Assembly (NCBI RefSeq): GCF_000805455.1
Contig: NZ_JSUS01000032.1
Location: 124,001 to 188,000 of the forward strand
Origin: Acinetobacter sp. A47
GTDB taxonomy: Bacteria > Pseudomonadota > Gammaproteobacteria > Pseudomonadales > Moraxellaceae
Reading direction: 5' to 3'
Length of the DNA stretch: 64,000 nucleotides
In this document: piece after piece, positions 1-64,000 of the stretch
Numbering within the stretch: position 1 is the first letter of the stretch
Layout: each line of letters opens with the position of its first letter
Notes under the pieces: generated by a model
The model's input: the letters and a program-made list of their open reading frames with translations, nothing else
What the model was told of the DNA's origin: nothing
Databases searched by the model: none
Made by a program: the position numbers and the translations under genes

Positions 1-227
1 TGTCGATGCAGACCTTTTTACAGATTTTAAAAGGTGCACCAATGGTGGGGATGTTACCTGAAGCGATGGTAATGGATCAGGTGAAAGAGGGACATTTGAA
101 AATTTTAGAAACAGACCTGATTCTGGATGCTCAGGACTATGGGGTGCTGACACGCAAGAATGAGCAGGTATCGGATATGGCAGCGGCATTTATTGAAATA
201 TTATTGAAAAATGCAAGAGCCCGATAG
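1..227 (+). CDS. LysR-family regulator, C-terminal fragment (cut by window edge)
   Basis: The reading frame is open from the window edge to a TAG at 225-227 and gives about 74 residues. They look like the end of a LysR substrate-binding domain: an alternating helix/strand pattern ending in a helix of the type MAAAFIEILLKNARAR. The DNA-binding half lies outside the window. It points the same way as the sugar-acid operon that begins 210 bp later, so it may be that operon's regulator, but this is inferred from position only. The family call is moderate because only the tail is visible. Confidence 0.6.
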   Translation, partial: SMQTFLQILKGAPMVGMLPEAMVMDQVKEGHLKILETDLILDAQDYGVLTRKNEQVSDMAAAFIEILLKNARAR

Positions 228-436
228 GAAATATTCCTCAAGAGCTGGATGACATGATGCTTTCGGAAAACAAGAAAATACATTGACTTGCGTCATTCTG
301 TGAACTTGTTACTGATATTAAAAAGTTATCGATATTTAGAAATTATTCATTGGAAATTATTGAAAGGACTCCTTATCGTTTTATTCATGATGATTAAAAA
401 TTTTTTAAGTGAATAAAAACAGGAAAGGATCCCGAT

Positions 437-1408
437 ATGAATGTGCTCATCACTGGTGGAACAGGTTTTATTGGAAAACAGATTGCCAAAGAAATTTTTA
501 AAACAGGAGAGTTGAGTTTAGATGATAAGCAGCCTGAGCCTATCACTAAGATTATTTTGTTCGATGCATTTGCTGGTGATGATTTACCGCAAGACCCAAG
601 AATTGAAGTGGTAATTGGTGATATTACTGACAAGGCGACTGTAGCCAAAATTACAGAAAAGATAGATATTGTCTGGCACTTAGCCGCCGTGGTGAGTTCG
701 GCAGCAGAGGCCGATTTTGATTTGGGAATGGATGTAAACCTTTATGGTCTTTTAAATTTATTAGAAGAATTAAGAAAAAAACAAACCGTGCCTCGTGTCA
801 TTTTTGCCAGTGGCTGCGCCGTATTTGGAGGACAATTACCGGAAGTTGTGACGGATGATACTGTGGTTACGCCAAAATCGTCTTATGGCATGCAAAAAGC
901 CGTAGGAGAATTACTTGTTTCGGATTATTCACGTAAAGGCTTTATTGATGGCCGTATTTTAAGACTACCAACGATTGTAATCCGTCCGGGTAAGCCCAAT
1001 AAAGCCGCATCTACATTTTTTAGTTCGATCATCCGCGAGCCGTTAAAAGGTGAAACGGCTGTCTGTCCGGTACCGCCAGATACTCCTGTTTTTATTACTT
1101 CACCGCGACGCTGCGTTGAGTCAATGATCAAGGCCGCGACCATTTCTTCAAATGCACTTCAGGATAAGCGGATTATTCCTCTACCAGGATTGACCGTCAC
1201 GGTTAAACACATGCTTGAGGCGCTTGAAAATGTTGCAGGCAAACAGGCAACTGATTTAGTGCAATGGCAAGAAGATAAAACGATTCAAAGAATTGTTCAA
1301 AGCTGGCCAGTTCAAGTGAAAGCCGAATATGCCGAATCTTTAGGCTTTCAGGCTGATGAGAGTTTTGAAAGCATCATTCAGGCACACATAGAAGACACAC
1401 AAAATTAA
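437..1408 (+). CDS. denD: NAD-dependent epimerase/dehydratase, D-erythronate dehydrogenase-like (DenD family)
   Basis: Extended short-chain dehydrogenase of 323 residues. The Rossmann glycine motif GGTGFIG is at residues 7-13, and the catalytic Ser/Tyr/Lys set is visible as S125, Y150 and K154 (SSYGMQK). The stretch after it (LRLPTIVIRPGKPNKAAS) resembles the DenD subfamily, which oxidises the C2 hydroxyl of four-carbon sugar acids such as D-erythronate with NAD. The start has AGGAAAGGA upstream. It is followed after 33 bp by an MFS transporter and then a second hydroxyacid dehydrogenase, which fits uptake and oxidation of a sugar acid. The exact substrate is inferred; a related aldonate is equally possible. 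Confidence 0.72.
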   Translation: MNVLITGGTGFIGKQIAKEIFKTGELSLDDKQPEPITKIILFDAFAGDDLPQDPRIEVVIGDITDKATVAKITEKIDIVWHLAAVVSSAAEADFDLGMDVNLYGLLNLLEELRKKQTVPRVIFASGCAVFGGQLPEVVTDDTVVTPKSSYGMQKAVGELLVSDYSRKGFIDGRILRLPTIVIRPGKPNKAASTFFSSIIREPLKGETAVCPVPPDTPVFITSPRRCVESMIKAATISSNALQDKRIIPLPGLTVTVKHMLEALENVAGKQATDLVQWQEDKTIQRIVQSWPVQVKAEYAESLGFQADESFESIIQAHIEDTQN

Positions 1409-1441
1409 TGGCAGTGATCGCCAGTTGATGTGAGAATTATT

Positions 1442-2818
1442 ATGGAAGATATCAAGAAGATAACTGCTCTTGAAGAGCAGACGATTAAGCGCGTTTCAAA
1501 CCGGATTATCCCGTTTCTGATTATTTTATTCATTATTGCCTTTTTAGATAGAACCAATATCGGTTTTGCTGCATTACACATGAATGATGCGATAGGAATT
1601 ACACAGACTGTTTTTGGATTTGGAGCCGGTGTTTTTTTTCTAGGTTATTTCATGGCCGAGGTGCCGAGTAATATCCTGCTGCATCGGTTTGGAGCCCGAA
1701 TCTGGATTGCCCGTATCATGATTACGTGGGGCATCATTGCTGCGCTTATGGGGTTTATCCATAATGGTACCCAATTTATTATTTTACGATTTTTGTTGGG
1801 AATTGCAGAAGCAGGTTTTTTCCCCGGAGTGATCTTTTACTTAACTTTATGGTTTCCTGCAAAATATCGTGCCCGTGTTTTCGCGACCTTCTATTTAGGA
1901 TTACCCATTGCGCAAATCATTGGAGCACCAATTTCGGTCGGTCTTATGCAATGGGGCAATACTATTGGCTATGAAGGCTGGCGTTTGATGTATGTTTTAG
2001 AAGGGATTCCTTCCGTAATTTTAGGTTTAATCTGCCTAAAATATTTAACCAATCGTCCAGAAGAAGCGCATTGGCTAACGGCTGGGCAGCGTCAATGGCT
2101 GATCAATACGTTAGAGCGTGAAGAAAAAGACAAAGAACAATCTGCCGATGCTGCTTTAACAAAAGGTACTCTGATTAAACAGGTGTTTAAAAATCCTTTA
2201 GTGTGGATTATGGCAATTGTCTATTTTGGAATTACGTCTGGTTCAAATGCGATGTTCTTCTTCTTACCAAGTGTTTTAGAGTCATTCCGTAACACCTTTG
2301 GTATGCAAATTAGCTTGATTCAAAATGGCTTACTCACCGCTATTCCATATGCATTTGCGGCGGTTGGTATGGTTTTATGGAGCCGCCGTTCTGACCGTAA
2401 ACAAGAGCGTTATAAACACGGTGCTTGTGCTGCACTTATGGCGGCGTTAGCCATTGCGGTTGCACTGCTTGTAAATCAACCGTGGGCAATTATTGTGGGC
2501 TTTATCCTTCTCGCAATTGGTGTATTTAGCGCGATTAACATTTTCTGGACTATTCCTGGGCAAACTTTAACAGGGGTGGGAGCCGCAGCCGGTATTGGCT
2601 TGATTAACTCGGTCGGTAATTTAAGCGGTTTTACCGGTCCGTATTTAACTGGCTATTTATATACAACTACCGGAACCTATACGGTAGCGTTCCTTGCCAT
2701 TGCCGGGTTTATCGCCATGGGAGGCCTGGGATTGCTTTTCCTGGCAAAGTTAAAGTCAGATAGCCTAAAAGTAGAACAACAGCGACTTAAAGTGCGAACT
2801 GCTACGGAGATGAAATAA
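1442..2818 (+). CDS. MFS transporter, anion:cation symporter type (sugar acid or aromatic acid uptake)
   Basis: A 458-residue membrane protein with about twelve hydrophobic segments. The N-terminal signature RIIPFLIILFIIAFLDRTNI is typical of the ACS branch of the major facilitator superfamily (tartrate, glucarate and phthalate importers). The ATG at 1442 is preferred; an in-frame GTG at 1430 would add four residues. The stop shares one base with the start of the next gene (TAATG at 2816-2820), so the two are translationally coupled. Lying between two dehydrogenases of sugar-acid type, it most likely imports their substrate. The substrate itself cannot be read from the sequence. Confidence 0.8.
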   Translation: MEDIKKITALEEQTIKRVSNRIIPFLIILFIIAFLDRTNIGFAALHMNDAIGITQTVFGFGAGVFFLGYFMAEVPSNILLHRFGARIWIARIMITWGIIAALMGFIHNGTQFIILRFLLGIAEAGFFPGVIFYLTLWFPAKYRARVFATFYLGLPIAQIIGAPISVGLMQWGNTIGYEGWRLMYVLEGIPSVILGLICLKYLTNRPEEAHWLTAGQRQWLINTLEREEKDKEQSADAALTKGTLIKQVFKNPLVWIMAIVYFGITSGSNAMFFFLPSVLESFRNTFGMQISLIQNGLLTAIPYAFAAVGMVLWSRRSDRKQERYKHGACAALMAALAIAVALLVNQPWAIIVGFILLAIGVFSAINIFWTIPGQTLTGVGAAAGIGLINSVGNLSGFTGPYLTGYLYTTTGTYTVAFLAIAGFIAMGGLGLLFLAKLKSDSLKVEQQRLKVRTATEMK

Positions 2819-3690
2819 TGGCCCGGATTGGTTTTGTTGGAACTGGCATTATGGGAATGCCAATGGCTATGAATTTATTAAAAGCTGGCCATCAAGTTAA
2901 GGTCTGGAACAGGACTTTATCTAAAGTAGAGGGTTTAAAGCAGGCTGGTGCGCATGTTTGTAGTGAACTTGAACAAGTCGGAAAAGATATAGAGTTTCTG
3001 ATTTGTATGCTCAGTGATGGAAAAACCTGTGATGAAATCCTGTTTAAGCAACATGGTGCAATCTCGCAGTTAAAACCGGGATGTACTGTCATTGTGATGA
3101 GCTCAATACCGGTTGAAGTTGCAAAAATACAAAGTGAAAAGTGTCAAGAAAGAGGCTTCAGATATTTGGATGCACCTGTTTCCGGGGGAGAGAAAGGTGC
3201 TCAAAATGCGAGTCTTGCTATTATGGTAGGTGGCGATACTGAAACTTTTGTTCAGGCTGAACATATTCTATCTGCCATAGGTAGACCGGTTCTGATCGGA
3301 GAGGCCGGATGTGGAATGCTGGCAAAATTGGTCAATCAAATGATAGTTGCCTCCACTATTGCAACCATAAGTGAGGGCTTATTGCTTGCTAGCAAAGCAG
3401 GAGCAGACCCGGTAAAACTCAAACAGGCATTAACAGGCGGTTTTGCAGATTCTCCGATTTTGCAGCAGCATGGCGAGCGTATGTTAACTCGGAATTTTAC
3501 CCCGGGAGGGACTGCACATAACCAGCATAAAGATATTGATACCGCTGTTCGCTATGCCAAATCACTTGCATTAAACTTACCTGTTGCCGAGCAGGTTTGT
3601 CTTTTATTTAAAAACATGATTGCTGCAGGAGACAGTGAACTTGATCATTCTGGTCTAATTCGTGAACTGGAAAGGATCAACGATCTATAA
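2818..3690 (+). CDS. NAD(P)-dependent beta-hydroxyacid dehydrogenase (GarR/LtnD/HIBADH family)
   Basis: A 290-residue member of the 3-hydroxyisobutyrate / tartronate-semialdehyde reductase / L-threonate dehydrogenase family. The N-terminal nucleotide motif GFVGTGIMG is at residues 5-13, the substrate loop DAPVSGGEKGA begins near residue 118, and the catalytic lysine is K170 in GCGMLAKLVNQ. Length matches the family. It overlaps the transporter by one base and closes the operon; an inverted repeat follows at 3702-3756. With a DenD-like enzyme upstream, a four-carbon sugar acid or tartronate semialdehyde is the likeliest substrate. No kinase, aldolase or isomerase of the pathway is in view. Confidence 0.75.
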   Translation: MARIGFVGTGIMGMPMAMNLLKAGHQVKVWNRTLSKVEGLKQAGAHVCSELEQVGKDIEFLICMLSDGKTCDEILFKQHGAISQLKPGCTVIVMSSIPVEVAKIQSEKCQERGFRYLDAPVSGGEKGAQNASLAIMVGGDTETFVQAEHILSAIGRPVLIGEAGCGMLAKLVNQMIVASTIATISEGLLLASKAGADPVKLKQALTGGFADSPILQQHGERMLTRNFTPGGTAHNQHKDIDTAVRYAKSLALNLPVAEQVCLLFKNMIAAGDSELDHSGLIRELERINDL

Positions 3691-3701
3691 ATAATGCAGA
3701 C

Positions 3702-3756
3702 AAATTGGCGTATTGGATAACCGTATAGACAATAATATGAATCAATACGCCAATTT
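3702..3756 (+). terminator. Inverted repeat after the sugar-acid operon
   Basis: Arms of 14 bases (AAATTGGCGTATTG at 3702-3715 and its complement at 3743-3756) pair perfectly around a 27-base loop just after the operon. No strong T tract follows, so it may act as an RNA-stabilising hairpin or weak terminator. The pairing was seen directly; the function is inferred. Confidence 0.5.
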
Positions 3757-3919
3757 AAGCTCTAAGCTTCTAGATGAATAATTGCTCAGACATAAGATAC
3801 GCAATGGATAATGGAAGAATCCACTATTTTACCGATCATGAAAAATGAAAACACGAATTGGCATTAAAAATTATCAACTGTTATAGTTTCACCAAGTTAA
3901 ATTTATTTTTTGATTGAAT

Positions 3920-4702
3920 ATGCTTGCTTTAATTTCTCCAGCGAAAACACTTGATTACACAACGGCTTTACCTACAGATGCACATACTCAGCCACGTTTA
4001 TTAGAACAATCCCAACAGTTGATTGAGGTATGTCGCAAGCTTTCTGCGAGTGAAATCGCATCGTTAATGACCGTGAGCGAGAAAATCGCCAACTTGAATG
4101 TAGAACGTTTCCGCGACTGGAATGCAGATTTTGATTTTTCCAATGCACGTCAAGCCTTGTTTGCATTTAAAGGTGATGTATATACCGGTTTAGATGCTTA
4201 TCACTTAAACGATCAGGATATTGATTTTGCTCAACAACATCTGCGTATGTTGTCTGGTCTTTATGGATTATTGCGTCCATTGGATTTGATGATGCCGTAC
4301 CGTTTGGAAATGGGAACTAAACTAAAAAATAGCCGTGGTCATAATCTATATGAATTTTGGGGCAATATTATCACCGATCAAATTAACCGGGATTTAGCTG
4401 AAATTGACGCGAAAGTATTGGTCAATCTGGCTTCAGACGAATATTATAAATCTGTAAATGAAAAGAAAATTCAGGCAGAAATCATCAAGCCTGTATTCTT
4501 GGATCAGAAAAATGGTAAATATAAAGTCATTAGTTTCTATGCGAAAAAAGCGCGTGGTCTGATGGCAAGATACTTGATTGAAAATAAATTAAGCCAAGTA
4601 GAACAATTAAAAGCATTTGATAGTGAAGGTTATTACTTTGATGCTGAAAGTTCATCAGATAAAGAACTGGTCTTTAAACGAGATGAACAGCACGCAGCGT
4701 AA
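3920..4702 (+). CDS. yaaA: Peroxide stress protein YaaA (UPF0246/DUF328)
   Basis: A 260-residue protein starting [13 protein letters not shown], the conserved start of the YaaA family. In Escherichia coli YaaA lowers intracellular free iron and limits hydroxyl-radical damage during peroxide stress (established for the family). Other family-like stretches are the [20 protein letters not shown] region and the FYAKKARG motif. The ATG at 3920 is chosen over a TTG at 3914 because it gives the canonical N-terminus. It is a single gene with its own upstream space; no OxyR site was recognised. Confidence 0.93.
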
Positions 4703-4723
4703 GTTTGCCTTGGGCAGGGTGGG

Positions 4724-4987
4724 ATGTTAACCAAACAACATTTATTAAAACATGCAATATCGTCTGATCAGGTCTGTATCAAAGGGCAATTGACCGAACC
4801 TCGGAGTTATGGGGTGTATGCATTGCCTTTAGATACGGATGGTACTTGAAGATTCAGGTTTGGCAATCATCCTGTCCGTCAACAGGAACTGAAACATGAG
4901 TTTGGTTCCTGTACCTTGTATCAGCTCTTTCTGGATCGTAAAGATGCGGAATGTCTGGCAAAGTGGCTCAATAAAGAAATCCGGTGA
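4724..4987 (+). pseudogene. Small hypothetical gene interrupted by an in-frame TGA
   Basis: Reading from ATG 4724 gives 41 codons, an in-frame TGA at 4847-4849, then 45 further sense codons ending in TGA at 4985-4987. The downstream part (RFRFGNHPVRQQELKHEFGS) has the composition of a real protein, and frame is kept on both sides, so a single nonsense change (from CGA or TGG) explains it. Whole length would be about 87 residues. It lies 21 bp after yaaA and just before the HD hydrolase gene. Family unknown to me. It could also encode just a 41-residue peptide, but that would leave the downstream coding look unexplained. Confidence 0.55.
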
Positions 4988-4996
4988 AGATGAGCA

Positions 4997-5623
4997 ATGC
5001 AGCAGTATTTAACGCGACTAGAAAAATTATGGTGTGAACTGCATCAGCACTATCATTTTTCTGAACCGCAGAAAATCTTTAACAAGTTGATTGCTGCCTA
5101 TAGTGAAAAGCAGCGGGCTTATCATACGCTTCAGCACGTGTATGAATGTCTGGTTTTACTTGATTCGATCCGATCTGATTTAAAAGATGCCTATGCGGTT
5201 GAGTTAGCAATGTGGTTTCATGATGTGGTTTATGATCCGCAAGCAAAAGACAATGAGCTTAAAAGTGCTGAATTATTTGAGTTGTCTCTGGCTCAGGACT
5301 TACCCTTAGAAGTGGTTGAAAAGATCAAGCGCTGGATTATTGCGACGCAAAAGCATAAAGCAACTGATGAGCCGGATTTGCAGTTTTTACTGGATATCGA
5401 TTTGGCGATTCTAGCGGCTTCACCAGCGCGTTTTGCGGAATATGAACAGCAGATTCAACAAGAATATGCTTGGGTAGATCCAGATGTTTATGCGATTAAG
5501 AGAAAAGAAATTCTCGCGCATTTTTATCAGACAGAATCACTGTATCAAACCGAATATTTTCAACAGAATTTTGAGCAATGCGCCAAAAGCAATTTAAAGC
5601 GAATACTAGATATTAAGCATTGA
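4997..5623 (+). CDS. HD-superfamily metal-dependent phosphohydrolase (COG4339-like)
   Basis: A 208-residue predicted metal hydrolase. Histidine ligands are visible in YHTLQH (H43, H47) and the HD pair in MWFHDVVYD (H75, D76), followed by a helical C-terminal half; this layout matches the small predicted HD hydrolases of unknown substrate. The start ATG at 4997 lies nine bases after the stop of the interrupted gene, and the next gene begins seven bases after its stop, so the three probably share a transcript. Biochemical role unknown; phosphomonoester or nucleotide hydrolysis is expected only from the fold. Confidence 0.75.
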   Translation: MQQYLTRLEKLWCELHQHYHFSEPQKIFNKLIAAYSEKQRAYHTLQHVYECLVLLDSIRSDLKDAYAVELAMWFHDVVYDPQAKDNELKSAELFELSLAQDLPLEVVEKIKRWIIATQKHKATDEPDLQFLLDIDLAILAASPARFAEYEQQIQQEYAWVDPDVYAIKRKEILAHFYQTESLYQTEYFQQNFEQCAKSNLKRILDIKH

Positions 5624-5630
5624 GTGAATC

Positions 5631-6323
5631 ATGGACCAGCTAATTCAAACATTGAAAGAGCTAGCGAAACAGCATCCGTTAGAAAAATATTTTATATGGG
5701 AATTGCCAGAAAGTAATCCATTACCAATCCCTGTGCATCTTGCCTCCATATTTGAGCAAAATATTTATTTAAAACATAATTTCAATTCTTTATTGAATTC
5801 AGATGATTTAGCTGGTCGGTACTGGTTGATTCAAGAGTGGGGCGGTATTCGCTCTTTTAAGCAAAATCCTAAAAATGACCTGTTATTGCTTAAATTTGAA
5901 AGTGAGCTTACAAAAGGTAGCTTAACAAGAGCTACTTTTTCAGTGATTTCTTCTTTATCGAAAGTCGCATCATTTATGGATCATCAGGCTTATGCTGTTT
6001 ATGATTCCAGAGTCATTTATTCTTTAAACTGGTTGTTATTTAAATATTCAACATTAAAGGAATTTTATCCTCAGCCGATCGGAAGGAATGCTGATATAAC
6101 TCAATATGAACTTAATACGATTTTTAATCTGTTTGATGGTCCTGTGAACTATAAAAATCATCGCATTGCTTATCATGATTATTGCCAGTTAATGAAAAAA
6201 TTATCGATGGAAGTGTATGCCAAGAGTGAGCCGTATTGGGCTGAAATGCTGTTGTTTATACTTGCACCAAAATATATTGTGAATGATATAAAAAGTTCAT
6301 TACAGATAGCATTAAAATACTAG
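5631..6323 (+). CDS. Uncharacterised protein, possible OGG/HhH-GPD glycosylase fold
   Basis: A 230-residue soluble, mostly helical protein with no signal peptide. The best clue is the stretch SKVASFMDHQAYAVYDSRV (K111 to D125 and on): a KVA helix followed by a short loop and an Asp-containing turn recalls the Lys...Asp catalytic arrangement of OGG-type DNA glycosylases, although the spacing here (14) is shorter than in classical OGG1. A later segment (YHDYCQLMKKLS) looks structurally conserved. It is seven bases behind the HD hydrolase and ends before a bidirectional terminator. The fold is a hypothesis; otherwise call it hypothetical. Confidence 0.45.
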   Translation: MDQLIQTLKELAKQHPLEKYFIWELPESNPLPIPVHLASIFEQNIYLKHNFNSLLNSDDLAGRYWLIQEWGGIRSFKQNPKNDLLLLKFESELTKGSLTRATFSVISSLSKVASFMDHQAYAVYDSRVIYSLNWLLFKYSTLKEFYPQPIGRNADITQYELNTIFNLFDGPVNYKNHRIAYHDYCQLMKKLSMEVYAKSEPYWAEMLLFILAPKYIVNDIKSSLQIALKY

Positions 6324-6350
6324 AAAGAAATGAGTGTGTTGCAGATTAAA

Positions 6351-6376
6351 AAAGGGAGCTTGTAGCTCCCTTTTAT
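6351..6376. terminator. Bidirectional intrinsic terminator
   Basis: The stem AAAGGGAGCT / AGCTCCCTTT with a TGT loop, flanked by A and T runs on the two sides, sits between the convergent hypothetical gene and thiG and can serve both. Confidence 0.85.
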
Positions 6377-6386
6377 CTTTCTTTTC

Positions 6387-7172
6387 TTACTTAAAGAAAT
6401 AGCCCGTTTCAGGCGAGCTGGCATTGGCCATACGCTTACGCGGCATACGACCCGCTAAAAACGCTTCACGACCTGCTTCAACGGCTTTTTTCATGGCAGA
6501 AGCCATCAAAATTGGATTTTGAGCCGCAGCAATCGCCGTGTTCATCAGTACGCCGTCACAGCCGAGTTCCATTGCAATCGCAGCATCACTGGCAGTACCC
6601 ACACCAGCATCCACCAGCACAGGAACTTTAGCGTTTTCTTTGATGATGGAAATGGTATGTGGATTCAAAATACCAAGGCCAGAACCAATCAAACTGCCCA
6701 AAGGCATGATTGCAACACAACCCATACTTTCAAGTTCTTGCGCAACAATCGGGTCATCCGAGGTATAGACCATGATTTCAAAACCATCATCAATCAAGGT
6801 TTGCGCAGCTTTAAGCGTTGCAGTTACATTCGGGTACAAGGTTTTTTCATCACCGAGTACTTCCAGCTTTACCAGATTGTGACCATCAAGCAGCTCGCGA
6901 GCCAACATACAGGTACGAACTGCACTATCTGCATCAAAGCAACCTGCCGTATTTGGTAGAATGGTGTATTTCTCTGGAGGAATCACTGAAAGCAGATTTG
7001 GTTGATCGGCATGTTGGCCGATATTTACACGACGAATCGCAACAGTAACAATCTCGGCACCACTTGCTTGAATGGCTAAATCGGTTTCATTTAAATCTTT
7101 GTATTTACCTGTCCCGACCAGAAGGCGCGACTGAAAAGTACGGGAACCGATAATTAAAGGGGAATCTTGCAT
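6387..7172 (-). CDS. thiG: Thiazole synthase ThiG
   Basis: A 261-residue TIM-barrel enzyme that builds the thiazole phosphate moiety of thiamine from deoxyxylulose 5-phosphate, dehydroglycine and the ThiS thiocarboxylate. The start ([20 protein letters not shown]), the lysine region [15 protein letters not shown], and the phosphate-binding turn [12 protein letters not shown] are characteristic. It follows thiS by 23 bases in the same direction, so the two are cotranscribed. No thiamine riboswitch was recognised in the short space upstream of thiS. Confidence 0.95.
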
Positions 7173-7195
7173 GGGCTTACTCCATTTTTAGCCAA

Positions 7196-7393
7196 TTAGC
7201 CGCCACCAACAGCTTGAATAATTTCAATACGATCTTCAGGAGCAATTAAGGTCTGCTCAAGTCTGCTTTTCGGAATAATCTGTTGGTTCTTCTCCACAGC
7301 AAAGCGTTTGCCTTCAAGCGCCAGACTTTGAATCAATTGCTGCAGATTTTCACAAGACGTGTCTGTTGACTCGCCGTTTAGATAGATATGCAT
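7196..7393 (-). CDS. thiS: Sulfur carrier protein ThiS
   Basis: A 65-residue ubiquitin-like protein ending IIQAVGGG. The C-terminal Gly-Gly is the site adenylated by ThiF and converted to a thiocarboxylate, the sulfur donor for ThiG. Start MHIYLNGES matches the family. It is the first of the thiS-thiG pair and starts only nine bases after the DUF423 gene, so it may also be read from the promoter of that gene. Confidence 0.92.
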   Translation of the reverse strand: MHIYLNGESTDTSCENLQQLIQSLALEGKRFAVEKNQQIIPKSRLEQTLIAPEDRIEIIQAVGGG

Positions 7394-7402
7394 GATAAAT
7401 CC

Positions 7403-7768
7403 TTATTTCGCATGCTTGATTGCCTGCCATGCAAGCCATAGCCAGCCAGCAATCATGAACGCACCACCAATCGGGGTGATTGCACCTAAAATTCTAGGTA
7501 GACCAAGCGCCATAATATACAACGAAGCACAGAAAAAGATGATGCCGGTTTGAATCAGGATAAAAGGAATTTTTATAGGAAAGGTCGGTGTGGTTTTATG
7601 CAGTACAGCTAAAACCAATAACCCGATTGCATGATAGAAAAAATACTGGGTTGCGGTGCCCCACCAGGCCAGTTGCTCAGGCGTTGCAAAAGATTTGAGT
7701 CCATGGGCACCAAAGGCACCTAACATGACGGCAAGCGCAAGATTAAGCGCCGAGATTGCTATCCACAT
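7403..7768 (-). CDS. DUF423 inner-membrane protein (YgdD family)
   Basis: A 121-residue protein with four predicted membrane helices. The N-terminal pattern LNLALAVMLGAFGAHGLKS and the later RILGAITPIGGAFMIAGWLWL are typical of DUF423. Function is not established. It lies immediately upstream of thiS on the same strand with a nine-base gap. Confidence 0.88.
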   Translation of the reverse strand: MWIAISALNLALAVMLGAFGAHGLKSFATPEQLAWWGTATQYFFYHAIGLLVLAVLHKTTPTFPIKIPFILIQTGIIFFCASLYIMALGLPRILGAITPIGGAFMIAGWLWLAWQAIKHAK

Positions 7769-7840
7769 AATGACAATGGAACTAAAAATTTGATAAACAA
7801 AGTTAACATATTCGAGGGCTTAAACAAAGCCAGATAAAAC

Positions 7841-7862
7841 AAAAGGGCATGAAAGCCCTTGT
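7841..7862 (-). terminator. Intrinsic terminator of rpoH
   Basis: Read on the minus strand, AAGGGC and GCCCTT pair around a TTTCAT loop and are followed by TTGTTTT. It lies 16 bases past the rpoH stop. Confidence 0.8.
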
Positions 7863-7875
7863 GTTTGGTGTGATT

Positions 7876-8745
7876 TTAACTCGCAGACATGGCGGTCTTG
7901 ATCTTTTCCATTGCATTTTTTTCAAGCTGGCGAATACGTTCAGCAGAAACGTTATATTCGGCTGCTAACTCATGCAAGGTAGATTTGTCATCATCTAACC
8001 AGCGACGTTGCAGAATATTACGTGAACGGTCATCGAGCTGATCCATTGCCTCATGTAAGGCAGAGGTGCTTTGTTCTTCGTAATCTTCTTCTTCAATCAA
8101 ACGGGCAGGATCGTAACGGTTATCTTCCAGATAAAGTGCTGGTGCAGTATGGGGAGTATCGTCATCGTCGTCACCTTGTGCTTCGAAGGCAGCATCATAG
8201 GCAGTGAGACGACCTTCCATTTCCAGTACTTGCTCTGGTGTTACATTCAGGTCATTGGCAATAGATTGTGCTTCTTCCAGCGTCAAACGTTTGCTAGATT
8301 TTTTAAGACTGCGTAAATTGAAGAATAATTTACGTTGTGCCTTGGTGGTCGCAATTTTGACAATCCGCCAGTTACGAATCACATATTCATGAATTTCAGC
8401 TTTAATCCAGTGCACGGCAAAGGAAACCAGGCGAACCCCCATATTCGGATCGAAGCGTTTAACCGCTTTCATCAACCCCAGGTTGCCTTCCTGAATCAGG
8501 TCGCCTTGTGGCAACCCATAGCCGGCATAGCTACGTGCAATATGTACGACAAAGCGTAAATGCGACATGACCAATAGTTTGGCCGCATCAAGATCTTGAT
8601 CATAATAATAACGCTCAGCAAGTTCTTTTTCCTGCTCGGCCGTTAAAATTGGAATTTGATTGACAGTACTGATATATGCACCAAGGTTTACACCTGGCGC
8701 AGACAATGACAGGGGCATCAATTGATTGCTGCTGTCAGTAGTCAT
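7876..8745 (-). CDS. rpoH: RNA polymerase heat-shock sigma factor RpoH (sigma-32)
   Basis: A 289-residue group 3 sigma factor directing transcription of heat-shock chaperone and protease genes. Region 2 is seen as [19 protein letters not shown]...[25 protein letters not shown], directly followed by the RpoH box QRKLFFNLR, which separates sigma-32 from RpoD and RpoS. Region 4 is at the C-terminus ([23 protein letters not shown]). AAGGAGA lies just before the ATG. In relatives rpoH translation is temperature-controlled by mRNA structure; I did not model that here. Single-gene unit closed by the terminator at 7841-7862. Confidence 0.96.
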
Positions 8746-8876
8746 GGAGTCTCCTTATAGGATGGTATTTGAGTCAACAATTTCATCTTAATGCGAATGT
8801 TCTTCATCACTAAGGAAATTTGAGTATAGAAATGTAAAGTAAACTATTTTATCTTTACCAAGAGTTTAGCAAAGAA

Positions 8877-9122
8877 TTACATAGATTCAATTAAATAGTG
8901 AAATTCATGCTCTGAAATTTTTTGTGGCTGGCATTGAAGTTGCTGGATTTGGCAATATCGTGTTACATCAATTTCACTGTGCGGGTCTGATGATTTCAGT
9001 AAATACTGTTTTGAACCTGAGTTTTTTTTCAGGGCTCGTTTCAGCATCAGCAAGGGCATCGGACAGGGCTGACCTAATGCATCAATGATCTCAGGGGGAT
9101 TCACTTTATCTGTCATATTCAT
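8877..9122 (-). CDS. TusA-like sulfurtransferase / SirA family protein
   Basis: An 81-residue protein with the family signature LDALGQPCPMPLLMLKRAL (here IDALGQPCPMPLLMLKRAL); the cysteine of CPMP carries persulfide sulfur in TusA, which relays sulfur to tRNA thiolation and molybdopterin pathways. Length is normal. It stands alone between rpoH and the cold-shock leader. Whether it is TusA itself or a paralogue such as YedF-type cannot be settled from the sequence alone. Confidence 0.82.
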   Translation of the reverse strand: MNMTDKVNPPEIIDALGQPCPMPLLMLKRALKKNSGSKQYLLKSSDPHSEIDVTRYCQIQQLQCQPQKISEHEFHYLIESM

Positions 9123-9473
9123 CTAAATCACATCATTCAGAATTATCTTAACAAATTTTTGCGTAATTTTTATGATAAAAATTTCATTAAAAAAACAGCT
9201 AAATTATTGAAAAAAACAGATAGAACAGATGGAAATAACTAAAAATAATCCTATTAATTGTCATAAACCCGTGATAAGCTCGATGCGTTTTAGGAAGAGT
9301 TTAATACAATATTAATGTAATAAACCCTATAACAAATGGATGTAACCGGAAATTGTTGATAGTTTTACAGAATGATTACAAGCTTTAAAATTATAAAAAA
9401 TTTTAAAACCTTGTTGGCTCTGCTGTTTGCAACACCGGAAGGTCCTTATCTTTCAAAATCTGAGGATTGACTT
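9123..9473 (+). promoter_or_regulatory. Long non-coding upstream region and leader of the cold-shock gene
   Basis: About 350 bases without a convincing ORF separate the divergent TusA-like gene and the cold-shock gene. The sequence is very AT-rich until about 9405, then turns GC-richer (GTTGGCTCTGCTGTTTGC and on), followed by a TGAGGA ribosome-binding site. Long structured 5' leaders are characteristic of cspA-type mRNAs, so part of this is probably transcribed. No clear -35/-10 pair was found; the leader assignment is inferred. Confidence 0.4.
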
Positions 9474-9686
9474 ATGACAGCTCGTGAACAAGGCGTAGTA
9501 AAGTGGTTTAACGACACTAAAGGCTTTGGTTTTATTCAACGTAATGGTGGTGATGACGTATTTGTTCATTTCCGCGCTATTGTTGGTGAAGGCCACCGTT
9601 CTTTACGTGACGGCCAACGTGTAGAATTCAGTGTCGTTCAAGGACAAAAAGGTTTCCAGGCTGAAAACGTTCAGCCTTTAGACTAA
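9474..9686 (+). CDS. Cold-shock protein, CspA family
   Basis: A 70-residue single cold-shock domain. RNP1 is KGFGFIQ (preceded by GVVKWFNDT) and RNP2 is DVFVHF, the two aromatic-rich motifs that bind single-stranded RNA or DNA and melt secondary structure. Its start follows a good AGGA site and a long leader. An intrinsic terminator follows at 9710-9739. The family has several paralogues in this genus, so no specific csp letter is assigned. Confidence 0.93.
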
Positions 9687-9709
9687 TTTGTTGCCTTAAC
9701 GCAATATAG

Positions 9710-9739
9710 AAACGCTCCAATGTAATTTGGGGCGTTTTT
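9710..9739 (+). terminator. Intrinsic terminator of the cold-shock gene
   Basis: AAACGC(T)CCAA pairs with TTTGG(G)GCGTTT and runs into TTTTTG. It lies 23 bases after the cold-shock stop. Confidence 0.85.
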
Positions 9740-9787
9740 GTTTATAATAACCACTTTCCTTTGGTCATTGATGGTTCGAGAGCATAT

Positions 9788-10939
9788 ATGACGTCCGGTT
9801 TTGAAACCTTAAATTTACATCCGCAGTTGAAGAAAGCGATTGATGCTTTGGGTTTTACAAAAATGACCCCGATTCAGCAAAAGGTTTTAAAATATACATT
9901 GGCAGGGCATGATGCCATTGGTCGAGCACAAACAGGTACCGGTAAGACCGCTGCCTTTCTGATTAGCGTGATCAATGATCTACTCAATAATCCGATTCAA
10001 GAGCAGCGTTTCCGTGGTGAGCCACGTGCATTGATACTTGCGCCGACACGTGAGCTGGCGTTACAGATCGAAAGCGATGCGCAGGCATTAACCAAATTTT
10101 CAAATCTGCATCTTGTCACTTTATTGGGTGGGGTTGATTTTGAAAAGCAAAAGAAGATGCTGGATCGCAATTTTGTCGATATTATTGTGGCAACACCAGG
10201 CCGTTTGATTGATTTTGTCGAGCAAAAAGAAGTCTGGTTAGACCGGATTGAATTTCTGGTGATCGATGAAGCTGACCGTTTGCTGGATATGGGCTTTATT
10301 CCTTCGGTAAAACGTATTGTTCGTTATTCTCCGTTTAAGGAGCAACGTCAGACCTTAATGTTCTCTGCAACATTCAGCTATGATGTCCTTAACCTTGCAC
10401 GTCAATGGTTATTTGAGCCTGTTACGGTTGAGATCGAACCGGAACAAAAAACCAATAATGATGTCGAGCAGCGGGTCTATGTCGTTGCCAAACAGGATAA
10501 ATACAAGTTATTGCAAGAGATCTTGCGTGAAGAGCCGATCGATAAGGTGATGATCTTTGCCAATCGTCGGGATCAGGTGCGTCGCTTATATGATCACTTA
10601 AAACGTGATGGGTATAAGGTAGGTATGTTATCGGGTGAAATTGCGCAGGATAAGCGTCTGAAAATGCTTGAGCAGTTCAAGCAGGGCAAACATAATATTA
10701 TGATTGCCACGGATGTGGCGGGGCGCGGGATCCATGTTGATGGTGTCTCTCATGTAATCAACTTTACCTTGCCTGAACAGTCTGATGATTATGTACACCG
10801 TATTGGTCGTACTGGCCGTGCCGGTGCGCAGGGGGTAAGTATTAGCTTCCTGTCGGAAGATGATGCTTTTTATTTACCTGAAATTGAAAAAGCGATCGGT
10901 AAAAAATTACCGCTCACACGCCTTGAGGGTTATTGCTAA
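9788..10939 (+). CDS. rhlB: DEAD-box ATP-dependent RNA helicase, RhlB-like
   Basis: A 383-residue helicase core. Motif I AQTGTGKT is at residues 47-54, the Ia motif is PTRELA, TPGR precedes motif II DEAD (160-163), motif III SAT is at 193-195, and motif VI HRIGRTGRAG is near the C-terminus. The Q-motif FTKMTPIQ is present. The ATG at 9788 gives the usual FETLNLHPQLKKAI start; a TTG at 9761 would run into the upstream spacer. RhlB unwinds RNA in the degradosome. This protein ends soon after the core (GKKLPLTRLEGYC), without the basic tail of enterobacterial RhlB, so the partner interaction may differ. Confidence 0.82.
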   Translation: MTSGFETLNLHPQLKKAIDALGFTKMTPIQQKVLKYTLAGHDAIGRAQTGTGKTAAFLISVINDLLNNPIQEQRFRGEPRALILAPTRELALQIESDAQALTKFSNLHLVTLLGGVDFEKQKKMLDRNFVDIIVATPGRLIDFVEQKEVWLDRIEFLVIDEADRLLDMGFIPSVKRIVRYSPFKEQRQTLMFSATFSYDVLNLARQWLFEPVTVEIEPEQKTNNDVEQRVYVVAKQDKYKLLQEILREEPIDKVMIFANRRDQVRRLYDHLKRDGYKVGMLSGEIAQDKRLKMLEQFKQGKHNIMIATDVAGRGIHVDGVSHVINFTLPEQSDDYVHRIGRTGRAGAQGVSISFLSEDDAFYLPEIEKAIGKKLPLTRLEGYC

Positions 10940-10985
10940 GTTTTATGCTGGGTTTTAACTGATAGTGTGAAGGGGTTCTCCTTTA

Positions 10986-11022
10986 AAAAAAGCCAAATCT
11001 TCCGATGATTTGGCTTTTTTGT
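10986..11022 (+). terminator. Intrinsic terminator of the helicase gene
   Basis: Stem AGCCAAATC / GATTTGGCT with a short loop and six T residues, preceded by an A run; strong, 47 bases after the helicase stop. Confidence 0.9.
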
Positions 11023-11148
11023 TTATTTGCTAAGATTTGCTACGCAAATTACACAAAAGATTAAAGATTTTTTTAGAATTCCGGTGATTAGTTGCTGAAT
11101 TGAAATAAATCAACATGTAGAATATGGCGCATTACCTGGGAGGATATT

Positions 11149-12186
11149 ATGGCTCTAATCTCAATGCGCCAGCTCTTGGATCACGCTGCAGAATATAACT
11201 ACGGCGTACCAGCGTTTAACGTAAACAACTTAGAACAAATGCGTGCAATCATGCTCGCTGCGGATGCAACAAATTCACCTGTAATCGTGCAAGCTTCTGC
11301 TGGTGCGCGTAAATATGCAGGTGCACCTTTCTTACGTCATCTTATTTTAGCTGCGATTGAAGAGTGGCCACATATTCCAGTGGTTATGCACCAAGATCAT
11401 GGTACTAGTCCGGATGTTTGCCAACGCTCTATCCAGTTGGGCTTTAGCTCGGTGATGATGGATGGTTCATTGGGTGCAGATGGCAAAACACCAACAACTT
11501 ATGATTATAACGTTGATGTTACTCGTCGCGTAGTAGCGATGGCGCATGCTTGCGGCGTTTCAGTTGAAGGTGAGATCGGTTGCCTGGGTAGCCTTGAAAC
11601 CGGTATGGCTGGTGAAGAAGACGGTGTCGGCGCTGAAGGCGTACTTGATCATTCTCAACTGTTAACTTCTGTTGAAGAAGCAACTCAATTTGTTGCAGAT
11701 ACCAATGTCGATGCTCTGGCAATTGCTGTGGGTACTTCGCATGGCGCATACAAGTTTACCCGTCCACCAACAGGCGATATCCTGGCGATTGACCGCATCA
11801 AGGAAATCCATGCAGCTTTACCAAATACGCATCTTGTAATGCATGGCTCAAGCTCTGTACCACAAGAATGGTTGGCTGTGATTAACCAGTATGGCGGTGA
11901 CATTAAAGAAACCTATGGTGTGCCTGTAGATCAACTGGTTGAAGCAATCAAGCATGGTGTGCGTAAAATTAATATTGATACCGACTTACGTTTGGCTTCA
12001 ACAGGTGCAATGCGTCGTATGATGGCTGAAAAACCAAGTGAATTTGACCCACGTAAATTCTTTGGTGAAACGATTGAAGCAATGAAAGAAATCTGTGTTG
12101 CGCGTTACGAAGCATTTGGTACCGCAGGCCATGCAGACAAGATTCGTCCAATTTCTTTAGAGAAAATGGTAGATCGTTATAAGTAA
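11149..12186 (+). CDS. fba: Class II fructose-1,6-bisphosphate aldolase
   Basis: A 345-residue zinc-dependent aldolase of the Calvin-cycle subtype that cleaves or forms fructose 1,6-bisphosphate in gluconeogenesis and glycolysis. The N-terminus [27 protein letters not shown], the zinc/active-site stretch [11 protein letters not shown], and the phosphate-binding NIDTDLRLA motif are typical. A strong ribosome-binding site (GGGAGGA) precedes the ATG. Monocistronic: a perfect-stem terminator follows. In Acinetobacter, which generally does not use classical glycolysis, the gluconeogenic direction is the important one. Confidence 0.96.
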
Positions 12187-12202
12187 TCCACTTGTAATGA
12201 TA

Positions 12203-12236
12203 AAAAAATAGCGGCAATTGCCGCTATTTTTTATTC
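12203..12236 (+). terminator. Intrinsic terminator of fba
   Basis: AAATAGCGGCAATTGCCGCTATTT is a perfect self-complementary stem bracketed by A and T runs; it can act in both directions. Confidence 0.92.
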
Positions 12237-12255
12237 TACCGCGTTGGTGGAATAA

Positions 12256-12283
12256 AAAATGCCAGTATATAACTGGCATTTTG
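12256..12283 (-). terminator. Intrinsic terminator of surA
   Basis: AAAATGCCAGT and its complement ACTGGCATTTT pair around a short AT loop, just past the surA stop codon (12297); on the minus strand it ends in TTTTTTATT. Confidence 0.85.
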
Positions 12284-12296
12284 ATTGAAGCCTAAC

Positions 12297-13613
12297 TTAT
12301 TTCTTTTGCTGGGCCTTCGAATCCAGGTTGGCATCTTTGATTTCAACATAGGCGTTGGCACGAAGCTCACGCATCCAGCTGTCTACTTCTGTATCAAACT
12401 GACGTTCGCCCAAAATTTGACGTGCCATACGTTCCTGAACTTCTTTGGTCATATCTTGCTGACGTGTATCGGTTACTTGCAGGATATGCCAGCCAAACTG
12501 ACTCTGGAACGGTTTGCTAATTTGGCCGACTGGTGTTTCTTTCATTACTTTTTCAAATTCAGGCACCATGACACCCGGGCTAACCCAGCCTAGGCTACCG
12601 CCATCACGGGCAGATCCCGTATCATTTGAATAAGTGGCCGCCAAAGTAGCAAAATCATCTCCCGCTTTAGCACGATTGTAAAGGCTATCAATCATTTGCT
12701 TGGCACGATCCAGACTCACAACTTCAGAGGGTTGAATCAGGATATGTCGGGTCAGATACTGTGGAACCAGTGCCTTTTGATCATTTTGCTTGCGTTCAAG
12801 CAGTTTTAATACATGTATGCCATCGCGAACACTAATGAGTTCTGTCGTCTGGCCGACCTGTAAAGGGGTAATGCGTGCTGCAAGTTCGGTTGGGATTTCA
12901 GACAGTGAACGGAAGCCCATATCCAGTCCATCTACCTTTACAGCACTATTTGAAAACTTGGTGCTAATGGCTTTCGGGTCATCACTAGTCGAAAGTGATT
13001 GTTTAACCTGCTGGGCAACTTTTTGTACGTCGCTGGTGTTGTCGCCAGAAATACGCATATGAATGACATGAACTTGTGTGCCGAGAGCGGCTTGTCCTTC
13101 TGGAGACTTCAGGAAATTTTCAACATCATGGTCACTGATTTTAATCCGTGACATCACTTGTTGTTGACGTAAGCGGCCAATCGCCAGGTCTTCTGCAACA
13201 CGGTTACGCAGGTTTTCATAAGTGCCGGGTGCAATTGCATCTAGCTTTTGTTGAAATGCTTCCAGTGAGTTGGCGCCGGATTGATTGGCAACCTTTAGTA
13301 CAGCAGCATTTAAGGTTTTTTCATCGGCTTTAATGCCATAACGCTTCACTTGTTCAAGCTGGGCCTGACGCACAATCAGCTGGTCTAGCACCTGCATCTG
13401 TAAATACTGTTGAGGTGGAACAGGTTTGTTTTGCGCTTTTAACTGATGTTCTGTTTCAGCAATCCCTTGTTCTAAATCACTTTTAAGAATGACACTATTA
13501 TCCACAATTGCTACAACCTCATCCGTAGGTTGGGCAAAGCTTTGCATTGATGAAGAAATTAGGGCAGCGAGAACAGTGGCTCTAAAGATATGTTGAAAAG
13601 GTTTTATCTTCAT
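12297..13613 (-). CDS. surA: Periplasmic chaperone / peptidyl-prolyl isomerase SurA
   Basis: About 438 residues from the ATG at 13613: a signal peptide (FRATVLAALISSSMQSFAQ), a SurA N-terminal chaperone domain (DEVVAIVDNSVILKSDLEQ), and two parvulin domains, the second starting near YLTRHILIQPSEVVS and containing the GGSLGWVSPGVMVPEF motif. It escorts outer-membrane beta-barrel proteins, including LptD. The ATG at 13613 is chosen because it overlaps the lptD stop by one base (TAATG on the minus strand), giving translational coupling; an upstream in-frame start would extend into lptD. Confidence 0.94.
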   Translation of the reverse strand: MKIKPFQHIFRATVLAALISSSMQSFAQPTDEVVAIVDNSVILKSDLEQGIAETEHQLKAQNKPVPPQQYLQMQVLDQLIVRQAQLEQVKRYGIKADEKTLNAAVLKVANQSGANSLEAFQQKLDAIAPGTYENLRNRVAEDLAIGRLRQQQVMSRIKISDHDVENFLKSPEGQAALGTQVHVIHMRISGDNTSDVQKVAQQVKQSLSTSDDPKAISTKFSNSAVKVDGLDMGFRSLSEIPTELAARITPLQVGQTTELISVRDGIHVLKLLERKQNDQKALVPQYLTRHILIQPSEVVSLDRAKQMIDSLYNRAKAGDDFATLAATYSNDTGSARDGGSLGWVSPGVMVPEFEKVMKETPVGQISKPFQSQFGWHILQVTDTRQQDMTKEVQERMARQILGERQFDTEVDSWMRELRANAYVEIKDANLDSKAQQKK

Positions 13614-16084
13614 TAACGTTGTGTCCAAGATTGATTAATTTTGTTGAAACCCAAAACTCTGCTTTCAAGAAGGGAAGCAAGCTTGTTGTTTAAAGCACCA
13701 AGACCTTTGAGCGTAAACTCAGCCATGACTGCATTCTTTTTACGGGCATCTGGTGTGTTTGGATCATCCAGATCGTTGTAGTAAGAACGGCCATATACTG
13801 ATACAGCCCAACAACAAGATTCATAGTTCACGCCAAGTAAATATTCACGCATGACCTTGTTGTCGATGTCATATTGAGCATGCCCCATAATACGCCAATT
13901 GTCTTTTACAGGTTGTATAAAGGATGCAACAACTTGGTCATAAGCGTTTTGACGGTCAGGAATATCTTTACGGTAAAAATAGCCTAAGTTGTAAAGATTG
14001 CCCTTGTCACCTGTGTAATAAGCCTGAAAATCCCGCTGGGCATTATCCCCATTCGACATCCAGGCTGCATTAGAGCTAATGGTAAAGTTCTGATTTAGCT
14101 GGCTAGATAAACTAACAATCGGACCTGTACGGTTTTGGGTATCAAATTCGTCTGGCTTTTCATTCAGGCTGACACGGCGATCACTAAAATAATAGCTTTG
14201 ACCGACACTGGCTTTAATGCGTTCCAGACCTTCCGAATCTAAAAGGCTATAGGTTACGCCAAGAGACAGGAAATTGTTGTCATCTAAGCGGTCATGACCA
14301 TAGAAACGGTAGGGGTTAAACAGCTGATCATAATTGATTGACGCAGAAGTCGAATCAAAGTTTGGGTGATCATCCTGTTTTTTATAAGGAGAATAAGCAT
14401 AGAAAGCACGAGGTGAGATGCTTTGCAGATATTTGCCATCTTTTTCAAAGGTCAGTCCAGTGGCAAGTGTGAACTGAGGTACCACTACAGATTTTTCCAG
14501 ATCATCAGAGGCAGAGAGTCCACGACCTTCTTTTGAATCCTGATCGAAGAATGTGTTAATACTACGGACAGAGACTTCCGGAACTACATAGAACCATGAT
14601 GGCGTCAGATAGTTGTATCGGACTGCAAACTGGTTGTAGATACGGGTACCACTTGACTCTAGTGCAGAACCATCTTTAATGGATTTTTTAAAATAAGCCG
14701 TATCATTGTTAAATTCGTATTGCAGGCCTTGTGGATCGCCAGTGACATAATTTAATAAAAATTGTGGCAGTCGAGCATATGGCTTGTCTGCATCGTCAAG
14801 ACTTTTATCCAGTGTCTGGAAGTCTTCGACTTTTAACTGGGCTTTAAGGCCGGGAATACCATTGGCATAGTTAAGTTCCCAGGCACGACGTAAATTTAGA
14901 TCGGTTCTGGTGTTGGGATTGTGGTTAAAATCTGAAAAATAATCTTTGTCAGATGCGTAATTATATTCCAGATTGGTTGACCATTGATTATTGATCTTCC
15001 AGTTATGAATAAAGTGCAGGTCATCACGAGTTTCATTGTCGTATTGATTATCCTGAGCGATATAACCACCCCAAATACGGCCAGAACCGAAGTTCTCCGT
15101 CATATAGCGGAAATCGGCATCAAGCTTGGGACCACGTTTACTCATATAGCTTGGCGTAAGCGTAAGATCGTAATTTGGTGCAAGGTTAAGATAGATTGGA
15201 GCCGCGAGCTGGGCACCACCATCATTACTATAACCAAAGTTCGGACTCAATAAACCGGTTGTACGACGGTCATCAATCGGAAAGTTAAAATACGGAACCG
15301 CAAGGACGGGTACATCTTTTACATAAAGTTTGGTGTTACGTGTTACGCCACGACCGGTATCCTGATTTAACTCAATCTGTTTTGCCTGGATTTTCCATGC
15401 CGGTTTCTGTTCTGGCGGGCAGGCTGTATAACTGGCATCTTTCAAGATGACCAGGTTTTGATCGGCACGTTGAATCTGGCTGGCATGGCCATGCGCATGC
15501 TGTTGTTCGGAAATGTAAAAACTATTGTTTAAATCGCCGGTTTGGGTTTTTAAATTATAGTCAATCGCATCACTTTGTGTGAGCAGCCCTGACTGGGCAA
15601 GCTGTACCCGACCTTTGGCGTTGGCATGGGTCTGGGTCGAGTCAATGGTGACCTGATCTGCACGGATGGTACGACCTTCCTGATCGATAACCACATTGCC
15701 CTGTAATACTGAATCGCCAGCAGGATTGTAATGTCCATAGTCCGCAGTAATCACGGAAGTGGTCGTACTTGCATCGCCAGCTTTGGTTTCAGGGTTAATC
15801 GGAGTGACCCAGGTCCCTTGGCAAAAAGAAGAGCTTAAATAACGATTATCACGTAATTGTGCTTCTGGTGCAGACTTGTCTACATAATATTGCTGGAAAA
15901 AGCTTTCCCCAGGATAACTTTCTTGGTCTTGCTGTCCCTGATTTCGAATGGCAGCCTTAAGCTGTTTATTGTCAAGCGTAGAGACAGCATCAGCTGGTGC
16001 CGCGAAACCGGATTGAATCGAGCCGCCACACAAGAGTGTCAAAATAGCTGTTGCTAAAGGATTAAATTTAAACTGATGTTTCAT
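13613..16084 (-). CDS. lptD: LPS/LOS-assembly outer membrane protein LptD
   Basis: An 823-residue protein with a signal peptide (LATAILTLLCGGSIQSGFAAPA), an N-terminal OstA/LptA-like periplasmic domain (GDSVLQGNVVIDQEGRTIRADQ near residues 125-145) and a large C-terminal beta-barrel. With LptE it inserts lipopolysaccharide or lipooligosaccharide into the outer leaflet. Cysteines suitable for disulfides occur (SFCQGTW, YTACPPEQ, YESCCWAVS). It is first in the lptD-surA operon and divergent from amgK across a 118-bp intergenic region that must hold both promoters. Confidence 0.95.
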   Translation of the reverse strand: MKHQFKFNPLATAILTLLCGGSIQSGFAAPADAVSTLDNKQLKAAIRNQGQQDQESYPGESFFQQYYVDKSAPEAQLRDNRYLSSSFCQGTWVTPINPETKAGDASTTTSVITADYGHYNPAGDSVLQGNVVIDQEGRTIRADQVTIDSTQTHANAKGRVQLAQSGLLTQSDAIDYNLKTQTGDLNNSFYISEQQHAHGHASQIQRADQNLVILKDASYTACPPEQKPAWKIQAKQIELNQDTGRGVTRNTKLYVKDVPVLAVPYFNFPIDDRRTTGLLSPNFGYSNDGGAQLAAPIYLNLAPNYDLTLTPSYMSKRGPKLDADFRYMTENFGSGRIWGGYIAQDNQYDNETRDDLHFIHNWKINNQWSTNLEYNYASDKDYFSDFNHNPNTRTDLNLRRAWELNYANGIPGLKAQLKVEDFQTLDKSLDDADKPYARLPQFLLNYVTGDPQGLQYEFNNDTAYFKKSIKDGSALESSGTRIYNQFAVRYNYLTPSWFYVVPEVSVRSINTFFDQDSKEGRGLSASDDLEKSVVVPQFTLATGLTFEKDGKYLQSISPRAFYAYSPYKKQDDHPNFDSTSASINYDQLFNPYRFYGHDRLDDNNFLSLGVTYSLLDSEGLERIKASVGQSYYFSDRRVSLNEKPDEFDTQNRTGPIVSLSSQLNQNFTISSNAAWMSNGDNAQRDFQAYYTGDKGNLYNLGYFYRKDIPDRQNAYDQVVASFIQPVKDNWRIMGHAQYDIDNKVMREYLLGVNYESCCWAVSVYGRSYYNDLDDPNTPDARKKNAVMAEFTLKGLGALNNKLASLLESRVLGFNKINQSWTQR

Positions 16085-16202
16085 TGTCTCATTAACCAGT
16101 ACGCTAATTCACAATTAATTATTGTCGCATCATAGAGAAAAAGTTGATAAGTGGCTACACTTAAGCTTTCAAAATCTCAGCTAGTTTTAGATTTTATTGC
16201 AA

Positions 16203-17216
16203 ATGAATACACAACGTGAACAATTGATACAAACTTGGCTTCAAGCCACTCTCCAATCTGATCAATTCGAGATCAACTTTTTAGCAGGAGATGCGAGCTT
16301 CCGGCGTTATGCGCGAATCAAGTTACAAAACAAAACATATATGCTCATGGATGCGCCCCCTGAAAAAGAAGATTGTGCGCCATTTGTCCTTATTGACGAG
16401 TTTTTTGATCGCCACGGCGTACGGGTTCCCCATATCGTGGCAAAAGATCTGACTTTGGGGTTATTGTTGCTGGAAGATTTTGGGGATGTGGTGCTGTCTA
16501 CATTGCTGAATGATGAAACAGTCGATCAATACTATGCACAAAGTTTTAAACAGCTGATTGAACTTCAACAGATTCAGGGACAGGATCATTTGCCTGAATA
16601 TTCCTATGAAAAGCTCATGTCTGAAATGCGCCTGCTGACCGAGTGGATGCTACCTTCACTGCAAATTCAGCCGACAGAACAGCAACTGGAAACCATTGAG
16701 CAGGCATTTGACTTTCTTGCTGTTGAAGCCACTCAACAACCCCAGGTGATTGTACACCGTGACTTCCATAGCCGGAATCTGATGAAAATCGGGGATGAAC
16801 CAGAGTTAGGGGTAATCGATTTTCAGGATGCCGTCATCGGTGCGGATACCTACGATCTGATCTCGATTACCCGTGATGCCTATGTGCAGTGGAATGCTGA
16901 ACGTGTGTATCAGTGGTTTGAAGTGTTCTATAACTTATTACCGGCTTCTGCAAAGCAAAACCGTAGCTTTGAGCAATTCAAGCGTGATGCCGATCTGATG
17001 GCCATTCAGCGCCATATCAAGATTTTAGGCATTTTTGTCCGTCTGTTTGAGCGTGATGGAAAATCTGGCTATTTGAAAGATCTGCCTCGGGTCATGTGGT
17101 ACTTGCTTGAAGAAAGCCAAGGTTATGAAGAGCTGAATGATTTTATGCAGTTCATGCGTGATGTGGTCATGCCTAAGTTTGTTGCCAAATACGGCGATTA
17201 CGAGGTGGCAGCATAA
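16203..17216 (+). CDS. amgK: N-acetylmuramate/N-acetylglucosamine kinase AmgK
   Basis: A 337-residue kinase of the aminoglycoside-phosphotransferase fold. The catalytic loop VIVHRDFHSRNLM and the metal-binding GVIDFQDA are clear. AmgK phosphorylates MurNAc at the anomeric position in the recycling route that bypasses de novo UDP-MurNAc synthesis and therefore lowers fosfomycin sensitivity; this was shown in pseudomonads and is shared by Acinetobacter. The ATG at 16203 is preferred to a TTG six bases earlier. It overlaps murU by one base. Divergence from lptD is conserved in pseudomonads as I remember it. Confidence 0.9.
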   Translation: MNTQREQLIQTWLQATLQSDQFEINFLAGDASFRRYARIKLQNKTYMLMDAPPEKEDCAPFVLIDEFFDRHGVRVPHIVAKDLTLGLLLLEDFGDVVLSTLLNDETVDQYYAQSFKQLIELQQIQGQDHLPEYSYEKLMSEMRLLTEWMLPSLQIQPTEQQLETIEQAFDFLAVEATQQPQVIVHRDFHSRNLMKIGDEPELGVIDFQDAVIGADTYDLISITRDAYVQWNAERVYQWFEVFYNLLPASAKQNRSFEQFKRDADLMAIQRHIKILGIFVRLFERDGKSGYLKDLPRVMWYLLEESQGYEELNDFMQFMRDVVMPKFVAKYGDYEVAA

Positions 17217-17905
17217 TGAAAGCGATGATTCTTGCTGCAGGGCTGGGAAACCGCATGCGCCCCCTGACTTTGCATACGCCAAAGCCGTTGCTTGAGGTGG
17301 GCGGAAAGCCCCTGATTGTCTGGCATATTGAAAAGTTGCAAAAAATAGGGGTCACTGAAATCGTGATCAATACTGCATGGCTAGGCGATAAACTGGTTGC
17401 GGCCTTGGGAGATGGTTCCCGGTTGGGTGTGAAGATCTTGTGGTCACACGAAGGTGAGGGTCTGGAAACAGCAGGCGGCATTATAAATGCCTTGCCGCTA
17501 CTGGGTGCGGAGCCTTTCATTCTGGTTAATGGTGATGTTTGGACAACGATGGACTTTGCCTCGCTGCTCGATGTTCAGCTGGAAGATAAGCTGGCACATC
17601 TGGTCTTGGTCGAAAACCCGCCTCAACATGTGAAAGGAGACTTCATCCTGGTAAATGATTTGGCTTATACTTTCGAGCAGGGGCAATCAGGTGAAGCTTT
17701 AACTTATAGCGGTATTGCGGTTTTAGCGCCACATATGTTCGCTGGGCTAGAACATGGCAAGCGACCTTTGGCACCGTTATTAAAGCAGGCCATGCAACAG
17801 CAACAGGTTTCAGCAGAAAAGATGCAGGCGGTCTGGGTTGATGTCGGAACCCCGGAGCGTTTGGAACAGCTTGATCTGCAAATCAGGCAGGGTGCATTTG
17901 CTTAA
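17216..17905 (+). CDS. murU: N-acetylmuramate-1-phosphate uridylyltransferase MurU
   Basis: A 229-residue nucleotidyltransferase with the N-terminal signature MILAAGLGNRMRPLT and the metal-site aspartate in VNGDVW. It converts MurNAc-1-phosphate and UTP to UDP-MurNAc, completing the recycling step begun by AmgK. Start and stop of the pair overlap (TAATG), so the two enzymes are made together. The MupP phosphatase of the same route is not in the window. Confidence 0.9.
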   Translation: MKAMILAAGLGNRMRPLTLHTPKPLLEVGGKPLIVWHIEKLQKIGVTEIVINTAWLGDKLVAALGDGSRLGVKILWSHEGEGLETAGGIINALPLLGAEPFILVNGDVWTTMDFASLLDVQLEDKLAHLVLVENPPQHVKGDFILVNDLAYTFEQGQSGEALTYSGIAVLAPHMFAGLEHGKRPLAPLLKQAMQQQQVSAEKMQAVWVDVGTPERLEQLDLQIRQGAFA

Positions 17906-18046
17906 GAAAACACAAAAAACTTAATGGATTGTGCAGTTTATCATGCTTGTAAATGTTTAACTGCATAATCGTTCAACAAGTCCTACTGTGCCTTGTATCA
18001 GAAATCGGTATACTGCACAGCAAATTTATCGAGATGTTGCACTGTT

Positions 18047-18682
18047 ATGCATCCTTTTTTTCAAGAATTAAAGCAAGGTAGTCAAGCGCTGGGTCTTAAC
18101 CTGAGTGAGGACGCCCTAACACTCTTATTGAAATATCAAGATGCTCTGGTGCTGTGGAACAAGGCATATAACTTAACGGCGATTCGTGATCCCAAAGAAA
18201 TGCTGGTTAAACATTTACTGGATAGCTTAAGTATCTTGAATGATTTGCCAGAAGGCCGTTTACTGGATGTGGGGACTGGCGGCGGAATGCCAGGCATGAT
18301 CATTGCATTGTGTCAGCCGGAGCGTTCTTGTGTACTGCTGGACTCAAATGGAAAGAAGATCCGCTTCCTGAAGCAGTTTATTGCTGATTTGAAACTGAAA
18401 AATGTAATTGCAGTTCAGACACGTGTTGAAAATGAAGAGAGTATTGATGAGCTTGGTCATTTCGATGTCATTACAAGCCGGGCATTTGCCTCTTTGACGG
18501 ACTTCGTGGATGCAGCTCAACCATATATGCATGAGCAAAGTATTATTGCTGCGATGAAAGGTCTGGTTCCAGAAGATGAAATCGAGCAGATGAAAGATGA
18601 GTATTCATGCCAGATCATTGAGCTTCGTGTTCCGAGACTGGATGAACAGCGTCATTTGCTTTTACTTCAACGTATTCAATAA
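18047..18682 (+). CDS. rsmG: 16S rRNA (guanine527-N7)-methyltransferase RsmG
   Basis: A 211-residue SAM-dependent methyltransferase; its loss gives low-level streptomycin resistance in other species. The SAM-binding motif LLDVGTGGGMPGMI and the following LLDSNGKKIRFLKQ are typical. The ATG at 18047 (MHPFFQELKQG) yields normal family length; an in-frame upstream start at 17993 would add 18 unconserved residues. It lies 17 bp before parA, the usual rsmG-parA-parB order found near replication origins, though no origin is visible here. Confidence 0.94.
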   Translation: MHPFFQELKQGSQALGLNLSEDALTLLLKYQDALVLWNKAYNLTAIRDPKEMLVKHLLDSLSILNDLPEGRLLDVGTGGGMPGMIIALCQPERSCVLLDSNGKKIRFLKQFIADLKLKNVIAVQTRVENEESIDELGHFDVITSRAFASLTDFVDAAQPYMHEQSIIAAMKGLVPEDEIEQMKDEYSCQIIELRVPRLDEQRHLLLLQRIQ

Positions 18683-18699
18683 AAATATTAAGGGTAGTC

Positions 18700-19482
18700 A
18701 TGGCTCAAATTATTGCGATTGCAAACCAAAAAGGTGGTGTAGGGAAAACCACGACAGCAGTCAATCTTGCTGCTTCTTTGGCGATCTTGAAAAAACGTGT
18801 CTTGCTGGTAGATATGGACTCACAAGGCAATGCCACCATGGGGTCTGGTATTCAGAAAAATGATTTGCTGTACTCGGTCACCGATGTCTTGCTGGGGGAA
18901 GTCCCGATTGAGACAGCGATTCAAAAGGCGGAAGTCGGTTATAAGGTTTTAGGTGCGAACCGTGAACTTGCCGGGGTAGAGCTTGCCATTGCAGAACAGG
19001 AAGGACGTGAGTTCATTCTGAAAAATGCCTTGCAAGAGGTCGATGCTGCTTTTGATTATATTATTGTAGACTGTGCGCCCAGCTTAAGTCTCATTACTGT
19101 CAATGCACTGGCTGCCGTAAACGGCGTGATCATTCCAATGCAATGTGAATATTATGCACTGGAAGGTCTGGCCGATCTAACGCAGACAATTGACCGTATC
19201 CAGAAAGCCCTGAACCCAGGCCTGGAAATTATCGGGGTGTTGCGGACCATGTATGATGCGCGTAATGCATTGACACGTGATGTATCTGCAGAGCTGGAAC
19301 AATATTTTGGCAAAAAACTCTATGAGACGGTGATTCCCCGAAATGTGCGTCTGGCAGAAGCGCCTGCGCATGGTTTACCGGTGATCTATTTTGAAAAAAG
19401 TTCTAAAGGTGCAGTTTCATATCTGAATCTGGCTGCAGAGTTGTTGAAGAAAAGTAAAGTGAAAAAAGGAAGTGCTGTATGA
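18700..19482 (+). CDS. parA: Chromosome-partitioning ATPase ParA (Soj)
   Basis: A 260-residue deviant Walker ATPase. KGGVGKTT is at residues 11-18 and the second motif IIVDCAPSLSL lies near residue 118. ParA binds DNA non-specifically in its ATP form and moves ParB-parS complexes. The stop overlaps the parB start by four bases (ATGA), giving coupled expression. No parS consensus (TGTTNCACGTGAAACA) was found nearby by eye. Confidence 0.95.
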   Translation: MAQIIAIANQKGGVGKTTTAVNLAASLAILKKRVLLVDMDSQGNATMGSGIQKNDLLYSVTDVLLGEVPIETAIQKAEVGYKVLGANRELAGVELAIAEQEGREFILKNALQEVDAAFDYIIVDCAPSLSLITVNALAAVNGVIIPMQCEYYALEGLADLTQTIDRIQKALNPGLEIIGVLRTMYDARNALTRDVSAELEQYFGKKLYETVIPRNVRLAEAPAHGLPVIYFEKSSKGAVSYLNLAAELLKKSKVKKGSAV

Positions 19483-20366
19483 GCATCAAAAAACGCGGAT
19501 TGGCTAAAGGTCGTGGTTTAGATGCGCTATTAGGTTCAATTCAGAAAGAAAAATTGCAACTGGAAGCACAGGCCCTGGATCATGGTCAACTCAAGCAGAT
19601 TGATGTCAATTTGTTGAAGCGTGGCGAGTATCAGCCGCGTCGTTTTATTCAGGAACAGGATTTACAAGAGCTTGCAGCATCGATTGAAAAACATGGTGTC
19701 ATGCAACCGATTGTAATTCGTCCTGTAGATGACGAGCAGCATCCATACGAAATTATTGCCGGTGAACGTCGTTGGCGTGCAGCACGTCTGGCAGGCTTGA
19801 CCGAGGTTCCTGCAATTGTACGTGACCTGAATGATCAGGTAGCGATTGCCTTGGCCCTGATTGAAAATATTCAGCGTCAGGACCTGAACCCGATTGATCA
19901 GGCCATGGCTTTACAGCGTTTTCATGATGAGTTTGGCCTAAGCCATCAGGAAATTGCCGATACAGTAGGCAAGGCCCGCACGACAGTAAGTAATTTGCTG
20001 CGTCTTCTGAGCCTGGCCGAACCGATCAAGGAATTGATGCAGCAGGGTCAGATTGATATGGGGCATGCACGTGCCATTCTGGCTTTGAAAAGCAAAGATC
20101 AGATTTCTGTCGCTAAAATCGTGATTGAAAAAGGATTATCAGTACGTCAAACTGAGCAGTTAGTACGTGAGTGGAGTGAACCAAAACCTGAGAAGGAAAA
20201 GGCACAGATTTCTCCTGACATCGAACAGTTGACTCAAAGACTTTCCGAACGTTTTGGTGCAAATGTGAAAATAGACCATAACCAGAAAGGAAAGGGGAAA
20301 ATGGTTATTCATTACCACTCATTGGATGAGCTGGATGGTATCCTCAATATTTGTTTACCTAACTAA
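19479..20366 (+). CDS. parB: Chromosome-partitioning protein ParB (Spo0J)
   Basis: A 295-residue CTPase/DNA-binding partition protein. The N-terminal KKRGLAKGRGLDALLG, the CTP-binding GERRWRAARLAGL motif, the ENIQRQDLNPIDQA region and a helix-turn-helix (LSHQEIADTVGKARTTVSNLLRLL) appear in order, followed by a C-terminal dimerisation domain. It overlaps parA by four bases and is followed 47 bp later by exbB. Confidence 0.95.
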   Translation: MSIKKRGLAKGRGLDALLGSIQKEKLQLEAQALDHGQLKQIDVNLLKRGEYQPRRFIQEQDLQELAASIEKHGVMQPIVIRPVDDEQHPYEIIAGERRWRAARLAGLTEVPAIVRDLNDQVAIALALIENIQRQDLNPIDQAMALQRFHDEFGLSHQEIADTVGKARTTVSNLLRLLSLAEPIKELMQQGQIDMGHARAILALKSKDQISVAKIVIEKGLSVRQTEQLVREWSEPKPEKEKAQISPDIEQLTQRLSERFGANVKIDHNQKGKGKMVIHYHSLDELDGILNICLPN

Positions 20367-20413
20367 TATTTAGGATGCGTCCTTTTATATTTTAAATATT
20401 ATTGGGGAATAAT

Positions 20414-21043
20414 ATGTGGGAACTTGTGAAAGCAGGTGGCTGGTTAATGCTGCCTCTTATTCTGTCATCAATTTTAACGGTTGCGATTACGATAGAACGA
20501 TATATCCGTTTAAAGCGATCACAAGTTTTACCTCAGGCTTTACGGGTCAGTGCTACTGATGCAGACACCGTGATTGCACAGCTCGCGCAAGAAGAGACAG
20601 CTAACAGTCCATTGGGCCGGATTCTAAAAGCAGGTTATGATCATCAGCATCAGGGTGAGCAGTTTGCCCGTGCACAAATGGAAGCAACGGCGTCGCAAGA
20701 AATCAGCGCCCTAGAGCAAAATATAAACTTTCTTGGTACATTGAGTGCCATAGCGCCTTTATTGGGACTGCTTGGTACGGTGCTGGGGATTATTGAGTCA
20801 TTTCTGGTGATTGATGTCGGTTCTGCCGGGAATGCCAGCATGATGATGCCCGGAATTTCAAAAGCTTTGATCACAACTGCAGTCGGCATGCTAATCGCAA
20901 TTCCTGCAATGGTTGCTTACCGTTATTTTCAGCGGGTCGTGCATGAATATGTAGCAGAACTAGAGCAGCAATCAACCTTGTTTCATGCTGCGCTTTTTTA
21001 TAAAAAAGCAGCTTCTTTACAAGAACACCGTCGTGCAAGCTAA
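20414..21043 (+). CDS. exbB: ExbB/TolQ-type proton-channel protein
   Basis: About 209 residues with three membrane helices (one N-terminal, two in the conserved MotA/TolQ/ExbB domain; NFLGTLSAIAPLLGLLGTVLGIIESF is the hallmark). Together with the next gene it forms an inner-membrane motor energised by proton flow. The ATG at 20414 (MWELVKAGGW) is taken; a TTG at 20402 would add four residues. In many gammaproteobacteria an exbB-exbD pair sits directly ahead of msbA and lpxK, as here, so its partner may be a cell-envelope process rather than TonB iron uptake. Confidence 0.85.
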   Translation: MWELVKAGGWLMLPLILSSILTVAITIERYIRLKRSQVLPQALRVSATDADTVIAQLAQEETANSPLGRILKAGYDHQHQGEQFARAQMEATASQEISALEQNINFLGTLSAIAPLLGLLGTVLGIIESFLVIDVGSAGNASMMMPGISKALITTAVGMLIAIPAMVAYRYFQRVVHEYVAELEQQSTLFHAALFYKKAASLQEHRRAS

Positions 21044-21057
21044 GCCGGGGTGGCATT

Positions 21058-21486
21058 ATGAAGTTCAAGCGCTCTCAAGTTGAAGATATTCATATTAACT
21101 TAACACCCATGATTGACTGTCTGTTATTCATCCTGGTGTTTCTCTTGTTATCTACGACATTTAGCCAGCAAAGCCGTATCAATCTGACCTTGCCAGATGC
21201 GCAGGGAGTTCCACCTAAACAGTTCGATCATAAAATTGAAATCATGGTAGACTCCACAGGGCATTATTCTGTCAATGGTCAGGCATTATCAAGCAAACAG
21301 ATTGCCGATTTAAGTACTGCCATCAAGCAGGTTGCACAAGACCGTCGTGACCTGATGTTTATCATTGCAGCAGATGCAAAGGCATCGCATCAGGATGTCA
21401 TTCGCGTCATGGATGTGGCAGGCCAGCTTGGTTTTGTGAATGTCAACATCAGCACTAAAGTTCCAACTAGAGGTTTTACTGAGTGA
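21058..21486 (+). CDS. exbD: ExbD/TolR-type biopolymer transport protein
   Basis: A 142-residue protein with one N-terminal membrane helix after the conserved INLTPMIDCLLFILVFLL; the aspartate of MID is the proton-carrying residue of ExbD/TolR. The remainder is a periplasmic domain. The stop overlaps the GTG start of msbA by four bases (GTGA), so pump and lipid flippase are translationally coupled. Confidence 0.87.
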   Translation: MKFKRSQVEDIHINLTPMIDCLLFILVFLLLSTTFSQQSRINLTLPDAQGVPPKQFDHKIEIMVDSTGHYSVNGQALSSKQIADLSTAIKQVAQDRRDLMFIIAADAKASHQDVIRVMDVAGQLGFVNVNISTKVPTRGFTE

Positions 21487-23210
21487 GTCAAGATTTTAAG
21501 GTTTATTTACGCCTTTTAGCCTATCTAAAATCTTATTGGGGCGTAGCCTTATTGGTATTGGTCGGTTTTGGGATCAACGCTGCCACAGAGGTATCTGTTG
21601 CCAAATTGCTTAAGTTTATTATTGATGCAATTCAACATGGTAGCCGAACCAATCTGGACTGGTTCCCGGCCCTGATTGTGTTATTGATGTTCTTCCGTGG
21701 TGTTGGCCTGTTCCTTGGCGGATACTTTACCGCTGTGATTTCAAGACGGTTGGTGTTTAGTATCCGTCAGGAAGTCTATGCCAAACTGCTTCGTCTTCCG
21801 GCTCAATACTATCTTGATAATACTTCGGGACATATTAGTGCCAAGCTGATGTATAACGTACAGCAATTAACAGCGGCATCTTCTGATTCTTTACAGACTT
21901 TGGTAAAGGATGGATTAATTGTCATTGGATTGCTCAGTTATCTGTTCTATACCAACTGGCGTTTAACCATCTGTATCATTGTCTTTATGCCTGTGATCGG
22001 GATTCTGGTTCGTGTTGCTGCCAAGCGCATGCGTAAGCTATCCATTCAGGTACAAAATACCATGGGCGATGTAAACCATGTTGTACAAGAAACCATTAAT
22101 GGTAACTCGGTCGTTAAAAGCTTTACTGGCGAGGCCTTCGAGCAGCAACGTTTTTATAAGTCTTCTGAAGAAAACTTGCGTCGTGGCTTGAAAATGGTCG
22201 TGGTTCAGAATATTAATAGCCCGATTGTGCAATTAATTCTATCTTGTGCAATGGCAGTTATTCTCTGGTTAGCTTTACGACCACAGGTGTTTGGCGACAC
22301 ATCGGCTGGTGAATTCGTCTCTTATATTACGGCTGCAGGTTTGATATCCAAGCCTGTTAAAAACCTGACCGACATTAATGAAAAGTTACAACGTGGTTTG
22401 GCAGCAGCCCATTCAGTATTTGAATTGCTCGACCTTCCTGAAGAAGTGAACCAGGGGCAGCTTAAGCCGACCTTGCAGGGCAATATCCGTTTTGATCGAG
22501 CCAATTTGCAATATGCAGATGGAACCCATGCCATTACAGATTTTTCTCTAGATATTCAAGCCGGTCAAACCGTTGCACTGGTAGGCCGTTCGGGTGCTGG
22601 TAAAACCTCTTTGGTCAATATGCTACCGCGTTTTCAAGAACTCAGTAGTGGCCAGATTTATTTTGATGACATTGCAATTCAGGACATTGAGCTTTTATGT
22701 TTGCGTTCACAGATCTCGATGGTGAACCAGCAGGTAGTGTTATTCAACCGTTCAGTGCGTGACAATATTGCTTATGGTCAATTACAAGATGCAAGTGATG
22801 AGCAGGTAATTGCGGCAGCCAAGGCGGCTTATGCCCATGATTTTATCATGAATTTGCCACAAGGTTATGACACCATTCTTGGTGCACAAGGCTTAAACCT
22901 TTCAGGTGGGCAACGTCAACGTCTTGCGATTGCCCGTGCGATTCTGAAAGACTCGCCAATCCTGATTCTGGATGAGGCCACCAGTGCGCTGGATAATGAG
23001 TCAGAATACTTCATTCAACAAGCTTTTGATGAAGCAATGCAAGGCCGTACGACTATCGTGATTGCACACCGTTTATCGACAGTTGAAAATGCCGACCTGA
23101 TTGTGGTGATGGATAAAGGACAGATTATTGAGCAGGGTACACATGCGGAGCTGTTAGCCAAGCAGGGTATGTATTATCAATTGCATCAGCGTAATTTTGA
23201 GGAACACTAA
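21483..23210 (+). CDS. msbA: Lipid A export ATP-binding/permease protein MsbA
   Basis: A 575-residue ABC half-transporter: six membrane helices in the first 300 residues, Walker A GRSGAGKTS at 368-376, then the signature LSGGQRQRLAIARAIL and Walker B PILILDEATSALD. MsbA flips core-lipid A across the inner membrane using ATP. It starts with GTG overlapping exbD and is followed by lpxK after two bases. Family placement as MsbA rests on the lpxK neighbour as well as the sequence. Confidence 0.93.
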   Translation: MSQDFKVYLRLLAYLKSYWGVALLVLVGFGINAATEVSVAKLLKFIIDAIQHGSRTNLDWFPALIVLLMFFRGVGLFLGGYFTAVISRRLVFSIRQEVYAKLLRLPAQYYLDNTSGHISAKLMYNVQQLTAASSDSLQTLVKDGLIVIGLLSYLFYTNWRLTICIIVFMPVIGILVRVAAKRMRKLSIQVQNTMGDVNHVVQETINGNSVVKSFTGEAFEQQRFYKSSEENLRRGLKMVVVQNINSPIVQLILSCAMAVILWLALRPQVFGDTSAGEFVSYITAAGLISKPVKNLTDINEKLQRGLAAAHSVFELLDLPEEVNQGQLKPTLQGNIRFDRANLQYADGTHAITDFSLDIQAGQTVALVGRSGAGKTSLVNMLPRFQELSSGQIYFDDIAIQDIELLCLRSQISMVNQQVVLFNRSVRDNIAYGQLQDASDEQVIAAAKAAYAHDFIMNLPQGYDTILGAQGLNLSGGQRQRLAIARAILKDSPILILDEATSALDNESEYFIQQAFDEAMQGRTTIVIAHRLSTVENADLIVVMDKGQIIEQGTHAELLAKQGMYYQLHQRNFEEH

Positions 23211-23212
23211 TT

Positions 23213-24220
23213 ATGTCAATGGCGCAACGGATTCAGGATGCTTGGAATGAACAAGCTTCATGGCTGGTGGTGTTGCGTCCCTTGTCATGGCTGTACCGGC
23301 TGGGGTTTTGTACCAATCAGGCGCTTTATAAAAGTGGCATCAAGAAGGTATATCAGGCTCCGGTTCCTGTCATGGTGATTGGAAATATCACGGTGGGAGG
23401 TAGTGGCAAGACCCCTTTGCTGATTCAGCTGGTCAAATATTTGCAGCAGCAAGGTGTCCGGGTTGGTGTGATTAGCCGTGGTTATGGCGCTCAGGGACCA
23501 TTTCCGCTTCTGGTTCAGCAAGGTATTGATCCGGGTATTGCTGGTGATGAGCCCTGTCTGATTGTGCAGTCGACCCAAGTGCCTATGGCTGTAGGCCCCA
23601 ATCGTCAAGCTGCGATTGAGCTGTTACTGGAAAAAGAGTCACTCGACCTGATCATTAGTGATGACGGCCTGCAACACTGGGCTTTGGCACGTGACATCGA
23701 ATGGATTGTACTGGATCGGAATCGTGGTTTAGGCAATGAAAAACTATTGCCGGAAGGTTATTTAAGAGAACCAAAGTCACGTCTAAACGGTAGTACTGTC
23801 ATTGAGCATACCAAAGTAGCCGAATCGGAACGCAATATGCATTTGGAGGTGGGGCAGCCTTATCTGCTGAATAATGATACAGATAAGCTGTGGTTTGAGC
23901 CAGGTCAGTACTTTAATGCGGTGGTCGGGATCGGTTTTCCGCAACGTTTCTACCAGACTCTGAACAAGCTGAAAGTAAATCGCTATCAGGCACATGAATT
24001 TCCCGATCATCATGATTATGAAATCAGTGACCTAAGTTTCGATAATTCAGATGCAATCATTACAACTGAAAAAGATGCGGTAAAATTTAAGGCATTATTA
24101 AAGCAACATCCTGAGTTTAATATCCCGATCTGGGTAGTACCGGTTGAAGCGGTTTTATCTCCTGATTGTTATGTACTGTTACGCCAGCAGTTACAGCAGG
24201 TTGGAATTCAATTTTCTTAG
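23213..24220 (+). CDS. lpxK: Tetraacyldisaccharide 4'-kinase LpxK
   Basis: A 335-residue membrane-associated kinase that adds the 4'-phosphate of lipid A. The P-loop GGSGKTPL starts at residue 62 (after VIGNITV), and the LDLIISDDGLQHWAL motif matches the family. It lies in the msbA-lpxK-kdsB run, nine bases before kdsB. Presence of lpxK with msbA, kdsB and lptD means lipid A-based outer membrane synthesis is intact here. Confidence 0.94.
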   Translation: MSMAQRIQDAWNEQASWLVVLRPLSWLYRLGFCTNQALYKSGIKKVYQAPVPVMVIGNITVGGSGKTPLLIQLVKYLQQQGVRVGVISRGYGAQGPFPLLVQQGIDPGIAGDEPCLIVQSTQVPMAVGPNRQAAIELLLEKESLDLIISDDGLQHWALARDIEWIVLDRNRGLGNEKLLPEGYLREPKSRLNGSTVIEHTKVAESERNMHLEVGQPYLLNNDTDKLWFEPGQYFNAVVGIGFPQRFYQTLNKLKVNRYQAHEFPDHHDYEISDLSFDNSDAIITTEKDAVKFKALLKQHPEFNIPIWVVPVEAVLSPDCYVLLRQQLQQVGIQFS

Positions 24221-24229
24221 AGAACTATC

Positions 24230-24991
24230 ATGAAGCACATCGTTATTCCTGCTCGCTTTTCGAGCTCTCGGTTACCGGGAAAACCCTTACTTCTTATTCA
24301 TGGTCGTCCGATGATCTTGCGGGTGGTAGATCAGGCAAAAAAAGTGTCCGGTTTTGATGATCTGTGTGTCGCAACAGATGATCCGCGTATTGCAGAGATC
24401 TGCCGTGCAGAAGGTGTCGATGTAGTGTTAACTGATCCTGAGCATCCATCAGGTACAGACCGCTTAAGTGAGGTTGCCCGTATTAAAGGCTGGGCAGCGG
24501 ACGATATTATTGTCAATGTACAAGGGGATGAACCTTTATTGCCCGCTCAACTGGTTCAGCAAGTGACCCAGCTTTTGGTTGATCATCCGCAATGCTCCAT
24601 GTCGACATTATGTGAACCGATTCATCAAATGGAAGAGTTCCAGCGTGACAGCATTGTAAAAGTGGTTATGAATAAGCGTAATGAAGCACTTTATTTCAGT
24701 CGTGCAACGATTCCGTATGATCGTGATGGTGCCAAGCAGGTGGAGCAGAAGCTTCATCAGCAGGCGTTCCGGCATTTGGGGCTATATGCCTATCGTGTGG
24801 CGTTGTTGCAAGAGTATGTGACCTGGGAGCAAGGACAGCTGGAAAAGCTGGAAAGTCTTGAACAGTTGCGTGTACTGGAAAATGGCCATCGTATTGCCAT
24901 AGATGTGGCAGAAGCGAACTTGCCTCCTGGTGTCGATACGCAAGCTGATCTGGATCGCCTGAATGCCATGCCTGTGAGTGCATTCGAATAA
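24230..24991 (+). CDS. kdsB: 3-deoxy-manno-octulosonate cytidylyltransferase KdsB
   Basis: A 253-residue enzyme making CMP-KDO for the inner core of LPS/LOS. The start [19 protein letters not shown] is the nucleotide-binding signature; [11 protein letters not shown] and the late [14 protein letters not shown] are also characteristic. The stop codon is followed one base later by the most likely holB start. Confidence 0.95.
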
Positions 24992-24992
24992 G

Positions 24993-25979
24993 ATGATGGT
25001 CGAGATACAAGCAACAACACTCTATCCCTGGCATGCCCAGACCTGGGAGCTGCTCAGCACACGGTTTCCGGATATCGGACATGGCTTACTGTTTTATGGC
25101 AAAAAAGGGTGTGCCAAGAAAGCATTTGCTGAACGTTTTGTCGCCTGGGTCTTGTGCTTGAACAAGCAGGCCCAAGGTGCTTGTGGTGAATGCAGCAGTT
25201 GTCAGTGGCTTAAATCGGATACACATCCGAATTATGTACACATCACTACAGACGAAGAAAATAAAAAGCAAAATGCAAAAATCAGGATTGAAAAAATACG
25301 TGACCTGCTTCCTTTTGTGCAGCAAACCGGAGAAGGATGGCGGGTTGTTGTCATTGAACCGGCGGAAGCATTAAACACAGCTTCGGCAAATGCATTGCTG
25401 AAAACTCTGGAAGAACCCGGTGAACGTGTGGTCCTGATTTTACTGGCAGATCATTATTTGAAGTTGCCGGCCACCATTCGTAGTCGTTTACAGCACTTTG
25501 CTCTGGACCGTTTACATCCTGAGGATGCACAGGCCTTTGTAAAACAGCAAATTCCGGAAATTTCATCGACACAGGTTTCTTTGCTGCTAAATCTGGCAAA
25601 TGATATGCCCTTGACTGCAGTGGAAATTGAAAGAAGTGAATGGCTGCAGAAGCGCGCTGTTTTTCTGTCTGACTGGTTAAAGCTGGTTGTAGAAAAGAAC
25701 ATGCCGCTAAATTATGCCAATAAATGGGCTAAAGAGCTGAGTTCTTCAGAATTTATAACCATGTTTGAATATCTTCTTGGTGACCTGGTCAGCCTGAAGT
25801 TAAACCAGTCGCTGCGTAACACGGACCTAGATTTTAGTCCGCTTGCGGAGTGTTATAGTCTGGAAAGCCTGTTTGCGATTTATTCTGATTTACAGCAAAA
25901 AAAACGAATGCTCGAGCAAAATGTTCAGACTCAGCTGGCTATGGATGAGCTCTTTATTCAGCTCATGAATGTATCTTGA
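24993..25979 (+). CDS. holB: DNA polymerase III subunit delta' (HolB)
   Basis: About 328 residues. A clamp-loader AAA+ fold: the zinc-binding cysteines CGECSSCQW lie near residues 68-75 and KTLEEPGERVVLILL around residue 140 matches the sensor region of DnaX/HolB proteins; the P-loop is degenerate (YGKKGCAKKAFAE), as usual for delta'. Two adjacent ATGs (24993, 24996) are possible starts; a GTG at 24978 would overlap kdsB. A strong terminator follows, separating it from the accessory genes. Confidence 0.87.
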   Translation: MMVEIQATTLYPWHAQTWELLSTRFPDIGHGLLFYGKKGCAKKAFAERFVAWVLCLNKQAQGACGECSSCQWLKSDTHPNYVHITTDEENKKQNAKIRIEKIRDLLPFVQQTGEGWRVVVIEPAEALNTASANALLKTLEEPGERVVLILLADHYLKLPATIRSRLQHFALDRLHPEDAQAFVKQQIPEISSTQVSLLLNLANDMPLTAVEIERSEWLQKRAVFLSDWLKLVVEKNMPLNYANKWAKELSSSEFITMFEYLLGDLVSLKLNQSLRNTDLDFSPLAECYSLESLFAIYSDLQQKKRMLEQNVQTQLAMDELFIQLMNVS

Positions 25980-26008
25980 GATATCCCTGACCAAATAAAT
26001 GTTTCAGC

Positions 26009-26055
26009 AAGAGAATGCCTGAATTATATGGCATTCTCTTATTTTGTTTTTTTTA
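26009..26055 (+). terminator. Intrinsic terminator after holB
   Basis: AAGAGAATGCC pairs with GGCATTCTCTT over a ten-base AT loop and is followed by ATTTTG and a run of eight T residues. It ends the transcript that includes holB. Confidence 0.9.
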
Positions 26056-26161
26056 TGTAAAAATTGTAATTAAAGTGTACCAAGCTCTTTAAACCTTGAT
26101 TAAAAAAGAATATAAAATGTGAATAACTTCACAATAATATTAAAAAACAAGGAATATAGAG

Positions 26162-26467
26162 ATGAAAATAAAATCGATCATGATTCTGTTGGCACTTTTA
26201 ACTTTGCCTGGCATTACCTTCGCTGAACCGAAGTTCGTGTCAAATATTAATGGGTCATCTTTTGTGATTAATGCTTCCAATGCAGGTTCTCAAGCCTACG
26301 AATGTGTATATAGCTATTCTTTCAACCATGTGAGAGGATCAGGAGCCAATCAGTTTAGTGGCACACTTTATATTGAAGCCGGGGCAAGTAATATTTCAGT
26401 GATTCGCAGAAACACAGATCAAGTCATTAGCAAGCTGGATTTTGATTACAAATGTACTGAAAAGTAA
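26162..26467 (+). CDS. Small exported protein of unknown function
   Basis: A 101-residue protein with a clear signal peptide (MKIKSIMILLALLTLPGITFA, cleavage after FA-EP). The mature part of about 80 residues is rich in Ser, Asn and aromatic residues in a beta-strand-like pattern and has two cysteines (YECVYS and DYKCTEK) that could form a disulfide, so a small periplasmic or secreted beta-domain is plausible. AAGGAATATAGAG precedes the ATG. I do not recognise the family. It has its own terminator and sits between holB and pilZ, genes that are adjacent in pseudomonads. Confidence 0.7.
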   Translation: MKIKSIMILLALLTLPGITFAEPKFVSNINGSSFVINASNAGSQAYECVYSYSFNHVRGSGANQFSGTLYIEAGASNISVIRRNTDQVISKLDFDYKCTEK

Positions 26468-26490
26468 ACTCATTCATCATCGTGAAAGTT

Positions 26491-26519
26491 AAAACCGCCC
26501 ATCAGGGCGGTTTTTTTTA
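26491..26519 (+). terminator. Intrinsic terminator of the small exported protein gene
   Basis: AACCGCCC ATCA GGGCGGTT followed by eight T residues in total; a strong, compact hairpin. Confidence 0.93.
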
Positions 26520-26635
26520 TGGAATAGCATGTCGCAGTTTAGGGGATATTTTAAATGTGAAAAATTCACATTTTGAGTTGATTGTGCTATTTTTTAGCCG
26601 TATGCAGTGACATACGTACTTTAGGAATGATGGAT

Positions 26636-27145
26636 ATGCAAATAAAAACATTTTGTGTGGGTATGAGTTTGATATGGTTAAGCGGCTGTCAGGCTTTGGA
26701 TAGCGCGATGTCAACAACGGACGGGATCTTGAATAAAACTGGGGATATATTAAGTGGAGACTTTCGCGGTTTAGGGCCTGCCAAGAAGGCGACCTTGTCT
26801 GAAATATGGAGAGACTGGCAACAAAATGAAATTACAGCAAAACGTAAGTGGGATACACAACGTCTGGAAGTACCCGGAATTATTACCCGGATCACCAAAA
26901 CGGGAGAGGTGATATCCCAAAATCAGATTGCGATTATTTTTAAGGACCCTACCAATTCTAGCTGTAAGGGCCAAGCATTAACACGTGATGAATTAAAAGT
27001 GAATATGGATAAGATCAGTCACTTAAAAGTAGGAGATCGTGTTACGGTGACAGGGGTATTGGGAACGACCGAATCGAAATGGTCAGCGCAAAATGAGTGC
27101 TGGTTTTCATTTGACAAGGCGGAAATTATAAAAATAGCGAAATAA
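26636..27145 (+). CDS. Putative lipoprotein with OB-fold (tRNA_anti-like) domain
   Basis: A protein of about 169 residues with a lipoprotein signal peptide ending in LIWLSGC, the lipobox cysteine. After a linker comes a segment of the OB-fold type seen in tRNA_anti-like periplasmic proteins: RLEVPGIITRITKTGE...IAIIFKDP...HLKVGDRVTVTGVLG. Two cysteines (NSSCKGQ, QNECWFS) may pair. ATGs at 26627, 26630 and 26636 are possible; the last has the best distance from AGGA (26623-26626). Function unknown; such domains bind nucleic acid or oligosaccharide-like ligands in other contexts. Probably attached to a membrane facing the periplasm. Confidence 0.65.
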   Translation: MQIKTFCVGMSLIWLSGCQALDSAMSTTDGILNKTGDILSGDFRGLGPAKKATLSEIWRDWQQNEITAKRKWDTQRLEVPGIITRITKTGEVISQNQIAIIFKDPTNSSCKGQALTRDELKVNMDKISHLKVGDRVTVTGVLGTTESKWSAQNECWFSFDKAEIIKIAK

Positions 27146-27157
27146 GTTGTGGTATGA

Positions 27158-27182
27158 ACATGGCAGGGCTTGCTTGCCATGT
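27158..27182 (+). terminator. Possible weak terminator or hairpin after the lipoprotein gene
   Basis: ACATGGCA and TGCCATGT pair over a nine-base loop, followed by CTATAAAAAT rather than a T run. Seen directly; activity uncertain. Confidence 0.35.
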
Positions 27183-27244
27183 CTATAAAAATGAAATTCA
27201 GGTATTTAAAGTTAATAGTATAGAACTGTTCCTATAAGCATCAT

Positions 27245-27622
27245 CAGCCCATATTTTATCCAGCCTTAAAAGTTGTCTGTAGTGTTGTTGCACTGGCTGA
27301 TCTAACCCTGTGGGATCTCTTCAACCTGAACGGACTGATCTTTTTATTGCCTAAAGCCGTGATACTGGTCTTTTGCATTGTCATCTTTTGTAAAACAATG
27401 ATATATATCATTCCAGACAAGAAAGTCATACAACTGCTTTTGAGTACTTGCCTAACCTCACTTATCTCGACATGATTTGTTGTTTACTGGATTGTTTTCT
27501 ATAATTCAGACAAAAGATGGATGTTATTAAAAAATAGTGATGCGTATACAACCGCTCAGCACCGGCTGTGGCCAGGAGTTACGGGGAAAGCGAAACTAGA
27601 TGGTTTATATTTTAAAGATTGA
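27245..27622 (+). pseudogene. Decayed membrane-protein gene (internal stop, no start)
   Basis: One frame reads 76 sense codons from 27245, meets TGA at 27473-27475, and continues for 48 codons to TGA at 27620-27622. The first part is strongly hydrophobic (ALKVVCSVVALADLTLWDLF; LLPKAVILVFCIVIF), the part after the stop continues as one more membrane helix (FVVYWIVFYNSDKRW) and a polar tail. No usable start lies in frame; a TAG precedes the segment, and neighbouring frames carry similar-looking sequence (ISIISPYF), suggesting an additional frameshift. TGG to TGA is the simplest cause of the internal stop. Family not recognised. Confidence 0.5.
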
Positions 27623-27643
27623 GCGTTCAACAGGGGAAAAACG

Positions 27644-27988
27644 ATGCAACCACAAATGATGGGTGGAATTATACAGGTTAATATTCCGGACAAAGCGACT
27701 TTACAGGCAAGTTATATGCCTTTTGTACAGGGCGGCGGTTTATTTGTACCGACCAAACAGGCCGTAAAAATGGGACAAGAAGTTTTTGTACTGGCCACCT
27801 TGCCCGAACAGTCCCAGAAAATTCCATTAACCGGAAAAGTGATCTGGATTTCACACAAACAGACACATTTTAAGCCACAAGGGTTTGCAATCCAGCTCGC
27901 GGGTGAAAAAGGCGTGTATTATAAAAACGAAGCTGAAAAATTGCTGGCTGGTTCTAAAGGTCTGGACCGGCCAAGCTATACCATGTAG
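27644..27988 (+). CDS. pilZ: PilZ domain protein, type IV pilus biogenesis
   Basis: A 114-residue PilZ-fold protein like pseudomonad PilZ: the segment starting GGIIQVNIPDKATLQASYMPFVQGGGLFVPT and the later VIWISHK...PQGFAIQLAGEKGVYYKNEAEKLLAG match the type IV pilus PilZ that supports the PilB/FimX machinery. The canonical c-di-GMP-binding RxxxR motif is absent, as in that subgroup. It is followed 24 bp later by the tatD-family gene, the usual pilZ-tatD order. Confidence 0.88.
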   Translation: MQPQMMGGIIQVNIPDKATLQASYMPFVQGGGLFVPTKQAVKMGQEVFVLATLPEQSQKIPLTGKVIWISHKQTHFKPQGFAIQLAGEKGVYYKNEAEKLLAGSKGLDRPSYTM

Positions 27989-28012
27989 TTATGACGTAAA
28001 TAGGAAAGAAGA

Positions 28013-28786
28013 GTGTTTGTTGATACGCATTGCCATTTAACCATGTTAGATCTGACGCCTTATCAGGGAGATCTGGATCAGGCACTTGAGCAAGCACGGC
28101 TTGCCGGTGTCTCAAAATTCATGGGGATTTCGGTTGATCTTGAAGATCACGTAAAACTGGCTGAAATTGCCTCCCGACATCAGGATGTTGGCTATTCTGT
28201 TGGGGTTCATCCCTGTGAAGATGAGCAGGTGATGGCGCGTGCAACAACAGAATATCTTGTCCGTCTTGCCCGGTCAGAAAAAGTCTGGGCACTGGGTGAG
28301 ACAGGGCTGGATTATTATCACAGTACAGATTTTGTTGCAGAACAGAAGCGTTGTTTTGCCCGGCACATTGAAGCATCTAAAATCGTGAAAAAACCTGTGG
28401 TAGTACATACGCGCGCAGCCAAGCATGATACGGTAGATATTATCCGTGCAGAGCAGTCGACACATGGCATTTTGCATTGCTTTACCGAAGACTGGGAAAC
28501 GGCAAAAGCAGTCCTGGATTGTGGGTATTACATTTCCTTTTCTGGGATCGTCTCTTTTAAAAATGCACAGGACTTGCGCGATGTAGCCAAACAAGTTCCG
28601 CTGGACCGGCTTCTTATTGAAACGGATAGTCCTTATCTGGCTCCTGTCCCGTATCGGGGTAAAAGCAATGAACCGAAATATGTTCCTTTTGTAGCAAAAG
28701 CACTGAGTGATGTATATGATAAATCGGTTGAAGAGATTGGCATGATTACAACGCAAAATTTTGAAAATCTCTTAAATTTGAAATAA
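28013..28786 (+). CDS. TatD-family metal-dependent deoxyribonuclease/hydrolase (YcfH-like)
   Basis: A 257-residue TIM-barrel hydrolase. Metal-binding motifs are visible in order: VDTHCHL at the N-terminus, VGVHPCE, GETGLDYY, VVHTRAA, HCFTEDW and IETDSPYLAP. GTG at 28013 with AGGAAAGAAGA upstream is the start. Members are 3'-5' exonucleases or related hydrolases. Position after pilZ is conserved among pseudomonads. Confidence 0.9.
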   Translation: MFVDTHCHLTMLDLTPYQGDLDQALEQARLAGVSKFMGISVDLEDHVKLAEIASRHQDVGYSVGVHPCEDEQVMARATTEYLVRLARSEKVWALGETGLDYYHSTDFVAEQKRCFARHIEASKIVKKPVVVHTRAAKHDTVDIIRAEQSTHGILHCFTEDWETAKAVLDCGYYISFSGIVSFKNAQDLRDVAKQVPLDRLLIETDSPYLAPVPYRGKSNEPKYVPFVAKALSDVYDKSVEEIGMITTQNFENLLNLK

Positions 28787-28819
28787 ACGGTTTGTGGTAT
28801 TAGGAAAGAGAGTTATTAC

Positions 28820-29434
28820 GTGAAAATGGATCGTCAAGCTCAGTTCAGGGCACGAGAAGTATTAATTTTTCAGATCGCGGAGCAACTCCTACTCGAAAAT
28901 GGCGAAGCTGGCATGACCCTCGATGCTCTGGCTGCCGAGCTGGATCTCGCCAAAGGGACTTTATATAAGCATTTTCAAAGCAAAGATGAGCTGTATATGC
29001 TGCTGATTATCCGTAATGAGCGCATGTTGCTTGAAATGATTCAGGATACCGAAAAAACATTTCCGGAACATCTGGCTTTCTTTATGTTGCATCATTTACA
29101 TCATCCTGAACGCACAGCGCTGTTTCACCAGATTGAAGAGCGTCTTTCGACTACGGGACAGGGTATTCAGTTATTGTTCAGTGAGCTGTACAAGGTGCGC
29201 AGGCAACGTCTGCGTATCATTATCCGGATGACTGAAAGTTATTTGCTGGATATTAACAGTACGATGACCACGCGTGACTATCTGGCTTCAATCTGGTCAT
29301 TGACTTATGGTGCAGCAGTTATCTTGAACTCAAGTTTTTATCAACGTTATCTGGGGTCCAGAGATACCTTGCGGGTGGCTTATATCGAGCAGGCCTTGGC
29401 CTTACCCAAATTGCTTGAACCCACTGTTGCTTAG
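28820..29434 (+). CDS. TetR/AcrR-family transcriptional regulator
   Basis: A 204-residue repressor-type protein: N-terminal helix-turn-helix GMTLDALAAELDLAKGTLYKHFQSKDELYMLLI near residues 30-63, and an all-helical C-terminal ligand domain. A GTG at 28820 or ATG at 28826 could start it. It follows the tatD-family gene by 33 bp and precedes the pseudopilin operon by 11 bp on the same strand, so it may be cotranscribed with gspH. Target genes unknown. Confidence 0.85.
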   Translation: MKMDRQAQFRAREVLIFQIAEQLLLENGEAGMTLDALAAELDLAKGTLYKHFQSKDELYMLLIIRNERMLLEMIQDTEKTFPEHLAFFMLHHLHHPERTALFHQIEERLSTTGQGIQLLFSELYKVRRQRLRIIIRMTESYLLDINSTMTTRDYLASIWSLTYGAAVILNSSFYQRYLGSRDTLRVAYIEQALALPKLLEPTVA

Positions 29435-29445
29435 TTGAAATATTA

Positions 29446-29994
29446 ATGAGATCGCCCAAGTATTCGCAAAAAGCCTTTACCTTGATCGAGGTCATGGTGG
29501 TGATTGTTATTATGGCGGTTATGGCATCTCTTGTGGTCTTGAATATTGGTGGTGTCGACCAGCGGCGAGCCATGCAAGCCCGAGAGATGTTTATTCTCGA
29601 TCTGAAAAAAATTAATAAAGAAGCGACAGACCAGGCTAAGGTTTTTGCCTTGAATACCCAGAACGCAACCGATATCGCGCCTTTTAGTTATAACCTGTAT
29701 GAATATCATGATCAGAGTCTTGAGCTGATACAGCAGGCAGACCGGACTTGGCAACCATATAAGGAATTTAAGACCCGCCAGTTGCCAAAGAATGTGTCTT
29801 TCAGTATTCAAAGTCTGGATACCACAAGCTATGGCAAAGCTAAAAATGAAGACCTGCTTGGCGGCAAGGCACCACAACTTATCTGGTTTGGGAATGGTGA
29901 AGCAAAACCGGTTCGCATCCAGTTTTATTATGAGCAGCAGCCGATCGGGCATGAGTTAGAGCTAGATCACTTGGGTAAGGTCAATGAAAATTAA
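29446..29994 (+). CDS. gspH: Type II secretion minor pseudopilin GspH
   Basis: A 182-residue pseudopilin. The short leader MRSPKYSQKA is followed by the prepilin motif FTLIEVMVVIVIMAVMASLVVLNIGG with glutamate at +5; the processed residue before F is alanine (QKA|FTLIEV) rather than the usual glycine. It seeds or sits near the tip of the type II pseudopilus. The stop overlaps the gspI start (ATGAAAATTAA), and gspJ and gspK follow. The alternative name FimT is less likely because gspI/J/K follow. Confidence 0.85.
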   Translation: MRSPKYSQKAFTLIEVMVVIVIMAVMASLVVLNIGGVDQRRAMQAREMFILDLKKINKEATDQAKVFALNTQNATDIAPFSYNLYEYHDQSLELIQQADRTWQPYKEFKTRQLPKNVSFSIQSLDTTSYGKAKNEDLLGGKAPQLIWFGNGEAKPVRIQFYYEQQPIGHELELDHLGKVNEN

Positions 29995-30697
29995 TGCTTT
30001 AACAGGTCTTACAGAAAATGCCTGTTGTCTTGTGAAAGAACAAAAGACTCGCATCTCAAGCACAGCTTCTTATCTTTCAACAGAACAGAAATCTCATACC
30101 TCAAGCATAGCTTTCGGTCTTGCAGCAGGGCCGAGCGTTGCTCGATTTAATCGTGCCCACATCGAGCATAGCTCTCCGTCTTGCGCTCGTGTGAAACGTT
30201 GTTTCATTCATCCTGTAACTCGAAGCCCAGGTTCTCATCTTTTAACAGAACAGAAATCTCACACCTCAAGCATAGCTTTCGGTCTTGCAGCAGGGCCGAG
30301 CGTTGCTCGGCAGAGACCTGCTTCAGGATTTACCTTGCTGGAGGTAATGGCGGCACTGGCGATCTTTGCGGTTGCAGCAATTGCGTTAACCAAAGTGGCC
30401 ATGCAATATACACAATCGACCTCAAATGCCATTTTAAGAACCAAGGCTCAATTTGTGGCAATGAATGAAGTGGCCATGATGGAAATAAATCAGGAATGGC
30501 TCGATGGCACACAATCCAAACAGGTGACTTCACAGGGAGAAACATGGCAAATAGATAAAAAAGCACAATCGACAATCAGTCCTAAAATACAACGTATCGA
30601 ATTACAGGTCAGTCTATTCAATAAAGAGCAAGCTAAGGTAGAGGCGGGCGTTACTCAACTTGTATTTTTCAACTATCCTGCCAAAGCCAGAACATAA
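29984..30697 (+). CDS. gspI: Type II secretion minor pseudopilin GspI with an abnormal repeat-derived N-terminal extension
   Basis: The conserved part begins at G115 (codon at 30326): GFTLLEVMAALAIFAVAAIALTKVAMQYT, a normal pseudopilin start with E at +5, and ends like GspI. Ahead of it the frame stays open to ATG 29984, which overlaps the gspH stop as expected for this operon, but the 115-residue leader is far longer than the usual 6-25 residues. It is made of repetitive sequence: the peptide TEQKSHTSSIAFGLAAG occurs twice. The only other in-frame start I found (GTG at 30190-30192) still leaves a 46-residue leader. Either a repeat element inserted in frame here, or the protein is not processed normally. 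Confidence 0.75.
   Translation: MKINALTGLTENACCLVKEQKTRISSTASYLSTEQKSHTSSIAFGLAAGPSVARFNRAHIEHSSPSCARVKRCFIHPVTRSPGSHLLTEQKSHTSSIAFGLAAGPSVARQRPASGFTLLEVMAALAIFAVAAIALTKVAMQYTQSTSNAILRTKAQFVAMNEVAMMEINQEWLDGTQSKQVTSQGETWQIDKKAQSTISPKIQRIELQVSLFNKEQAKVEAGVTQLVFFNYPAKART
30047..30311 (+). repeat. Array of mini-palindromes with two 77-bp direct repeats inside gspI
   Basis: Two copies of a 77-bp unit lie at 30068-30144 and 30233-30309, with three mismatches. Superimposed is a series of short hairpins each with a 3-nt loop: AAGC-ACA-GCTT (30058), AAGC-ATA-GCTT (30103), CGAGC-GTT-GCTCG (30132), GAGC-ATA-GCTC (30164), TGAAAC-GTT-GTTTCA (30192), GAAGC-CCA-GGTTC (30222, one mismatch), AAGC-ATA-GCTT (30268) and GCCGAGC-GTT-GCTCGGC (30295). 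Centre spacings are about 45, 30, 31, 30, 29, 45 and 30 bases. No part resembles a transposase or a CRISPR repeat. Probably an interspersed, structure-forming repeat family. Confidence 0.8.
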
Positions 30698-31311
30698 TGA
30701 AATATAGACGCGCATTTACTTTAGTCGAGCTGCTGGTTGCCATTGCCATTTTTGCGGTACTTTCCATGCTCGGCTGGAAGGTTTTTGATCATTTATTAAA
30801 AGTAAAAGATCGAAATGCGCAACATGAAGAGCATTTATTTGCCTTGCAGGATGCTTATCAGCAGGTGCTTCGTGACAGTTTGCAGATTATTCCGCTTACT
30901 GCCAATGATGGGCGACAGTTGCAGGCTGCCATGGTATTGAATGACCGGGGACTGACGTTCAGCAAGGCAGGTGTCTCAGACCCTTTAAAACAGGGATTAT
31001 CACCGTATGAGCGTATTGAATATCGCTATGATGCTGTGCAAAAGAAAGTTTACCGCCTGAAGTATTCAAATTTAAATATTCCCAATCGTGTACAGCCCGT
31101 TTCAAGCACTTTGCTGGAAAATGTCGACCAGTTTAAGGTGATGGTCATGAACCCGCAAGAACTGAGCCAATGGCCTGAAAATAGTGATCCGGGTAATATT
31201 GCTGAACTGAAAAAATTACCGCTTGGGATAAAAATACAATTGACGGTTGCCGGTACGGACTATGAGTGGATTTATAGTTTGCTAAACAATAAACCGGATG
31301 CAGGCAGTTAG
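30697..31311 (+). CDS. gspJ: Type II secretion minor pseudopilin GspJ
   Basis: A 204-residue pseudopilin with a five-residue leader and the prepilin motif A-FTLVELLVAIAIFAVLSMLGW (E at +5). The body matches GspJ (SPYERIEYRYD, DQFKVMVMN). It forms the tip complex with GspI and GspK. The gspI stop and gspJ start share one base (TAATG), so gspI translation matters for gspJ. Confidence 0.9.
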   Translation: MKYRRAFTLVELLVAIAIFAVLSMLGWKVFDHLLKVKDRNAQHEEHLFALQDAYQQVLRDSLQIIPLTANDGRQLQAAMVLNDRGLTFSKAGVSDPLKQGLSPYERIEYRYDAVQKKVYRLKYSNLNIPNRVQPVSSTLLENVDQFKVMVMNPQELSQWPENSDPGNIAELKKLPLGIKIQLTVAGTDYEWIYSLLNNKPDAGS

Positions 31312-31318
31312 TCATAAC

Positions 31319-32278
31319 ATGAAAAGACATTCATCACAGCAAGGTATTGCGCTTTTAACTATTCTGGTTATGGTGGCACTGGCCACGGTTCTGGCGGCAA
31401 CGATTGCCAAGCGGCAAACCAATACAACCGAGAATACAGGCTATTTGATGCGTCAGAACCAGTCTTTGCTGTATGCAAAAAGTGCAGAAGCATTTTTCTC
31501 CGAGTTACTGATTCAGGATAGTGAAAGTGCCAATAACATTGATCACTTGCAGGAAAACTGGGCCAAACCGATGCCTGCATTTCCTGTAGAAGATGGATAT
31601 GTTTCTGGGCGCCTGCTTGATGAGTCCGGAAAGTTTAATCTGAACAATCTGGTCAAACCGGATGGAACTCAGGTTGATGAGTCTGCGCGACGCTGGTTTG
31701 AAAAACTGTTGCAGCGTGTAGGTTTACCGGCAGAGCTGAGCCAGGCGGTGATTGACTGGCAAGATGTTGATGATGAAACGACAGGCGCAATGGGAGCTGA
31801 AAGTAATTATTATCAAGGGCTGGATCCTGCATATCTCACACCAAATACCAAATTTCATAGTGTAGAGGAGTTGAAGCTGGTAAGAGGTTTTGAGGGTAAA
31901 AATTATGATTTGATCAGACCTTATGTTACAGCCTTGCCAGAGCAGACCAAGATCAATATCAATACTGCGCCTGCTTTGCTTCTGGCGAGTATTGATCCAA
32001 AACTTGATGTCAAGGCAGTAGAGCAGGAACTAAAAAAGAAACAGGTCAACCTGAGCTATTTCAATAATGCTGAAGAACTGTGGCAGTTAAATGCATTTTC
32101 GGGAATTGATGGTCAGAACAAAACAGATGCTGCCGCTTTAGTCGATGTTAGATCGAACTATTTTACAGCCCAGATTGAAGTCGGATTAAGCGAACGGAAA
32201 CGCCAGTTTGTTTCTTCTTTCGTACGTAAGGATAAACAGGTTACTGTTTATTCAAGAAGTCTTGCTTCATTCCAGTAA
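31319..32278 (+). CDS. gspK: Type II secretion minor pseudopilin GspK
   Basis: About 319 residues. The leader MKRHSSQQG is followed by IALLTILVMVALATVLAATIAKRQT, the GspK type in which the +5 glutamate is absent, which is normal for this subunit that caps the tip. A large globular domain with SAM-like helices follows (FNLNNLVKPDG, KININTAPALLLASI). ATG at 31319 gives the canonical leader; an ATG at 31298 would overlap gspJ. Last gene of the H-I-J-K operon. Confidence 0.9.
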   Translation: MKRHSSQQGIALLTILVMVALATVLAATIAKRQTNTTENTGYLMRQNQSLLYAKSAEAFFSELLIQDSESANNIDHLQENWAKPMPAFPVEDGYVSGRLLDESGKFNLNNLVKPDGTQVDESARRWFEKLLQRVGLPAELSQAVIDWQDVDDETTGAMGAESNYYQGLDPAYLTPNTKFHSVEELKLVRGFEGKNYDLIRPYVTALPEQTKININTAPALLLASIDPKLDVKAVEQELKKKQVNLSYFNNAEELWQLNAFSGIDGQNKTDAAALVDVRSNYFTAQIEVGLSERKRQFVSSFVRKDKQVTVYSRSLASFQ

Positions 32279-32385
32279 GTTTTAAAATTGGTTTCTTAAA
32301 TGGTGACAAGGTTTAAAATCAATCCCAATGCAGGTTTTTTTGCTTTATAATAAAATCCGTTTGCAGATAAAGATTAGCTTGGTGC

Positions 32386-32982
32386 ATGTTAATTCGTAAA
32401 TTGTTTAAGTTTGAAAATGCTCATATTGTACGTAACTGTACATCGGACCGTTGTAAGCGTTCGATTCATGGGCATAGTTATAAAGTTGAATTATTATTAA
32501 AAGCGTCAAAGCTTGATCATGGACAAATGGTCTATGATTTCGGGTTATTAAAAGGTGTCATCAAGGAGCTGTATGACAGCTTCGATCATGCCATCTGTTT
32601 CTGGCAAAAAGATGATCCTGCCTATATTGATGCATGTAAAACATTTAGTGCACGCTGGATTTCATTACCGGTTTCGCCATCGGCAGAGCAGTTTTCGCGT
32701 CTCTTTTTTTACCTTGCCCAGCAAGTATTGAACTCAACCGTGACTCAAAACGGCGAAGGTGATGTTGAGGTTTATTCTGTTATCGTTCATGAAACAGATA
32801 CCGGCTATGCGCAAAGTTTTCAGGAAGATATTGAAAATGAGCAAATGGGCAGGTTAAGTCTGGAAGATATTGTCTTTTCAGAACAGGTACAGGCGGAGTG
32901 GAGTGATGCCCAAATGTATGAAAATTTGAAAAAGGGCGTGAAATTCCAGAATCCTAATGTAGAATTACAAGTCAATATTTAA
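32386..32982 (+). CDS. queD: 6-carboxytetrahydropterin synthase-like protein (QueD/PTPS family)
   Basis: A 198-residue protein. The N-terminal FENAHIVRNC...SIHGHSYKVELLL contains the zinc-binding histidines of the PTPS fold, and YDFGLLKGVIKELYDSFDHAICF the third histidine and active-site region; the late VIVHETDTGYAQ motif carries the substrate glutamate. QueD makes 6-carboxytetrahydropterin for queuosine synthesis. It is longer than classical QueD (about 120 residues), with a 50-residue tail, so a related function is possible. TATAAT at 32346 lies upstream. Confidence 0.75.
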   Translation: MLIRKLFKFENAHIVRNCTSDRCKRSIHGHSYKVELLLKASKLDHGQMVYDFGLLKGVIKELYDSFDHAICFWQKDDPAYIDACKTFSARWISLPVSPSAEQFSRLFFYLAQQVLNSTVTQNGEGDVEVYSVIVHETDTGYAQSFQEDIENEQMGRLSLEDIVFSEQVQAEWSDAQMYENLKKGVKFQNPNVELQVNI

Positions 32983-33027
32983 GTGCTTTTTCACTTAAAT
33001 CAAGTGAATCTATTTCAAGGAATGTTG

Positions 33028-33741
33028 ATGCAATTTACTGAACAGCAGCAGGACAAACTTAATAAAGTTCAGTTGGATGAATCTTGGAAAGTCTCATTAT
33101 CAGAGTTTCTTCTAAGTCCTAAAATGGATAATTTACGCGAGTTTTTACAACAAGAAAAGCTTGCAGAAAAAACAATCTATCCACCGAGCAAGCAGATTTT
33201 CAATGCTTTGAATACCACGCCATTAAATGCTGTTAAGGTGGTGATTCTGGGGCAAGATCCTTATCATGGCCCTAATCAGGCGAATGGTCTGAGTTTTTCT
33301 GTACAAAGAGGGGTTGCATTACCTCCGTCTTTGCGTAATATTTTTCACGAATTACATACTGATCTGGGTGTGCCGGTTTCTCGTCATGGTGACTTGAGCA
33401 AATGGGCAGCGCAAGGTGTATTGTTGCTTAACAGTGTACTGACGGTGGCGGCAGGACAGCCGACTTCACATCAAAAACAGGGATGGGAAGAGTTTACCGA
33501 TGCAGTGATAGATGTATTGAATGAGCAGCGTGAACATATCGTGTTCATTTTATGGGGGGCTTATGCACAACGTAAAGGACAGCGTATCGATCGTCATAAG
33601 CATCTTGTACTCAGTGCAGCTCATCCTTCACCGCTGGCTGCAAACCGGGGTGGTTTCTTTGGCTGTAAAGTATTTTCTAAAACCAATCAATATTTGAAAC
33701 AACATGGCATTGAGCCTATAGACTGGCAATTGGACGCATAA
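33028..33741 (+). CDS. ung: Uracil-DNA glycosylase Ung
   Basis: A 237-residue family 1 enzyme removing uracil from DNA. The catalytic motif GQDPYHG is at residues 75-81 with the general-base aspartate D77, and the C-terminal AAHPSPLAANRGGFFG carries the active-site histidine. The ATG at 33028 has AAGGA at the correct distance; an in-frame GTG at 32983 abutting the queD-like gene is less likely. The stop shares one base with the next start. Confidence 0.95.
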   Translation: MQFTEQQQDKLNKVQLDESWKVSLSEFLLSPKMDNLREFLQQEKLAEKTIYPPSKQIFNALNTTPLNAVKVVILGQDPYHGPNQANGLSFSVQRGVALPPSLRNIFHELHTDLGVPVSRHGDLSKWAAQGVLLLNSVLTVAAGQPTSHQKQGWEEFTDAVIDVLNEQREHIVFILWGAYAQRKGQRIDRHKHLVLSAAHPSPLAANRGGFFGCKVFSKTNQYLKQHGIEPIDWQLDA

Positions 33742-34862
33742 TGACTTCTCCCGATTTAAATAGCTATCATCCTGATTTAGTTATTGAGCACGCAAAAAAT
33801 GGCTGGCGAATTATTCGCCTTAACCGCCCAAAATCATTACATGCTTTAGATGAGCCGATCGTAAGTGCTTTACTCAAGGTTTTTGAGCATTTTCATGAAG
33901 ATGAAAGTGTAAAGGCAATCTGGTTTGATTCAACGACACCTAAAGCATTCTGTGCCGGTGGAGATGTCCGTAAATTACGCCAACTGGTTATTAATAAAGA
34001 AGTCGACGCCGCAAATTTATTCTTCCAGCAAGAATACGCACTTGATCTGCTTTTACATAATTATGCCAAGCCGATTGTTGTTTGGGGTGAAGGTTATGTG
34101 ATGGGCGGTGGACTTGGTCTGTTCATGGCAGCGCCATTCCGTTTGGTAACACCGTATTCACGTCTGGCAATGCCTGAAATCAATATCGGTTTATATCCGG
34201 ATGTTGGTGCAAGCCGTTTCTTGGCTGACCGTGGGCAGATTGGTCTGTTTACAGGATTAACCGGTTCAATCATGACAGCAGCGGGCGCATTCAGTGTCGG
34301 CTGGGCGACGCATATTTGTGAAGCACAACGTGATAATGTTCTGCAAAAGGTTTTAAATGTCGACTGGAGCCATTACCCGGCGGGTGCATTCCGTGCCATT
34401 GACGACACCTTAAACAGTTTACATCGTCCGGTTGCTGCTGGTCCGTTGCAAAACTCGATTGATGTCATCCATAGCGTATGTCGTGGTCAAAGTTTCGAAT
34501 ATGATTATCAATCGATCATCGGGTTAAGCGATGCAAGTAGTGACTGGTTACGTCAAGCCAGTGAAAACCTGCAAAAAGGTTCACCAAGCACAGCTGCGAT
34601 TACCTGGCTATTATGGCAATGGGGTAAACAGGGTCATGCCTGGGATGAGGTATTTGCCTTGGAAGCACAAATCTCTGAATGGAAAATCGGACATCCTGAC
34701 TTTGTAGAAGGTGTGCGTGCCCGTCTGGTCGATAAAGATTTATCTCCAGAATGGAAGGCAACCGAGCAGTTAACCCTCAAAGGCATTCTGGGTGACTGTG
34801 CACCTGTCACGACGATTGAAAGCTGGAATGCGTTGTTGAAGCACTATGGCGTGATTGCTTAA
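33741..34862 (+). CDS. Enoyl-CoA hydratase/isomerase family protein (3-hydroxyisobutyryl-CoA hydrolase-like)
   Basis: A 373-residue crotonase-fold protein. The oxyanion-hole segments are KAFCAGGDVRKLRQL and EGYVMGGGLGLFMAAPFRL; the following RLAMPEINIGLYPDVGASRFL, with the catalytic Glu and Asp, and the extra C-terminal domain match the 3-hydroxyisobutyryl-CoA hydrolase branch rather than a plain hydratase. That enzyme acts in valine catabolism. It overlaps ung by one base and precedes tadA by six; cotranscription is likely, though the functions are unrelated. Confidence 0.8.
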   Translation: MTSPDLNSYHPDLVIEHAKNGWRIIRLNRPKSLHALDEPIVSALLKVFEHFHEDESVKAIWFDSTTPKAFCAGGDVRKLRQLVINKEVDAANLFFQQEYALDLLLHNYAKPIVVWGEGYVMGGGLGLFMAAPFRLVTPYSRLAMPEINIGLYPDVGASRFLADRGQIGLFTGLTGSIMTAAGAFSVGWATHICEAQRDNVLQKVLNVDWSHYPAGAFRAIDDTLNSLHRPVAAGPLQNSIDVIHSVCRGQSFEYDYQSIIGLSDASSDWLRQASENLQKGSPSTAAITWLLWQWGKQGHAWDEVFALEAQISEWKIGHPDFVEGVRARLVDKDLSPEWKATEQLTLKGILGDCAPVTTIESWNALLKHYGVIA

Positions 34863-34868
34863 GCAGTT

Positions 34869-35378
34869 ATGACGGGCACAAATCATAATGATGAATACTG
34901 GATGCAGCTTGCCTATGAGCAGGCTGCATTAGCAGCTTCGCAGGGTGAAATTCCTGTAGGGGCTGTTCTGGTGAGTGAAAATCAGGTTATTGGTGCAGGC
35001 TATAATGCACCGATCAAACTTTCAGACCCTACTGCACATGCAGAAATACAGGCCTTACGTGAGGCTTGTCAGGCACTGAATAACTATCGGTTACCTGACG
35101 ATACAACACTGTATGTCACGCTTGAACCGTGCACAATGTGCGTGGGAGCTTTAGTGCATGCACGGGTAAAGCGGGTCGTTTTTGCGACAACCGAGCCCAA
35201 AGCAGGGTCTCTGGTCAGTGCTCGTCAACTGCTGGAAAGTGGTTATTACAATCATAAATTTGTTTTTGAGCAAGGATGTCTGCAAGCGCAATGTTCTATG
35301 CAGCTGAGTGATTTTTTCAAACAAAGAAGAAATGAAAAGAAGAAAATCCGTTCGTCAAAAACGTCCCTAAATGATTAA
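34869..35378 (+). CDS. tadA: tRNA-specific adenosine deaminase TadA
   Basis: A 169-residue zinc deaminase that converts A34 to inosine in tRNA-Arg(ACG). Zinc and catalytic residues are visible: H57 and E59 in TAHAEI, C88 and C91 in LEPCTMC. Length and order match TadA. It follows the crotonase-family gene by six bases; the next gene starts 67 bp later. Confidence 0.95.
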   Translation: MTGTNHNDEYWMQLAYEQAALAASQGEIPVGAVLVSENQVIGAGYNAPIKLSDPTAHAEIQALREACQALNNYRLPDDTTLYVTLEPCTMCVGALVHARVKRVVFATTEPKAGSLVSARQLLESGYYNHKFVFEQGCLQAQCSMQLSDFFKQRRNEKKKIRSSKTSLND

Positions 35379-35445
35379 AAATGTCTCATGAGTTGTGGCA
35401 CACTAAGCCTCCAATGTGTTTGGGTAAAAATCAAAAGGCAAAGTT

Positions 35446-35886
35446 ATGCGTAATGCAATCACGATAAAAAAAGAATTCAATGCACCAATCTCTGAAGTAT
35501 TTGACCTGTTGTCAAAACATGCGACTTATAACAAGGCATTTGCGCCGTTACAGGTGGTACGTGTAAAAGATTCGGCAGATCCACAACGTCCAGATGGCAT
35601 CGGGTCAGTGCGCCGTATGGGCTTTGGGCCGATCAAGCCGCTTCAGGAAGAAATTACCTTGCTGGAAGAAAACAAGCGGATTGAATACAAGCTGATCAAT
35701 AACCCGTTGGTAAAGCATCATTTGGGACAAATTGATTTTAAAGAGATCACACCTTTTGTGACTTTGGTCACTTATAAGATTGAATTTACGGCAAAAGCTC
35801 CTTTTGTAAGTAAATTAATCCTTGCACAACTCAAAGCAGCGATTACACTAGGTTTTTCAAAACTAGCCAAATCAGTTGCTTCATAA
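35446..35886 (+). CDS. SRPBCC/START-like lipid- or ligand-binding protein
   Basis: A 146-residue protein with the helix-grip pattern of the polyketide cyclase/START-like superfamily: an N-terminal strand and helix (ITIKKEFNAPISEVFDLLSKH), a GIGSVRRMGFG strand pair, and a long C-terminal helix (LILAQLKAAITLGFSKLAK). It probably binds a hydrophobic ligand. Function not assigned; it lies three bases before the nearer of two cmk starts. Confidence 0.72.
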   Translation: MRNAITIKKEFNAPISEVFDLLSKHATYNKAFAPLQVVRVKDSADPQRPDGIGSVRRMGFGPIKPLQEEITLLEENKRIEYKLINNPLVKHHLGQIDFKEITPFVTLVTYKIEFTAKAPFVSKLILAQLKAAITLGFSKLAKSVAS

Positions 35887-35895
35887 GAGATGGGA

Positions 35896-36576
35896 ATGAC
35901 AGTTCATATAATTACGATTGATGGTCCAAGTGGTTCAGGTAAAGGAACATTGGCAGCAAAAATTGCCGCACATTATGGTTTTAATTTATTAGATTCCGGT
36001 GCGTTATATCGTTTACTTGGACTGTCCCTGTTTCAACGCGGATTGCTGGATCAGCTGGAGAGCCAGCTAGAACAGTGTGTCGACTGTGCGGTACATCTGG
36101 ACATCGAGTTTAAATCGACAGAAACAACGACGCAGGTTTTTCTTGAAGGTGTGGATGTAACAAGCACCATCCGTACCGAACAGGTGGGTGAATATGCGTC
36201 TAAAGTTGCCACTGTACCGGCATTGAGAAAAGCGTTGTTTGAGCGCCAGCGTGCATTTATACAGGCACCGGGTCTGGTTGCCGATGGGCGTGATATGGCG
36301 ACATCGATTTTTCCTGAAGCCCAGGCCAAGATTTATTTGACCGCATCAGCAGAGTCCCGTGCAGAGCGCCGTGTAAAACAGTTGCAGGGCATGGGGCTAG
36401 ATGCTAAAATAAGCGACATTTTATCTAACATACAGGCTAGAGATAAAAGAGACATGGAGCGGGCGGTTGCGCCACTCAAGCCGGCTGATGATGCGTATAT
36501 CATTGATAGTTCTACAATAGGTATCAATGACGTATTTCAGTTAATGGTCGATTACATCGATAGCCGTATTGCATAG
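35896..36576 (+). CDS. cmk: Cytidylate kinase Cmk
   Basis: A 226-residue CMP/dCMP kinase: P-loop GPSGSGKGT at residues 10-18, LDSGALYR, and [13 protein letters not shown] with the following RAERRVKQL lid. The ATG at 35896 is preferred because AAGAG lies at suitable distance and it gives the usual [17 protein letters not shown] start; the ATG at 35890 adds two residues. The next gene is rpsA, the common cmk-rpsA order. Confidence 0.95.
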
Positions 36577-36691
36577 ATACCCAATTAACTTTTCAGTTGA
36601 AGCATTGCTTGATCAGATTTTTTGGACAATGTAACAACTTAACTAAACCGGCCTTGTCTGATCCAAGACCGCTGACTTTATCAGGTATATC

Positions 36692-38374
36692 ATGACCGAA
36701 TCTTTTGCAGCCCTCTTTGAAGAAAGTGAATTAAACCTCAACGTTGAAAAGGGTGCAGTCATCCAAGGTACTGTTGTTAGTATCGATTCTGACTGGGTTA
36801 CTGTTGACACTGGCCTTAAATCTGAAGGCGTTGTTGACCGTGCTGAATTTTTAAATGAACAACGTGAACTTGAAGTTCAAGTTGGCGATACTGTTGACGT
36901 AGTTGTTGAAGCGCTTGACAACGGTATGGGTCAAACCGTTTTATCACGTGAAAAAGCGAAACGTGCTGAAACCTGGACTAAACTTGAGAAAATCTTTGAA
37001 GACGGCGAAATCGTTACTGGTGTTATCTCTGGTAAGGTTAAAGGCGGTTTCACTGTTGACATCGGTCCTGTACGTGCATTCTTACCGGGTTCTTTAGTTG
37101 ACACTCGTCCTATCCGTGACACAACTCACCTTGAAGGTAAAGAGTTAGAGTTCAAAGTAATCAAACTTGATGCTAAACGTAACAACGTTGTTGTATCTCG
37201 TCGTGCAGTTATGGAAGCTGAATCTTCAGCTGACCGTGAAGCATTACTTGCTCAACTTGAAGAAGGTCAAACAGTTACAGGTACGATCAAGAACCTTACT
37301 GATTACGGCGCGTTCGTTGATCTTGGTGGTATTGACGGTCTTCTACATATCACAGATATGGCTTGGAAGCGTATCAAACATCCTTCAGAAGTTGTTGAAG
37401 TTGGTCAGGAAGTTACAGTTAAAGTACTTAAGTTTGACCGCGAGCGTAACCGCGTATCTTTAGGCCTTAAGCAATTAGGCGAAGATCCATGGTTAGCGAT
37501 CATGAGCCGTTACCCTAAAGGTTCTATCGTTAAAGCACGTGTAACTAACTTAACTGACTACGGTTGCTTCGCTGAAATCGCTGAAGGCGTTGAAGGCTTA
37601 GTACACGTTTCAGAAATGGACCACACGAACAAAAACATCCACCCATCTAAAGTTGTTCAGATTGGTGACGAAGTTGATGTTATGGTTCTTGAAGTTGACG
37701 AAGAACGTCGTCGTATTTCATTGGGTATCAAACAAACTCGTGCTAACCCATGGGAAGAGTTTGCTAAAGCACATGAAAAAGGCGAAAAAGTTTCTGGTAC
37801 AATCAAGTCAATCACTGACTTCGGTATCTTCATCGGCTTAAACGGTGGTATCGACGGTTTAGTTCACTTGTCTGACATTTCTTGGAACGAACAAGGCGAA
37901 GAAGCGATTCGTCGTTACAAGAAAGGCGATACAGTTGAAGCAGTTATCTTGTCTGTAGACGCTGAAGGTAACCGTATCAGCCTTGGTATCAAACAGTTAA
38001 ACAGCGATCCATTCAATGACTTCTTGGCTGCGAATGAGCGTGGTGCTTTGGTTAAAGGTACTGTAACTGCTGTTGATGCTAAAGGTGCTACAGTTAAATT
38101 GGCTGATGACATCGAAGCTACGCTTAAAGCTTCTGAAATCAACCGTGACCGCGTTGAAGATGCAACTAAATTCTTAGAAGTTGGTCAAGAAGTTGAAGCG
38201 AAGATCATCAACGTTGATCGCAAATCTCGCTCTATCAACTTGTCTATCAAAGCGAAAGACGAAGCTGAAGAGAAAGAAGCTGTGAACAATGCTCGCCAAG
38301 CTGCTGCAACTCAAGCTGCAGAAAGCAATGGTCCTAAGACTATTGGTGACTTAATTAAAGCTCAAATGAAGTAA
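36692..38374 (+). CDS. rpsA: 30S ribosomal protein S1
   Basis: A 560-residue protein with six S1 RNA-binding repeats, recognisable by repeated GxVxxIxDFGxFV-type strands (for example [20 protein letters not shown], then [15 protein letters not shown] and [15 protein letters not shown]). It recruits mRNA to the ribosome. Codon choice is biased towards a few codons compared with its neighbours, as expected for a highly expressed gene. Two hairpins follow. Order cmk-rpsA-ihfB-lapA is the standard one. Confidence 0.97.
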
Positions 38375-38388
38375 TTTGTTAAAAAGTA

Positions 38389-38418
38389 CGTTTCTTGTAA
38401 CAGAGACGTACTTTTTTA
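38389..38418 (+). terminator. First terminator after rpsA
   Basis: AAAAGTACGTTTCT and AGAGACGTACTTTT pair with one G-U wobble around TGTAAC, followed by T residues. Confidence 0.88.
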
Positions 38419-38432
38419 TACAAAAATACTGT

Positions 38433-38470
38433 AAACGGTAGCGTAGTAAACATGTACTGCGCTACCGTTT
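38433..38470. terminator. Long second hairpin between rpsA and ihfB
   Basis: Sixteen-base arms, AAACGGTAGCGTAGTA at 38433-38448 and its complement at 38455-38470, with one wobble pair and a six-base loop (AACATG). Only TTGTATTT follows, so it could be a reinforcing terminator, an mRNA-stability element or a small repeat. The pairing is seen directly. Confidence 0.6.
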
Positions 38471-38530
38471 TGTATTTAAACAGGTTATTATTAAAAACAT
38501 TGGAAGTAGCGATAATTAAAGAGGTCATCA

Positions 38531-38833
38531 ATGACTACTGAAGCACTTAATAAATCTGATTTAATTGAACGGATTGCGCTTAAAAACCCACACTTGGCTG
38601 AACCTTTAGTTGAAGATGCAGTTAAGATTATGATCGACCAAATGATTGAAGCACTTTCTGGCGGAGATCGTATTGAAATTCGTGGTTTTGGTAGTTTTGC
38701 CTTGCATCATCGTGAGCCGCGTTTAGGCCGTAACCCTAAAACAGGTAAGTCAGTTGATGTAGCAGCAAAAGCGGTTCCACATTTTAAACCTGGTAAGGCA
38801 CTTCGTGATGCAGTAAACGAATCTGCTGAATAA
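38531..38833 (+). CDS. ihfB: Integration host factor subunit beta
   Basis: A 100-residue HU/IHF-family DNA-bending protein. The signature [25 protein letters not shown] and [17 protein letters not shown] mark the beta subunit. It works with IhfA as a heterodimer. AGAGG precedes the ATG. It is followed by lapA 14 bp later, as in many relatives. Confidence 0.95.
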
Positions 38834-38847
38834 GTATTGAGGTCTTT

Positions 38848-39213
38848 ATGCGTTATGTTTTAATTGCATTACTCGTTGCCATTTTTGGTTATTCACTTGC
38901 TTTGGTGCTTCAAAACCCGGCTGAGCTACAGGTAGACTTATTATTTACTCAAGTTCCAGCAATGCGTTTGGGGTTATTACTTTTATTGACATTGGTTTTG
39001 GGTGTTGTTGTTGGTTTACTTCTTGGCGTACAGGTTTTCCGCGTTTTTCAGACCAGCTGGGAAATCAAGAGATTACGCAAGGATATTGACCATCTTCGTA
39101 AAGAGCAAATTCAGATTGCACAGCAAGCTGCCGCAGAAGCTGCTGCAAATGTAAGACATGAAAAAACGGTTCTGGATATCAATCCGGAAAGCCAAACCCG
39201 TACACCGTTGTAA
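38848..39213 (+). CDS. lapA: LapA-domain inner-membrane protein (YciS family)
   Basis: A 121-residue protein with two N-terminal membrane helices (YVLIALLVAIFGYSLALVL and LGLLLLLTLVLGVVVGLLLGV) followed by a cytoplasmic coiled-coil-like stretch (WEIKRLRKDIDHLRKEQIQ). LapA/LapB regulate LpxC and LPS assembly in enterobacteria; the same role here is inferred. lapB is not adjacent in this window. Confidence 0.82.
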   Translation: MRYVLIALLVAIFGYSLALVLQNPAELQVDLLFTQVPAMRLGLLLLLTLVLGVVVGLLLGVQVFRVFQTSWEIKRLRKDIDHLRKEQIQIAQQAAAEAAANVRHEKTVLDINPESQTRTPL

Positions 39214-39261
39214 TTTTTATACCTTAGCCTTATAAAATCTTGTTGATTGTATAAGGCATTT

Positions 39262-39296
39262 AAAAGCTCTTTACTGGATTAAAGAGCTTTTTTTGT
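39262..39296. terminator. Terminator between lapA and azlD (convergent)
   Basis: AAAAGCTCTTTA and TAAAGAGCTTTT pair over a six-base loop and run into TTTTTG; A-rich on the other side, so it can serve both genes. Confidence 0.88.
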
Positions 39297-39298
39297 AT

Positions 39299-39625
39299 CT
39301 ATGACAAGCCAAAATACCTTAATAGGGCGGTAATGCCCAACGCAACCAGAATAACAACAATCAGTGAATACTTTTTCCATGCAAAAATGACTGCGACAGA
39401 GACGCCAATAATTTTACTGATGCCACTAAAATGGGTTTCGGTAAATAAGGTATTTAATACTGCCAGTGTAAACAGCAGTACACAGGCAGAGTCAGCCAGT
39501 AGCTGCTTATGATGTTCCTTAAATTCCATTCGGTTTGCCAGATAAAAGCCTGAATAACGAATCAGGTATGTGCCTAGAGCCAGTATGACAATACCGGCGA
39601 ATATATAGCTTTCAGTGTATTTCAT
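39299..39625 (-). CDS. azlD: AzlD-type branched-chain amino acid exporter subunit
   Basis: A 108-residue membrane protein with four hydrophobic helices (YIFAGIVILALGTYLIRYSGF; VLLFTLAVLNTLF; IIGVSVAVIFAW; LIVVILVALGITALLRYFG). It is the small partner of AzlC, overlapping it by four bases, so both are made together. AzlCD exports branched-chain amino acids or analogues. Confidence 0.85.
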   Translation of the reverse strand: MKYTESYIFAGIVILALGTYLIRYSGFYLANRMEFKEHHKQLLADSACVLLFTLAVLNTLFTETHFSGISKIIGVSVAVIFAWKKYSLIVVILVALGITALLRYFGLS

Positions 39626-40278
39626 TTGATTTTTCTTCCTGTCAGCAGGCCGAGCATCGAGACTAAAACTGGTAAGCCTGCTGGAAGTAAGGGAATGGAT
39701 GCTAAAGAAAGAGTAGTACCTAAAAATACCCGGTTTCTTGTGGTTTTGTTCTTGAGCATTGGCAGGATCAAGGCAAAAAGAATAGCCGGGAATGCTGCGT
39801 CAATGCCAAATACATCAATATCTGGAATATTTTTGCTGAGCAGATAACCTGTGCACACACCGACAGGCCAAAGTATGCTGATACCTAAGCCGCATAGCCA
39901 ATAGGCCCGTTTTTTTAAATGGGGGTCCTGTTGACTGAGGCCAAACATCACACTTTCATCATTCATGATATGGCAGGCAATAAAGTGATAGATATTCTTT
40001 TCAATGAAAGTCGCGACCGATAAGCCAAAAGGTAAATGCCGCAAATTGATGAGTATACCTGTCAATGCCGCAAACACCGGATTGCTGCCGGTTGCGATCA
40101 TGCCAATAAAGGTAAATTCGGCTGCGCCTGCCAATACGGTTAAGGAAAGCAGTAAAGGAATCCAGATGGGGAGTTCAAAACTGGCTGCTACCGAACCAAG
40201 AGAAATTCCGACAATGCCTGTTGCTACCGAGATGAGAATAATGGCTTTGATTAAGTTATACCGTTCTTGATCTTGCAT
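39622..40278 (-). CDS. azlC: AzlC-type branched-chain amino acid exporter subunit
   Basis: A 218-residue membrane protein of the AzlC family. Typical features are VLAGAAEFTFIGMIATGSNPVFAALTGILINLRHLPFGLS near the middle and HIMNDESVMFGL. It is divergent from an XRE-cupin regulator across an 89-bp region with inverted repeats, a common pairing in which the regulator controls the exporter. Confidence 0.88.
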   Translation of the reverse strand: MQDQERYNLIKAIILISVATGIVGISLGSVAASFELPIWIPLLLSLTVLAGAAEFTFIGMIATGSNPVFAALTGILINLRHLPFGLSVATFIEKNIYHFIACHIMNDESVMFGLSQQDPHLKKRAYWLCGLGISILWPVGVCTGYLLSKNIPDIDVFGIDAAFPAILFALILPMLKNKTTRNRVFLGTTLSLASIPLLPAGLPVLVSMLGLLTGRKIK

Positions 40279-40308
40279 CTTTATTTTCTATATCAAACGA
40301 CCGTACGA

Positions 40309-40352
40309 TATAATAGATTAATTTTATACCGTTCGTCAAAACGAACATTCGT
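40309..40352. promoter_or_regulatory. Promoter element and operator candidates between azlC and the XRE regulator
   Basis: TATAAT lies at 40309-40314 reading towards the regulator. Downstream are the inverted repeat GTTCGT-CAAA-ACGAAC (40331-40346) and an overlapping ACGAA-CA-TTCGT (40341-40352). The position, between likely transcription start and the ATG at 40368, suits autoregulation. Repeats seen directly; binding inferred. Confidence 0.5.
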
Positions 40353-40367
40353 TTTTTATGGTGATTT

Positions 40368-40916
40368 ATGGCGTTGCCAATTGAAATAGTTGCAAAGGGT
40401 TTGCAAAGAGAGAGACAAAAAGCCGGGCTATCATTGGCGGAGGTTGCGCGTCGCGCAGGTATTGCCAAGTCAACTTTATCTCAACTGGAGGCTGCACAGG
40501 GCAATCCTAGCCTGGAGACCCTATGGGCCTTATGTGTGGCGCTGGATATTCCATTTGCAAAGTTAATGGAAAGTCATATTGCACAGACCCAAGTCATTCG
40601 TTTTGGTGAAGGGCCATCCGTTTCATCTGAAATTGCCCATTATCAGGCCATTCTGCTGGCCAATTGCCCAACGGGTGCAAGACGCGATGTCTATATACTC
40701 AGTACACAGCCGGGAGAACCCCGCTGTAGCCAGCCGCATCCCTTGGGTAGCATTGAACATATTATTATTATGCAAGGTAAAGCCAGAGTCGGACTCAGTT
40801 CTGAGCCAATAGTATTAAATGCCGGTGACTACATTTGTTATCCTGCCGATCAGCCGCATATTTTTGAAGCTTTGGAAGCAGACACCAGAGCCATTTTGAT
40901 CTCTGAACAAAGGTAA
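40368..40916 (+). CDS. XRE-family regulator with C-terminal cupin domain
   Basis: A 182-residue protein: helix-turn-helix LAEVARRAGIAKSTLSQLEAAQGNPSLETLWALC in the first 60 residues and a cupin barrel from about residue 110 (EHIIIMQGKARVGL, NAGDYICYPADQPHIFEALE). Such regulators sense a small ligand in the cupin and often control a neighbouring transporter; here azlCD is divergent. Ligand unknown. Confidence 0.87.
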   Translation: MALPIEIVAKGLQRERQKAGLSLAEVARRAGIAKSTLSQLEAAQGNPSLETLWALCVALDIPFAKLMESHIAQTQVIRFGEGPSVSSEIAHYQAILLANCPTGARRDVYILSTQPGEPRCSQPHPLGSIEHIIIMQGKARVGLSSEPIVLNAGDYICYPADQPHIFEALEADTRAILISEQR

Positions 40917-41032
40917 TGTGTATTTGCGCATTCTCCAAAAAAAGCTTTTTTGCATTATGCATACATTCTTGCTTTGTTGATTGTGTGAATCACTTTATAA
41001 TTAACTGATTTTTATGTGATGGAACTAGATTT

Positions 41033-41713
41033 GTGAGTATTATTGTTGCCCTAGACGCAAAAAGCCAATATGACGCCTTAACAATTGTTGATCAGCTTGA
41101 TCCGTCACTTTGTCGTGTGAAGGTTGGCAAAGAGCTTTTTACTCATGAAGGCCCATCAGTGGTCAAGAATTTACAAGATAAAGGCTTTGAGGTTTTTCTT
41201 GATTTAAAATTCCATGATATTCCTAATACCACAGCTCAGGCGGTATGTGCTGCTGCTGATCTGGGAGTATGGATGGTAAATGTGCATGCATCTGGCGGCC
41301 GCAAGATGATGGAAACTTGCGTTGAACGACTAAAGGCGGGTAACTACCAGACTCAATTGATCGCAGTAACGGTGTTGACCTCAATGGGGCGTGAAGACTT
41401 GCGCGATATCGGCCTGGATATCGAGCCTGTCGAACAGGTGAAGCGTCTGGCTAAACTTACTCAGGAAAGTGGACTCGATGGTGTAGTCTGCTCTGCACAA
41501 GAAGCCAAGATTCTTCGTGAAATGCTAGGACAGGAATTTGCACTGGTCACGCCGGGTATTCGTCCTGAAGGTTCAAATGCAGATGACCAGAAACGTATCG
41601 TTACCCCGAAACAGGCGATGCTTGATGGTTCAACGCATTTGGTCATTGGCCGCCCAATCACCAAAGCAGAGAATCCGACCGAGATGTTGAAATCAATCTT
41701 GTCGTCAATTTGA
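41033..41713 (+). CDS. pyrF: Orotidine-5'-phosphate decarboxylase PyrF
   Basis: A 226-residue TIM-barrel enzyme of UMP synthesis. Active-site residues are seen in VALDAK, KVGKELF and [12 protein letters not shown] (the DxKxxD motif); [16 protein letters not shown] near the end binds the phosphate. The GTG at 41033 is the only reasonable start (GATGGA about ten bases upstream). It converges with the LysO-like gene. Confidence 0.95.
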
Positions 41714-41725
41714 TGCAGTCGCAGT

Positions 41726-42643
41726 CTAAAACTTCATATTAAGAAATAAGCTGATCAAGAGTGGTGCGAGAAGTGAAAGGATCAAGCCACTCATCATGGC
41801 ATGTGGGACATAATGTGTGCCACATGACTGTTTCACCATGGCAAGGGTAACGTCCATAGAGGTAGCACCGGCACTGGAAATCGCCGAGCGTGGAAAGCGC
41901 CAACCTAGACAATACATCAATAAAATTGCAAAAATTTCCCTAAATAAATCGGTTAACAGGGCAATACCCCCCAGTTTGGCTGAATGTAATTCGGTAAATA
42001 AAATCCCAGACATCGAGTACCAGCCATAGCCTTGCGCCAAAGCCATCACTTCATTCAGGCTGTATTGATTCGATAAAATAAGATAGTTGATAATTGCTGC
42101 AAGACACGAACCTACAAATGCAGCGACCGGGACTAATAAAATTTTCCAGCTTAACCAGCTACGGTCAAATTGAGTGAAGGCCAGTTCTACCCCAATCAGG
42201 AAAATAAAGATCAGTAACAGATACCAGCTATTAAACACGATATGCAGGTTTAAGCTTTGAATGAGTATGCCCAAGCCAATGCCGACTGCCAAGGCCAGAA
42301 AGGCTTTGCCAATATTTTTCAGTGCATTGAGAAAAAGATGCAATGAAATTTTCCCTTGCACACTTTGTCGATCAATCAGCTTATAAGTCATTAAACAAAT
42401 GAAAAAAGAGCCAATCGAAGTGGTCAAGGCAATGAGTATGGCGGGTGGCAAGATTGCTGCTGGATTTTGAATATGGTTGAGTGCCTGTGTGAGTTCAAAT
42501 GCAACACTGACCAGCAAAATATAAGAAAAATAAGGAAGAATTCTAAATACAAATTTCTTTAAAGCTGGAGATAAGTGCGGGGCTAAAAAATAGCCTAAGC
42601 TAATACAGATAAAAATCTGGAAAATGAGAACAAAAGAAGTCAT
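41726..42643 (-). CDS. lysO: LysO-family lysine exporter (YbjE-like)
   Basis: A 305-residue protein with about eight hydrophobic helices. The C-terminal half GYGWYSMSGILFTELHSAKLGGIALLTDLFREIFAI and SAGATSMDVTLAMVKQSCG is the LysO/DUF340 hallmark; the family exports lysine and toxic analogues. No regulator is attached; the next gene upstream is a divergent TetR gene 237 bp away. Confidence 0.85.
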   Translation of the reverse strand: MTSFVLIFQIFICISLGYFLAPHLSPALKKFVFRILPYFSYILLVSVAFELTQALNHIQNPAAILPPAILIALTTSIGSFFICLMTYKLIDRQSVQGKISLHLFLNALKNIGKAFLALAVGIGLGILIQSLNLHIVFNSWYLLLIFIFLIGVELAFTQFDRSWLSWKILLVPVAAFVGSCLAAIINYLILSNQYSLNEVMALAQGYGWYSMSGILFTELHSAKLGGIALLTDLFREIFAILLMYCLGWRFPRSAISSAGATSMDVTLAMVKQSCGTHYVPHAMMSGLILSLLAPLLISLFLNMKF

Positions 42644-42880
42644 ACAATCAAAGCGTTTAAAGTGCTGATTTATTATGCAGGGAAATCTTGTATCTGGATA
42701 GATTTATATATCGTTTGATAAATAAAATAATGCGATTATTCATTTAAAAATAAGAAATTACTTAAAAACAATCTTGGTACACCCGCTATAAGTTAAGGCA
42801 TCTATATATTTGTCCTAATCTGTATATGAATGTGTGCTGAAGTGAAATATACTTTTATAGATAATAGAGGTAAGTAATTT

Positions 42881-43456
42881 GTGACAGCAGCCAAGATTCA
42901 GAAATATGCGTTAGAGCGTTTTGCAAAACAGGGCTTTGCAGCCACATCACTGAATGAAATTGCAACCGATGTCGGCATCAAAAAACCTTCAATTTATGCA
43001 CATTTTAAGAATAAGGATGAGCTTTATCTTAGCCTGATTCCGATCATGATTGACGAGGAATTAGGCTATGCCAAAACGGTCTTGCAAGGCGGACAACAGT
43101 TACGGCAGCAATTAAGTGACTACCTTGTCAGCATTGAACAGCGCTTTAATAATTCTTATGCAGTTCAGTTCTGGATGAATGCCTTGATTAGTCCGCCGGT
43201 ACATTTATATGATCAGGTGATTGAACCGATGCATGTTTTTATGGCCGAACTGGAGCAGTTATTTACTCAGGTGATCCGGGATTCCGGCATAAACCCAACT
43301 CCACATACGCTGGAGCCACAGATATTTGCACGTGTATGCATGAGTTTTGTAGATGCGCTGCAAAGCGAGTTGATCTATGGTGGTAAAGAAAAGTTTCGAC
43401 TACGTCTGGATGCCATCTTACAGGCATTGGATGTACTCATCAGCACCACGGGTTAA
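42881..43456 (+). CDS. TetR/AcrR-family transcriptional regulator
   Basis: A 191-residue regulator starting with GTG. The helix-turn-helix (FAATSLNEIATDVGIKKPSIYAHFKNKDELYLSLI) is in the first 55 residues; the ligand domain is helical. It converges on a Bcr/CflA efflux gene whose upstream region contains a perfect-arm palindrome of TetR-operator size, so it is a candidate repressor of that pump; the alternative is autoregulation elsewhere. Confidence 0.87.
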   Translation: MTAAKIQKYALERFAKQGFAATSLNEIATDVGIKKPSIYAHFKNKDELYLSLIPIMIDEELGYAKTVLQGGQQLRQQLSDYLVSIEQRFNNSYAVQFWMNALISPPVHLYDQVIEPMHVFMAELEQLFTQVIRDSGINPTPHTLEPQIFARVCMSFVDALQSELIYGGKEKFRLRLDAILQALDVLISTTG

Positions 43457-43459
43457 ATG

Positions 43460-43479
43460 GCATTGATGAGTATCAATGC
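43460..43479. terminator. Hairpin between convergent TetR and MFS genes
   Basis: GCATTGAT-GAGT-ATCAATGC, a perfect eight-base stem and four-base loop filling the gap between the two stop codons; no long T tract. Confidence 0.55.
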
Positions 43480-44706
43480 TTAGTTCGCTTTAGAGATTGA
43501 AAGCTTGCTATTTTGAGTAGAGGCAGCATAAACAGATAAGCCGAGTGCAATACCTCCACAAATAAATAAACTGGCAGGCAGCAAGCTGATGTTGACTTGT
43601 ATGAAGCTAACGATAAAGCCAATCAGTGAAGCAAAGGCATATTGTAGCAAGCCCATCAATGATGAGGCTGCACCAGTCAGATGCTGCGGGCTTTGTTGCA
43701 TGGTTAATGCGGTGACATTTCCAAAGATAAATCCGGTTGACCAGATGCTGAGTCCTAAAAGCAAGATGTATTGCCATAGGCTTAATGTGTAAAAAGATAC
43801 ACTCCATAGCAAAATAAAGCTGGCTCCGGTAAAAATGCTCATGCCAATGAGGAGCAAGCGTTGCGCCGACCAGTGTTTTAGTAGCAGGATTGAAACTTGA
43901 CCAAGTATAATCAGGCCAACCGCATTGGCTGCAAATAAACCACTAAACGTTTCATTATGAAGTTGATAATGCTGGATAAAAATAAAAGGTGACTGGCTTA
44001 GGTAAACAAAAAAAGCACCTAGAATAAAACCGGCGGCAAGGGTATAAGCCATAAAGCACTTATTCAAGCTCAGTGTCTGATAGCTGGTTCTGATTGTGTT
44101 GAGCTGGAGCGGTTGACGATATTCAGGCTTTAAGGTTTCTGGTAGCGCATGGTTGCCCCAGAGCCATAAAATGATACCTAATGCCGCCAGTATATAGAAA
44201 ATAAGTGTCCATGAACCGAAGCGAAGAATGAAACTGCCAAATAATGGCGCAATGATGGGAACAATCATCATCACTTGCATCAGGATTGAAAAGTTTTTGG
44301 CACTGCTTTGGGCATCACATATATCTGAAATAATCGCTCGGGGTACAACCAGCCCTGCTGATGCTCCTATGGCTTGTAACAATCGGGCAGCCAGTAGCCA
44401 TTCAATGGACGGGGCAATTGCGGCCAGTAATGAACCTGCAATAAAGATTGCAATACCGATCAGCAAAGGCTTACGTCGACCAAAACGGTCGAGTAAAGGG
44501 CCATAAATACCTTGTCCGACTGCAAGGCCGATCAGAAATACCGAAAGGGTTAACTGGATATGTCCAGGCGTGGTAGAAAAGCTTTCAGCAAGTAAGGGAA
44601 ATGCCGGTAAATAAATATCGATTGCCACTGCATCCAGTGCGGTAAACAGGGAGAGCAGCAGTAGTAAAGACCAGCTGATCTGGTTGATGGGAGGCGCTGT
44701 TTTCAT
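43480..44706 (-). CDS. Bcr/CflA-family multidrug efflux MFS transporter
   Basis: A 408-residue, twelve-helix drug:proton antiporter. Motif A-type GPLLDRFGRRKPLLIG, LLQAIGASAGLVVPRAIISD and the Bcr/CflA start (LLSLFTALDAVAIDIYLPAFPLLAESF) identify the branch, whose members export bicyclomycin, chloramphenicol or other compounds. The substrate cannot be told. Expression is probably controlled at the palindrome 46 bases upstream. Confidence 0.87.
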   Translation of the reverse strand: MKTAPPINQISWSLLLLLSLFTALDAVAIDIYLPAFPLLAESFSTTPGHIQLTLSVFLIGLAVGQGIYGPLLDRFGRRKPLLIGIAIFIAGSLLAAIAPSIEWLLAARLLQAIGASAGLVVPRAIISDICDAQSSAKNFSILMQVMMIVPIIAPLFGSFILRFGSWTLIFYILAALGIILWLWGNHALPETLKPEYRQPLQLNTIRTSYQTLSLNKCFMAYTLAAGFILGAFFVYLSQSPFIFIQHYQLHNETFSGLFAANAVGLIILGQVSILLLKHWSAQRLLLIGMSIFTGASFILLWSVSFYTLSLWQYILLLGLSIWSTGFIFGNVTALTMQQSPQHLTGAASSLMGLLQYAFASLIGFIVSFIQVNISLLPASLFICGGIALGLSVYAASTQNSKLSISKAN

Positions 44707-44751
44707 ATTTTTAAAAACTCTTGCAAGAGAAAATGTAAACTATAAAAAGCG

Positions 44752-44769
44752 ACCTAACGGTCGGTAGGT
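44752..44769. promoter_or_regulatory. Palindromic operator candidate upstream of the Bcr/CflA pump
   Basis: ACCTAACGGTCGGTAGGT: the outer ACCTA/TAGGT arms are perfectly complementary and the inner bases nearly so, an 18-bp site of TetR-family size. It ends 46 bases before the pump's start codon, where a promoter would lie. Confidence 0.6.
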
Positions 44770-44894
44770 TGAATGCTAACATGAATTTTGTTTTTTACTT
44801 ATTATAAATTCTGGTTTGAAAATCGGTGTTAAACAGGAAAGAGAAGTACGTGACGTTTATATGGGGATAAGACAGTCAGGGCTTTAGACATGAA

Positions 44895-44924
44895 AACGCC
44901 CCGGAGAGAATCAAGGGCGTTGGA
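44895..44924 (-). terminator. Terminator of the monooxygenase gene
   Basis: On the minus strand AACGCCC and GGGCGTT pair over a 13-base loop and are followed by TTC, just after the stop codon at 44939; moderate T content. Confidence 0.6.
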
Positions 44925-44938
44925 GTCGCTTTGATGAC

Positions 44939-46453
44939 TTATGCGGCGTTGGTCTGCGCCGTGGTTGAGGTCGAGATAAAGTTGTAATCTGCTACGTTGA
45001 CCTTGCGCGTTTCTAGCCAGTATTTCCAGGTATAAGTTGGCCATAGCGAGAAGTTTTTGCCGTCAGCTGCCTGATACCAGCTACTACAGCCACCTGCTTG
45101 CCAGACTGTACCTTTTAATTGCTCCTGTACCCGTTCATTGAACTGATCTTGAACCTCATGCTTGATTTCCACCGCTTGAGTCTTGGTTTTGTCTACGGTC
45201 TGGATCAGTTGCAGAATATAATTGACCTGTGATTCAATCATGAAAATCACAGAGTTATGGCCTAAAATCGTATTTGGCCCAAGTAGCTGGAACAAATTCG
45301 GGAAGTTTTTGGTGCTAATGCCATAATAACTTTCAGCCCCATCTTTCCAAGCCTGTTTCAGTTCAATGCCATTACGGCCAATGCAGTTAAAATGCTTTAG
45401 GTAGATACGTGGATCGGTAATAAAACCGGTACCATAGATCAGGCAGTCAATTTGACGCTCCTTACCATCTTTGGTGATGATGCCATTGGCAGTAATTTCC
45501 TGAATGCCTTCTGTCACCAGCTCCACATTGTCCCGGTTAAAGGTTGGGAAATACTTGTTTGAAATCAGGATACGTTTGCATCCCATAACAAAATCTGGCG
45601 TCAGTTTTTTGGCCAGTTCTTTATCTTTGACCTGATAACGGATAAAGGCTTCAGCCAGTTTTTGGCCATATTTCATGATCTGAGGTTGTACGATCGGTAC
45701 GACACGTGATTCATTGGTCCAGTACAGGCGGGTACGGTGAATCTGGCGGTAAAGGTTGGATGCTTTAAACAGCGTCTTGCTCAGTGCTGAATATTTTCGT
45801 TCATCGCGTGGAATTACCCAGGCTGCGGTACGTTGTAAGACATAAAGCTGTTTGACTTGAGGAGCAATTTCAGGAATGTATTGAATGGCACTGCCTCCTG
45901 TACCAATGGATGCAACCGACTTTCCTGTCAAGTCATAGTCATGATCCCATTGTGAAGAATGAAAGACTTTGCCTTTAAAGTTTTCAATTCCTTTTAGATG
46001 GGGAATTTGCGGTACATGCAATGGGCCGGAAGCAAAAATCACAAATTGCGCTTCAAGGGCAGGTTGATCTTTAAATTCAAGAGACCAGATATTACGGTTT
46101 TCATCAAATTCGGCTTTGGTTACTTCATGGTTGAATCTGCAATAATCTTTTAATTGATATTGTGCTGTGATGTCCTGAATATAAGAGAAAATCTCATCTG
46201 CTTCAGCGTAGCGTTTTGACCAGTCGGTTTTAGGGGCAAATGAGAGAGAATACATATGTGATTGCACATCACATGCTGCACCCGGATATTGGTTTTCACG
46301 CCAGGTGCCTCCAACATCATTGGTTTTTTCTAAAATTACAAAATCATCGATGTGGCTTTGTAACAAGCGAATAGCCATTGCTAAACCACCAAAACCTGCA
46401 CCAATAATGGCAACTTTTGTTTTTTGAATTGCATTTTTGGTTATATCACGCAT
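44939..46453 (-). CDS. Flavin-dependent (Baeyer-Villiger-type) monooxygenase
   Basis: A 504-residue FAD/NADPH enzyme. The FAD-binding motif GAGFGG is at residues 18-23, the Baeyer-Villiger fingerprint FxGxxxHxxxW appears as FKGKVFHSSQW (159-169), and the NADPH-binding GTGGSA at 184-189. It inserts oxygen into ketones or oxidises heteroatoms. The substrate is unknown. The AraC regulator starts 155 bp away in the opposite direction and is the likely activator. It is not the alkane monooxygenase AlmA, whose N-terminus differs. Confidence 0.88.
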   Translation of the reverse strand: MRDITKNAIQKTKVAIIGAGFGGLAMAIRLLQSHIDDFVILEKTNDVGGTWRENQYPGAACDVQSHMYSLSFAPKTDWSKRYAEADEIFSYIQDITAQYQLKDYCRFNHEVTKAEFDENRNIWSLEFKDQPALEAQFVIFASGPLHVPQIPHLKGIENFKGKVFHSSQWDHDYDLTGKSVASIGTGGSAIQYIPEIAPQVKQLYVLQRTAAWVIPRDERKYSALSKTLFKASNLYRQIHRTRLYWTNESRVVPIVQPQIMKYGQKLAEAFIRYQVKDKELAKKLTPDFVMGCKRILISNKYFPTFNRDNVELVTEGIQEITANGIITKDGKERQIDCLIYGTGFITDPRIYLKHFNCIGRNGIELKQAWKDGAESYYGISTKNFPNLFQLLGPNTILGHNSVIFMIESQVNYILQLIQTVDKTKTQAVEIKHEVQDQFNERVQEQLKGTVWQAGGCSSWYQAADGKNFSLWPTYTWKYWLETRKVNVADYNFISTSTTAQTNAA

Positions 46454-46608
46454 AGCTTATATCCTGCACTTTTAAATTTTATGCAAGTTTAACGCTTTTA
46501 TCGCGATTAAACATGATTGTATCGACGTAAAACTTGATCACTTCGGCAATTCATTTGCTCTGGCTTTTATAGTAAAACGTTAAAGTTTCGAGAACTGTAC
46601 TGGGAATT

Positions 46609-47628
46609 ATGAAGAGATCTATCCTCGGATTGATGTATTTGATTCAAGGCATGCGACATGTCGGCATTGATGTGGATGCGCGTTTGGCAAATATGGGCAT
46701 ACAAGCCGATGCTTTGGATCCTGCTTCTATTATTCCAGATGAAATCGAATGGGATATCCTGCAGCATATCAGTCAGGACATTTCACCTGAGCAAGGGCTA
46801 TATATCGGACAGCATTATGCGCTTGCCGGTTATGGGCCTTTCCTGATGTTATTGGTGACCAGTGAAACTATTCATAAAGCATTGTTAAATGGAGTGAAAT
46901 TCCAGCAATTAACGCATTTGTTTGGCACTTTGCACCTCAATATCGAACAAGACCGGATTTATTTACATTATCAGCCTGTTGATCTGAATACCGCATTGGG
47001 GCAACTGCGGGCGCAGTGCGAGATTTCCGGTACTTATAAGTTTTTACAAGACATTTTCATGATGATGGGACTGGATGTTCCAGATATACATATTGAACTT
47101 CCATTTAGCTGTCCCGAAGATCTGGTCTTGCTTGCCGCTTATCAGGATTATTATGGGCAAGATGTCAGATTCGGATGCAGGGAAGCTGCTTTTATATTGG
47201 AAAATAGCCAGATACTTAATACCAAAATCCCGTCTGCCGATGTGCTGACCTATCGAATTTATGAAGAAAAATGCCTACAGGATCTGAAGCATCTGAAAAA
47301 GAGCGCCGGCCTTAAACTGACAGTGGTGGAATATGTCCAGGACTATCTGGAAATGCAAAATGGCATCATCCCGAGCATGGCTGAAACAGCCTGCGCCTTG
47401 CACATTCCCGAGCGTACCTTAAGGCACCAATTGCAGCAAATGCAGACCAGCTATAAAGAAATTCGCGAAAAGCTGATTAAGCAAAAGGCGCTCAAGTTCA
47501 TCGAAAACAGTTCATATTCGATTGAACAGGTGGCAGAAATGTTAGGTTATTCTGAGCCTGCAGCATTCAATCATGCGTTTAAAAGATGGTTTGGATTGAG
47601 TCCAAGACAATATTACCGCAATCATTAA
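46609..47628 (+). CDS. AraC-family transcriptional regulator
   Basis: A 339-residue protein. The first 200 residues form an Arabinose_bd-type sensory domain (GLYIGQHYALAGYGPFLMLLV); the C-terminal two helix-turn-helices include IPERTLRHQLQQMQTSYKEIREKL and SIEQVAEMLGYSEPAAFNHAFKRWFGLSPRQYYRNH. Divergent from the monooxygenase gene, which it probably controls in response to a substrate or lipid-like ligand. Confidence 0.9.
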   Translation: MKRSILGLMYLIQGMRHVGIDVDARLANMGIQADALDPASIIPDEIEWDILQHISQDISPEQGLYIGQHYALAGYGPFLMLLVTSETIHKALLNGVKFQQLTHLFGTLHLNIEQDRIYLHYQPVDLNTALGQLRAQCEISGTYKFLQDIFMMMGLDVPDIHIELPFSCPEDLVLLAAYQDYYGQDVRFGCREAAFILENSQILNTKIPSADVLTYRIYEEKCLQDLKHLKKSAGLKLTVVEYVQDYLEMQNGIIPSMAETACALHIPERTLRHQLQQMQTSYKEIREKLIKQKALKFIENSSYSIEQVAEMLGYSEPAAFNHAFKRWFGLSPRQYYRNH

Positions 47629-47746
47629 ATGATTAAAAATGGTACATTATGATGTTTAAACTCTATGATAATTAAGCCTAAAATCTAATGTCATTGAACG
47701 GAATGTTCGATATAATTTTCACCAATTAAAATTGCAATAACACCTT

Positions 47747-48892
47747 ATGTCAAATTCTAAACCAGACTCACATAGCACTGCATTTATTCCAACATCACCT
47801 GCTGAGCGTTATGCGCAAGCACTTGAGTCAGGACAATTCATGCCAGATGAAGCACAAGCTCAGGCTGTGCGAGAGTTAGACCGAGTATGGAAAGAGTTAC
47901 TCACCCGCTATAAGGCTTCAAAGAAAGCGTTTCGACGTTTTCGTCGCCAGACCTATCCGAAAGGGGTTTATATGTGGGGTGGTGTAGGCCGTGGCAAAAC
48001 CTGGTTGATGGATCAGTTCTATGAATCTGTTCCATTCCGCCGTAAAACACGCATGCATTTCCATCATTTTATGCAACATGTTCATAAAGAATTGAACAAG
48101 CTTTCTGGTCAACGGAACCCTCTGGATTTGGTTGCAGATCAGATTTATAAAGATGCTGTTGTAATTTGTTTTGACGAATTTTTCGTATCGAACGTTACAG
48201 ACGCGATGATTCTGAGTGATTTGTTCCAGAAGCTGTTTGAACGTGGCATTACACTGGTCGCAACTTCCAATATTGCACCAGATGGGCTATACAAGAACGG
48301 CATTCACCGTGACCGGTTCTTGCCAACGATCGAGTTGGTGAAAAAGAACTGTATTGTCCTGAATGTAGACGCTGGTGTGGACTACCGTTTACGGGTATTA
48401 AAGCAGGCACAACTGTTCAAATATCCATTGTCAGATGATGCACAGGCCTGGTTAGCAGGGCGTTTTAAGGCATTGACCCAGACACAGGCACAATCTGATG
48501 CGCCAATCATGATTAATAATCGAGTCGTCGAGACCCTGGGGCATACCGAAGATGTGTTGTGGTGCGAATTTTCAGAATTGTGTTTTAAACCGCGCAGTCC
48601 TGCTGACTTTATTGAAATTGCCAACATTTACAATACCGTGTTGGTGAGTAACGTTCCGCATTTGACCGATTTCCTGTCTGAAGGGACACGCCGTTTCATT
48701 TATCTGGTCGATGAATTTTACGATCGCGGGGTAAAACTGATTCTTACCTCTGAAGATTCCATCATTGATCTGTATGAAGGTGAAAAACTGGCATTTGAAA
48801 TTGAACGGACGCGTTCACGTTTACTGGAAATGCAATCGGATGATTATCTGCATTCGGAACACCGGCAGATTCAGGTCGCCCAGACTTCATAA
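47747..48892 (+). CDS. zapE: Cell division protein ZapE (AFG1-like ATPase)
   Basis: A 381-residue ATPase. Walker A GGVGRGKT is at residues 78-85 (WGGVGRGKTWLMDQFY), Walker B is VICFDEFFVSN, and HPTDxTDFL-type LTDFLSEGTRRFIYLVDEFYDRGVKLILTSE is characteristic of AFG1/ZapE. It acts on the Z ring under oxygen limitation in enterobacteria. TATAAT occurs at 47711-47716, 30 bases ahead of the ATG. Independent gene with its own terminator. Confidence 0.9.
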   Translation: MSNSKPDSHSTAFIPTSPAERYAQALESGQFMPDEAQAQAVRELDRVWKELLTRYKASKKAFRRFRRQTYPKGVYMWGGVGRGKTWLMDQFYESVPFRRKTRMHFHHFMQHVHKELNKLSGQRNPLDLVADQIYKDAVVICFDEFFVSNVTDAMILSDLFQKLFERGITLVATSNIAPDGLYKNGIHRDRFLPTIELVKKNCIVLNVDAGVDYRLRVLKQAQLFKYPLSDDAQAWLAGRFKALTQTQAQSDAPIMINNRVVETLGHTEDVLWCEFSELCFKPRSPADFIEIANIYNTVLVSNVPHLTDFLSEGTRRFIYLVDEFYDRGVKLILTSEDSIIDLYEGEKLAFEIERTRSRLLEMQSDDYLHSEHRQIQVAQTS

Positions 48893-48894
48893 AT

Positions 48895-48928
48895 AAAAAA
48901 AAAAGCATTCTTCGGAATGCTTTTTTTA
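48895..48928 (+). terminator. Intrinsic terminator of zapE
   Basis: AAAAGCATTC-TTCG-GAATGCTTTT with an A run before and T run after; the UUCG loop makes it stable. Confidence 0.93.
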
Positions 48929-49151
48929 TGGCCATGTACAGATAAGGCTTTATTCCTGGTTGAATTTTGTTATAACTAGATGAGTTTGAAAAGGGAGTAA
49001 GTTGCCTGACTAAACAGCAAAGCAGTCACATTTGATATTTTGATGAATATAAATATTCTGATTTGTCAATACATCTAATGGGGAAAATGCTTACTATTTA
49101 GGAATGTGATATTACTATTCAGGCTAGTATAAATCAGTATACTAGAATTCT

Positions 49152-49160
49152 TGTTATAAA
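49152..49160 (+). promoter_or_regulatory. Extended -10 promoter candidate of glcB
   Basis: TGTTATAAA, an extended -10 (TGN plus TATAAA), ends 24 bases before the glcB start. No convincing -35 was found. Confidence 0.45.
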
Positions 49161-49184
49161 AAGTTAGCACCATCAGGAAAGACA

Positions 49185-51347
49185 ATGACTGTACGTATTC
49201 AAAAAGGCAAGCTAGCGATTGCTAAAGAACTTTATGATTTTATCGAAAATGAAGCTTTACCAGGGACTGGTTTAGAGAGTGAAACTTACTGGAAAAACTT
49301 CGAGCAAGTCGTTGTCGACCTTAGCCCAAAGAACAAGGCATTATTGGCTAAGCGTGATGATCTTCAGGCGAAGATTGATGAATGGCACCGTAATAATAAA
49401 TTTGAACTCAATGCTTACAAGGCATTTTTAACCGAAATTGGTTACCTGGTACCAGAAGTGGCAGACTTCAAGGTAACCACTGAAAATGTTGATGAAGAAA
49501 TTGCGTTACTTGCAGGCCCACAGTTGGTTGTACCTGTGCGTAATGCACGTTACAGCCTGAATGCGGCCAATGCACGTTGGGGTTCTCTCTATGATGCACT
49601 GTATGGCACAGATGTGATTTCTGAAGAAGGCGGTGCAGAGAAAGGCAAGGGTTATAACCCGGTACGTGGTGACAAGGTCATTGCATTTGCGAAGGATTTC
49701 TTGAATCAGACTTTCCCATTGGCACAAGGTTCACATGCTGATGCCACCAAATATGCCGTTGTCAACAATGCCTTGGCAGTGACATTGAAAGATGGTTCTA
49801 CTACCACATTGGCTCATCCATCTCAATTTGTGGGTTTTAACGGTGATGCAGCAGCACCTGCAGAAATTGTTTTATTAAACAATGGTCTGCATGTCATTAT
49901 CGAGATTGATGCAAATAGTCCGGTGGGCAAAACCGATGCAGCAGGCGTGAAAGACTTAACACTTGAAGCGGCTGTAACCACGATCCAGGATCTGGAAGAT
50001 TCGGTTGCTGCTGTTGATGCAGAAGAGAAAGTTGAAGGCTACCGTAACTGGTTAGGCCTGATGAAAGGTGATCTGCAAGAGTCAATCGAGAAAAATGGTA
50101 AAACCATTACCCGTACATTGAATAAAGACCGTACCGTACAGAACCTGATTGGTGGCACTACAACCTTACATGGCCGTTCATTAATGTTGCTTCGTAATGT
50201 TGGGCATTTAATGACTAACCCTGCAATCCTTGTAGATGGCGAAGAAGTGTTTGAAGGCATCATGGACGCATTAATCACACCATTGCTTTCGATTGCAGAT
50301 ATCCGTGGCCAAAACGAGAATAAAAACTCTCGTAAAGGTTCAATGTATATCGTTAAGCCAAAAATGCATGGCCCGGAAGAAGTTGCCTTTGCAGTAGAGT
50401 TGTTTGAGCGTGCTGAACAGGCCATTGGCTTGCCAGCAAAAACACTCAAAATCGGGATTATGGATGAAGAACGCCGTACTTCAGTCAACCTGAAGAACTG
50501 TATTGCTGCTGCAAAAGACCGTACCATCTTTATCAACACCGGCTTCATGGACCGTACTGGTGATGAAATCCATACATCTATGGAAGCAGGGCCTGTTGTT
50601 CGTAAAGAAGCAGTTAAGACACAAAAGTGGATTGCTGCTTATGAAAACCGTAACGTTGCCATTGGCTTGGCATGTGGCTTACAGGGCAAAGCGCAAATTG
50701 GTAAGGGCATGTGGCCAAAACCGGACAGCATGAAAGATATGTTGGCGACCAAGACTGCACATCCAAATGCAGGTGCATCTTGCGCGTGGGTTCCATCTCC
50801 AACAGGTGCCGTACTTCATGCCTTGCATTACCATCAGATCAATGTAAAAGCACGTCAGGATGAATTGGCTGCTGAAAACATGTTGTCACTGGATGACTTG
50901 TTAACACCGCCTTTTGCAGCCGAAACCAACTGGACTGCGGAAGAGTTAAACAATGAACTTGAAAATAACTGCCAAGGTATCTTGGGTTATGTGGTTCGCT
51001 GGGTAGATTTAGGTGTGGGCTGTTCTAAAGTGCCAGACATCAATAACGTAGGCTTGATGGAAGACCGTGCGACATTACGTATTTCATCGCAACACGTTGC
51101 AAACTGGTTACGTCATGGCATCGTAACCCGTGAACAGGTTGAAGAAGTGCTTAAGCGTATGGCGGTGATTGTAGATCAGCAAAATGCCAATGATCCACTG
51201 TATACACCAATGGCACCTAACTTTGACGGAATTGCATTCCAGGCCGCTTCTGACCTGATCTTCAAAGGTGCCGAGCAGCCATCTGGTTATACAGAGCCAT
51301 TACTACATGCTGCTCGCTTAAAATTAAAAGGTTATACAGGTGATTAA
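49185..51347 (+). CDS. glcB: Malate synthase G
   Basis: A 720-residue enzyme condensing acetyl-CoA and glyoxylate to malate, the second step of the glyoxylate shunt needed for growth on acetate and fatty acids. Family features include [53 protein letters not shown] with active-site acidic residues, and [21 protein letters not shown]. The full length is normal for the G isoform. It is monocistronic, with a promoter candidate close upstream and a terminator after it; isocitrate lyase is elsewhere. Confidence 0.97.
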
Positions 51348-51361
51348 TTTCATCTGAATAA

Positions 51362-51390
51362 AGAAGCCTCTTCGGAGGCTTTTTTTATAG
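51362..51390 (+). terminator. Intrinsic terminator of glcB
   Basis: GAAGCCTC-TTCG-GAGGCTTTTTTT; compact UUCG hairpin 15 bases after the stop. Confidence 0.93.
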
Positions 51391-51485
51391 CTGCGATTCA
51401 GAAAAACGAGGTATCTGCTTGCTTTGTTTGGGTGAGGATCAAATATTGTTAAAAACAGGATTAAACAGATTAGCACTGAAATATT

Positions 51486-51494
51486 TGTTATAAT
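51486..51494 (+). promoter_or_regulatory. Extended -10 promoter candidate of the 2OG-Fe(II) oxygenase gene
   Basis: TGTTATAAT gives a consensus TATAAT (51489-51494) with an upstream TGN, 34 bases before the ATG. The -35 region is weak, as allowed for extended -10 promoters. Confidence 0.55.
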
Positions 51495-51528
51495 TAGCGT
51501 AGTTTGATCATTTAGCCGAATCATAACG

Positions 51529-52149
51529 ATGTCACAAATTTTAAAATTAGATGCTTTAAAACAGGCGCAAGTCTCTACCACGCCATATCCTTACTTTGTT
51601 GTAGAAAACGCCATTGTAGACAATGAAGTGAATGCTGTTATTCAGGATTTTCCAAAGATCGAACAGGGGGGAAGCTATAACATTGAAGATGTCGAGATTA
51701 AACCTAATTTTGATCGTTTCCTGAAATCGCTGGATACCAAAGAGTTTCGTCAGATCCTGACCGAGAAATTTGATGTCGATGTGATGGAACATCCAATGAT
51801 GATCACCTTGCGTGGGTATTCACGTCAAAAAGATGGCCGGATTCATTCTGACTCAAAAACCAAATTGCTCACCATCCTGATTTATCTCAATGAATCGTGG
51901 GATGCACCGACAGGCCGTCTACGCATCTTGAATGATGAAAAAAACATGGATGATTATGCTGCAGAAATTAATGCAGGTCCGGGTACCTTGGTCGCATTTA
52001 AGGTTACTGATAATGGCTGGCATGGTTATGTACCTTATGAAGGACAACGCCAGTCAATCCAGATCAACTTTTTGACCAGTGATAAGGCCAATGCCAAGCA
52101 CCGCTTTATTCATGGCCTAAGTGCAAAAATGAAGAAGTTATTCGGATAG
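51529..52149 (+). CDS. 2-oxoglutarate/Fe(II)-dependent oxygenase family protein
   Basis: A 206-residue protein with the jelly-roll metal triad visible: H106 and D108 in HSD, and H165 in NGWHGY, with R174 (GQRQSIQIN) as probable 2-oxoglutarate ligand. The conserved RLRILNDE strand lies between. Substrate unknown; similar small proteins occur as hydroxylases of nucleic acids, amino acids or proteins. A good promoter precedes it; the next gene starts 81 bp after. Confidence 0.8.
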   Translation: MSQILKLDALKQAQVSTTPYPYFVVENAIVDNEVNAVIQDFPKIEQGGSYNIEDVEIKPNFDRFLKSLDTKEFRQILTEKFDVDVMEHPMMITLRGYSRQKDGRIHSDSKTKLLTILIYLNESWDAPTGRLRILNDEKNMDDYAAEINAGPGTLVAFKVTDNGWHGYVPYEGQRQSIQINFLTSDKANAKHRFIHGLSAKMKKLFG

Positions 52150-52230
52150 GTTTTTCTGAAACCAAAGAGGAGGTATATATGCCTCCTTTTTTAAGCTTTA
52201 AATTTTGAAAAATAGACCCATATAACTTCT

Positions 52231-52896
52231 ATGTGTGCGAATTTTAAACCGTTAACGCTTGAGCAAATCAAGCAGCTGGGCTTGCCTTCGATTCCATTTG
52301 AATATGTGGAAGAGGTTTATCCGGGCTATAAAACACCTTTACTGTTTAAATCGGAAAAGGGTTTCGAGTGGCGTGAGGTATTATTTGGTCTGGTACCGAA
52401 ATGGTCAGAAGACATTCATATTTCCAAGCATACCTATAATGCCCGGCATGAAACCCTTTTTCAAAAGCCGAGTTTTCTGGAGGCTGCATCCAGATGCAAG
52501 TTCGGGGTGATTCCGGTTACCGAGTTTTATGAAAGCAAGTATATTGATAATAAGCCACAGCGTTGGGCCGTGCGGCGTAAAGACGGTAAAGCCTTTTTTA
52601 TTGCTGCCCTATATGAGATCCGCAAGCTAAATGATCAGGTGATCCGTTCGGCCACCATGCTCACCATGAATGCCATAGATCATCCGATGATGAAAGATTT
52701 TCATGAGCCGGGTGATGTCAAACGTTCGGTTGTGGTCATTCCTCATGAACATCTGGATCAGTGGTTAAGCCTGAAACAGCCTCATTTGCTATATGAGTTT
52801 ATGCAAGGTTTTCCAGTGGAAGAGTTTGAGTGTTTGCATGTGCCAAAAGCCAAGAAAGAAAAAGTCACACCTCAACTGAACATGTTTGATTTTTAG
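52231..52896 (+). CDS. SRAP-family abasic-site-binding protein (YedK/HMCES-like)
   Basis: A 221-residue protein starting MCANF; Cys2, exposed after Met removal, forms the thiazolidine crosslink to abasic sites in single-stranded DNA in this family. Other conserved residues are N70/R72 (YNARHE), E98 (VTEFYE) and H151 (AIDHPMM). It protects stalled forks with AP sites. No LexA-type box was recognised upstream (Acinetobacter lacks canonical LexA). Confidence 0.93.
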   Translation: MCANFKPLTLEQIKQLGLPSIPFEYVEEVYPGYKTPLLFKSEKGFEWREVLFGLVPKWSEDIHISKHTYNARHETLFQKPSFLEAASRCKFGVIPVTEFYESKYIDNKPQRWAVRRKDGKAFFIAALYEIRKLNDQVIRSATMLTMNAIDHPMMKDFHEPGDVKRSVVVIPHEHLDQWLSLKQPHLLYEFMQGFPVEEFECLHVPKAKKEKVTPQLNMFDF

Positions 52897-52904
52897 GCAT
52901 GCAC

Positions 52905-52934
52905 AAAAAAGGCTTCATTATAGAAGCCTTTTTG
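52905..52934. terminator. Bidirectional terminator
   Basis: AAAAAGGCTTC-ATTATA-GAAGCCTTTTT between the convergent SRAP and MarR genes. Confidence 0.9.
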
Positions 52935-52946
52935 ATTTGCTCGGGT

Positions 52947-53411
52947 TTAACGCGCAAGGTTTTTAAACATGTGGCGAAGGATTTCCATTGTTTTTTCAAT
53001 TTGTAATGGGGTTAGGCCGTCAAAGGACTGTTCCAGGATGACTGCAGTCAGATCGTTGATTTTTGAAATCATTTCCTGTCCTTTTTCAGTCAAGTGAACG
53101 CGAGTAATACGTCCATCTTCCTTACATGAGTAAGTATCGATATAGCCTTCATCTTTTAGTCGATAAACGATCTTGGTGGTAGTCGACATTTTTGAGATCA
53201 CCATATCAGAAAGTTCTGATACGCTGGCATGAGGCTTGACGTGCAATGCGATCAAAATACGACGGCGTGAATTGTCCAGGCCATACTTTTTAAGCACATT
53301 ATCGATGTTTTGGACATACTGAGCATTTACTTGAGAAATCCAGTAAAAAGGGAAGTCTTCTAGGTTAAATGAATCGGCTGTAGGTAAAAAACGCGCATAT
53401 TTTTTTGGCAT
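52947..53411 (-). CDS. MarR-family transcriptional regulator
   Basis: A 154-residue winged-helix regulator. The recognition region reads VSELSDMVISKMSTTTKIVYRLKDEGYIDTYSCKEDGRITRVHLTEKGQEM, typical of MarR. MarR proteins often control efflux or aromatic-acid genes. The 629-bp region upstream of it contains no gene on either strand that would make an obvious target, so it is probably autoregulated or acts at a distance. Confidence 0.87.
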   Translation of the reverse strand: MPKKYARFLPTADSFNLEDFPFYWISQVNAQYVQNIDNVLKKYGLDNSRRRILIALHVKPHASVSELSDMVISKMSTTTKIVYRLKDEGYIDTYSCKEDGRITRVHLTEKGQEMISKINDLTAVILEQSFDGLTPLQIEKTMEILRHMFKNLAR

Positions 53412-54040
53412 TACTTATTTCCTATGCTTGCACAAGGAGCTAATCCTGTTTAGCTCTTAGATTCCATGAAATATCTACAATTTACCTGTTAAGAAAATCC
53501 CTTTCCTGATTTTTTTAACATTCCATTTCTAATATCTGTGTCCAAAGATAATATTTGAATTATCTTTATTCTGAATAGGGAAGTCACCATAAAATTCACA
53601 TAAATCAGCTATTAAAGGTGAACTATCCCGTCGTCCAACTTAGATCAGGGCGCAGGAGCTACACGGCTCTGTTCTGCTCTAGAATAACCATATTGTAGAA
53701 AAAAAATACGAATTTTGTCGTGACATTTTTATAAAATTTTCTGTCTAAAATGTCATAAATATACGAAATCAATATATTTATAAAGTAAATAAAGCTTAAA
53801 TAAATAGCGAATACATGCGTTTGTTTTGATCAGCTGGTTAAAATATCGTATCTGGATTTTTTATAAAAAGATTGAATAAATACATTCTTTGTCACACTTT
53901 TCTTTTAAATTTAATCGAAACCGGAGCAGCCAGCAAAGTAAATGGCAGGAAGGGCTGAACATTGCCATAAAAAAGCACCTAAACAGGATTACAGTTTTAG
54001 GTGCCAAAACTAAAAGATGTAGCATATATCTTTAATCGGT
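53412..54040. other. 629-bp intergenic region without a gene
   Basis: No convincing ORF. Most is very AT-rich, with a GC-richer island at about 53620-53695 (GGGCGCAGGAGC, ACACGGCTCTG) and a hairpin near the hydrolase end. It must carry the MarR promoter; the island could be a small RNA, an old gene remnant or only composition noise. Confidence 0.4.
53970..54008 (-). terminator. Terminator of the alpha/beta hydrolase gene
   Basis: GCACCTAAA and TTTAGGTGC pair over a loop, followed on the minus strand by six T residues (TTTTTT). Confidence 0.8.
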
Positions 54041-54898
54041 TTAAATGCGTAGCTCTTTTTCAAATAGTGGCCAGATTTTCTGATGTGATTTTTTAAACAT
54101 CAGCATATGACCGATCTGTTTATAGCCTAGCTGTTGAGGGTTTAATTCAATGAGCCGGGTATCTGCATTAGGATATAAGCGGAGGAGGTCTTTGACATTT
54201 GTATAGGTCGCAATTTCATCATCAGTCGCCCAGAATGAGGTAATTGGGCATTGAATCTGTTGGTGATAATCTACAAAAATACTTTTACCAATCGCATTCA
54301 TCACATAACCCGGTTTACTGCAGAACTCGGCCCACTGTTTGGCCACCTTTTTAGGCAGGTTTTCTCCCATACCGATAAACTCGGTTGCACCATAGCCTTT
54401 AATAAAGCTTGAAAGTGGAAAAATAACATTGAACATAACCGGGGCCAGAAATCTAGTTTTACCTTTAAGCCCTTTAACATGTCCGGTTGAACCTGCAATG
54501 GTCAATGCCTTGGCCACCTTGTGATAATTTGATGCAATACCAAGAAGCTGGCCTCCGGCACTATGCCCGATGATGATGACTTTTTGTGACCGGGTTCGGC
54601 TTAGCAAGGCTTCTATGGCTGCTGGAATATCATATATTCCCCAATCATTAATGCTGGCATTTGAATGCTTCAGTTTGCCATGAAGAGATTCGCCAATACC
54701 CCGAAAATCAAAAACAAGGACCTGATAACCTTGCTGGTTGAGCCACTCGGCAAATGCATGATAAAAGTTCTTGGTGATTCCTGTCGCCGGGCAGATCAAA
54801 ACAGGATAAGGTTTATCCGGATTTTGTGATGGATAGAACCGGGCCGCAAGCTGATAGCCGTCCTTGCAGCTGATCCAGAAAGATTCGACGCTATTCAT
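54041..54898 (-). CDS. Alpha/beta hydrolase (serine hydrolase, YheT/lysophospholipase-like)
   Basis: A 285-residue hydrolase. The nucleophile elbow GHSAGG places Ser at residue 113, preceded by FDFRGIGES; the Asp/His partners are probably in TDDEIATY and IGHMLMF near the C-terminus. Substrate unknown. Its neighbours are a membrane protein (divergent) and MarR, without clear functional link. Confidence 0.82.
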   Translation of the reverse strand: MNSVESFWISCKDGYQLAARFYPSQNPDKPYPVLICPATGITKNFYHAFAEWLNQQGYQVLVFDFRGIGESLHGKLKHSNASINDWGIYDIPAAIEALLSRTRSQKVIIIGHSAGGQLLGIASNYHKVAKALTIAGSTGHVKGLKGKTRFLAPVMFNVIFPLSSFIKGYGATEFIGMGENLPKKVAKQWAEFCSKPGYVMNAIGKSIFVDYHQQIQCPITSFWATDDEIATYTNVKDLLRLYPNADTRLIELNPQQLGYKQIGHMLMFKKSHQKIWPLFEKELRI

Positions 54899-54968
54899 GG
54901 AGGTGGGTACTCATCTGTATTTTATATAGATACTTTATATAAGTTCTAAAAAGAAACCTGATTAAAAA

Positions 54969-55493
54969 ATGACTCAAAAGTCAAACTTTATGGTATATAA
55001 AAGGGCAAAAGAAAGTGCTAGAAAAGCAGGAAAAAACATGTATGTTTTAAATATGGCGACTCAATATGCCATTGTATTTAGTGGGTTATTTCTCTGGGTA
55101 GGGATGCTGACCGGTGTCTGGAAATACTATCAAATCAGACGGTCAGAGCTGGCTAGAGCGCATTATTATGTGGATATTGCTCATCGCAGCAGTCTGCTTT
55201 ATGCATCAGCAAGTTTGATTCTGGCAGTATTAAGTCATTTTACTGTCTTATCGGATGCGGTTGTCTTGTTTTGCGTTGTTGCCAACTTATTCTTTTTTGC
55301 GATGTCGATTCTGATTTATATCTTGCATGGTTTTTTGAAAGATACGACCAACCAGTTCAAGCAACCGCATAAAGTGGGACGATTAAATTTACCAGCATGG
55401 TGCATGACGTTGATGATGTTAAGTTTAATTATTGTCGAGTTAGGCGCCACAACAGTTTTATTATTAGGGACGATGGCTTATTTTTTTAATTAA
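54969..55493 (+). CDS. Hypothetical four-helix membrane protein
   Basis: A 174-residue protein with about four hydrophobic helices (YAIVFSGLFLWVGMLTGVW; SLLYASASLILAVLSHF; VVLFCVVANLFFFAMSILIYI; WCMTLMMLSLIIVELGATTV). A lysine/arginine-rich start (YKRAKESARKAGK) suggests a cytoplasmic N-terminus. Family not recognised. It converges on another small membrane protein gene. Confidence 0.65.
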   Translation: MTQKSNFMVYKRAKESARKAGKNMYVLNMATQYAIVFSGLFLWVGMLTGVWKYYQIRRSELARAHYYVDIAHRSSLLYASASLILAVLSHFTVLSDAVVLFCVVANLFFFAMSILIYILHGFLKDTTNQFKQPHKVGRLNLPAWCMTLMMLSLIIVELGATTVLLLGTMAYFFN

Positions 55494-55496
55494 AAA

Positions 55497-55518
55497 AATG
55501 GATGATTAATCATCCATT
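55497..55518. terminator. Perfect 22-bp palindrome between convergent genes
   Basis: AATGGATGATTAATCATCCATT is fully self-complementary, with seven A residues before it. It overlaps the last codons of the small minus-strand gene and lies at the 3' ends of both; a bidirectional terminator is likely. Confidence 0.65.
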
Positions 55519-55766
55519 CTTCCTAAAGAATTTTTTTGGCGTGCTACGCTTAACTGTCGAAACTTTCGATCAATGATGGCCCACATACAAAAGGCAACAG
55601 AGACAATCAATGCATATGCAAAATATTCGGGTTTTAAATTCCCTTTAATAGTGCCTTGGAACAACAGTGTGACCATAAGGGCAAGTGTGGTGGTTGCATA
55701 TACTACTGTATCATTTGCCTTCAGAGCGTTAATGAAGACTTGCTTGTTGAAATGTATTGATAACAT
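55506..55766 (-). CDS. Hypothetical small membrane protein
   Basis: An 86-residue protein with two hydrophobic stretches (TVVYATTTLALMVTLLFQG and YFAYALIVSVAFCMWAII). ATG at 55766 (MLSIHFNKQ) is chosen because AAGGAGGG lies eight bases upstream; starts further out leave no room for it. Function unknown. A perfect 22-bp palindrome overlaps its 3' end. Confidence 0.55.
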   Translation of the reverse strand: MLSIHFNKQVFINALKANDTVVYATTTLALMVTLLFQGTIKGNLKPEYFAYALIVSVAFCMWAIIDRKFRQLSVARQKNSLGRMDD

Positions 55767-55790
55767 CTCCATCCCTCCTTGTTGTGACAC

Positions 55791-56190
55791 AAAACCTTGT
55801 GTTTTTGTCTGAATTGTTTTTTAAGTTGTACTGCTATTTTCTGAGCATTTCAATAGCAAAAGAGGGTATTTTGAAAATAAATTTTTGAATGTATTGATTT
55901 ATATAACTTTAAAGTATTTTTTATATTGATTTATAGTATTTTTTAGTTAAATGTTGCCCGGTATTTTTACGTTTTGAAATATTTAAATGTTATCTATAAA
56001 GCAGCTTATAACACTATTTAGTGCAATATCCGGTATCACGGAATGAGTATAAGTCAGATTATTCCACATTGTTATAGCCAGTAAAAAAGAAAGATTTGTC
56101 GTAAACAAAAAATGAACGTTGGATAAAAGAACATTTTTTGTATAGCTAAAACAATGTTTGGGTAAAACATTATCTTAACGACAAATCATT
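55791..56190. other. 400-bp AT-rich intergenic region with a flanked inverted repeat
   Basis: No ORF seen. Its last 95 bases are bordered by a ten-base inverted repeat, GATTTGTCGT at 56093-56102 and its complement at 56178-56187, with an internal AACATT...AATGTT pair. This abuts the brnQ stop codon, so it may fold into the 3' end of that mRNA; a miniature mobile element is an alternative. Confidence 0.35.
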
Positions 56191-57492
56191 TTACTTTTTC
56201 TGAGCCCGTGCTCGATCAATCACGATTGCAATCACCAAAACAGCCAATGATGGAAGTAGCCATGCAAGATTCTGTTCATTTAAAGGTAAATGCTGGATAA
56301 ATGCTGGAAGTTGAGCTGTAAATCCGGCAGCTTTAATTGCTTCAACGACGCCGAAAAGAAAAGCAACAGCGGTTACTGATCCAACCACAAGAGATGGATT
56401 ATTCCAGCGCTTCCAGAAAAAGCTAAGCATGATTACGACAATGGCTGGCGGATAAATTGCACTAAGTACCGGTACCGAGAAGGCGATCAGCTTGGTTAGG
56501 CCCAGATTGGAAATCAAGAGTGAAAAGCCGGTCAGAATGAAAACCAGCAATTTATAAGATAAACCGGTTAATTCATTGAAATACTCGGCACAGGCACAGG
56601 TCAGACCAATGGCTGTAACCATACAGGCAAGGAAAATCAGGCAGGTCAGGAAGTATGAACCATAATCACCAAAAGCATGTTGAACGTAGGCATGCAAAAT
56701 GATGGCACCGTTGTCGGCATTTGCTGCGACTTCATGGCTACCTAGGCCAAGCTTAAACAGGCTGATATAGACCAAGGTGAGGCCTACGCCGGCGATTAAA
56801 CTGGCAATAATGGCATATTTGGTAATCAGCTTGGTATCGGTAACACCACGTGATTGGATAGCCTGAATGATGACAATCCCAAATACCAATGCACCCAAGG
56901 TGTCCATGGTAAGGTAACCGCTGACAAAACCTTCAGATACAGGACTGCTCACATAATTGTTAACCGCTGGTGAAATCAGGCCGGTCGGGATGGCAAATGC
57001 GGCAATACCTAAAATTGCGAGTGCAATAATTTTCAAAGGTGCGAGTACATGGCCGACAGTATCGAGCAGTTTATTCGGATATAACGAAACCGCAGTTACG
57101 AAGGCAAAATAAACAATACTGTAGAGAAAGAGACTGCTATCTGAGGTACCAAAATAAGGAGCAAAGCCAATTTCATAAGAAACGGTTGCTGTCCGCGGTG
57201 TTGCAAATAGTGGCCCTACAGTCAAGTAGCAGGCAATGGTGAGCAGTAAGCTAAAAAAACGGCCGAGTGGAGAACTGATGATTTCGATCGAACCCTTCAT
57301 GCGAGATAGGGCCATGATCGTAATCACAGGTAAACCAACTGCTGTAATCAAGAAACCGAAAGCAGCAAGCCAGACATGTTCACCAGCCTGCTGAGCAACG
57401 ATTGGAGGAAAGATAATATTGCCGGCGCCAATAAATAACGCAAAGGTCATAAAACCTAAAGCAATGATATCTCCTGTACGAAGTTGATTCAT
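56191..57492 (-). CDS. brnQ: Branched-chain amino acid:cation symporter BrnQ
   Basis: A 433-residue, twelve-helix LIV-II carrier importing Leu, Ile and Val with sodium or protons. The start DIIALGFMTFALFIGAGNIIFPP, GPLFATPRTATVSYEIG, and FLACMVTAIGLTCACAEYF are family landmarks. It has its own 357-bp upstream region with two palindromes. Confidence 0.93.
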   Translation of the reverse strand: MNQLRTGDIIALGFMTFALFIGAGNIIFPPIVAQQAGEHVWLAAFGFLITAVGLPVITIMALSRMKGSIEIISSPLGRFFSLLLTIACYLTVGPLFATPRTATVSYEIGFAPYFGTSDSSLFLYSIVYFAFVTAVSLYPNKLLDTVGHVLAPLKIIALAILGIAAFAIPTGLISPAVNNYVSSPVSEGFVSGYLTMDTLGALVFGIVIIQAIQSRGVTDTKLITKYAIIASLIAGVGLTLVYISLFKLGLGSHEVAANADNGAIILHAYVQHAFGDYGSYFLTCLIFLACMVTAIGLTCACAEYFNELTGLSYKLLVFILTGFSLLISNLGLTKLIAFSVPVLSAIYPPAIVVIMLSFFWKRWNNPSLVVGSVTAVAFLFGVVEAIKAAGFTAQLPAFIQHLPLNEQNLAWLLPSLAVLVIAIVIDRARAQKK

Positions 57493-57849
57493 AAAAAGGG
57501 AGGCATAAAATAAAAGTGCAAATTTTAGAATAAAAAAGCGTTCTTTTGAAACTAATTTATGTGAAAACTGTCTGTTTTTTGGCTAAAAAGAAATTATTAA
57601 AATCATATAATTAGCTTTGGTAAAGCTAATACATTGAAAAGGTTTTCAAAACTTGGAAATTAAAAGTAATCATGCTTTTTTCCTATAAGCCTCATCGAAA
57701 TTAAATGTAAAATAAAACACCACTTTTAGTCTTAAAAAGATTGAAGAATTGCAGACAAGGGCGTACAACTAAAGGCATCCCTTTATGCAGCCTTAACTTC
57801 TTTGCTTGCATGTGAACTTAATCTGATAGATGAATAAGGAAAATCTCGA
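57493..57849. promoter_or_regulatory. 357-bp divergent intergenic region with two palindromes
   Basis: Separates brnQ (minus) and map (plus) and holds no gene. ATTAGCTTT-GGT-AAAGCTAAT (57610-57630, nine-base perfect arms) and TTGAAAA-GG-TTTTCAA (57634-57649, seven-base arms) lie about 120 bases before brnQ. Both are seen directly; operator function is inferred. Confidence 0.5.
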
Positions 57850-58644
57850 ATGAGAGCTTCTACTGTGACCATTAAAACCGAACAGGATCTTGAGAAATTA
57901 AGAATCTCAGGTCGTTTGGCGGCACAAGTGTTGGAAATGATTGGTGCTTATATCAAGCCCGGTGTTTCTACCGAATATTTAGATGATATCTGCAATGATT
58001 ATATCGTGAATACCTTGCAGGTGATTCCGGCCAATGTTGGCTATCACGGTTTTACCAAAACGACATGTATTTCTGTCAATGAAGAAGTGTGTCATGCAAT
58101 ACCTTCTGCGAAAAAGATTTTACAGGAAGGTGATATCCTGAATATCGACGTTGCCGTGATTAAAGACGGTTATTTCGGTGATACCAGCCGCATGTATTTT
58201 GTTGGTGAGCCCAGCCCTGAAGCCAAGAAACTGGTCGAAACGACCTATGCAGCCATGCTGGCAGGTATCCATACCGTAAAACCGGGCGCAACTTTGGGGG
58301 ATATTGGTCATGCGATCCAGACAGTCGCCCAAAATGCAGGCTATAGCATTGTCCGTGAATATTGCGGACATGGGATTGGGCGTATCTATCATGAGCAGCC
58401 AAATGTCTTGCACTATGGCCAAAAAGGTCAGGGCATGGTTTTGAAGAAAGGCATGGTCTTCACCATCGAGCCGATGGTCAATGCTGGCAAGCCACATGTA
58501 AAAGAGCTAAATGATGGCTGGACAGTAGTGACCAAGGACAAATCACTTTCAGCGCAATGGGAACACATGGTTGCCGTGACAGATGATGGTTTTGAATTAC
58601 TTACGCCGTGGCCAAATGGTACGGGACATTATCCGGCGGTTTAA
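57850..58644 (+). CDS. map: Type I methionine aminopeptidase
   Basis: A 264-residue enzyme removing N-terminal Met. Metal-ligand motifs are visible: NIDVAVIKDGYFGDTSRM (two aspartates), EYCGHGIGR (His), FTIEPMVNAG (Glu) and QWEHMVAV (Glu). The N-terminus (IKTEQDLEKLRISGRLAAQVLE) and length match the proteobacterial enzyme. rpsB is not adjacent here, unlike in enterobacteria. Confidence 0.95.
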   Translation: MRASTVTIKTEQDLEKLRISGRLAAQVLEMIGAYIKPGVSTEYLDDICNDYIVNTLQVIPANVGYHGFTKTTCISVNEEVCHAIPSAKKILQEGDILNIDVAVIKDGYFGDTSRMYFVGEPSPEAKKLVETTYAAMLAGIHTVKPGATLGDIGHAIQTVAQNAGYSIVREYCGHGIGRIYHEQPNVLHYGQKGQGMVLKKGMVFTIEPMVNAGKPHVKELNDGWTVVTKDKSLSAQWEHMVAVTDDGFELLTPWPNGTGHYPAV

Positions 58645-58662
58645 AATTTGTTCCAGATGATT

Positions 58663-58692
58663 AAAAGGCTCGGTTGTTAATCGGGCCTTTTT
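58663..58692. terminator. Terminator between map and the LysR gene
   Basis: AAAAGGC(TCG) and (CGG)GCCTTTT pair imperfectly and run into T residues; it overlaps the last codons of the convergent LysR gene. Confidence 0.7.
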
Positions 58693-59597
58693 TTGGTCGG
58701 GCATAAAGTCAGCTGTTCAACCAGATAATCAATAAAGACACGTACAGCAGGCAACAGCCCTCTACGTGATGGATAGACGGCATGGAATATGCCATGAGGT
58801 GCTGCCCATTCTGGTAAAACAGTGACCAGCTTTCCTGATTTTACAAAGCTTTGAGCGATGCTGTCTGGCAATAAGGCGATTCCGCAGTTTTGCGTGGCCA
58901 ACTCTGCCAGCATTAAAAGATTTGATCCCATAACCACAGGATTGACTTTAATCTTTTTCTGCTGCTGATCGGGGCCGGTTAACAAAAATTGCTGGTCGAG
59001 ATGATCTTCTGCCATGCTGATAATACGATGATCGGTCAATTGCTCGGGTGTGGTCAGATGACCAAATTCATTTAAATAAGCCTGACTTGCAAATAGACGT
59101 TGTTCTGTCGCCTCAAACTGTCGTAGTACCAGGTTTGGATCATCATCCAGTTTTGAGCGTACCCGCAAGGCCAGGTCTATACCTTCATTAATCACATCTA
59201 CACGGCGATTGCTGACCAGCATCTGGACACGTACTTCAGGATATTTTTTTAAAAAAGCCGGCAGGATTTTTGCCATCTGGTTTTGGGCAATATCGACAGG
59301 TACGCTGACCTTAATGACACCACGCGGCTGGCTGCTGAGATGATTTACGACATCATGCGCTGCTTGTGCTGCATTCATCATGACTTGAGCATGACGGTAT
59401 ACATCCATACCAATATCGGTCACCGCAAAATGACGTGAACTACGCTGGATGAGACGAACACCAAGCTGTTCTTCAAGATTATATACCCGACGGCTTAATT
59501 TTGATTTAGGAATATCTGTTGCACGTTCGGCTGCACTGAATCCGCCATGTTCAACAACAAGCGCAAAGCAATAAAAATCATCTAAATCCGTTAGCAT
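58677..59597 (-). CDS. LysR-family transcriptional regulator
   Basis: A 306-residue regulator: N-terminal helix-turn-helix HGGFSAAERATDIPKSKLSRRVYNLEEQLGVRLIQRSSR and a substrate-binding domain (VDVINEGIDLALRV; QNCGIALLPDSIAQ). The N-terminal LTDLDDFYCFALVVEHGGFS and the GLLPAVRVFIDYL ending belong to the CrgA/PA-type group that often controls neighbouring oxidoreductases; no such neighbour is present here. It lies downstream of the HD gene on the same strand, 51 bp away. Confidence 0.9.
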   Translation of the reverse strand: MLTDLDDFYCFALVVEHGGFSAAERATDIPKSKLSRRVYNLEEQLGVRLIQRSSRHFAVTDIGMDVYRHAQVMMNAAQAAHDVVNHLSSQPRGVIKVSVPVDIAQNQMAKILPAFLKKYPEVRVQMLVSNRRVDVINEGIDLALRVRSKLDDDPNLVLRQFEATEQRLFASQAYLNEFGHLTTPEQLTDHRIISMAEDHLDQQFLLTGPDQQQKKIKVNPVVMGSNLLMLAELATQNCGIALLPDSIAQSFVKSGKLVTVLPEWAAPHGIFHAVYPSRRGLLPAVRVFIDYLVEQLTLCPTKKRPD

Positions 59598-59648
59598 TAC
59601 GCTATAAACTCCCGCTTATTGTGTTCAGGTTAATTGCTATCAAGGTAA

Positions 59649-60080
59649 TTATTCAACATTTTTAGCGAATAAGATATCCCGAACCTGTTGATATTCTTGC
59701 AAGCGCTCAAAATCTTTTGCAGTTGGAGACTCAATCCGCGACAGGTCCATGTTGTCAGCCAGATTGGCCAGTTTAACGACACGAGCAATCGGATTGAGTA
59801 CGGTGCTCTGGGCGGCCTGCACGCGACTTGCTCCTTTTTGTTTGGTAAGTGCCACAATTGCTTTAACGATATCTGGCTGAAAATCTGCTGCATAGAGTTC
59901 ATCAATTGTCGTTGCAGTATCTTCAAGAATGTCGTGTAAAACCGCCACAATTTTGTGATCGCTCTCCTGAACCTGAAGCATGATCCTTAACAGGTGCAGA
60001 ATATAAGGGATATTGGCTTTATCAACCTGACCTGTATGCCGTTCTGCTGCAAGGGCAATCGCCTGTTCAAGTGTGGCCAT
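59649..60080 (-). CDS. HD-domain hydrolase of the SpoT/MESH1 type
   Basis: A 143-residue protein matching the hydrolase half of RelA/SpoT proteins: H15 in AAERHTGQ, H29, HD at 49-50 with E53 (VAVLHDILEDT), and NLADNMDLSR for the late aspartate. Such stand-alone proteins (MESH1-like) can hydrolyse (p)ppGpp or NADPH; no synthetase domain is attached. Activity is inferred from motifs only. The start codon has a GAGGGGG site upstream. Confidence 0.78.
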   Translation of the reverse strand: MATLEQAIALAAERHTGQVDKANIPYILHLLRIMLQVQESDHKIVAVLHDILEDTATTIDELYAADFQPDIVKAIVALTKQKGASRVQAAQSTVLNPIARVVKLANLADNMDLSRIESPTAKDFERLQEYQQVRDILFAKNVE

Positions 60081-60172
60081 GTTTTACAAACCCCCTCCAT
60101 TTACCAGTACAGAAGATAGATTCGGGCTACATATTCTTTTAAACTGGTTCAAATTTTTGATGCGTTGTGATT

Positions 60173-60496
60173 ATGTCCTATCAACTTGTTAATATTGCCG
60201 ATGCCACCCAGAATATCACCTGTCCATATTGCCAGCATGCAGCTTTAGACTGGCAACAGGAACAGTATATTCAACCTTGTGAGCATACTTTGTTCATGGC
60301 AATGGATTTGGGTTTTGAATTTATTGCAGACCGTTTTGAAGAGGTTTTGCCACAGTCTGTTGATGAAATTCATGAAGACCCGAATATGAATATTTTTTCA
60401 ACGATTAGTCAGGCTAACTATCCTGAGATGCAGATTTTTAAAGCCGATTTAGGGGTGGAAGGCATGTTCCGCTACGTTGGTTTTAGTCAGGTCTAG
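60173..60496 (+). CDS. Hypothetical protein with an N-terminal CPYC motif
   Basis: A 107-residue acidic protein (MSYQLVNIADATQNITCPYCQHAALDW). CPYC plus a later PCEH group could hold zinc (Cys-Cys-Cys-His); the rest is acidic without membrane segments. The ATG at 60173 is preferred to a GTG at 60167. It is followed by a bidirectional terminator shared with grxD. I do not recognise the family. Confidence 0.6.
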   Translation: MSYQLVNIADATQNITCPYCQHAALDWQQEQYIQPCEHTLFMAMDLGFEFIADRFEEVLPQSVDEIHEDPNMNIFSTISQANYPEMQIFKADLGVEGMFRYVGFSQV

Positions 60497-60510
60497 AAAC
60501 TCTTCCAATA

Positions 60511-60538
60511 AAAAAGCCAATCATAGGATTGGCTTTTC
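60511..60538. terminator. Bidirectional terminator
   Basis: AAAAGCCAATC-ATAG-GATTGGCTTTT between the convergent hypothetical gene and grxD. Confidence 0.92.
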
Positions 60539-60548
60539 GCTTCACAGC

Positions 60549-60890
60549 TTATGCTTCTGGAGCTGGGCTGTACTGTTCAACCAATGGCTTTAATTCACCA
60601 TTCTGGAACATTTCAAGCATAATATCGCTACCGCCAATTAACTCGCCGTTGATCCATAACTGTGGGAAAGTAGGCCAGTTTGCAATTTGAGGTAAAGTTG
60701 CACGAATATCTTGATTTTCCAGAATATTTACATAGGCAAATGGACGACCAATTTGGCTAAGTGCTTCTACTGCACGTGCAGAGAAACCGCATTGCGGAAA
60801 TTGTGGAGTGCCTTTCATGTAAAGTAAAACAGGGTGTTTCGCAATTTGATCACGAATTAACGCTACTGTATCACGCGCTTGTTCCGTCAT
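60549..60890 (-). CDS. grxD: Monothiol glutaredoxin GrxD
   Basis: A 113-residue CGFS glutaredoxin (cysteine C34 in FPQCGFSARAVE) with the glutathione-binding WPTFPQLWINGELIGGSDIM. It carries or delivers [2Fe-2S] clusters with BolA partners. The family is typically about 110 residues. Monocistronic. Confidence 0.95.
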   Translation of the reverse strand: MTEQARDTVALIRDQIAKHPVLLYMKGTPQFPQCGFSARAVEALSQIGRPFAYVNILENQDIRATLPQIANWPTFPQLWINGELIGGSDIMLEMFQNGELKPLVEQYSPAPEA

Positions 60891-61055
60891 AGATAGATCC
60901 TCAACTAATCTTTCTGCATTATATACCTAAAAAAAAGCTTGGCGGGGATTCCAAAAGATTTTTTCTTATATAAATGTGACTTTACGCTTTCAATCTAGGC
61001 AAGTTTTTGCTTATATAACTTTTTTCACCACAACTACTGATAGATTGAGTTTGTT

Positions 61056-62270
61056 ATGACTAATATCACTCTTGCTCCTGTGCAACCTGATCAACCTACC
61101 CACCTTATGGCTACCTATGGTCGCCAGGCGATCAGCTTTGTACGAGGGCGAGGGGCGCATTTATATACCGCAGATGGAACCGAGTATTTAGATGCATTAA
61201 CCGGTATTGCAGTGTGCGGACTTGGGCATGCACATCCTGCCATTGCAGAAGCCATTGCCGAACAGGCAGCAACTTTAGTCCATACCAGTAATTTATTTGA
61301 AATACCTTGGCAAACGGCAGCTGCGCAAAAACTGGCTGCAGTATCTGGCATGGAAGAAATTTTCTTCTCTAACAGCGGTGCCGAATCAAATGAAGGTGCA
61401 ATCAAGATCGCCCGTAAGTTTGGGGCGCAGCAAGGTATTGCTCATCCCAAAATTTTAGTGGCCGAACAATCTTTTCATGGCCGTACTTTGGCAACCTTGT
61501 CAGCAACAGGCAACAAGAAGGTGCAGGAAGGTTTTGCGCCCTTGGTCGACGGTTTTGTGCGTGTACCTTTTGGAGATGTAGAAGCTATTCAAGAGGCTGC
61601 AATTCATCATCCTGATATCGTTGCAATTCTGATTGAGCCTATTCAGGGGGAAGGCGGGGTAAATACTGCACCTCAGGGTTTTAGTTATCTGGAAGAGGTA
61701 CGTGCGTTATGTAATCAACATAACTGGCTCATGATGCTGGATGAAATCCAGACCGGAAATGGCCGTACCGGTAAATATTTTGCCTATCAGCATACCAGTA
61801 TTATTCCTGATGTCATGACGACAGCAAAAGGTCTGGGTAATGGTTTTCCGGTTGGTGCCGTGATGACACAAGGCAAAGCTGTAGGCCTGCTCGGCGCTGG
61901 CAGTCATGGTTCAACCTATGGGGGCACCGTCCTTGGATCACGTGTGGTATGCACTGTTATTGATACCATGGAAAAAGAAAATGCAGTGGCAAATGCGGCA
62001 ACGGTCGGGGCTTATATTGTCGAGCAGTTAAGAGCGCAACTGGCAGGGCACAATGTGCAGGTGCGTGGTTTTGGCATGATGATCGGTATTCAATTACCTA
62101 AGGATTGTGCTGAACTGGTTGCTATTGCCCGTGATCAATATAAGTTGATTATTAACGTGACTGCGGGTTCTGTGGTGCGTTTGCTGCCACCTTTGAATAT
62201 GTCGCAGGCACAAGCAGATGAGTTATTACAGCGACTGGTTCCGGCAATTGAAAACTTTTTAAAAGCCTGA
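61056..62270 (+). CDS. argD: Acetylornithine/succinyldiaminopimelate aminotransferase family protein
   Basis: A 404-residue class III PLP enzyme. PLP lysine K258 is in TTAKGLGNGFPVGAV, the pyridine-binding D229 in LMMLDEIQTGNGRTG, and the phosphate contacts in SNSGAESNEGAIK. The AcOAT group features (ALTGIAVCGLGHAHPAI; GSHGSTYGGTVLGSR) favour acetylornithine transaminase of arginine synthesis, which can also serve lysine synthesis. Other omega-aminotransferases share these motifs, so the symbol is likely but not certain. Confidence 0.87.
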   Translation: MTNITLAPVQPDQPTHLMATYGRQAISFVRGRGAHLYTADGTEYLDALTGIAVCGLGHAHPAIAEAIAEQAATLVHTSNLFEIPWQTAAAQKLAAVSGMEEIFFSNSGAESNEGAIKIARKFGAQQGIAHPKILVAEQSFHGRTLATLSATGNKKVQEGFAPLVDGFVRVPFGDVEAIQEAAIHHPDIVAILIEPIQGEGGVNTAPQGFSYLEEVRALCNQHNWLMMLDEIQTGNGRTGKYFAYQHTSIIPDVMTTAKGLGNGFPVGAVMTQGKAVGLLGAGSHGSTYGGTVLGSRVVCTVIDTMEKENAVANAATVGAYIVEQLRAQLAGHNVQVRGFGMMIGIQLPKDCAELVAIARDQYKLIINVTAGSVVRLLPPLNMSQAQADELLQRLVPAIENFLKA

Positions 62271-62286
62271 TCTTCAGACAAGCAAC

Positions 62287-62318
62287 AAAAAAGGGCAATG
62301 TATTTGCCCTTTTTTATT
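62287..62318. terminator. Bidirectional terminator
   Basis: AAAAAGGGCAA-TGTA-TTTGCCCTTTTTT between argD and the convergent CBS gene. Confidence 0.92.
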
Positions 62319-62328
62319 TTGGCTCAAA

Positions 62329-62760
62329 TTAGCCAGAGATGTATTGTTGCAGCTGTTCAATCAGGATACGTTGATCATCCATGGCTGCTTTAACCAGATC
62401 GCCAATCGAAATAAAGCCAACCAGTTTGTCTTGCTCAAGGACGGGTAAGTGACGTAAATGCCGATCTGTCATCAGCTGTAAGCATTCTTCAACAGTATGG
62501 TTCAGACTGACAGAGATCACCTTTGAAGTCATGATATCTGCAACAGGTGTATTGTTTGAAGAGCGTTCCATCAAGGCAATTTTACGTGTGTAGTCACGTT
62601 CAGAGAAAATACCAACCACTTTCTCGTCTTCGGCCACCACCAGTGCACCGACACCTTTATCTGCCATGATCTTAATTGCTTCAAGTACAGTCGCATTTGG
62701 TGAAATTGTAAAAATTGATTGTACTGCTTTATTCTTGATGACTTGAGCAACGATTGTCAT
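62329..62760 (-). CDS. CBS-domain pair protein
   Basis: A 143-residue protein made almost entirely of two CBS motifs: TVLEAIKIMADKGVGALVVAEDEKVVGIFSERDYTRKI and TVEECLQLMTDRHLRHLPVLEQDKLVGFISIGDLVKA. The pair binds adenosyl nucleotides and normally regulates another protein; no enzymatic domain is attached. Function unknown. Confidence 0.88.
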   Translation of the reverse strand: MTIVAQVIKNKAVQSIFTISPNATVLEAIKIMADKGVGALVVAEDEKVVGIFSERDYTRKIALMERSSNNTPVADIMTSKVISVSLNHTVEECLQLMTDRHLRHLPVLEQDKLVGFISIGDLVKAAMDDQRILIEQLQQYISG

Positions 62761-62898
62761 TATTGATCCACCTGTGTTGTATTGTCATTTTCATTTAACT
62801 TAACGGTATTTTTTTTAATTGCAAAGCGCTAATTTCATTCCGGTGAGTACTTTTATGCATAAATGCTCAAAAAGCCATCACCGGAATTGTAGGGTTTT

Positions 62899-63276
62899 TT
62901 AAGCAGGAACCGCCATGTGATGTGACCTAAAAAAGAAATGCTGCATTTGCTGGGTTGAAAGTTTGAATTTACGATGTGATGAATTAAACAACGCCGGCTC
63001 AACCTGTAAGCGTGTCAAGGTTGGGAGCAGTGATTCGTGGAAGTCTTTAGGTGTGATTTTCCGTGGAGTGTAGTGTTTCCAGTTGGCTTTGGCATAACGG
63101 TGAGCTTGCACGCCATTGAGCCAGAACGGGAAAACATGGCCATCCTGATCTGATTTGATGGCCCAGCCCTGATGGTATAAGCCCCAGAGTACACCACAAT
63201 ACATCATTGTTTTCAGAATTGAAATTTTGATCATCAACTCTTTTGAGACAGGCTGGAAATGGTTAAAGCGATACAT
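62899..63276 (-). CDS. DUF2750-like protein
   Basis: A 125-residue protein resembling DUF2750: the VLWGLYHQGWAIKSDQDGHVFPFWLNGVQAHRYAKANW segment and the following FHESLLPTLTRLQVEPALF fit the family as I remember it. The protein ends with a basic, histidine-rich tail. Function unknown. Start codon not certain: several Met residues lie in the first 25 positions. Confidence 0.6.
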   Translation of the reverse strand: MYRFNHFQPVSKELMIKISILKTMMYCGVLWGLYHQGWAIKSDQDGHVFPFWLNGVQAHRYAKANWKHYTPRKITPKDFHESLLPTLTRLQVEPALFNSSHRKFKLSTQQMQHFFFRSHHMAVPA

Positions 63277-63471
63277 GTTATTGAACTAATATTCTTAAAC
63301 TTATGCTTTATTATAAGAAATCCAGATGTCGTTTATGTTTAACAATTGACTAAAATCGTAAGCAAATATTGTAGCCTTTTAAAAAAGTAGATTGCCCGGT
63401 AAAAAGCTTCCCCAAGGCGGGGCAGGGTTTTCTAAAGCATGCTTCTCACCTATAGATAATTTGGTATGACT

Positions 63472-63666
63472 TGAGCCAGACAAAGCGTTTGAAGCTTTGG
63501 CGCAGCGCAAGAATGGAATAGGAATACGTGAGATCTATTGTTTATAACAGGTATTAAAAAACGCCACCTGAGCCAGACAAAGCGTTTGAAGCTTTGGCGC
63601 AGCGCAAGAATGGAATAGGAATACGTGAGATCTATTGGTTTATAGCAGGTATTAAAAAACGCCACC
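63472..63666. repeat. 97/98-bp tandem direct repeat
   Basis: Unit 1 (63472-63568) and unit 2 (63569-63666) are nearly identical: one inserted G and one A/G change near the TCTATTG boundary. Each unit contains the mini-palindrome CAAAGC...GCTTTG and ends in AAAAAACGCCACC. In unit 2 this end pairs with the next bases to make a terminator for the Sel1-like gene, so the duplication includes half of a terminator. Confidence 0.9.
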
Positions 63667-63679
63667 TAAGTGACGTTTC
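63655..63679 (-). terminator. Terminator of the Sel1-like gene
   Basis: On the minus strand AAACGTCAC-TTAG-GTGGCGTTTTTT: a stem with one G-U pair followed by six T residues. Its T-side arm lies inside the tandem repeat. Confidence 0.75.
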
Positions 63680-63680
63680 T

Positions 63681-63914
63681 TCATGCTTGTAATGTTGCCA
63701 TCTTCTGCCAGTACTGGGCTTTCAAGGAATCACGTTCAACCCGGAAGCCTTGATAATACAGTTCTGCTAAAAATAATGCCGCTTTACCATGTCCTGCTTT
63801 TGCAACTTCTTCCAGCTCTTTTACTGCATCCTGGAAGTTCTTTTGCGATTGAATGGTATTCACCGCATTTGCATATACATGCTCGAGATCATGCTGTGTA
63901 AAATGTTGAATCAT
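63681..63914 (-). CDS. Small Sel1-repeat-like protein
   Basis: A 77-residue protein with one Sel1/TPR-like unit: AVKELEEVAKAGHGKAALFLAELYYQGFRVERDSLKAQYWQKMA, the alternating AxxxLAxxYxxG pattern of such repeats. Single-repeat proteins of this size may be adaptors or fragments of longer ones. TTATT-A-AGGAGTTATTATATG upstream gives a ribosome-binding site (AAGGAG). No signal peptide. Function unknown. Confidence 0.7.
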   Translation of the reverse strand: MIQHFTQHDLEHVYANAVNTIQSQKNFQDAVKELEEVAKAGHGKAALFLAELYYQGFRVERDSLKAQYWQKMATLQA

Positions 63915-64000
63915 ATAATAACTCCTTATTTTAATTATGATTACCGCAAATTCTATCCAAAGTTACACTACTTTGAATTTAAGCTACTTTAACTTAGAAT

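Follow-up and report, generated by a model that had tools for sequence, protein, structure and literature searches.

In-frame arrays of a dispersed hairpin repeat in cleavable prepilin leaders of Acinetobacter

The minor pseudopilin gene gspI in the window, the 64,000-nucleotide stretch of Acinetobacter sp. A47 DNA analyzed here, begins with a leader that is probably an array of a hairpin repeat dispersed across the genus, for which cleavable prepilin leaders would be a safe harbor, and type II secretion (T2SS) is expected to work. Units of the repeat lie in frame in several types of prepilin leader; the remaining copies are intergenic or at the 3′ ends of genes. The last bases of a prepilin array are TCA, immediately followed by the glycine codon of the cleavage site, and the array does not disrupt the frame that begins at the start codon overlapping gspH. 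No codon-position signal is seen in the encoded peptide, and the stems of the hairpins covary.

The proposed mechanism starts with a repeat that enters the gene just ahead of the invariant Gly(-1) codon, after which the array would grow, shrink, and shuffle. PilD would cut after the glycine and remove the whole array, so the mature pseudopilin would stay unchanged, and in-frame, stop-free growth would be tolerated, unlike elsewhere in a protein. The unit may be pre-adapted to this position because the frame that places TCA before GGN is open through the unit. Spread would involve insertion abutting a GG, the dinucleotide with which every glycine codon begins, together with gain, loss, and copying of units between leaders.

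The long gspI leader in the window and in the genus

The gspI product is identified as a T2SS minor pseudopilin by its family matches, its cleavage motif, and its place in gspH-I-J-K (Table 1). The TIGR01707 match (cut-off 44.35 bits, NCBIfam) begins at residue 115, the PF02501 match exceeds a cut-off of 25 bits, and PF07963 scores 31 bits at the prepilin motif G↓FTLLE. A preliminary description of this DNA had reported a frame open from the ATG that overlaps gspH to the prepilin motif, followed by an intact GspI, and both statements are borne out by the ORF and by the family match from residue 115 on. The 115-residue leader given there includes the glycine; the leader is long, and 114 residues precede Gly(-1). 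The in-frame ATG, GTG, and TTG codons ahead of Gly(-1) are ATG 29984, GTG 30032, and GTG 30191, with no others. The GTG placed at 30190 and taken for the sole alternative start is located at 30191, and the GTG at 30032 had been overlooked. A start much nearer to 30326, named there as an outcome that would take the array out of the protein, was not found among these codons: the nearest leaves 45 residues and part of the array. The two-copy repeat described as 77 bp is real and near enough to that size, with copies of 87 nt whose longest common exact run is 47 nt. GspH scores below the TIGR01708 cut-off despite the intact gspH-K order.

Table 1. Features of the gspI region, in window coordinates.
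Feature	Position	Strand	Evidence or remark
gspH, ordinary short leader	29446..29994	+	TIGR01708 72 bits (below the 80-bit cut-off); N_methyl match
gspI, T2SS minor pseudopilin with long leader	29984..30697	+	237-aa ORF; TIGR01707 48.2 bits and PF02501 35.5 bits, both above cut-off
gspI leader, 114 codons before Gly(-1)	29984..30325	+	11-nt overlap between ATG start and gspH stop, also seen in species with short leaders
Repeat copy 1, 87 nt	30058..30144	+	82/87 identical to copy 2
Repeat copy 2, 87 nt	30223..30309	+	Start-to-start distance from copy 1, 165 nt (55 codons)
Hairpin-repeat unit 1	30098..30161	+	Covariance model R1, 51.5 bits, whole-genome search (G000:C12:154098-154161)
Hairpin-repeat unit 2, other open frame (EHSSPSCA)	30159..30215	+	R1, 52.0 bits; unit outside the model-building set
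Hairpin-repeat unit 3, ending in TCA plus GG of the Gly(-1) codon	30263..30327	+	R1, 69.0 bits; one of 28 model-building units
Hairpin 2 of unit 3, GCCGAGC-GTT-GCTCGGC	30295..30311	+	Sequence
Gly(-1) codon GGA, prepilin cleavage site GFTLLE	30326..30328	+	N_methyl PF07963 match
gspJ, ordinary short leader in the window	30697..31311	+	TIGR01711 69.5 bits
gspK	31298..32278	+	NF037980 305.2 bits

The gspI survey covered 119 Acinetobacter genomes. The gene was matched in 106, unmatched in 13, and read in 105. The excluded genome, G108, has gspI in two match pieces with TAG and TGA (G108:C26:16652-17013), which is likely a decayed pseudopilin in one species. Leaders measured 6 codons or fewer in 50 genes (4–6 residues), 10–25 codons in 9, and 29–119 codons in 46, and the 114-codon leader of the window is the second longest of the 105. 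Among named genomes, A. nosocomialis has a 4-codon leader and A. colistiniresistens an 83-codon leader. The gspI start and the gspH stop share an overlap of 11 or 14 nt in 98/105 genes, including 44 of the 46 with long leaders; the start codon is thus the same in short and long genes, and the added length lies after the first few codons and before Gly(-1). TCA directly precedes the glycine in 43/46 long (absent in three), 5/9 mid-length, and 0/50 short leaders.

The expectation in the preliminary description that relatives would show the site without the array agrees with the 50 short genes, whereas an array peculiar to this strain is not supported, given the 46 long ones and the same units in other prepilin genes. 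The opposite outcome raised there, an ancient 115-residue extension conserved in all relatives, was not found, and the leaders are hypervariable. As judged from the survey, the long gspI leader is not an accident of one strain, and neither is it an ancient extension that has become fixed. Long or mid-length versus short leaders require 15 changes on a tree of the mature part of gspI compared to 35 with shuffled labels, which suggests that the array was repeatedly gained or lost, on a weak tree with 39/100 inner branches open and only 3–4 changes forced by well-supported (starred) branches. A comparison of the gspI genes of genomes G139 and G077 shows one in-frame gap of 60 nt and four substitutions in the leader, together with three substitutions in the mature part, a pattern that points to recent turnover of the array.

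An internal start for GspI, with the array acting as 5′ untranslated RNA only, is very unlikely. Such a start is possible for some genes, since gspG genes of the ACB complex have an ATG 5 residues before the glycine. In contrast, the nearest candidate codon in the window gspI would still include part of the array, and internal initiation was set aside for this protein on that ground. Furthermore, 44 of the 46 long leaders are unbroken to the gspH-overlapping start, a result that does not arise by construction. The other two leader frames, of 2566 codons each, contain 88 and 145 stops compared to none in 2608 in-frame codons, although the in-frame zero is partly by construction because each leader was traced back as far as the first stop. 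In this count the 46 long leaders represent 42 distinct ones.

The window leader was used as a query against its own genome, and the second site found was the leader of gspG, the major pseudopilin. This genome holds 16 prepilin-type genes above the N_methyl cut-off, with a repeat leader seen in gspI and gspG only. Across Acinetobacter genomes, leaders of at least 20 codons occur in 9/102 gspH and 30/100 gspJ genes. TCA precedes the glycine in 9/9 long and 0/93 short gspH leaders, and in 22/30 long and 7/70 short gspJ leaders, leaving 8/30 long gspJ leaders without it. For gspG, 10 of 20 genes, whose regions were picked rather than drawn at random, have leaders of 51–70 residues measured from the first ATG. 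In 11 genomes taken for the A. baumannii group (L322–L332), the gspG leader measured in this way has 61–66 residues in eight, 51 in one, and 16 in two, and seven of the 11 have an ATG 5 residues ahead of the glycine that is a possible internal start. The A. nosocomialis reference genome has a 67-codon gspJ leader that holds the repeat and a gspG leader that is also repeat-built. Further repeat-leader genes are presumably pilW, fimT/U, and pilE, names that we read off the N-termini. A plasmid-borne copy was rejected because a comparison of the window gspI leader DNA with plasmids gave zero matches.

The hairpin unit, its dispersal, and its apparently fixed end

The unit is about 60 nt long and is arranged in arrays. 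It consists of hairpin 1 (arms such as GAAGC/GCTTC with a 3-nt loop), the linker TCGTCTTGC, hairpin 2, which often has an outer stem, and a CTCA end. A half-unit pattern gave 102 matches in 47/119 Acinetobacter genomes and its reversed control gave none, which indicates that the repeat is more than chance. Prepilin leaders hold 55 of the matches (gspI 23, gspG 13, pilW-like 7, gspJ 6, fimT/U-like 4, and gspH 2), and 47 are elsewhere. Each of the 55 leader copies has the sense orientation and is read in phase 1 or 2, never in the TAG-containing phase; 30–31 are in phase 1 and 23 in phase 2, plus two phase-1 copies added by eye, FimT-type leader copies (locus L138) that the motif script had missed. 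The preliminary description was right that a repeat element has been inserted at the start of gspI without disrupting the frame. A prepilin motif was present within 600 nt downstream of 0/47 non-leader copies, so no out-of-frame leader copy was seen.

The non-leader copies recur at a limited set of intergenic spots, including what we take to be the argS 3′ end and the rplA-rplJ spacer from the encoded protein ends, and 15/47 overlap with ORFs that are at least 80 codons long but unconfirmed. A repeat confined to prepilins, as the first two matches in the own genome had suggested, was ruled out by these intergenic copies. The second pair of hairpin 1 is A-T in 62, G-C in 36, A-C in 4, and G-T in none of the 102 matches. 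The mean stem of hairpin 2 is 6.2 nt in leaders and 6.1 nt in other copies, compared to 3.6 and 3.8 nt after shuffling. A known RNA family was rejected because Rfam gave no match at the gathering threshold in the eight loci searched, which included the window gspI leader. The best Rfam match at 29900–30450 is a plant miRNA model with 20.5 bits against a gathering threshold of 70.

Covariance model R1 was built from 28 of 64 terminal leader units. R1 matched two units within the window leader (30159–30215 and 30263–30327), and the search of the whole 3.9-Mb genome added unit 1. At E ≤ 0.01, R1 gave 9–32 matches per genome, among the matches listed, in 20 genomes that were picked rather than drawn. 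The own genome has 32 matches, of which 30 were read: the leaders of gspI and gspG account for four, and the other 26 are between genes, in the last 3–5 codons of genes, or over doubtful ORFs. Four consecutive matches 57 nt apart were observed outside prepilin genes (G000:C49:49906-50140; L344, L353, L363, and L368). A tandem pair of 97-nt units with 97% matches is located at window positions 63472–63667; these copies match R1 weakly on the minus strand (63567–63622, E 0.02; 63470–63525, E 0.52) and are perhaps a diverged relative. An AT-rich tandem repeat of 2.5 copies of a 22-nt unit is present at 55898–55952.

One end of the unit appears to be fixed. A TCAGG end is present in 19/26 non-leader copies of the own genome, with the qualification that R1 itself ends in this way. 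Two of the copies abut tRNA-Val and tRNA-Lys, where the GG forms the first two bases of the tRNA, and in prepilin leaders the GG that follows TCA begins the Gly(-1) codon. At the argS 3′ end, CCTGA, the complement of TCAGG, comes from the last codons of the gene itself in 12/12 loci with a unit compared to 5/18 without one (Fisher p 8.7e-5, for loci from related genomes that are not independent). The simplest rule that we infer is that the CTCA end of the element is joined to a GG. At argS loci L292–L317, the outer stem of hairpin 2 pairs, by eye, with the last codons of the gene and varies between species along with them (for example, GGCGATG/CATCGCC and GACGATG/CATCGTC), as though the host flank had been the template for the palindrome. 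A RAYT/Y1 transposase as the driver was set aside because PF01797 was matched in just 4/20 unit-rich genomes; the only match in the own genome is a 26.3-bit fragment with an internal TGA (G000:C12:610007-610144).

Selection on the leaders and the expected state of secretion

Substitutions were counted in 10 close pairs of gspI genes, hand-chosen from 48, with genome G136 occurring in two. Leader substitutions at codon positions 1, 2, and 3 were 66/636, 65/634, and 64/637 (0.104, 0.103, and 0.100), compared to 86/1223, 32/1223, and 357/1224 (0.070, 0.026, and 0.292) in the mature part. The even distribution across leader codon positions suggests that the encoded peptide is free. A function of the long leader peptide itself, such as targeting, PilD interaction, or chaperoning, is accordingly highly improbable and was set aside on the codon-position result. 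The 42 distinct leaders are positively charged (mean net charge +8.7, minimum +3) and rich in Ser, Arg, and Cys, as a functional peptide might be, but two different unit frames are in use and 50/105 gspI genes have leaders of 4–6 residues. The pN/pS ratio is 0.68, not 1, in leaders and 0.13 in the mature part (48 non-independent pairs). Aligned leader DNA diverges by 0.10 per site versus 0.29 at mature third positions, about three times less. This slow divergence is unlike a plain neutral passenger and may be due to hairpin constraint, to re-copying between units, or to the choice of alignable leaders.

Stem covariation was measured in 64 of 83 distinct terminal stretches, those with a TCAGG end and TCTTG inside, a set that favors recognizable units. 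Pairing reaches 96.3% and 94.6% in the two inner stems, which have 63 and 26 double-change cells, respectively, and 83.3% in the outer stem, which has 23; 0/500 shuffles reach the observed value for any of the three. Stems slid out of register are at most 55% paired. The observed number of pairs with a double change was reached by 18, 4, and 28 of 500 shuffles. Further pair types do not exceed shuffles for the inner stems (500/500 and 385/500 reach the observed value) and are reached by 21/500 for the outer stem. The nearest terminal unit belonged only to another gene type for 23 of the 64 units and to the same type for 27, with 14 tied (shuffled labels expect 38.6), which indicates that exchange between genes happened, yet units also cluster by gene.

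The covariation inside coding leaders raises the alternative that the arrays are functional RNA, elements of the translated mRNA that tune pseudopilin and minor-pilin translation or stability, with array length setting the amounts of tip subunits. We consider this unlikely, although several results favor it besides the covarying stems: leader DNA evolves more slowly than mature third positions, the sense direction is invariant among the leader copies, and the window gspI leader folds better than shuffled sequences (z −2.25, 1/100 shuffles as good) whereas the mature part does not (z +0.76). Weighing against it, further pair types do not rise above shuffles, 50/105 species have no array in gspI, and orthologous genes use units of differing stem sequence and number. 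Intergenic copies also have the same covarying stems, with near-identical mean lengths, so the structure may be a property of the element and not of pilin mRNAs. A combined reading is likewise considered unlikely: the element would land on the GG of Gly(-1), so that the cleavage site would serve as its landing mark, and be both a harbored repeat and an RNA control region, with selected stems, a free peptide, and a unit number that tunes pseudopilin and minor-pilin amounts.

The preferred reading, a repeat in a safe harbor, predicts a working secretion system. Damage to type II secretion by the insert in the window's strain is extremely improbable. A leader of this length far exceeds the usual few residues, but mature GspI, gspH, gspJ, and gspK have open frames and family matches (gspH below its cut-off), and the leader has no stop. 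Long-leader species also keep the pseudopilin under purifying selection, as the low pN/pS of the mature part indicates, which argues against an inactive system because such a system would not keep it. The own genome has one PilD-type gene, which looks intact, and T2SS in this strain is predicted to be probably intact.

A study of A. nosocomialis M2 reports that T2SS works and that one PilD serves both type IV pili and T2SS (PMC4713064). GspG-FLAG is given there as 18,549 Da at full length and 14,360 Da after processing, which needs PilD, and the printed mass difference is 4,189 Da (PMC4713064). This difference corresponds to a leader of about 40 residues. The mass of mature GspG computed from the A. 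nosocomialis reference is 14,360 Da, and no start of the reference gspG gives a 4,189-Da leader (7,151, 6,551, 6,420, 5,293, 5,162, or 631 Da), so the M2 leader or its annotated start differs from the reference. The 4.2-kDa M2 leader in the published blot is thus no more than a possible carrier of the repeat. The preliminary description had listed tolerance of the insert, altered processing, and inactivated type II secretion as options; a probable alteration or inactivation of secretion is not supported. The open gspH-K genes and the PilD gene speak against this, as does the species A. nosocomialis, with a functional T2SS in that report (PMC4713064) and repeat-built gspJ and gspG leaders in its reference genome.

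Implications and comparison with known systems

Prepilin leaders would be a place where mobile repeats enter proteins of an essential machine, many times in one genus, at no cost to the mature product because the peptidase trims the repeats off. The start sites of Acinetobacter pseudopilins and pilins may be mis-annotated, and the arrays would explain very long predicted leaders. The gspI genes form a natural length series of 4 to 119 codons that could be used to ask how long a leader PilD and membrane targeting accept, and whether hairpins in a translated leader set pseudopilin levels. The genus-wide phenomenon is real and apparently undescribed in the open-licence literature searched.

IS200/IS605-type elements and their non-autonomous relatives have subterminal hairpins and one end set precisely by a short fixed sequence. 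The Acinetobacter unit resembles them in its hairpins and perhaps in a precise end, CTCA↓GG (complement CC↓TGAG), but the PF01797 search of 20 genomes tied no transposase of this family to the unit. It resembles REP, BIME, and REPIN sequences in being hairpin-forming, intergenic, arranged in arrays, and often at gene 3′ ends. It differs from REP/BIME elements with a RAYT in the scarcity of PF01797 matches among unit-rich genomes and in its coding insertion into one protein class. Prepilin peptidase removes leaders of usually 5–10 residues from type IV prepilins and non-repetitive leaders of about 25–30 residues from type IVb prepilins. The Acinetobacter leaders also exceed the usual 5–10 residues, but they reach 119 codons, are built of repeats, and vary between close species. 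The PilD-processed T2SS pseudopilins of A. nosocomialis belong to the same protein families, and the available part of that study contains no remark on leader length or repeats (PMC4713064).

Rickettsia palindromic elements (RPE) are short, palindromic, and dispersed, and occur in frame inside genes as well as between them; they are about 150 bp long and are found in metabolic genes that are unrelated, where they code for a conserved peptide (PMC10969869). The Acinetobacter unit is also a dispersed palindromic repeat found in frame in genes, with 55 copies in leaders and 47 elsewhere. In contrast to RPE, its units of about 60 nt form arrays, and all 55 coding copies found are in prepilin leaders that end at the cleavage glycine rather than in many unrelated genes. 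The peptide of the unit is not conserved, as the use of two frames and the equal codon positions indicate. The unit behaves like an in-frame palindromic element but is not a member of the RPE family. On the sequence evidence, this is an RPE-like invasion of coding sequence, confined to the stretch of the protein that would be cleaved away and reaching as far as the cleavage point.
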